DNA from: a virus
DNA: 22,982 nt
IMG/VR virus record: IMGVR_UViG_3300042332_002047
Location: 1-22,982 of that record
Reading direction: 5' to 3' (one strand)
This document shows positions 1 to 22,982 of the stretch, one piece after another (the stretch's first letter is position 1; each line of letters begins with the position of its first letter). The notes beneath the pieces are model-generated. The model was given only the letters and a program-made list of their open reading frames with translations. It was not told the origin of the DNA and did no database searches. The translations under genes were made by a program, and so were the position numbers.

Positions 1-227
1 GTTTCGGGATGACACCAACCTTCCCGCTCCCATGGCCGCTCACTTACCGGAACTGGAGCAACCACTAGCGACAAGCCAAGCTGAAGCAAAGCGCGCGCTT
101 CGGCGGCGAGCGGATGAGACGTGACAGGTGGAAACGCAGGCAGCGGCTGAAGGTGGTCCAGCTCATCAGCCATGCGGGCGATGAGATCATCGCGGGAGGT
201 TTGATAGTTGACGGTTGAGATACTCAT
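1..227 (-). CDS. Hypothetical phage protein, N-terminal part (runs off left edge)
   Basis: An ATG at 227 opens a frame that stays open to the left edge, so the C-terminus is missing. The start shares ATGA with the TGA stop of the gene before it (224-226), which fixes it. About 75 residues are visible: MSISTVNYQTSRDDLIARMA, a leucine/alanine-rich middle, and RPWEREGWCHPE just before the edge. The RPWExxGWC motif recalls small hypothetical proteins I associate with cyanobacteria and their phages, usually followed by a Trp-rich tail; that is memory, not a search. No function can be assigned. It is the last visible member of the leftward gene run. Confidence 0.7.
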   Translation of the reverse strand, partial: MSISTVNYQTSRDDLIARMADELDHLQPLPAFPPVTSHPLAAEARALLQLGLSLVVAPVPVSERPWEREGWCHPE

Positions 228-508
228 AGCTGGGTCTTTTTGATCTGGGGCGCAGGCTGTGAAACAGCAGCCAAAACGGCTGCGGCGGATTCAGCGGTAG
301 CAAAGCGATGGTCGTCGAGCCATCCTTGGGTTCGGAACGATGGCATTGGCTCGTAGACCCATTCGCCATCAGTCGAAAGGCATTCCAGGTTGCCGAGCCA
401 CATATCCCCTTTGTGAACGGCCCACGAATCAGGGGACTGCCTGGTTCTACGAATCGTCACACCATTGCCGGCGGAGTAGGCCGCTGGCAATGGTGGTGAG
501 GTGCTCAC
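224..508 (-). CDS. Hypothetical small protein (94 aa)
   Basis: A GTG at 508 overlaps the stop of the 483-residue protein gene as GTGA, and the TGA at 224 overlaps the next start as ATGA, so translation of the three genes is probably coupled. The protein is Trp-rich in the middle (SWAVHKGDMWLGNLE, WVYEPMPSF) and ends in an Ala-rich helix followed by QIKKTQL. The pattern of short beta strands followed by one helix suggests a small globular protein. I do not recognise a family. Leaving out the gene would leave a 280-nt hole in an otherwise contiguous array. Confidence 0.75.
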   Translation of the reverse strand: MSTSPPLPAAYSAGNGVTIRRTRQSPDSWAVHKGDMWLGNLECLSTDGEWVYEPMPSFRTQGWLDDHRFATAESAAAVLAAVSQPAPQIKKTQL

Positions 509-1956
509 GGTTGCACTGCCCCAGCCTGGGGCGCTGGCAGCCCTAAAAGAAACTCCCTGATGGCGATCATCTCAGGGCAGCGATTGAGAGAATCAACGTA
601 GATACCAACCTCATCGTATATTCGATAATTGTGCCCATTAAGGCGCAGGTGGTCCTTGCATCCCTGTTCCGTGAATGCCACCATTAGGACTTTCCATCTA
701 GTGGTGTACCGGGCCACCGTTAAGCCGTGGGGCGGCTGGTCAGGGTCGGCATCCTCGGGGATGTCAACGGGGTTCCACTCATCGTCCATCCACACGGCCT
801 CATCGGAAGCGCTTAAATCAAGGCCGTAAATACGCTCCTTCCCGCGAACTTGGAAAATCGGATTTGCAGTGCAGCGGTTGTCTTGAGTTCGCATCTGGTG
901 GCCGATCTGGCGCAGCCGCTCGCTCACCACCACCGGCACCCCCCGCAATGTGGCCAGCTCGGCCTCCTGCTGCTGGAGCAGGGTGGCAAGCTCGGATTGC
1001 TTTGCTGCTAACGCCAAAGCCACATACCCCGTTTCAAGGCCAAATACTCCGCCTTGCAAAACGTAAGTTACACGTTTGGTCAACTCACGCCCAGTGTACT
1101 CGTTGTTTAACCACTCACGCAATCGCAGGTAGTGGCCTGACTTAAAGTCCCGGTCATTGAAGCGCACTTCAAAGTTTTTAGTACCGTCAAGTAAGGATTC
1201 AAAATAGCTACTCCACACCTTCAAATCGTGTGTGACGCTTTCCCTCGCTTCCATCCCCTCCCCCACCTCCGGCTCTGGCGGGGTGGGTGTGTTTGCCGCC
1301 ATAAGGTCCATAGCTGTCACGATCCGAGAGCGTTGCCAGGCCCGCTGGATAGCGTCTTCTGTTTGGTCCGCCAGTACACCACGTAAGCCCTGGATGGCAG
1401 CTTCCCACGTCAAGCCCGATCTCCCGGTCGGTTGGATGGCCTCCCCCACCTCCGGCGCTGGCGGGGTGGCGGGGCGGCACCACAACTCAACAGCTTTGGC
1501 TAGGTCCATCCGTCCGCCCTGGCCTTCGCTTGCTGCAACATGCTGAACCCTGGCGATCTCGTTGATGAGTTCGCGCCACCAAGCATCATTTGGAGGCGTC
1601 CCTGGCTCCGGCGCTGGCGGGGTGACTGGAGCGCCGTAGTCCAAACTTTCCTGGGCGCGGCGTACCATCTCAGCCACTGCGGCGCGTAGCCACCCTCGGT
1701 CGTCTGCCTGCTCAGACAAAGTGTCCGAGCCATATTTGTAAATCGACTTCAAAGCCCAGTAATACATTTGCTCAACACTTGGCCCCTCCCCCTCCGGCTC
1801 AGCCTCCAGGGCGGCTTCGGCTGCAGCAATGTCTGCGCCTCCGACAGAGCCAGGGTTGATAGGGTCTGGTTCTCCGTAGTGCTGCATAAGTGTTTGGGAG
1901 TAGTTGTAAGGGAGCAAGAAGCTTTCAAGAGAAGGGACGACGTGCAGCCGCCTCAC
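505..1956 (-). CDS. Multi-domain phage protein with DUF3850 (ASCH/PUA-like) domain
   Basis: 483 residues from a GTG at 1956 (GTGA overlap with the upstream gene). Three helical blocks (about residues 60-105, 124-163, 177-221) are separated by Pro/Glu linkers TPPAPEPG, TPPAPEVGE and TPPEPEVGE. Residues 243-315 match what I know of DUF3850, an ASCH-related fold: HDLKVWSSYFESLLDG, FEVRFNDRDF, LRLREW, YTGRE, VTYVLQGG, GLETGYV. A coiled coil follows (about 316-345, LATLLQQQEAELATLRG). The C-terminal domain (about 360-475: RCTANPIFQV, RIYGLD, FTEQGCKDHL, GIYVDSLNR) resembles a tail I recall from other phage hypotheticals. ASCH-like domains bind RNA or nucleotides, so an RNA-modification or nucleotide-sensing role is possible, but unproven. 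Confidence 0.85.
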   Translation of the reverse strand: MRRLHVVPSLESFLLPYNYSQTLMQHYGEPDPINPGSVGGADIAAAEAALEAEPEGEGPSVEQMYYWALKSIYKYGSDTLSEQADDRGWLRAAVAEMVRRAQESLDYGAPVTPPAPEPGTPPNDAWWRELINEIARVQHVAASEGQGGRMDLAKAVELWCRPATPPAPEVGEAIQPTGRSGLTWEAAIQGLRGVLADQTEDAIQRAWQRSRIVTAMDLMAANTPTPPEPEVGEGMEARESVTHDLKVWSSYFESLLDGTKNFEVRFNDRDFKSGHYLRLREWLNNEYTGRELTKRVTYVLQGGVFGLETGYVALALAAKQSELATLLQQQEAELATLRGVPVVVSERLRQIGHQMRTQDNRCTANPIFQVRGKERIYGLDLSASDEAVWMDDEWNPVDIPEDADPDQPPHGLTVARYTTRWKVLMVAFTEQGCKDHLRLNGHNYRIYDEVGIYVDSLNRCPEMIAIREFLLGLPAPQAGAVQP

Positions 1957-2282
1957 TCGGCCGCCTGCACGTCTGCGCCAGATCCTACACCTGTGTCAGC
2001 CTGATCGCTCATTGGCGAGTAACCGGACTGCCAAATGCGCCTGGCAGCGGCGTTGAGGGCGTCGCGACTGGCGAAGCCCATGGTCTTGGGGACCTGGATC
2101 AAGTCCTTCTTCAGGGGGAAGGCGCCCTGGAAATCGGCGTAGCGGGTGACCAGGCGGGCCAGGTCGACGACGTCTGTGTCGGTGGCGGTGTCCGCTGTGC
2201 AGGCGAGCAGGCGATTAACGATCGGCCGGTCGCGGCCTTCGAGGGGGTGAACCGACTGGTGGCCGTGAAACTCAAGGAGCAT
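1953..2282 (-). CDS. Hypothetical protein (109 aa)
   Basis: ATG at 2282; the stop at 1953 overlaps the GTG of the DUF3850 protein gene, suggesting coupling. The sequence has ordinary globular character: VVDLARLVTRYADFQGAFPL, then LIQVPKTMGFASRDALNAAARRIWQ, then a polar tail ending DVQAAE. The middle looks like a helix-rich DNA- or protein-binding unit but no named family is recognised. No Shine-Dalgarno sequence precedes it (CTGTCCACC before ATG). The 420 nt upstream hold no convincing leftward gene, so this may be the first gene of the leftward unit 2282 to 1. Confidence 0.65.
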   Translation of the reverse strand: MLLEFHGHQSVHPLEGRDRPIVNRLLACTADTATDTDVVDLARLVTRYADFQGAFPLKKDLIQVPKTMGFASRDALNAAARRIWQSGYSPMSDQADTGVGSGADVQAAE

Positions 2283-2526
2283 GGTGGACAGTTCGAGGAT
2301 TGGTGGCTAAAGCGCAGGCTTGATCCGAGGAGGCCGGCGCGGACCCCAGGGGCGGGACAAGCGGGAGCCAGGAGACCCTGGCCAGGGCACCGAAGCCAAA
2401 GCCGCTTGGTACGACTGGAAAGGCCGGGAGCCGTTCGGCGTGGCTAGGGAGCCGATGACGAGGTCTCTTCGCTGTGATCGGTTGGGCTGGAAGGGGACCG
2501 GGGGGCATGACGCACCTGGGGCATAG
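2283..2526. other. Gene-poor stretch, nothing recognised
   Basis: No frame on either strand here reads like a protein: the candidates are rich in Arg, Pro and Gly and start at TTG or lack context. It is very GC-rich, with short imperfect repeats such as GGAGCCAGGAGACCCTGGCCAGG around 2370. I see no tRNA, terminator or clear promoter. It probably serves as leader for the 2282-1 unit. Confidence 0.4.
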
Positions 2527-2687
2527 GTGCTTCCTTCTTGTCAGAAATGTTTTCCCCCTTTCCGCCAATGGGATGCGGATTTGGAGCGCACAGAGGCTAG
2601 CGGGTATTCAGGGCGCGTTCGGAAGGAGATGCGAACAGAGATGAAGCGTCCGCAGTGGAGTTTCTATTTCTGACAGAAAGGAAGCAC
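2527..2687. repeat. 161-bp segment bounded by 22-bp inverted repeats
   Basis: The left end (2527-2548) and the reverse complement of the right end (2666-2687) match at 20 of 22 bases; both share the outer block GTGCTTCCTT and the inner block GTCAGAAAT and differ only in the two bases between. The right copy also contains a perfect 13-bp palindrome, TTTCTG-A-CAGAAA (2667-2679). The 117 bp between encode nothing recognisable. There is no obvious target-site duplication outside the ends (TAG on the left, TCG on the right). It could be a small non-autonomous element, a paired operator that loops DNA, or part of a replication or recombination site. Confidence 0.7.
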
Positions 2688-2703
2688 TCGTAAGGCTCTT
2701 GCG

Positions 2704-2982
2704 TCAACCCCTTGAGACTGGTTCCCCCGCAGCCGGTTTAAGCGACAGGGGGTCGTCAATTCTCGCTGATCTCGTGAGTCTCGCCTGAGACTGATGCGAC
2801 TGACACGGAAGAAAGCCTTCCAGCGCAGCCAGTCTCAGCAGGAGCCTGAAATCAGCTGTCTCAGTGAGACTCAGCCAAGACGCTCGGGCTCGGCGGAAAG
2901 CAGCCGGAGAGATGCCCTCCTCTCGGACCGGCTCGCTTTTTGGGTGGCGGCCGTCGCGGTCCGAGTTGCGCCTCTTGCTCAT
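2704..2982 (-). CDS. Possible small basic protein after VapE (92 aa)
   Basis: An ATG at 2982 overlaps the primase-helicase stop as ATGA, the pattern used throughout this array. The product begins MSKRRNSDRDGRHPKSEPVREE and continues with a helical, Arg/Leu-rich stretch (AFRRARASWLSLTETADFRLLLRLAALEG). The basic N-terminus would suit a DNA-binding protein. Against it, the frame overlaps the GTCTCA/TGAGAC cluster at 2712-2870, its C-terminus is low in complexity, and I recognise no family. Treat it as a candidate; the stretch may instead be non-coding regulatory DNA. Confidence 0.35.
   Translation of the reverse strand: MSKRRNSDRDGRHPKSEPVREEGISPAAFRRARASWLSLTETADFRLLLRLAALEGFLPCQSHQSQARLTRSARIDDPLSLKPAAGEPVSRG
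2712..2870. promoter_or_regulatory. Cluster of GTCTCA/TGAGAC half-sites
   Basis: Six copies of the half-site or a one-base variant lie in 159 bp: TGAGAC at 2713, GTCTCG/TGAGAC paired at 2778-2791 (arms AGTCTC and GAGACT), GTCTCA at 2832, and GTCTCA-G-TGAGAC at 2858-2870. The same palindrome, with a 2-bp centre, overlaps the nuclease promoter at 7355-7370. The cluster starts at the 3' end of the primase-helicase gene, so it could be operators for a regulator or iteron-like sites of an origin. Confidence 0.55.
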
Positions 2983-5363
2983 GACTGCCCCCTTGCCGGC
3001 TCCAGCCAGACCCGGGTCAACTTGGCCATGATCAGGACCCGCTTAGATTCCCAGCCCAGCCGCTTCAGCTCGTCGCTGACCGCGGTCCGCATGTGGGCAA
3101 ACTTGGTCACCTCGATGCCCATCTGCTGCATCACCTCATTGAGCAGGACGTAGCGGCGGCCCCTGATCAGCCCGGTGGTGTGAGTGCTTAAGACCCGGGC
3201 GACCAAGGGGGCAATGCCGCTGTCGGCAGTGAATCCATCGATGTAGCCGTTCACTTGGGCCAACTCGTGAGACGAGAAGGTCCAAGGCTCGCCCGCGAGG
3301 TAGGCCGTGTAGGCGGCTGCCCAGATCGAGTCGCGGTCCCGCTGCAGCCGGTCGAGGTCAATGATCTTCACTCGCGGGTCTTCGGGGCTGGGCACTCGGC
3401 CGTGGATGATGACCGGCAGAAAGCGCCGGTTCCCAGTGGGGTCCACCAGAAAGTCGCGGGTGTTAGTGGCGCCGGCCATCACAAAAGACCGGGGGTAGTG
3501 AACCTCGTTCTGGTACTTCTTGGCGGAATAGTCGACTGGGGTCGAAATCAAGTTCTTGAGCTCCTCAACGTACCTGCGCTGGAAGTAGCGCTCGACCTCG
3601 TCAAGAACAACGATCCAGCCGGCATGAAGCATGTGCGGCTTCTCTTTGAGCAGTCCAATCCCCTGTTGCACCGTGGCTGACCAGGAGGGACCGCAGTGCT
3701 GGGGCGGAACCAGATAGCGCAGAAAGGCGCTCTTGCCGAGATTCTGGGCGCCAACGAAGATCGGTATCCAGGGCATGTCACACCCCGGCTGCATGGCGCG
3801 GGCCACGGCCCCGATCAGGAAGCGCCGCAGGATTTCGTCGGCCACTGCGCGGCCGTTGATGGCCAGTGAATCGCTGTCCTCAACCTCAATGCCCAAGAGC
3901 TGGGTGGCCAGGCGGTCGAAGTAGGGGCAAGGAGCGTGGCCAGAGAGGCAGCCCTCCAGGTAGCCCTTGACTGGGTTGTAGCGATTCTCGTAGGCAACCA
4001 CCTGGATCAAGTCGTTGACAAGCGTTTTGGGAAAGACGTCGCCGGTGCCGCGGCTGAGCCTGACGTAAGTGGTGCTGGAGTCCGGCAGCTGCTGAGGCTT
4101 CTCCTTGGGACCGAACTCGTCCTGGTCGGTGACGACGTTGCGGCGCAAGCTGGGGTAGAGGTTGCGCAGCCGGACCATGATCGTTTCGATCGGGTCGTTT
4201 TTGACCTTCTTGGGACGACCAGGGGCCCGCTTGGGACGACCAGGGGCCCGTTTGTCGGGCGCTCCTTGGCCGCTGGCCCCGTCGCCGCCTGTGGGTTTTT
4301 CGGGTGGGTCTCCCTGGAAGGCCTCCTCTTCGTAGCCGGCAGAAAGCGTTACGACCTTCGCCCAGGGGGACTCGGGGTCGAACATCGAGGGCTGCGGAGT
4401 GCTCGGGATCGAAATGGCTGGATCGCCCATGAAGTCCTCTGCGTCGTAGCCGGCGTAGGTGTCGGAGTGACCCTTGAAGCCATGGCCTTCGCTAGAGCGC
4501 AGTTCATCGGGCAGGCTGTCGCGCCAGCTGGGGTCTTGCTCGGAAGCCAGGAAAAACAGGGTGCCCAGGGAACTTCCCTTGAGCCCGCGGAACCAGCGCT
4601 CGGAGGACTGGCGCTTGTTCTTCTGGGATCCGTGGTGCCCTCTACTGGCCCAATCAGACCAGGCCGGAAAGACAGTGTCACCGCCGGCGCGGGCGGCTGC
4701 TGAGATTCGGACGAACTTGTCGCGTTCGCCGTCGCAAGTGGGATTGAGCACCTGCTCGAGAACGTGGACGGCACGCAGGATCGAAAGCTCGTCGACCTCG
4801 GAGGCGGCATCGCGACAGGCAATGCGCTGCTGCTCGAGGAAAGCCTCGGCGTCAAGGATGATTTGCCCGTCAAGAGCAGCGTCTGGTGCCTCGATCAGGC
4901 GGATAGCCTTGGTGTTGCCATAGAAAATGTGGGTCGGGTCGGTGCAGCTGCGGTCGCCGCCCAGGGCGTTGGTGAGGATCGTGACGATCGCCTTGCAGAG
5001 TTCGCCGCTGTGGATGGTTTCAGGCAAGCGAAACAGAACGCGGAAGCGGTGTTTGCCGGCCTCTGGTTCATGCGACGGAGTGGTGTAGGCGAAGCAGGCG
5101 CAGGCAGCCAGGGGGTGTTGAGCGAACTCTTCGGCGGTCAGCCCATAGTCGACATCGATGGCCACTAGGGACGTGGACTCAAAGGCCGCTGCCGTGCGGT
5201 GGTGGGATGTCATCGCGGCGGCAATGAAGGCGCCTCCAGTAGTGATGTGGTCAATCAAACCCTGGAGGTCGGGCCCTCGCCGCTGCCAGCCATAACCAAA
5301 GCGAGGCTCCCAAAGTGGTTTGTTATGGATGTCGGGGTGAGCGGACCAGAGGATCGGCGTCAA
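2979..5363 (-). CDS. Primase-helicase, VapE family (AEP-like N-terminus, SF3-like ATPase C-terminus)
   Basis: 794 residues. The N-terminal part looks like an archaeo-eukaryotic primase/polymerase: hydrophobic-D-x-D motif at IDVD (69-72), KHRFRVLF with the motif-II His at 105, and DRSCTD around 137-142. A linker holds two AT-hook-like GRPK units (about 372-385). The C-terminal part is a VapE-type ATPase: Walker A GAQNLGKS (about 537-545), Walker B WIVVLDEVE (about 583-590), then sensor-like ATNTRDFL and TGNRRFLPVI. Such proteins start replication of phages, plasmids and satellites by opening and priming DNA. TTG at 5363 is the only plausible start: no in-frame ATG or GTG lies between it and the upstream stop, and the N-terminal residues already read as conserved family sequence. 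Confidence 0.92.
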   Translation of the reverse strand: MTPILWSAHPDIHNKPLWEPRFGYGWQRRGPDLQGLIDHITTGGAFIAAAMTSHHRTAAAFESTSLVAIDVDYGLTAEEFAQHPLAACACFAYTTPSHEPEAGKHRFRVLFRLPETIHSGELCKAIVTILTNALGGDRSCTDPTHIFYGNTKAIRLIEAPDAALDGQIILDAEAFLEQQRIACRDAASEVDELSILRAVHVLEQVLNPTCDGERDKFVRISAAARAGGDTVFPAWSDWASRGHHGSQKNKRQSSERWFRGLKGSSLGTLFFLASEQDPSWRDSLPDELRSSEGHGFKGHSDTYAGYDAEDFMGDPAISIPSTPQPSMFDPESPWAKVVTLSAGYEEEAFQGDPPEKPTGGDGASGQGAPDKRAPGRPKRAPGRPKKVKNDPIETIMVRLRNLYPSLRRNVVTDQDEFGPKEKPQQLPDSSTTYVRLSRGTGDVFPKTLVNDLIQVVAYENRYNPVKGYLEGCLSGHAPCPYFDRLATQLLGIEVEDSDSLAINGRAVADEILRRFLIGAVARAMQPGCDMPWIPIFVGAQNLGKSAFLRYLVPPQHCGPSWSATVQQGIGLLKEKPHMLHAGWIVVLDEVERYFQRRYVEELKNLISTPVDYSAKKYQNEVHYPRSFVMAGATNTRDFLVDPTGNRRFLPVIIHGRVPSPEDPRVKIIDLDRLQRDRDSIWAAAYTAYLAGEPWTFSSHELAQVNGYIDGFTADSGIAPLVARVLSTHTTGLIRGRRYVLLNEVMQQMGIEVTKFAHMRTAVSDELKRLGWESKRVLIMAKLTRVWLEPARGQS
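4209..4250. repeat. Two exact 21-bp tandem repeats inside vapE-like gene
   Basis: The units 4209-4229 and 4230-4250 are identical and in frame, each coding for seven residues (RAPGRPK in the protein). They double a GRPK core that resembles an AT-hook, in the linker between the primase and ATPase parts. Slippage could change the copy number without breaking the frame. Confidence 0.85.
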
Positions 5364-5563
5364 GGCGGCAGTGCAGGAATGCAGTTTCGAGTCTGCATGG
5401 GCCGGTCCGTTCTTGTCAATACTGCGTCAAGAGTGCGTCAATCCTTGCGACGACTGCGACCCGCCCTGATTCGCCTGGGTGCTCAGCAGCGCAAAACTGC
5501 TCTGCAGTGGCAGAATGGGCACAGAACCCATCCAGGGCTCCGGCTCGGGAGCAGGCAGTTGCA
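5364..5563. promoter_or_regulatory. Divergent intergenic region with TGCGTCAA direct repeats
   Basis: This gap separates the leftward primase-helicase gene from the rightward PAS gene, so it must carry control for one or both. TGCGTCAA occurs at 5423-5430 and 5434-5441, spaced 11 bp, about one DNA turn. A related GTCAAT lies at 5414-5419 on the same face. The same octamer also lies on the plus strand at 2700-2707, beyond the other end of the primase gene. I see no confident -35/-10 pair. Confidence 0.5.
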
Positions 5564-6202
5564 ATGGATCCAGTCCTGTTGGCCCTGCTGTTGGAGCGAC
5601 TTGCTTGGGCTGGCGGGGCGACGGCGGTGGGGTACGGCTTCTTAAAGGCGAACAGCTGGACCTGGCCCCTGCTGCGGGGGGCCGCCTCCTGGGCCCGGAA
5701 GCGTTTGCCGGGCCGGGAGACGCAGCGAAAGCTGGACCTGGTTTTGGGACAGCTGTATCCCAATGGCGGCGGCTCGTTGTTTGATCTGACCAAACGAAAC
5801 GAACAATGCTTGGCCCGGATCCGCTGGCACTTGGCGATCGTCGAGGCGCAGGCTCACGCCATGCGTGACGGGGCTGGGGTCTTGTCTTACACGACCAACG
5901 CTGAAGGCGTCCACGTCCAATCCAGTCGGCCCCTGCTGGAACTGGTGGGCATGACAGCTGAAGATGCAGCCGGGCTGGGCTGGAAGAACTGCATCGCTCC
6001 AGAGGACCTGGCTCATTACACCGAGGACTGGGGGTCGGCCGTGCAGGACAAGCGAGATTTCCCTGGTTACCGCTTGAGACTGCGGAACGTGCGCAGTGGC
6101 CAGCTGATTCCGGTGCGGGTGATGGCCGACGCGGTGCGGGTAGACGGAGCCGTGGTTGGATGGATGGGGCGTATCGACACGCTTGAGGAGCAGGAATCAT
6201 GA
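5564..6202 (+). CDS. Membrane-anchored PAS-domain protein
   Basis: 212 residues from an ATG at 5564, with GGGAG 12 nt upstream. Residues 1-26 (MDPVLLALLLERLAWAGGAT...) look like a membrane segment or signal anchor, followed by a basic stretch (WARKRLPGRETQRK). Residues about 100-208 read as a PAS fold: VLSYTTNAEGVHVQSS, LLELVGMTAED, APEDLAHYTEDW, then the C-terminal strands PVRVMADAVRVDGAVVGWMG. There is no kinase, cyclase or other output domain, so any signal must pass to a partner. The next gene overlaps it by ATGA and codes for a small membrane protein. I recall similar PAS/membrane pairs in other phage genomes, often near lysis genes; their role is unknown to me. Confidence 0.85.
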   Translation: MDPVLLALLLERLAWAGGATAVGYGFLKANSWTWPLLRGAASWARKRLPGRETQRKLDLVLGQLYPNGGGSLFDLTKRNEQCLARIRWHLAIVEAQAHAMRDGAGVLSYTTNAEGVHVQSSRPLLELVGMTAEDAAGLGWKNCIAPEDLAHYTEDWGSAVQDKRDFPGYRLRLRNVRSGQLIPVRVMADAVRVDGAVVGWMGRIDTLEEQES

Positions 6203-6534
6203 AGGCTCCAGCACCGGTTTTCACGCTGACGGGATTGCTGACTGCGCTCGGGCTGGTCTACATCTTGGACTGCCGGGTCAGCGGAACTAAATTCGATGGC
6301 GGCTGCTACATGCAAGGAGTCAGCTTGTTCACCGGGGCTGGCGGGTTCGCTCTGGGGTATGTGACACCAAACCCGGCGATCGACGCGCGCCGGCGCAAGG
6401 AGATTCTCGAAGACGTGTACCGGATGCCGCCGGCGGGGTCACCGCCTCCAGATCCCGGTGACGTTCTGCCGCTGACGCCGCCGGGTGAGGTGCCCGGGAA
6501 CCTGTGGCCGGCGCGGGCCGACCAGCGCCTCTAG
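6199..6534 (+). CDS. Small membrane protein following the PAS gene
   Basis: 111 residues. ATG at 6199 overlaps the PAS stop as ATGA, and GGAG lies 8 nt upstream (6187-6190), one of few clear Shine-Dalgarno sequences here. Two hydrophobic segments are visible, FTLTGLLTALGLVYIL (about 8-23) and GVSLFTGAGGFALGYV (about 40-55), linked by DCRVSGTKFDGGC with two cysteines. The rest is a Pro-rich soluble tail. Two membrane spans and the neighbouring PAS protein make a holin-like or membrane-partner role possible, but no lysis enzyme is visible nearby. The last four bases, CTAG at 6531-6534, are shared tail-to-tail with the nuclease gene. Confidence 0.8.
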   Translation: MKAPAPVFTLTGLLTALGLVYILDCRVSGTKFDGGCYMQGVSLFTGAGGFALGYVTPNPAIDARRRKEILEDVYRMPPAGSPPPDPGDVLPLTPPGEVPGNLWPARADQRL

Positions 6535-7349
6535 GCCGCCACCAGCTCCTTCCGCTTGGCGGCCGGCAGGGCCAGCAACTCCTCGAGGGTGAGCCCGGCG
6601 CTTGCGGCTGCAGTCTCCTGGGCGACTAGGTCGTAGTAGGCCCGAACTTTCTGGAGCCATTTGACCTCGAACTTCTTGAGCTCGGGCCCACAGATCTGGA
6701 AACGTTGCGTGATCAGGGGCGTGGAAGTGAGGATCTCGACTCGGTTTATGGTGACCCCCAGGGTCTCTTTGATCGCAATCTTGTAGGCCGCCAGCTGGGT
6801 GGCGCATTTGAGGTACTTCATCCACCCCCCGAACGACCCCCCGGCAGCGAGGATCTCGTCGTCGTCCTGCTTGGGAAAGAACCGGCAGTAGGGGTTGCTG
6901 GAAGTCTTGAAGTCGACCAGGAAGTGCGCCCCGTTACGCAAGGCAATCAGGTCAGGAACGCCGGCGTAGCGGTACTGGAGGGAGTGCACCATGGCGATAC
7001 CGCTCTTGGCGTCGATCAGGTGCCTGTGCTGGGGGAGTAAGGGGACCTCACTCCAAATGAAGCTGTCATAGGAGTCGAGATGAGCCGCCAGTCCGTCCCA
7101 GTAGCAGCGGATCTCAGCTGGGACTGAAACAACGCGCCCGCGAATGTAGTCCTCGCAGGCTTTATGGACGGCCGTGCCGCGATCGGCCGCGGCTTCCCGC
7201 CCGCCCGGGTTCTTCTCCAGCCAGTTGTTCAGGGCCTTCTTGCTGGCCGGCGAAGCAGTCGCCCCGAGGACAGTGGTCACTGAAGGGACGTAGACCCCAG
7301 GAGCCACCTGATAGTGCCGCCGGCCATTGATCTCAAGGCGAAGCGACAC
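6531..7349 (-). CDS. PD-(D/E)XK nuclease, RecB/Cas4-like
   Basis: 272 residues from a GTG at 7349. The core motifs of a RecB-family nuclease are in order: RGTAVHKACEDYIRG with His62, Glu101 in WSEVPLL, GVPDLIA with Asp133, LVDFKTS with Asp146-x-Lys148, and QLAAYKIA with Gln185 and Tyr189. The last is the Q-x3-Y motif usual in RecB/Cas4-type enzymes. Such nucleases resect DNA ends in phage recombination and replication, and some degrade host DNA. No Cys cluster for an iron-sulfur centre is seen, unlike true Cas4. It has its own promoter and operator just upstream and is cut off from the genes to its right by a terminator. Confidence 0.85.
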   Translation of the reverse strand: MSLRLEINGRRHYQVAPGVYVPSVTTVLGATASPASKKALNNWLEKNPGGREAAADRGTAVHKACEDYIRGRVVSVPAEIRCYWDGLAAHLDSYDSFIWSEVPLLPQHRHLIDAKSGIAMVHSLQYRYAGVPDLIALRNGAHFLVDFKTSSNPYCRFFPKQDDDEILAAGGSFGGWMKYLKCATQLAAYKIAIKETLGVTINRVEILTSTPLITQRFQICGPELKKFEVKWLQKVRAYYDLVAQETAAASAGLTLEELLALPAAKRKELVAA

Positions 7350-7354
7350 GAAAG

Positions 7355-7370
7355 GGTCTCAGGTGAGACC
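7355..7370. promoter_or_regulatory. Palindromic operator GGTCTCA-GG-TGAGACC
   Basis: Perfect 7-bp arms around a 2-bp centre, lying between the -10 box (7371-7376) and the GTG start (7349). A protein bound here would cover the transcription start of the nuclease gene. The motif recurs near the primase gene (2712-2870). Confidence 0.75.
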
Positions 7371-7399
7371 ATTGTAGAAGGCGCGCCTTGCGAAGCCAA
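7371..7399 (-). promoter_or_regulatory. Sigma-70-type promoter for the nuclease gene
   Basis: Read on the minus strand: -35 TTGGCT (7399-7394), a 17-bp spacer, and -10 TACAAT (7376-7371). The -10 differs from consensus at one base. The expected start lies inside or just after the operator palindrome at 7355-7370, so repression by that site is likely. Confidence 0.7.
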
Positions 7400-7443
7400 G
7401 ACTCAGGGGCAGGCCTGCCTGACTTTGCGATGCACGCGCCAAC

Positions 7444-7479
7444 AAAAAACGCCCCAGGCGGAGAAGGCCCAGGGCGTTT
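7444..7479 (-). terminator. Intrinsic terminator, leftward
   Basis: AAACGCCC (7447-7454) pairs with GGGCGTTT (7472-7479) around a GC-rich loop. On the minus strand the hairpin is followed by a run of T (complement of the A run 7444-7449, then TGTT). It would end transcription arriving from the leftward array to the right, leaving the nuclease gene to its own promoter. Confidence 0.75.
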
Positions 7480-7594
7480 GAAGATGTCTTCCCCTGAAGC
7501 TGAAGGTCCCAATCTCCAGCCAGGCTTCCTGAGCTGACAGCTTCAAGGAAGCACCTCCGTGCCCGTCTCTTGCGGGGCGGAAGGCTTGGCTACT

Positions 7595-7846
7595 TTAGCA
7601 GCTGGGAGGCTCCGCCAACTCTCTGAGACACTCGTCCACTTCAGTGCCCTCAATGTGGTCGTAAGCCAATGCGGCCATGTTCCAGCACCCCGCTTCGGCC
7701 GGATGGGTAGCTTCGTAGAACTTGAAGTCGGCTGATTGTTCACAGCCTTGCATTTTGTAGAACTGTCGTGCCAATGCGTTGCACTCGTCAACAATTTGCT
7801 GATCGCTTCTTGGCTTGCTGCTATGCGGGGCGCACCAGGCTGTCAT
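7595..7846 (-). CDS. Hypothetical small protein (83 aa)
   Basis: ATG at 7846 overlaps the previous stop as ATGA. The core IVDECNALARQFYKMQGC, then FKFYEATHPAEAGCWNMAALAYDHIEGTEVDECLRELAE, reads as a compact helical domain; the pattern FYxATHPxExxxWxxAxxAxxxIxxTEVDxCL recalls small proteins I associate with cyanobacteria and their phages. Function unknown. It is the last gene of the leftward array before the terminator at 7444-7479. Confidence 0.75.
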   Translation of the reverse strand: MTAWCAPHSSKPRSDQQIVDECNALARQFYKMQGCEQSADFKFYEATHPAEAGCWNMAALAYDHIEGTEVDECLRELAEPPSC

Positions 7847-8832
7847 ACCGCCCGCTCCGCAGGGGCCGCCTCAAGGGCCGCCAGGATCAACGCTTTGTCA
7901 GTGGAGGTGAAATAGGCCCGGCCGTCCTTGACTCTCGCGATCGCTTGGTCTTTGAGCACCGAGGGATCGGGCTTCCAGCCGGGGGTGTGCATCCAGGGCA
8001 GCTGAGGGGAACAGGAAGCGTGCCCATTGAATGCAGCCACGCTCCAGGTCAGCCAGCGAGAATCTTTCAGGACCTGGATCGTGCCCAGGGCGTCTGCATC
8101 TTCCGGCCCCGGCGGCCTGTGGGTAATGCCTTTTGTCGGCATCCGATGGGCCTCTTCGAGGTCGGGCGTTGGAGCTGCTGGAGGGGTGAGCTGGAACGCT
8201 GGAGCGTCGGACGGGTTGAGGGTTCTTTCCTTCACGGTGACGTAGGTGGGGCCTTGGCCAAACTTGACTTCCGTCCAGTGCGTTTCCATGAGGGAATGTC
8301 CATAAATGCAGCGTCCGTCGACGTAGTACCAGGCGGCGGTTGGAGTCTTGACGCAGGCGAGTCTGTCCTTGTTTTGGATAGCCGCCGCAAGGCAGTGTTG
8401 GCTAGGGAGATCCAGCGCAAGGCTCAGCGCAAGGCCCAAAGCGTGCTCGCGCTCGCTTATGGCTTTGTTGATGGCTTTTTCGAGCGCCTGGTCAATGTTC
8501 ATGGCAGAAATTGCAAGTGGGTCGGTTAAGCGGGCCACGCCCCTGGTGAAACGGACGTCGGTGATCCTGCCCTGGAGGTCTTGCCTCCAGTCGACGGTCA
8601 TGTCAGGCCAGTCTTCGAAAGCAGGAATGCCAACAGAGGTCTTCAAGTAGTCGCCGGTTCCGGAAAAGTTGCCGCTAGAGCAAAGCAAGGTCTCCGGCCG
8701 GCTGGCCCCCGGCAGTGGCGCATCGCTGAACTTGGTGCCGCCATCGCGCTGGAAGGCTACCTTGATGGTGCGAGCGTCTTGGCCAATGGCCTCGATGGTG
8801 GTTTTCGGTGGGGAGGGTTGAGACTCGTTCAT
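7843..8832 (-). CDS. Hypothetical protein with RPP-EDAD C-terminal module (329 aa)
   Basis: ATG at 8832, with ATGA overlaps at both ends. The N-terminal two thirds are a mixed alpha/beta sequence with no known motif. The C-terminal part (about 230-322) contains ITHRPPGPEDADALGTIQV, WLTWSVAAFNG, PWMHTPGWKP and a terminal LK..A / LILAALEAA helix. The same order of motifs appears in the 143-residue protein at 13632-14063, so the two are probably related by domain duplication. I recall similar C-terminal modules in cyanobacterial and phage hypotheticals. No function is known to me. Confidence 0.8.
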   Translation of the reverse strand: MNESQPSPPKTTIEAIGQDARTIKVAFQRDGGTKFSDAPLPGASRPETLLCSSGNFSGTGDYLKTSVGIPAFEDWPDMTVDWRQDLQGRITDVRFTRGVARLTDPLAISAMNIDQALEKAINKAISEREHALGLALSLALDLPSQHCLAAAIQNKDRLACVKTPTAAWYYVDGRCIYGHSLMETHWTEVKFGQGPTYVTVKERTLNPSDAPAFQLTPPAAPTPDLEEAHRMPTKGITHRPPGPEDADALGTIQVLKDSRWLTWSVAAFNGHASCSPQLPWMHTPGWKPDPSVLKDQAIARVKDGRAYFTSTDKALILAALEAAPAERAV

Positions 8833-9317
8833 TGGCTCGGCGGGGTGAAGGGTTGTCTATCCAGGTCGTCCCAGTCAGAGCTGGGATCGGGGGCGGGCTC
8901 TGTTCGGGCGTCGCCCATTGTGCCGGCCGTGTTGGCAAGCAGGTCCCTGCCTGCCTGGGCCTGGCGGTAGGCCCCCATCTCTTCGAGGGCGTCCCGTGTC
9001 AGGGGGGCGCAGGCTTTTATGAGGTCAGGGATCGAGCGGCTGCCCAGCTCTTTGTTGAGCCTGACCGAAAGCAAGGGCCCCAGCAGCGACAAGAAGCCTG
9101 TCGTGTACTGATCGACCTGGAAGGTGCGCAAGTTGGCGCCAGAATCGGTGAACCCGTCAATGTTGACGTCGAGGGATTTCAGGTGATCTAGCGCCTCTCG
9201 CTGGGTGTCAGCAATCTCCGTCAGCTTGGCGGATTGAAACTGCAGGTGATTACTAATGCCTTCAAGGTGATTGATCAAAATCTTCACCAGATCCGGCAAA
9301 GTCTGCGGGGTCGGCAT
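8829..9317 (-). CDS. Hypothetical protein (162 aa), helical
   Basis: ATG at 9317 gives MPTPQTLPDLVKILINHLEG; the frame stays open further upstream but that part is Ser/Pro-rich and reads as non-coding. The start lies 56 nt inside the preceding gene; a GTG at 9287 would shorten the overlap. Residues about 8-55 form a heptad-like helix (LVKILINHLEGISNHLQFQS, LTEIADTQREALDHLKSLDV), likely a coiled coil. A second part (FLSLLGPLLSVRLNKEL, LIKACAPLTRDALEEMG) is also helical, and the tail is acidic (PAPDPSSDWDDLD). It may oligomerise; no family is recognised. Confidence 0.7.
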   Translation of the reverse strand: MPTPQTLPDLVKILINHLEGISNHLQFQSAKLTEIADTQREALDHLKSLDVNIDGFTDSGANLRTFQVDQYTTGFLSLLGPLLSVRLNKELGSRSIPDLIKACAPLTRDALEEMGAYRQAQAGRDLLANTAGTMGDARTEPAPDPSSDWDDLDRQPFTPPSQ

Positions 9318-9564
9318 AGCTGGAATTGTCGAGGATGATAGAAGACCCGCGAAAAACGCGGGTGAGAAGCAGTGCCCCCCGCTGGATGGGGTCGAGGAGG
9401 GCCCAGGCGTGCTGGAGCACCTCCTCGTCGCAGCGGGAGAAAACTGCTTTGACGTCAGCCGGCCGCTGGGCCGACTCGAGTAGAGCAAGCGCTTCGGTTG
9501 CGGACAGCGATGACCAGCGGGGTGTCGAGGAAGTTACAGCAATCAGCGATGTCTCCGTCTCCAT
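9262..9564 (-). CDS. Hypothetical protein (100 aa) in a long out-of-frame overlap
   Basis: ATG at 9564, preceded by CCTTCCCT, the pyrimidine-rich context common here. The strongest coding signal is SLSATEALALLESAQRPADV followed by VFSRCDEEVLQHAWALLDPIQRGALLL, a helical repeat-like domain that recalls cyanobacterial hypotheticals. The frame is open to a possible start at 9612. It overlaps the preceding gene by 110 nt in a different frame, far more than the 4-nt overlaps elsewhere. A true overlap, a wrongly chosen start, or a frameshift splitting one original gene are all possible. Confidence 0.6.
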   Translation of the reverse strand: METETSLIAVTSSTPRWSSLSATEALALLESAQRPADVKAVFSRCDEEVLQHAWALLDPIQRGALLLTRVFRGSSIILDNSSYADPADFAGSGEDFDQSP

Positions 9565-9856
9565 AGGGAAGGCGCGCGCGAGTCGTGTGATCAAGGAAGC
9601 AGTAATAATCAAAGGCTTTTTCGGCCATCATCTCGTCACATGCTTGGAGATAGTCCTCTTTGGTGCGCTCCTCGGAGATCGTGACCGGCAGCACGAAGAT
9701 CACCTGGGTAGTCGTAATTGAAACAGGTCGCCCGCTAAGCCCGTACATCAGGGCGCCTTTGGCGGTCTCCTGCAAGGCGGACAACTGGTCGAGCGCCGAA
9801 GCGCTGGCCCCAGCGGAGCGTGCTGCTGCGGCCTGGTCGAGGAATTGAGAGTTCAT
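9455..9856 (-). CDS. Hypothetical protein (133 aa)
   Basis: ATG at 9856 (MNSQFLDQAAAARSAGASAS), with CTCCCC immediately upstream. A helical N-terminus is followed by beta-like VSITTTQVIFVLPVTISEE and TKEDYLQACDEMMAEKAFDYYCFLD, then ARLPYGDGDIADCCNFLDTP. The last 35 residues overlap the next gene and look less protein-like (RNRSACSTRVGPAAG), so the natural C-terminus may lie near LPYGDGD or in the other frame. It follows the ssDNA-binding protein gene by 74 nt. Function unknown. Confidence 0.6.
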   Translation of the reverse strand: MNSQFLDQAAAARSAGASASALDQLSALQETAKGALMYGLSGRPVSITTTQVIFVLPVTISEERTKEDYLQACDEMMAEKAFDYYCFLDHTTRARLPYGDGDIADCCNFLDTPLVIAVRNRSACSTRVGPAAG

Positions 9857-9930
9857 GGGGAGAAGAATTGAAGGTTGACGAATAGCATGGGGGTCAGCGA
9901 AGCGCGCCGCTGCCGCCAAGTCACGATCCA

Positions 9931-10650
9931 TCACCACTTATCAGCCGCCCCGGGGGCACCTGCAGTGGGAGCAACGCCCTGGGCGCCGAGGGCGTCGGTC
10001 GCTTCGGGAGGTTGGCCCTTGCCCTTGGAAGGCTTGCCCTTGGCCGTGGCAGGCCTGCCGGCGAACGGGTCAGCGCCGTCGAAGAGGGCTGGCAGCCAGA
10101 TCCCGTCGCGGGCCGCCTCCCAGCGTTCGATGGAATCGGGGTCGGCGGGCTTGAGGGCCGGGGTGGCGAAGTAGGCGGTGTCTTTTTTTAGGCCAGTGCG
10201 AGTGATCGAGAAGTAGTAAGGGGCAATGGAATCGCCCTCATACATGTAATCCTCAATGCCAAAAGTGCGCTCCATCTGTTCACGCAGCTTGAGCTGCGGA
10301 ATGAACAAAATCGAGAACTGACCGCTCTCCTTACTAAGGACTGTCATGGCGAGGAAATACTTCGGCTGGTCCTTCTCGCCGGTCCCCTTGTTCTTGCCCT
10401 CCCAAGTCAGACCGATGTCGTTAAGATACTCCTCGGGAAACTCCGGGAAGCGGCGAGTGCGCTTGGCGGTCTCAGAGAAGTATTCAAAGCCGCCGATTAC
10501 ATGCCCGGAAGCGTATGTGCCGCAAGGGCGCACGTTGATCGTCTCGCCGTCGGAGAGCTTAGAGGGGTCGATGTAGCGGGGATCGCCGCCGGAGTTCATC
10601 TCCTGCTTGCAGGTTTTGGCGTCTTTGTAGTTTGGTGGCAGCATGCTCAT
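9931..10650 (-). CDS. Probable phage ssDNA-binding protein (OB-fold)
   Basis: 239 residues; ATG at 10650, directly after ATCCCC (a second ATG lies two codons in). The pattern fits phage single-strand binding proteins: ETINVRPCGTYASGHVIGGF, a short variable part, KYFLAMTVLSKESGQFSILF, FIPQLKLREQMERTFG, and YFSITRTGLKKDTAYFATP. The last two recall the common phage motif of a beta-strand, an I-xQ-x-RxQ helix and TRTGxG-DTxY. The tail is Pro/Gly/Lys-rich and disordered (DPFAGRPATAKGKPSKGKG), ending ADKW. It would coat ssDNA at the phage fork, alongside the second SSB at 11357-12007. No structure or search supports this beyond motif memory. Confidence 0.65.
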   Translation of the reverse strand: MSMLPPNYKDAKTCKQEMNSGGDPRYIDPSKLSDGETINVRPCGTYASGHVIGGFEYFSETAKRTRRFPEFPEEYLNDIGLTWEGKNKGTGEKDQPKYFLAMTVLSKESGQFSILFIPQLKLREQMERTFGIEDYMYEGDSIAPYYFSITRTGLKKDTAYFATPALKPADPDSIERWEAARDGIWLPALFDGADPFAGRPATAKGKPSKGKGQPPEATDALGAQGVAPTAGAPGAADKW

Positions 10651-10713
10651 GGGGATTCAGTCCTTTGGCGGGGACTCGCGTGGTGTGTGGGTTGAGTTGA
10701 GCGTGAGACAGGA

Positions 10714-10998
10714 TTAGACGATGTACCAGTCCTGGGCCAACATGTCGCCTTGGCTGGGCAGCCAGGGAATGCGATGGCCTTGAACCGTGTGAATGAAGAC
10801 GTAAGGAAAAGTCATAGGATCGAACCCGGATTTGTGGGGCTGAGCCAGCTGGATGAATTGGCCTGGGCCATTCCATCCGCGGCGAGACCAGCAGCGTCCG
10901 AAACGAGGGCCTTCAACGCCTTCGTAATCGGGAGAGCAAGTGGCGATCGCGTCGTTGAAGTCGGCGATTACTGCAGCGAAAGAATCGTTTTGTTCCAT
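10714..10998 (-). CDS. tad2: Tad2-like (DUF2829) Thoeris anti-defence protein
   Basis: 94 residues from the ATG at 10998 (CTCTTCCC upstream); an ATG at 11073 would add 25 residues. The family signature is clear at both ends: RCWSRRGWNGPGQFIQLAQ (about 35-53) and MTFPYVFIHTVQGHRIPWLP then SQGDMLAQDWYIV at the C-terminus, matching the DUF2829 pattern RxGWNGKGxFI ... W.xSQxDMLAxDWxx. Tad2 proteins of this family bind and hold the Thoeris signal (glycocyclic ADP-ribose) and stop ThsA activation; some homologues bind other cyclic nucleotides. The N-terminal part, about 35 residues including SFAAVIADFNDAIATC, is somewhat longer than the usual lead into RxGWNG. It lies next to an Acb2-like gene. Not every DUF2829 protein need be an inhibitor. 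Confidence 0.8.
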   Translation of the reverse strand: MEQNDSFAAVIADFNDAIATCSPDYEGVEGPRFGRCWSRRGWNGPGQFIQLAQPHKSGFDPMTFPYVFIHTVQGHRIPWLPSQGDMLAQDWYIV

Positions 10999-11057
10999 GG
11001 GAAGAGTGCAGTAGCGGTGGGTTTCGGTGAGAAGGGCGAAGCAGGGATTGTGCCGGC

Positions 11058-11288
11058 CTAGGTAGGCGTGCATTGTCCCCGCCGGGCGATGGCGGCGTTG
11101 GCCCAAAAAATAGCCTGCTCAAGATTGGTCAGAGCCAGAGAAGTCTCCCGGCAGTCAGGGCAGGACTCGTTAATCAGCATGGCAAGAGTTTTGCCCTCAA
11201 ATCGCAAGGCCTCGTAGAGCTGTGGCTGCCCTTCCTTAGGGGCGTGATAGCTGAATCGAGTGGTGATCTCTTCGTGGGAAACGGGCAT
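11058..11288 (-). CDS. acb2: Acb2/Tad1-hairpin family cyclic-nucleotide sponge
   Basis: 76 residues from the ATG at 11288. The core matches the Acb2/Tad1 hairpin domain as I know it: RFSYHAPKEGQPQLYEALR (11-29), a helix with TLAMLINESCPDCRETSLAL (34-53), and TNLEQAIFWANAAIARRG (54-71). The YHxP, YExLR, C/SxP-xxRExSLAxTxLExAxxWANAAIAR series is diagnostic. Acb2 forms hexamers that soak up cyclic di- and trinucleotides made by CBASS cyclases; the same domain occurs in Tad1, which takes Thoeris signals. A TTG at 11360 overlapping the SSB stop would add 24 residues. The Tad2-like gene follows at once, so both may be made together. No extra beta-domain is seen, which fits Acb2 better than Tad1. 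Confidence 0.88.
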   Translation of the reverse strand: MPVSHEEITTRFSYHAPKEGQPQLYEALRFEGKTLAMLINESCPDCRETSLALTNLEQAIFWANAAIARRGQCTPT

Positions 11289-11356
11289 GGCGTTACTGGA
11301 ATCAGAGAGCAAGTGTTGCATGAAGCCTTCGGGGCCAGGGCCGAACAGGACTGAAG

Positions 11357-12007
11357 TCAACTCCAGTCCGCCGGCATCGGCGGCGCATCGCTGCCGTCGA
11401 AGTCAGCGTTGGAGTAGCCGGCGGCTTCCTTGCCATCAGCGGCGTCGTGGCCGCGGGCCCTGGCGTGGAAGCGCAGGACCCGAACCTTGACTTCCACGAA
11501 GGGGGTGCCCTCTTTGGAAGCGCGCATCTCAAGGATGCCGCTGGCGGTGACCAAGGCTCCTTTGGGGGCATCAAGTAGTCGCTCGCGGTTGGCGCCAAAG
11601 CAGCGGATGCGGAACCAATCGACCTTCTCTTCGCCGTTCTCCAGGCGGTTGACCGCCAGGGACGAAGAATCGGACTGTTCGGCCCCCCGAACCTGGCCGG
11701 ACAGGCGCCCGGTCACGGACACCTCGTTGAGGAACTGGTCTTCGTGGCCCTTGCAAATGGAGCGCAGGTTCATGACCGGCAAGTTGCCATCACCATCGAG
11801 GGTGATGTCGCCGGTCAGGATGACAAGGTTGCCGACCTCTTGGCCAAGCAAGCTGTTGGCGGTGGCAGAGCCAGGCCGGGCAACAACCCGAAGCTGGATC
11901 TTCTGGGCGTCGTCCGTGAGTGTCTCGCAGGTAGCGAGCTCGTTGCCGGAGACCGCCTCTAGTGTGGGCCGAGAGGCGATCTTGGTGAGAACTGAGGCCG
12001 TGCTCAA
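11357..12007 (-). CDS. Single-stranded DNA-binding protein with two OB folds
   Basis: 216 residues from a TTG at 12007 (CCCAACC upstream); no in-frame ATG fits. A first OB-like unit spans about 1-85 (LATCETL, IQLRVVARP, GNLVILTGDITLDGDGNLPV) and a second about 92-184 (NEVSVTGRLSG, VDWFRIRCFGANRERLLD, GALVTASGILEMRASKEG, FVEVKVRVLRF). The second is the more SSB-like: WFRIRCFG and GALVTASGILE are typical of bacterial SSB. The tail ends SDAPPMPADWS, a short acidic/proline tip resembling the partner-docking end of SSB but not the canonical DDDIPF. A two-OB SSB could work as a dimer rather than a tetramer. The genes on both sides are the clamp-like protein and Acb2-like protein. Confidence 0.75.
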   Translation of the reverse strand: MSTASVLTKIASRPTLEAVSGNELATCETLTDDAQKIQLRVVARPGSATANSLLGQEVGNLVILTGDITLDGDGNLPVMNLRSICKGHEDQFLNEVSVTGRLSGQVRGAEQSDSSSLAVNRLENGEEKVDWFRIRCFGANRERLLDAPKGALVTASGILEMRASKEGTPFVEVKVRVLRFHARARGHDAADGKEAAGYSNADFDGSDAPPMPADWS

Positions 12008-12018
12008 GGTTGGGAGCG

Positions 12019-12756
12019 TCAGGGCTCAGCCAGTGTAGTCGTTGTGCAACGTGTGTCTCGAATCTGGCCGGACGCAAGTGAGTCCAAGCTCCAGCGGTGC
12101 ACCCAGCCGGGCGGCGGCGGAACGGGTTGCGCTGTCTGAGGCATCAGCATCAAAAGCAGCCCGGTGCTTTGCATCCGGACCGTTTTCTTCTTCGCTGTTT
12201 CGTCCTCGACCGCGGCTTCGATGTTGATCAACAAGGGGCCGCCGCTCATCCCGACCAGGGAGACGGAGTCACCCAGTCCTTCGGCGGCGCGCAGGGCTTG
12301 CAGTAGCAGCTTGGCGTCGTAGCGACCGCAGGCATCCACTTGCTGGCCCATGCCCTCCCAGTGGGCGACCAGGCGGGCGACCACGCCGTGGACGTCCGGG
12401 AAGGCAATCGTGCTCACCGGCGGAGCGGACATCTCGACGGTCTTGCCGGCCTTGGTCTTGAGCGGCGTCGTAACCGCAGCGATCCCGGTCTCGGTGTCGA
12501 TGCTCAAGGTGCGCGGGCCACTCTTGAGCCCCCGACTGGCGGCGGCCAGCTCGCTGGTGGGAATGAAAACGACCGGTTCGTCGATGGTGCCAGATTCGTC
12601 GTAGCCGACGAAGGTCAAAGCCCCGCGATCGGAGGAAGACGCGATGACGCCGACGCCGCGAGGGCCTGGGCAGAAATAGATTCCCTGGTAGGGGGCATAG
12701 CTGCCAGCAAAGTCCGCGCCGACGGCGAACAGGCGGCTTTCACAGTTCAGCTGCAT
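12019..12756 (-). CDS. Possible sliding-clamp-like protein (DNA polymerase III beta-like)
   Basis: 245 residues; ATG at 12756. It reads as beta-rich with clamp-like pieces: GVGVIASSSDRGALTFVGYDES near the N-terminus, TLSIDTETGIAAVTT in the middle, VDACGRYDAKLLLQALRAA, then SGGPLLINIEA and MQSTGLLLMLMPQTAQ late in the protein. In bacterial beta clamps the matching places carry a changing-function DGxRL strand, SRPLLI-like turn and the terminal YLLMPMR motif. At 245 residues it is shorter than the 360-400 of bacterial beta and closer to a phage version with two domains. Its place beside the SSB fits replication. The match is by pattern only and could be wrong. Confidence 0.5.
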   Translation of the reverse strand: MQLNCESRLFAVGADFAGSYAPYQGIYFCPGPRGVGVIASSSDRGALTFVGYDESGTIDEPVVFIPTSELAAASRGLKSGPRTLSIDTETGIAAVTTPLKTKAGKTVEMSAPPVSTIAFPDVHGVVARLVAHWEGMGQQVDACGRYDAKLLLQALRAAEGLGDSVSLVGMSGGPLLINIEAAVEDETAKKKTVRMQSTGLLLMLMPQTAQPVPPPPGWVHRWSLDSLASGQIRDTRCTTTTLAEP

Positions 12757-12929
12757 GGTGCGTGTGGGGAAGGGCAGATGGCGTACAGCCAGCGCCAGCG
12801 GAAAGGACTAGCAATGGCAAGCAGGCGCTGGTTGCTCCTCTCGAGTTCAACAGGTTCGATTAACGGATTCCAAAAAGGCTCAAGAGGCTGGTCGTCAGCA
12901 AGACGAATCAGCACGGCGCGCTGTCGCAT
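12747..12929 (-). CDS. Hypothetical small protein (60 aa)
   Basis: ATG at 12929 after GGGTTCC; the stop lies 10 nt inside the clamp-like gene. The product MRQRAVLIRLADDQPLEPFW then a helical LERSNQRLLAIASPFRWRWL reads like a real small protein rather than a shadow: few Ser/Pro runs, good hydrophobic pattern. I recognise no family. The 120 bp upstream, up to the rightward gene at 13050, must hold its promoter and that of the rightward gene if both are used. Confidence 0.55.
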   Translation of the reverse strand: MRQRAVLIRLADDQPLEPFWNPLIEPVELERSNQRLLAIASPFRWRWLYAICPSPHAPCS

Positions 12930-13049
12930 GGAACCCGGCGGGAGGCAGGATGGCCAAGGTAGACCCTATGGCTGCCCCCTGTCAGCAAGCTTGCGGCAGG
13001 CTGGAAACCGTGCTCCTGGACTAGCCTGGTTGTAACTGCATTGATCACG

Positions 13050-13352
13050 ATGGCCGCCTTCGTGGTTCTCCCCGAGCTGCTGGCCATGGGTCCGACCTTC
13101 CGGGTTGGGGAAGGGTTGATCGTGCATGTTCGGGACGTGGATAATCGCCCCGGCGCAGTGGACGTGAAGTTGGAAGCTTCGCCTGGAGGGCGCTGGAATT
13201 TCATCCATGAATGGAATCAAACGAACCCACCCCTGCTGGAGGAATGGGCCCGAGAGCTAGTGCTATCGCTCAATCGGATGGCGGCGGAGGGGATGCCTCA
13301 AGCGGAGCTGTGGCATCCGGATCCGGGTTCATTAGTGCCAGTGCGCTGTTGA
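13050..13352 (+). CDS. Hypothetical protein on the opposite strand (100 aa)
   Basis: A rightward frame, ATG at 13050 (a TTG at 13041 would add three residues). MAAFVVLPELLAMGPTFRVG, then LIVHVRDVDNRPGAVDVKLE, GGRWNFIHEWN, and a helix PLLEEWARELVLSLNRMAAE give a beta-beta-alpha pattern with normal composition. The leftward frames over the same bases are Ser/Pro/Arg-rich and look like shadows. Its last 83 nt run into the end of the convergent gene 13270-13635. No Shine-Dalgarno is seen. It is one of only three rightward genes here. Confidence 0.55.
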   Translation: MAAFVVLPELLAMGPTFRVGEGLIVHVRDVDNRPGAVDVKLEASPGGRWNFIHEWNQTNPPLLEEWARELVLSLNRMAAEGMPQAELWHPDPGSLVPVRC

Positions 13353-13635
13353 TGCGCTTGAGGCGATTCGCAAGGATGTCGCCGATGGCGTGCAGCGCCT
13401 CCAGCTTGGCAGCGGGGGCGTCGACTGCAGCGAGCTTGAGGCATCTGACGTTCAAGGCTTCGCAGGATGCCAGCCACTGAGCAGGTGGGTAGTTCTTGTG
13501 GCGATGGACGGAGACCTGAAAGTCTCTGCCTGGCGGGACAAGCAAGGTCCAAACGCGATGAGTGCGGTCCACTTCTCCCTGGCGGAAGGAGGTGGTGCCG
13601 ACAAAAAGGTCAACAAGGTCCATAGGGGCGCTCAT
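13270..13635 (-). CDS. Hypothetical protein (121 aa)
   Basis: ATG at 13635 preceded by CAACCCC and sharing ATGA with the upstream stop (13632); a second in-frame ATG is four codons in. MDLVDLFVGTTSFRQGEV, VWTLLVPPGRDFQVSVHRHK, then a helical AAKLEALHAIGDILANRLKR and a Pro/Ser tail. The gene converges on and overlaps the rightward gene for 83 nt, where it codes for the disordered tail. Function unknown. Confidence 0.75.
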   Translation of the reverse strand: MSAPMDLVDLFVGTTSFRQGEVDRTHRVWTLLVPPGRDFQVSVHRHKNYPPAQWLASCEALNVRCLKLAAVDAPAAKLEALHAIGDILANRLKRINSALALMNPDPDATAPLEASPPPPSD

Positions 13636-14063
13636 GGGGTTGTGTCGGGGGCTGACTCCACAACTTGCCGCAGCAGGGCGATCTGCTCGGTGGTAAAGTC
13701 CGTGTCAAAATCCTTGCTGTCCAGCAGCGCCAGCGCCCGCTCCTTCAGCGTAGGCTCGCGCATCGGGCGCCAGTTGGCGGTGTGGAGCCAGGCCTGGTGC
13801 TGGTTCTTGGCAACGTTATCCCAGGAATCAAAGTTCCATTTCCCCGCAAAAAGATACTGAACGAATCCACATTCATCCGCATCCTCTTCAGCCGGCGGCC
13901 GATCCGTAATCGGCTCAGGCCACTGATGCCGCAGCGCCTTGACGGCCTGGGCGGCGCCCCAGCGGGCGGCAAGGGCGCAGTCTCTTCCAATGCTTCCTGG
14001 GTTTGAAATACACTCTTCCAGTAACTCTTCCGATGGCGTGATGCTGTCAGGATCAAAGGTCAT
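13632..14063 (-). CDS. Hypothetical protein with RPP-EDAD module (143 aa)
   Basis: ATG at 14063 with GGAGGA 8 nt upstream (14077-14072), the best leftward Shine-Dalgarno in the window. Residues about 25-95 hold CALAARWGAAQAVKALRH, ITDRPPAEEDADECGFVQY, WNFDSWDNVAKNQ and WLHTANWRP; the end is LKERALALLDSKDFDT and a helix with TEQIALLRQVVE. These pieces repeat in order the C-terminus of the 329-residue protein at 7843-8832. The module recalls cyanobacterial and phage hypotheticals with the RPP-DAD-G-xQ motif. Function unknown. Confidence 0.8.
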   Translation of the reverse strand: MTFDPDSITPSEELLEECISNPGSIGRDCALAARWGAAQAVKALRHQWPEPITDRPPAEEDADECGFVQYLFAGKWNFDSWDNVAKNQHQAWLHTANWRPMREPTLKERALALLDSKDFDTDFTTEQIALLRQVVESAPDTTP

Positions 14064-14275
14064 GGTGCAGTTCCTCCAGAAGTCATAGAGTCATAAGCGG
14101 GGCCTAAGGCCTCAAGCCAGTAGTGGCTCCCGCGGCACACGCCGGCTTTTTCGTTGAGGAGAGAGACGGCGTTGGGCTCGGCGAGGGATTCGCCGGCGGT
14201 CATCAGCCGGAGCTGATGGTAGAAGGACATCAGCTCGTGGCCGGAGACAGTGATGGATTCGAGGGGTGGGCTCAC
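14060..14275 (-). CDS. Hypothetical small protein (71 aa)
   Basis: The stop at 14060 overlaps the next ATG as ATGA. The start is probably the GTG at 14275; an ATG 15 codons in (MSFYHQLRL) is the alternative. The sequence MSFYHQLRLMTAGESLAEPN, then SLLNEKAGVCRGSHYWLEALG has ordinary protein character. It follows the next upstream gene by 12 nt. No family recognised. Confidence 0.55.
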   Translation of the reverse strand: MSPPLESITVSGHELMSFYHQLRLMTAGESLAEPNAVSLLNEKAGVCRGSHYWLEALGPAYDSMTSGGTAP

Positions 14276-14287
14276 TGTGGCGAGTGG

Positions 14288-14569
14288 TCAGGACTCAAGG
14301 TCGACGTAGAGCCCCTCGAGGCGCCCAATGGCACGGACCTCTTGCAGGAAGTCCGTCCAGGTCTTTCCGCGGTGACCTAGTCGATCTTGACAGTCATCGG
14401 CAAATTTCCAAGCGGGTATCAGGCTCAGGAAGCCGTCACCGTAGCGGCAATAAGGTGGGCCGTCGAGAAAGAGTTTCCAGAACTGATCTTGCTCCCCCTG
14501 CGTCGTGAGGTGAGAGGACAGGACGTCGGAAACTGAAAGGAAAGAGCAGGCTTTGATGGGGGCGTGCAT
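14288..14569 (-). CDS. Hypothetical protein (93 aa)
   Basis: ATG at 14569 directly after GCCCC. MHAPIKACSFLSVSDVLSSH, DQFWKLFLDGPPYCRYGDGF, LIPAWKFADDCQDRLG, then TWTDFLQEVRAIGRLEGLYV: rich in Trp, Phe and Tyr, with a C-terminal helix and strand, which suggests a compact fold. No known family. It lies between hypotheticals in the same direction. Confidence 0.7.
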   Translation of the reverse strand: MHAPIKACSFLSVSDVLSSHLTTQGEQDQFWKLFLDGPPYCRYGDGFLSLIPAWKFADDCQDRLGHRGKTWTDFLQEVRAIGRLEGLYVDLES

Positions 14570-14604
14570 GGGGCGGGGACGAAAACGTGAAGAGAATCGG
14601 CGCG

Positions 14605-14928
14605 TTAGTCAGTGCAGGAGACCAGAAAATCGCCAAGCGCAAGATCCTCTATCAACAAGGACGCCGTAATCGGCTTGCCCTTGATCTCGGTCGCTCCGTT
14701 GATTGTAATTGGAGCGTCAGGATTGCCTTGGCGGAAGTGCTCGATGGCCTCAAGGCATGGCGTGGCCAAGCGGCGGTCCATCGGCGGGTAGAGATTGTGT
14801 TGCAGGTGCCATTCCATTGCGCTGTACTGCATGAGCGTAAAGCGCTCAAGATCCCTGGCGGGATCGAGCACGTAGCCGTTACTCCGCACGAAATCAGTGT
14901 CTTCTGTCAGGCTGGGAGTTGCGCTCAT
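14605..14928 (-). CDS. Hypothetical phage protein (107 aa)
   Basis: ATG at 14928 overlaps the previous stop as ATGA. Motifs: ERFTLMQYSAMEWHLQHNLY, PPMDRRLATPCLEAIEHFRQ, GNPDAPITINGATEIKGKPI, ASLLIEDLALGDFL. The order H-x3-(F/Y)PP-x-M, a helix with EAI, a (D)A-x-I-x-(L/I)NG turn and a final helix recalls a small protein found in phages and cyanobacteria; no function is known to me. Confidence 0.75.
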   Translation of the reverse strand: MSATPSLTEDTDFVRSNGYVLDPARDLERFTLMQYSAMEWHLQHNLYPPMDRRLATPCLEAIEHFRQGNPDAPITINGATEIKGKPITASLLIEDLALGDFLVSCTD

Positions 14929-15413
14929 GTGCTCGGTGGGAGTAACAATCGTATTTGCCCTTGCCGAAAACAAAGGTCATCAAAGAAGGCATTGTCATCC
15001 TCCGAGATAGCACGCGGAAGAACCTGCCCCGCAAGCTCCTGAGCCGCCGTAGCCGCCGGCTGCTCAAGAGCGAACGCCGCCTCGGCACGCAGCAGCTGGC
15101 GCTTGAGGTGCTCGCACTGGCAGCGCTTGCGGGCCTGGTAGGACTCCCAGGCCTCCGCCATCGTGGGATAGGCGAAACGCTTGCGGGCGCTTGCCGAGAT
15201 CCAGCGATCGTTGATGTAGTCGGGGAACTTGACGTGGGCGCCCTTGAGGGTCAAACGGTCAACGCGGCCCTCGATGCAGTAGACCTCGACGTGGCCGCCC
15301 AGGGAGTAGATGAAACCAGGGTGGTCCCAGTTGTCGCAAGCAACGACCTGGTCCTGGTAGCGGTAGAGAATTTGGCCGACGCGGAGGGGGTGCTTTTGCG
15401 CGTTGGCGCTCAT
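14925..15413 (-). CDS. Hypothetical phage protein (162 aa)
   Basis: ATG at 15413 with ATGA overlaps on both sides. The N-terminal half is beta-rich (LRVGQILYRYQDQVVACDNW, EVYCIEGRVDRLTLKGAHVK). The second half is a long charged helix, FAYPTMAEAWESYQARKRCQ then LKRQLLRAEAAFALEQ, likely a coiled coil, as in phage proteins I recall with the pattern R-(F/Y)-AYPTxxEA-x-SF-x-RK. A disordered tail follows. Function unknown. Confidence 0.8.
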   Translation of the reverse strand: MSANAQKHPLRVGQILYRYQDQVVACDNWDHPGFIYSLGGHVEVYCIEGRVDRLTLKGAHVKFPDYINDRWISASARKRFAYPTMAEAWESYQARKRCQCEHLKRQLLRAEAAFALEQPAATAAQELAGQVLPRAISEDDNAFFDDLCFRQGQIRLLLPPST

Positions 15414-15787
15414 TGCCCCTGCCTTGGGAGATGCCCCTCGTCGGCGAGGTAAGCATCAAGCTCTCCGGCGCTCGGCTCCTGGTGGGGCGCGGGCGAGGCG
15501 GGAGCAGCAGGGGCGGCTTCGGCCGCGGCCTCCGCCTCTACCTCGCGGACGGCTTCCTCGAAGTAGGCGTCCTGGCAGATACCTGTCATCAAGCGCCGAG
15601 CGATGCGCTCGCATTCAATCGCGGTCAGGAAGCCGCCAATGTTCAGCAGGTTCATGGCGGTGTGGCGACGCTCCCAGAGTTCGTGATTGAGCAGGGTGAG
15701 CCCCTGGCTCTCGACCTGGTCCTTGATGGGGGGCGCAGAAAGGCCCAGGAGCAGGGGGGCCTTGGAGGAGATCTCGGTCTTCAGCAT
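15410..15787 (-). CDS. Hypothetical protein (125 aa)
   Basis: ATG at 15787 lies 7 nt inside the GP88-type gene; upstream context is ACCCCCTC. Residues 10-80 hold LLLGLSAPPIKDQVESQGLT, a helix HELWERRHTAMNLLNIGGFL and TAIECERIARRLMTGICQDA, the last resembling a helix-turn-helix-like pair. The rest is Ala/Glu-rich (VREVEAEAAAEAAPAAPASP) and probably unstructured. No named family. Confidence 0.7.
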   Translation of the reverse strand: MLKTEISSKAPLLLGLSAPPIKDQVESQGLTLLNHELWERRHTAMNLLNIGGFLTAIECERIARRLMTGICQDAYFEEAVREVEAEAAAEAAPAAPASPAPHQEPSAGELDAYLADEGHLPRQGQ

Positions 15788-16812
15788 GAGGGGGTGAGGG
15801 ATCGATGGGGATTGGAATTGGAAGCGCCGTAGCCAGTGAACTCTCCGGCGGTCCGGCGGGCGTTGATGGCGTTGGCGGCGCCTGAGCCCTTGGGCTGCCA
15901 CCCGTGCACCAGGTGGGCGAAGTGGACGGGCTCGTCCTGGTAGGCGTAGCTGTCGTCAAAGTCCAGAGGAAGACCCAGGCTGCACGCTTCTGCTTCAGTT
16001 TGCACCACTCGTGCGCTTCTTGGGAAGTGGTCGGTGATCAGGTGGTCAAAGCGGCCGCCCCAGCTGGCGGTGATGCGGAGGTTGGCGGGAATGTCCTGGC
16101 TGACCCAGAAGGGCAGGGCCTTGGAATAAAGGTAGACAACCATGGGCTCGATCGCCCAAGCGAATGTGGTGATGGCGGAGGCTAGCTCAGGCTTGAAGGC
16201 GTCGCCGCTCTCGAAGAATCTGACTCGCTCAGTGAAGGAGCGGCGCTGCTGGAAGAAAGCCGTGGCCAAGTTGGCCGTGATGTCGTAGCTGTTGAGTGAA
16301 GCCAGCAGGTCGAAGTTGCGCCAGCGGAGGTTCCGCACGGTTGAGCGGTAGCGCTCCTGGGACGCGGCATAGCAAGCGAAGTTCAAGCCCGGCGAGGTCC
16401 AGGCAGAACCGCCGTCGCGAGGGACGCGGGCGAGGCAGTCCTTGGCGCCGGGGCAGGTGTGGCCGGCGGGCAGGGAAAGGATCATGGTCGAGTTCGGCAA
16501 TTTGGAATTGCCATGAGTAAATCGCACCAGCTGGTCCGATGGCGCGGCCGTGATGAAGGGCTGCAAGCGCCAGAAGTTCATGAAGCGGGCATGTGGGGCA
16601 CTAGAAAACCCCTCGCCCGGTGGCAGGGCAAGGGCGGCTTTAGAGCGTCTCAAGTGGGGCTTCCAGCGGTCCTTGCCACGGGAGTCGCGACAAGACTCGC
16701 CGCGGGGGCGTTTGCAGAGGGGACAGGCCACGAGTAAAGCCAGGGGCCAGCCCGAGGAGACGGTGTGCGGTTCGCTTGCGTTCATGTGCTGTTCGTTAAT
16801 TAACTCCGACAT
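15781..16812 (-). CDS. GP88-type phage protein with N-terminal zinc motif
   Basis: 343 residues from the ATG at 16812; a second ATG at 16785 would remove nine residues and the 13-nt overlap with the upstream gene. Residues 30-55 form a phage-type zinc finger: C30-PLC33-x7-C41 then KPHLRR with His53, the pattern CPxC-PGxxCR-xxGxxxxPHxxR. Residues 110-126, MILSLPAGHTCPGAKDC, open the GP88 domain, first named in a mycobacteriophage; FACYAASQERY, RNLRWRNFDLL and RITASWGGRFD continue it. GP88 proteins are of unknown function, with Cys placed as for metal binding. The fusion suggests a nucleic-acid-binding role, which is inference. Confidence 0.8.
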   Translation of the reverse strand: MSELINEQHMNASEPHTVSSGWPLALLVACPLCKRPRGESCRDSRGKDRWKPHLRRSKAALALPPGEGFSSAPHARFMNFWRLQPFITAAPSDQLVRFTHGNSKLPNSTMILSLPAGHTCPGAKDCLARVPRDGGSAWTSPGLNFACYAASQERYRSTVRNLRWRNFDLLASLNSYDITANLATAFFQQRRSFTERVRFFESGDAFKPELASAITTFAWAIEPMVVYLYSKALPFWVSQDIPANLRITASWGGRFDHLITDHFPRSARVVQTEAEACSLGLPLDFDDSYAYQDEPVHFAHLVHGWQPKGSGAANAINARRTAGEFTGYGASNSNPHRSLTPSC

Positions 16813-17189
16813 CGGCAGTAACTGTTGTTGCAAAGATAGGAATAGTCGGGATACGGCTTTTCTCCATGCGCCTTTTCGCATACAAATTCGTATGCGTCAC
16901 TACGCAAAAGAGGATGCGTTAGAACAATGCGATAGCCTGTTTCCACGTCTCTAACGACCGTTCCAATGGGCCACGGCGGAAGATCGTTGCCTTCAGGTTC
17001 TAGCTCTGTCGTCGGCTTGGCAGCTATTGCAGGTGAAGCCTGCTCGTTGTTCGTAATCGCATCAAGCAGCGTTGCAATCACGCTGTTGCAGGTCTCGTCG
17101 TCGAGGTGTTCGGCGTGCATCGCCATGGTCAGGGACTCGACGAGGTCTCCCTCGCGGATCGTGATCAGGTCGTCAGAGGTGTCAGGCAT
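16800..17189 (-). CDS. Hypothetical protein (129 aa)
   Basis: ATG at 17189 after CCGTCTCC; the frame is open upstream to 17243 but that part is a poor match to protein sequence. MPDTSDDLITIREGDLVESL, then an acidic helical part (LDDETCNSVIATLLDAITNN), a linker, and a beta-rich C-terminus (WPIGTVVRDVETGYRIVLTH, YEFVCEKAHGEKPYP). The end has three Cys close together (CNNSYCRC), perhaps metal binding. The base composition near 16850 is lower in GC than its surroundings. Function unknown. Confidence 0.75.
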   Translation of the reverse strand: MPDTSDDLITIREGDLVESLTMAMHAEHLDDETCNSVIATLLDAITNNEQASPAIAAKPTTELEPEGNDLPPWPIGTVVRDVETGYRIVLTHPLLRSDAYEFVCEKAHGEKPYPDYSYLCNNSYCRCRS

Positions 17190-17242
17190 GGAGACGGAAC
17201 AAAAGAGAAAGAGGGCCCCGCTTAAAGCGGCGGCGCCCGCCA

Positions 17243-18574
17243 TCAGCGTGCAGCCGAATGCAACAGCCGGCAGACCATGTCCGAGAAGATCTCGCCTTCG
17301 GTGCGCTCGTGCATTACGTGGCCGTCGCGGGCAACGAAGTGGGCGGTCTCATGCACCAGGGTCTGGATAGTCATCTCGAGACTGGTCAGGATCGAGCGAG
17401 CCAGCAGGATGCTGGTCTTGCCGTTTTCGTTGACGTACATGCCCATGGTGGCGGGGTCAGAAAACTGCACCACCCGAGTGATCAGGCGGGGGCTGGGCAG
17501 CCCCTTGCGGCTCGCACTGGTGACCACCAGCTCCATAGCCTCGTCAAAGATGGAGCGCTCGACGGAACGCAGCTCATCGAGGGGGATGGTGGTCAGAACC
17601 GCCGTGCGGTGAGCTTCGCGCGCCGCCGCGATCGTCATGCCGCCAGCCTCTAGCGCCTTGAAATAGGCCTCGGAGACCAGTACCGGAACGAGGCCCCAGT
17701 GGGTGACGTCGTCATACTCAGCGTCGCAAGAAACAGGCCAGGCCTTCTCGCCGTGGGTGGCCAGGAAGTCTTGGCGCAGGTTCTCTCCTTCGGTGCTGGA
17801 GATGTAGTTGTGGACGCCTTTGACATCGCGAGCGTTGGCCTCGAGCAGCTTGACTAGGAGTCGCAGTTCCTTGGGCGAACGAGCGGCTTCGGACCAGTAT
17901 CGGCCCAAGGCCCATTCGACGGTGAACTGGGAAACCATCCGCCGGTCGCGGTCGGTGGCGATGTTGGTGAAGTTGTAGCCGTACCGCAGGTCTGGCCAAG
18001 AGTCGACAGCAATGCCCTTGACGAAAAGCTTTTCGATGAAGCTGGGATGTTCCAGGCGCTCGACATCGTTGCGGATCTCTCCCTTGACATAGTCAGGGTT
18101 AAGGTCCAGGAAGTTAGGGCGAATCTCGCCCCACTGGTCGGCATCGATGCCGCCGATGAGGACAGAGAACTTGCCGGTGGCGCTGCGGGCGCGGGTGCTG
18201 ATAGTGAGCACCTGCTGGCCGGGAAAGGCCTCGGAGTTAGCGAGGGCCGGGGCCCAGTTTTCATCGTCATTGACGAAGGCGACGCTGTGCCCGGCGCGAA
18301 CCAGGGCGAGGGTGCCCAGTTTCAGGCCCTCGCCGAAAAGTCCGCGGTGGGCGCCTGCGCTCTTGCTGCTGTTGCCCAGCAGCCAGACAGAGCGATCAAG
18401 TCGTGCGCCCTGGTTCTCGATGATCAGCGAGTCGGAAGACGCGCTGTGGCGGATGGTCATGGGGCAGCCATCCTGTTGGCCGTCGAGGGCGTTCTGAATG
18501 GCCTCGCGGACCCCCTCGTGGAGGCCCCAGTCCTTGACGTAGTCGGCACAGATCGTGAGCTGGAATTTCGTCAT
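17243..18574 (-). CDS. GHKL (Hsp90-like) ATPase fused to HExxH metallopeptidase-like end
   Basis: 443 residues; ATG at 18574 (CGCAACCC upstream). A Bergerat ATP-binding fold is visible at the start: N-box REAIQNALDG (Glu25, Asn28, Asp31), G1-like IIENQGARL (51-59) and G2-like GLFGEGLKLG (78-87). The middle (100-390) is not recognised. Near the C-terminus TLVHETAHFVARDGH gives HExxH at 408-412, followed by ERTEGEIFSD, whose Glu could be a third zinc ligand. GHKL proteins act as ATP-driven clamps; the HExxH suggests zinc peptidase activity or a metal site. I recall phage proteins with an ATP-binding N-terminus of this type, but not a defined job. It could protect or process phage or host proteins. 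Confidence 0.8.
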   Translation of the reverse strand: MTKFQLTICADYVKDWGLHEGVREAIQNALDGQQDGCPMTIRHSASSDSLIIENQGARLDRSVWLLGNSSKSAGAHRGLFGEGLKLGTLALVRAGHSVAFVNDDENWAPALANSEAFPGQQVLTISTRARSATGKFSVLIGGIDADQWGEIRPNFLDLNPDYVKGEIRNDVERLEHPSFIEKLFVKGIAVDSWPDLRYGYNFTNIATDRDRRMVSQFTVEWALGRYWSEAARSPKELRLLVKLLEANARDVKGVHNYISSTEGENLRQDFLATHGEKAWPVSCDAEYDDVTHWGLVPVLVSEAYFKALEAGGMTIAAAREAHRTAVLTTIPLDELRSVERSIFDEAMELVVTSASRKGLPSPRLITRVVQFSDPATMGMYVNENGKTSILLARSILTSLEMTIQTLVHETAHFVARDGHVMHERTEGEIFSDMVCRLLHSAAR

Positions 18575-18607
18575 GGGTTGCGTGCGATGGGATGTGGAAT
18601 GAGAGCT

Positions 18608-18850
18608 TCAGCGGCTGACGATGACGACGGCGTAGCCGAGGCCGCGGGTGAGATCAAGGCGCTCAATTGCGTGAGCCAGGGCGTCCACCTGGTCGGTGAT
18701 CGCGGGACCGGTCCCATAGGTCTTGTGGCCGATCTGGATGTGGCGGCGCGTGTGATGAGGGCAGCAGATCTATCCGAGCGGGCGGTCAGGAAGGACCGGG
18801 CGGATTTGATCGCAGAGAGCGATGGCTTTGGGATCCTTAAAGATGGGCAT
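18608..18850 (-). pseudogene. Small ORF with an in-frame amber codon
   Basis: ATG at 18850 overlaps the preceding stop as TGATG, the coupling used elsewhere here. It codes for MPIFKDPKAIALCDQIRPVL and six more residues, then TAG at 18772-18770. The same frame then stays open for 53 codons to TGA at 18608, and this second part reads like protein: CCPHH, HIQIGHKTYGTGPAITDQVD, HAIERLDLTRGLGYAVVIVS. No ATG, GTG or TTG lies between the TAG and that core. So the second part has no start of its own. A nonsense mutation, a sequencing error, or readthrough of the TAG would all explain it. Other genes here end in TAG, so a general recoding is unlikely. Function unknown. Confidence 0.6.
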
Positions 18851-19005
18851 CAGTCGCTGCGGCCCGTCTGGGCAGCGACCTCTCTTTGGAGGTCAAGGGC
18901 CCAGAGGCGCTGCGCGTACGTTTCGTAGAAAACGTCGTCGCCTGGGGGGCTGTCATCTTCGCGGCGCTCAAGATCAAGGCTCCACTCGTCGTCGCGGTCT
19001 GGCAT
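18850..19005 (-). CDS. Hypothetical small protein (51 aa)
   Basis: ATG at 19005 right after CTTCCCC, with the frame open upstream to 19047. The product is acidic at first (MPDRDDEWSLDLERREDDSP) and then helical (DDVFYETYAQRLWALDLQRE). Such acidic small proteins are common in phage early regions. The TGA at 18850 overlaps the next ATG. Function unknown; some phage proteins of this size inhibit host factors, but nothing here shows that. Confidence 0.65.
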   Translation of the reverse strand: MPDRDDEWSLDLERREDDSPPGDDVFYETYAQRLWALDLQREVAAQTGRSD

Positions 19006-19058
19006 GGGGAAGAGGCCCCGCGATTGCGAGGCCGTGAGGGTGGGCAAGGCGCTAGAGA

Positions 19059-20066
19059 TCAGACCCCGGCCAGGGCTCGGGCGGCCTGCTCGGCGCGGCG
19101 AATGATGGTCCGGCCGCCACCGAAGTAGGCGCTGTGGAAGCGGCGCTTATTGTTGGCAGCGTGGGGCGGAATGCGCCCCTCGACCTGAGTCACGGCGTTG
19201 AACGCGGCCCAGGCGGTACCGGCCACGCCGGGGATGTCCATGCCGACGCCATGCTGCCAGGCAGCCATCAGGGCGTCGGCCTTGCTGGGCATGTCGAGCA
19301 GGACGTCGCCAGAGCGAACTCCGCCGCTGGCGGTCTCGACGGGCTTGGGTTGGTAAGCGGCGTTGATGAAGTTGCGAAAGCCCAGGTCGTCAACTGCCGT
19401 CTGCTGCATCGCCTGGTAGAGCGAAATCGTCTCAGGGAAGGACTGGCGAGCAAAGTCGATTTGCTCCAAGACCTTGTCGATCTGAGCGATCTCAAAGGCG
19501 TTGTGAGCAATCGAGAATTGGCCCGATCCAGCCTGGCCGTCGCGGTGAAGTGCTCCTTGGAGGGTGTTGTTGCAAACCACGCGGGTATTGCTAAACATCC
19601 CGCCAAAGCCGACGCTCCCGTCATGGCCCAAATAGCCGACGACATAGCGCTTGACGGTGTCATTGGGAATGACAGTGCCTTCAAGGTCGCGCAGTTTGGC
19701 GGTGAAGGCGACCTTGGCTCCCTCGCGCAGGACAACGACCGCGTCGATGGTGGCCTCAGATTCGATGCGCTTGGCAAAGTCCAGCAGCATGGAGTTGGGG
19801 ATGACTTCGTAGCCAGGGCTGACGGTACCCAAGACGTGCTTTTTATCGGGCCGCCAAATGGCCTTGGTCTTACCTTTGAGGGGGACCATGTCCTGTGGAG
19901 CGGAGGGGCTGCCGCCCCACAGCTCAAGTGGCTCAACAGGGAACAAGGCGTTGGCGTCGTTGAAGAAGTAGTCGGCACTCAGCTGCGCCTCGTCGGTGAC
20001 GATGTTGCCGCCGCCGTGCCAGGCGCCGACTTGTGCGAATGTGCCGGAGGTAAACTCAGAAGACAT
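19059..20066 (-). CDS. DUF932 phage/plasmid-like protein
   Basis: 335 residues from the ATG at 20066 (TCAACGCC upstream). Typical features of DUF932: WHGGGNIV near the start, GTVSPGYEVIPNSMLLDFAK, a strand-rich middle VAFTAKLRDLEGTVIPNDTV then KRYVVGYLGHDGSVGFGG, TRVVCNNTLQGAL, and a C-terminal helical part with TAWAAFNAVTQVEGRI. DUF932 proteins are common in phages, plasmids and integrative elements, usually near recombination or replication genes; their activity is unknown. The length (about 330) fits the family. Confidence 0.9.
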   Translation of the reverse strand: MSSEFTSGTFAQVGAWHGGGNIVTDEAQLSADYFFNDANALFPVEPLELWGGSPSAPQDMVPLKGKTKAIWRPDKKHVLGTVSPGYEVIPNSMLLDFAKRIESEATIDAVVVLREGAKVAFTAKLRDLEGTVIPNDTVKRYVVGYLGHDGSVGFGGMFSNTRVVCNNTLQGALHRDGQAGSGQFSIAHNAFEIAQIDKVLEQIDFARQSFPETISLYQAMQQTAVDDLGFRNFINAAYQPKPVETASGGVRSGDVLLDMPSKADALMAAWQHGVGMDIPGVAGTAWAAFNAVTQVEGRIPPHAANNKRRFHSAYFGGGRTIIRRAEQAARALAGV

Positions 20067-20104
20067 GGCGTTGAGAGGGTGAGGGGAAACAGGGAAGCAG
20101 CACT

Positions 20105-20701
20105 TCAACAACCGGCGCGGTTCTTGAAGTAGGAATCAAAGGCTTCGCGGTCGATGCCTATTGAATTAAGGAACTGATCAGAGACAAAGCGCTGGCGCCT
20201 GCAGGGGTCAGGCGACTTACCCCTGGTTTGAACCATTTCGAGAATGGTTGCCCCTTGCCGGGCTTTGCCTTGAAGCTCGAAAGCGGCAGAGCGGAGCTTG
20301 TCGAGCGTGGCAAAAGTTAAACGAGCGTCTTCGTTCACGGCAGCGAGGATCGTTCGGGCTTCTCGGACTCGGCCGGGGTCGCTGTTTACGACCCGCTCGA
20401 AGTCCTGCTCCAATGCCTGAAGGCTGGCGTTGGTAGCCTCACGAATGTTTCTGTTAAGCAGGTCGGAGATGTAGGCGATGGCGCCAATTGTCTGAACAAC
20501 GCTTGGGCTAGGGCGGGGCTCTTTCTGGGAGAAGATCAAGGTCAGCAGCACGACAAGGTCGTCGAGCCCCTCGTGCTGTTGAGTGTCCCCGAAGTGGAAC
20601 GCCTGGAGAGCAGTGGGATCGGGGAAGCCCCTGCCGAGAGCGGCGAAGAGGGCCTCGGTGCTGACCGAATCAGGGACTTGGTCGCTGGGCGTGTCGCTCA
20701 T
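20105..20701 (-). CDS. Hypothetical protein (198 aa), helical
   Basis: ATG at 20701 after CTAACCCC, sharing ATGA with the upstream stop. Mostly helical: EALFAALGRGFPDPTALQAF, DDLVVLLTLIFSQKE, SVVQTIGAIAYISDLLNRNI, NASLQALEQDFERVV, REARTILAAVNEDARLTF. A C-terminal part, FVSDQFLNSIGIDREAFDSY, looks like a small separate unit. It may form a helical bundle or coiled coil. No named family. It lies directly upstream of the DUF932 gene (38 nt apart). Confidence 0.75.
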   Translation of the reverse strand: MSDTPSDQVPDSVSTEALFAALGRGFPDPTALQAFHFGDTQQHEGLDDLVVLLTLIFSQKEPRPSPSVVQTIGAIAYISDLLNRNIREATNASLQALEQDFERVVNSDPGRVREARTILAAVNEDARLTFATLDKLRSAAFELQGKARQGATILEMVQTRGKSPDPCRRQRFVSDQFLNSIGIDREAFDSYFKNRAGC

Positions 20702-21318
20702 GGGGTTAGATCGAGGGAAGGTTGAACGGCCGCGCCAGCTAGGGCGAACTGCGGCGGGAGCCCCAGCTTGCCGCGGCAGGTGTCAACTGCCTGTTGCAGA
20801 TCGCACTCGTCCGGGCCGATGCGCTCAGCGCGGACCTGCTGCTGGCCTTCTGGATCGAGATAGACGTTCACGAAAGCTGCGCTGGTACCGCGAGTCGGCA
20901 CCAGCATCACCCCGGTGTCGGACAGATCGAGGGTGAGCAAGCAGCCCAGGAGGCTGCGGACGGAGTGGGGCGTGGGCCGGTGGCCGCACGGCAGTGAGAG
21001 CACGTAGCGAATGGCTGGAACCGGGCCCGCCATGGCGACGTCCAGGTAAGGCCTGAGCCCGAACCTGGATCCCGTGCCGCGGCTGGCCACGGTGATGTCG
21101 AGGATGCGGGGAGTGGCCAAGGCCTCGACCGGTTTGCGGTCCTTGGCTCCGGCGTCGGAGCCATAGACATACCACTCACCGGTGCTGGTAACCCCGATGC
21201 GGATGGTCTCGGGCGGAACAGGGCGAGTGGTGATCCCAAAGCGCGCCTGGGGTGGCGCGATCAGGGACTCGGGCTCGGGCGCAATCGCTGCCGGAGCGTC
21301 AGAAAGCTGTGGTTGCAT
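20698..21318 (-). CDS. Hypothetical protein (206 aa), beta-rich
   Basis: ATG at 21318 after GATTTCCA. A disordered Pro-rich start is followed by IRIGVTSTGEWYVYGSDAG, RILDITVASRGTGSRFGLRP, YLDVAMAGPVPAIRYVLSLP, SVRSLLGCLLTLDLSDTGVM, AFVNVYLDPEGQQQV and a short C-terminal helix. The order of a DxxxAxxGP strand, a Leu-rich helix and FVNVYLD recalls cyanobacterial plasmid and phage hypotheticals with one alpha/beta domain. I cannot name a function. Confidence 0.75.
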   Translation of the reverse strand: MQPQLSDAPAAIAPEPESLIAPPQARFGITTRPVPPETIRIGVTSTGEWYVYGSDAGAKDRKPVEALATPRILDITVASRGTGSRFGLRPYLDVAMAGPVPAIRYVLSLPCGHRPTPHSVRSLLGCLLTLDLSDTGVMLVPTRGTSAAFVNVYLDPEGQQQVRAERIGPDECDLQQAVDTCRGKLGLPPQFALAGAAVQPSLDLTP

Positions 21319-21358
21319 TGGAAATCCAAGAAAAATGCACAGAGCAACTGCTCGCTAA

Positions 21359-21679
21359 TCAGCCGGCCTCTGCCTGGTCTGACTCGGACTCCTCCTGGTC
21401 CAGGTCCAGCTGGCCGCAGACCCAGTCCCAGTAGCCGAGGCGTGTATTGCCGGCGCCGACCTCGCAAGCCCAGTCTTCGGCGCTGATGCTGCGGCCCGAC
21501 TCGAGTGGCGGGTGGTCAAACCAGAAGCCGTGCTTGTCGGCCAGGTCGAGAGCCTCGGGGCGCTGGTTAAGCTCAGTTAGCAAGCGGTCGACGGCAACGT
21601 TGCGACGCCCTTCTGAGTCCCGCGCGGCATTATTGATAGACAGCAGCTCGAGAAAAGCGTCCTGGTAGTAGCGATCCAT
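21359..21679 (-). CDS. Hypothetical acidic protein (106 aa)
   Basis: ATG at 21679, 3 nt after the stop of the upstream gene. MDRYYQDAFLELLSINNAAR, VAVDRLLTELNQRPEALDLA, DKHGFWFDHPPLESGRSISA, NTRLGYWDWVCGQLDLDQEE and a Glu-rich end. Trp and acidic residues dominate the last third. No family recognised. Confidence 0.75.
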   Translation of the reverse strand: MDRYYQDAFLELLSINNAARDSEGRRNVAVDRLLTELNQRPEALDLADKHGFWFDHPPLESGRSISAEDWACEVGAGNTRLGYWDWVCGQLDLDQEESESDQAEAG

Positions 21680-21682
21680 GGG

Positions 21683-22045
21683 TCAGGCGACAGGGAACAG
21701 AGGCAGCAATGGGGAAGCTGGCGCCCCCGGCCAGGGGTATGGCTCGTAACGCCAAGCCTGGTCGTCGGACACGGTGGGGATGAGGCAGTAGATGTGGCCG
21801 TCAAGCTCTTGCAGATTAGAGCTGGAAGCTGAAAGACCGGCGCGCAAGTCGAGGACTGCTTTGTTGATAGCGGCACGGTCCTGGTCGTTAAGGGTTAAGC
21901 TGGACTCCAGAAGTTCGCTTAACTTGTTAATAGTCGGCTCAATATCCGGGCAAAGCTCTTTTACGCCGGCAGAAGACCCTCCTGGCATGTAGGTCTCCAC
22001 CGCGTTCATCGTGGAAACAAAGCAGCGGATCTGGGCTTGGTTCAT
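21683..22045 (-). CDS. Hypothetical protein (120 aa)
   Basis: ATG at 22045, 3 nt after the previous stop. A helical N-terminal half (QIRCFVSTMNAVETYMPGGS, INKLSELLESSLTLNDQDRA, AINKAVLDLRAGL) and a Trp/Pro-rich tail (AWRYEPYPWPGAPASPLLPL). The two ends are tightly abutted to neighbours, so it belongs to the same transcript. Function unknown. Confidence 0.75.
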   Translation of the reverse strand: MNQAQIRCFVSTMNAVETYMPGGSSAGVKELCPDIEPTINKLSELLESSLTLNDQDRAAINKAVLDLRAGLSASSSNLQELDGHIYCLIPTVSDDQAWRYEPYPWPGAPASPLLPLFPVA

Positions 22046-22048
22046 GCC

Positions 22049-22276
22049 TCACACCTCCAGCGGACTGATCGGGTATTCGATTGGAGCGTGAGCGTCAAGA
22101 AACTCGCGCAAGGCGTTATTCAGCAAGCGCTTTGTCAGCAAACGGTCAGAGACGTCGTTCTCGGTGACATAGATCCTGAAGCGTTGGTAGAGGTCTTCCT
22201 CGACCGCGACCAGGAAGCAGGTCGGCGGAGCGGATCCCATCTCGGGGGGAACTGCGCTGGAGTCGTTATTGTTCAT
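22049..22276 (-). CDS. Hypothetical small protein (75 aa), possible DNA-binding
   Basis: ATG at 22276 overlaps the previous stop as ATGA. After a polar start (MNNNDSSAVPPEMGSAPPT), the core CFLVAVEEDLYQRFRIYVTE then VSDRLLTKRLLNNALREFLD reads as one strand and two helices, a layout seen in ribbon-helix-helix-like small regulators. That resemblance is weak and no search was possible. If it binds DNA it would be a candidate regulator for the operators described at 7355 and 2712. Confidence 0.65.
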   Translation of the reverse strand: MNNNDSSAVPPEMGSAPPTCFLVAVEEDLYQRFRIYVTENDVSDRLLTKRLLNNALREFLDAHAPIEYPISPLEV

Positions 22277-22692
22277 TGGAGGAAAATCGTGTGGGTACCG
22301 CCACCGGGCGGAAGGTTCAAAAGCGAATGCAGAACGAGGCTTTGTCTCTCGCTCATGCGACTGAGGTCGTATGGCCAGGAGAGCGGGATGCTCTTCTTGG
22401 CGGGTGTGGGCAAGGACGGAATGAAGTCGTCTGGCTCTGGTGGCCCGCTCGCCAACAATGGCGACCAGGCCCGCAGCGTGAAGCCAAAGTCCTGCAGAAG
22501 CTGGACCATGGCGCCGGCATCGGCCGGGCCCAGGTAGAGCGCTTGCCCCATGCGGGGCAGAGTGAGATCCGGATCCAGGGAGGGCAGGAACCAGGCGGCC
22601 TGCAAGCTGAACGGGGTCAGCAAGCACCGCCTGGCGGGCGTCCGGCTGAGCAGGAAGTCAGTGGGTCGGTCCGCCCAGGGGTGGGCGGGCAT
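22273..22692 (-). CDS. Hypothetical protein (139 aa)
   Basis: ATG at 22692, 2 nt after the TAG of the upstream gene. MPAHPWADRPTDFLLSRTPA, PFSLQAAWFLPSLDPDLTLP, RMGQALYLGPADAGAMVQLL, QDFGFTLRAWSPLLASGPPE, then a Ser-rich C-terminus. The mix of strands and one long helix looks like a real fold. No family recognised. The stop overlaps the next ATG as ATGA. Confidence 0.7.
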   Translation of the reverse strand: MPAHPWADRPTDFLLSRTPARRCLLTPFSLQAAWFLPSLDPDLTLPRMGQALYLGPADAGAMVQLLQDFGFTLRAWSPLLASGPPEPDDFIPSLPTPAKKSIPLSWPYDLSRMSERQSLVLHSLLNLPPGGGTHTIFLQ

Positions 22693-22694
22693 GG

Positions 22695-22856
22695 CTAGCG
22701 GCCGGGAGGACGGCAATTCTGGTAAAAAGCAGCCTGCCTACGGCGCATGTCAGCGCGCTGGCGGCGTCTAAGAATGGCGTCCCGGGCGGCGCTGGCAAGG
22801 AATAGAACGAGAGCGACGAGGGCGACTGCAGCGAGGGAGACAAAGGGGGCGATCAT
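22695..22856 (-). CDS. Single-span membrane protein (53 aa)
   Basis: ATG at 22856 after GGACCCC; a GTG at 22916, sharing GTGA with the stop of the edge gene, would add 20 residues. FVSLAAVALVALVLFLASAA (about 5-24) is a clear membrane span, followed by a strongly basic tail RDAILRRRQRADMRRRQ, so the tail should face the cytoplasm. Small single-span phage proteins can be holin-like, spanin-like or host takeover factors; no lysis gene is visible nearby. It ends in TAG at 22695. Confidence 0.65.
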   Translation of the reverse strand: MIAPFVSLAAVALVALVLFLASAARDAILRRRQRADMRRRQAAFYQNCRPPGR

Positions 22857-22912
22857 GGGGTCCGAGTAAATGTCAGGAGATCGAGCTGTCAGGGCTCGAT
22901 AGATAATTACGC

Positions 22913-22982
22913 TCACTTTGCGCCGTCGATGCTCCAGCTGCGGCGATTCTCCAGCGCCAGGCCCTTGTAGACGCCACCGGCT
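22913..22982 (-). CDS. C-terminal end of a CDS entering from the right edge
   Basis: A minus-strand frame open from the right edge to TGA at 22915-22913 reads AGGVYKGLALENRRSWSIDG then AK before the stop. Only 22 residues are visible. The GTGA overlap with the possible start at 22916 supports the frame. Family cannot be judged. Confidence 0.5.
   Translation of the reverse strand, partial: AGGVYKGLALENRRSWSIDGAK

Follow-up and report, generated by a model that had tools for sequence, protein, structure and literature searches.

Adjacent acb2-like and tad2-like genes in a viral genome: a putative pair of nucleotide-signal sponges that recurs in unrelated phages

Two small neighbouring genes of a viral genome, one resembling acb2 and the other tad2, raise the question of whether they form a two-gene anti-defence cassette or merely share a neighbourhood. 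The window (the whole stretch of DNA that was analysed) is the complete viral record IMGVR_UViG_3300042332_002047 of IMG/VR, 22,982 bp in length, and its genes lie mostly on the minus strand. We read the pair, with a probability of roughly 0.7 as judged from sequence, as an accessory module against host defences that consists of two sponges for nucleotide signals, the Acb2 half acting against CBASS and the Tad2 half against Thoeris. The features of the locus are given below in the order of transcription.

11357..12007, minus strand: upstream flank, 216-aa protein with a weak SSB match (Pfam SSB, below cut-off)
10999..11356, minus strand: variable segment of 358 bp that holds acb2 in the window (DNA alignment with sister phages, ORF coordinates)
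11058..11288, minus strand: acb2-like gene, 76-aa Acb2/Tad1-hairpin protein (PF24729, PHROG 1454, alignment, three-helix model)
10714..10998, minus strand: tad2-like gene, 94-aa Tad2/DUF2829 protein (PF11195, PDB profile matches, fold matches)
9931..10650, minus strand: downstream flank, 239-aa protein of no known family (no library match)

The original prediction placed the two genes in one transcript between SSB genes. Along the same-strand run flank–acb2–tad2–flank the intergenic gaps are 68, 59 and 63 bp, and a search for terminator- or promoter-like sites between these genes found none, so that a single transcript is plausible. The setting between SSB genes is weakly supported: the 11357–12007 protein gave a sub-threshold match to Pfam SSB (1.9e-4, 21.9 bits, under the cut-off of 26), and the 9931–10650 protein had no match in Pfam, PHROG, NCBIfam or the PDB. 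A VapE-like helicase/primase and a PD-(D/E)XK-like nuclease lie farther off in the window and, together with the weak SSB match, point to a replication region as the setting. Both ORFs of the pair are intact and retain their conserved residues. For acb2, no Shine–Dalgarno-like sequence was found ahead of the ATG at 11288; an in-frame ATG at 11321, 33 bp upstream and preceded by GAAGG, would give a protein of 87 aa, and the gene may start there instead.

Elsewhere in the window, the proteins encoded at 7843–8832 and 13632–14063 share a C-terminal domain that belongs to no known family, with a cross-match in the sister phages, and those at 505–1956, 15781–16881 and 19059–20111 carry DUF3850/ASCH, GP88 and DUF932 domains, respectively. 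No tRNAs were found in the window and no close DNA or protein relatives of the phage among named phages. A terminase search of the sister and pair-bearing records gave no placement for it.

The motifs YHAP, YEALR and RETSLALTNLEQAIFWANAAIAR were found as claimed in the minus-strand ORF at 11058–11288. Its protein matched PF24729 (Acb2/Tad1 hairpin) with an E value of 9.4e-21 and 74.2 bits (cut-off 27), and T4 Acb2 (Vs.4), used as a positive control, scored 7e-20 and 71.4 bits; the match to PHROG 1454 was 9e-27. The predicted membership of the hairpin family was thus confirmed by HMM search. Relatives were collected (80 from viral contigs) and an alignment of 47 sequences was prepared, in which Y14, H15, R29, R47–E48, T54, W62 and several neighbouring residues are invariant. 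Y14 and T54 align with Tyr8 and Thr68 of T4 Acb2, in which Y8A abolishes or disrupts binding (PMC12657218) and T68M reduces it (PMC12657230). Phe82 of T4 Acb2, which base-stacks on the ligand, is replaced by an invariant alanine in the window subfamily, so affinity or spectrum may differ from those of T4 Acb2. The AlphaFold model (pLDDT 86) contains one short helix and two long ones (residues 5–11, 22–42 and 47–68), the layout that has been described for Acb2 (PMC10419184). When a profile of the relatives was run against the PDB, the closest entry was 'Acb2 homolog 43' (9ptq; 4e-6), with Tad1 at 0.0035; T4 Acb2 was not among the finds. A fold search of the PDB with the model gave nothing significant, the hairpin being a very simple fold; in a viral fold library the top named matches were mostly Acb2/Tad1 hairpin proteins (best E 9e-4). 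The protein would form helical-hairpin oligomers that sequester CBASS-type cyclic oligonucleotides.

Acb2-family genes were also noted in the Paenibacillus larvae phages Vegas, Hayley, Halcyone, Scottie and Likha, where they are labelled 'phosphomannomutase', which looks like a propagated misannotation. Two distinct Acb2-family genes, separated by about 6 kb, are present in one Lysinibacillus prophage (L039, record G003).

The companion ORF at 10714–10998, also on the minus strand, contains RRGWNGPGQFI and DMLAQDWYIV as reported, and its assignment to DUF2829/Tad2 held in both profile and fold comparisons. The protein matched PF11195 (Tad2-like) with an E value of 1e-17 and 64.9 bits (cut-off 25) and PHROG 872 at 1e-14. 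A profile built from 49 relatives retrieved SptTad2, AcrIIA7/HgmTad2, SPO1 Tad2 and ModTad2 from the PDB at 3e-19 to 5e-15. The best 24 PDB fold matches of the model (pLDDT 80) are all Tad2/AcrIIA7 structures (E 7e-6 to 1.5e-4, target TM up to 0.82), and the liganded structures among the matches, AcrIIA7 included, all hold a nucleotide signal (cADPR, gcADPR, His-ADPR or cGG). Aligned with SptTad2 and HgmTad2, the window protein is without the insertion between the conserved halves, and the Tad2s compared (solved relatives and SPO1 Tad2) are all longer at this loop. Some Tad2s bind cyclic dinucleotides through an insertion (PMC12043709), which is not a requirement for PF11195 membership; SPO1 Tad2, with a longer loop than the window protein, still fails to bind 3'3'-cGAMP (PMC11722364). 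A Thoeris signal derived from ADP-ribose would accordingly be the ligand of the window protein, either gcADPR or a related molecule, e.g. His-ADPR; this is not narrowed to one molecule because SPO1 Tad2 and ModTad2 have different ligands (PMC13299392). In the absence of the dinucleotide-site insertion, the two sponges of the window would cover separate signals.

Two sister phages, L002 and L003, are 97–99% identical to the window in the flanks (97% for 11357–12007 and 99% for 9931–10650); a search with both flanking genes found no further sisters. Both keep tad2, at 84% (L002) and 79% (L003) identity. DNA alignment shows that in place of the 358-bp acb2 segment they have 64 bp of unrelated DNA, and PF24729 was absent from both records. 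This difference within a near-identical context indicates that acb2 was recently gained or lost in the window lineage; both sisters have the same state and either direction would fit. Against Panoptes, possession of Acb2 can be a disadvantage (PMC12657218, PMC12657230), and this is one way in which the gain and loss of the gene could plausibly be explained. For tad2, dN between the window and the sisters is 0.09–0.10, compared with 0.004–0.013 for the immediate flanks. The dN/dS of 0.41–0.63 indicates that constraint on the protein remains, without evidence of positive selection, and dS is also elevated in comparisons involving the window, which points to recombination. In the Tad2 of L003 (8001–8276) an arginine replaces the nearly invariant glycine of RxGWNG.

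The frequency of the pairing was surveyed in viral records and bacterial genomes. When 81 viral records with Acb2 were searched over their whole length, Tad2 was present in three (3/81), each time adjacent; conversely, of 78 records with Tad2, eight had Acb2 above cut-off, adjacent in four and about 770 bp away in two (distances derived from contig coordinates). A genome scan added Lysinibacillus boronitolerans (a duplicate of one viral record), Clostridium sp. DSM 17811 and two Paenibacillus bouchesdurhonensis loci, one of which is also a viral record, and the named phages added Mycobacterium phage MalagasyRose (gp4–gp5). After merging of duplicates, 13 independent phage or prophage lineages bear both genes. 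The two are adjacent on one strand in nine (the window, L018, L039/L196, L101, L104/L105, L149/L243, L244, L257 and L172) and non-adjacent in four (L107/L108, L109, L116 and L234). The chance of at least six adjacent pairs among the nine viral lineages, to which the calculation applies, is P ~7e-9, assuming uniform random placement in each record and independent lineages. Among 200 Paenibacillaceae genomes, chosen without reference to the window and with the seed genome left out, 12 carried Acb2, 16 carried Tad2 and three carried both; this set yielded one more adjacent pair. Tad2 is a neighbour at only about 4–5% of the sampled Acb2 loci, and hence neither gene depends on the other. In the mycobacteriophages Wintermute, Cheetobro, Marshawn, Curiosium and MalagasyRose, one or both of an Acb2-family gene and a Tad2-like gene lie at the left end (about genes 4–5).

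The order is tad2–acb2 in seven of the nine adjacent pairs and the rarer acb2–tad2 in the window and L018. All seven tad2–acb2 pairs have the stop codon of the first gene overlapping or abutting the start codon of the second (TAATG, TGATG, ATGA or a 1-bp gap), and an eighth overlapping tad2–acb2 pair came from the Paenibacillaceae set; the window genes do not overlap and are separated by 59 bp. These overlapping or abutting pairs span Bacillota, one actinobacterial phage and contigs without a known host, and may be translationally coupled. In the eighth pair, from a Paenibacillaceae prophage (L294, 1741–1946), the acb2 that overlaps an intact tad2 is broken by an in-frame TGA. The pair therefore recurs in unrelated phages, mostly with overlapping stop and start codons, and the idea of a two-gene anti-defence cassette draws better support from this survey than from the window alone.

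Partners are reshuffled between pairs. In L243 and L244, from the same bacterium, acb2 is 98% identical and tad2 44% identical, and across the nine pairs the divergences of the two genes are uncorrelated (Mantel 0.06, p 0.32), a result that is suggestive only because the sequences are short and the pairs few. Together these data suggest repeated assembly of a favoured combination rather than inheritance as one cassette. Three pairs (L018, at 1198–1407, L244 and L257) have beside acb2 a divergent Tad2-like subtype in which RxGWNG is replaced by LPxW and DMLAEDW by ELFSExW. It is conceivable, if doubtful, that overlapping tad2–acb2 genes encode a composite sponge in which the cyclic-oligonucleotide half is fixed and the Tad2 half swappable, the divergent subtype holding a still-unknown signal.

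The neighbours of the pair had been proposed as candidates for further inhibitors; no new inhibitor family emerged among them. Neighbour clusters at 161 Acb2 loci, judged by eye from their sequences, comprised head, packaging, antitoxin and lysis genes and Tad2, and apart from Tad2 no recurrent small candidate inhibitor was seen. No fusion of Acb2 and Tad2 domains in a single protein was present in the pooled loci.

The strongest competitor to a functional pair, which we consider quite possible at somewhat less than even odds, is that both are ordinary accessory anti-defence genes that occupy the same permissive slots and are adjacent without joint function. Most Acb2 loci are without Tad2 and vice versa, gene order varies, partners are reshuffled, anti-CBASS genes are said to occupy anti-defence islands (PMC11722364) and the window pair itself is without overlap, all of which a shared hotspot would explain. 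A mere hotspot does not, however, predict stop/start overlap or abutment in 7/7 tad2–acb2 pairs and in the eighth.

Other doubts concern the individual proteins. It is unlikely that the hairpin protein has a target outside CBASS, either another nucleotide (e.g. housekeeping c-di-AMP) or a different role: although Phe82 is not conserved, the invariant RE...T..E motif is closer to Tad1 than to T4 Acb2 and, in many Bacillota prophages, the neighbours of the gene are head and packaging genes, the protein scores on the Pfam family of T4 Acb2, keeps the Tyr8 and Thr68 equivalents and has relatives whose profile matches the solved homologue 43 at 4e-6. We regard as very improbable an AcrIIA7-type anti-CRISPR role for the Tad2-like half in place of a Thoeris sponge. 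AcrIIA7/HgmTad2 belongs to the same family and is among the profile and fold matches, and certain phage relatives are annotated 'anti-CRISPR protein', but every liganded structure matched, even that of AcrIIA7, holds a nucleotide signal, and a second sponge family alongside fits signal sequestration better. There is a similarly slight chance that either copy, or both, is undergoing decay and no longer active, as the arginine in the L003 Tad2 and the stop codon within the Paenibacillaceae prophage acb2 might suggest; the window frames are intact with their conserved residues, and the dN/dS of tad2 implies that protein-level constraint persists.

Under the sponge-pair reading, unrelated phages would assemble the two genes repeatedly, most often as a translationally coupled tad2–acb2 operon, with the halves exchanged independently; in the window lineage acb2 lies upstream of tad2 and was recently gained or lost. 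The pair would presumably be expressed early. If the two proteins act jointly, one small unit repeatedly serves phages against two defences that rely on nucleotide signals, and gene overlap becomes a search rule, more such genes being sought among short ones overlapping with tad2 or acb2. In one bacterium, acb2 genes of 98% identity beside different tad2 types offer a natural experiment on the signal of each Tad2 type. Sisters with and without acb2 provide matched backgrounds for the cost of this gene, e.g. in the face of Panoptes, which Acb2 sponges trigger.

Both proteins are new members of known families; the interest lies in their pairing, which recurs and usually involves overlap. No description of the pairing was found in open-access papers that name both Acb2 and Tad2, a scope that makes this absence weak evidence. 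Compared with Acb2 from T4 (Vs.4) and its Pseudomonas phage homologues, the hairpin protein shares PF24729, the score range, the helix order and the equivalents of Tyr8 and Thr68; it is shorter than T4 Acb2 (76 versus 88 aa), is without about 20 hairpin residues and has alanine for Phe82. The SRE...ALT..E.A..W.N motif is common to the window protein and the C-terminal hairpin of Tad1, whereas the N-terminal β domain of Tad1, which shapes the gcADPR pocket (PMC12043709), is missing from the window protein. The Tad2-like protein has the same fold as SPO1 Tad2, ModTad2, SptTad2 and HgmTad2/AcrIIA7, with the RxGWNG and W..SQ.D.LA.DW motifs conserved, and differs in a diverged N-terminal extension (about residues 1–33) that is not present in short relatives. 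SPO1, which encodes Tad2 and Acb4, is likewise a single phage with an anti-Thoeris and an anti-CBASS sponge (PMC11722364), but Acb4 has a different fold from Acb2; no statement that SPO1 tad2 and acb4 adjoin or overlap was found. Among T4-like phages acb2 is also missing from a close relative (G2540; PMC12657230), as it is from the sisters of the window phage, and its loss there has been linked to escape from Panoptes (PMC12657230).
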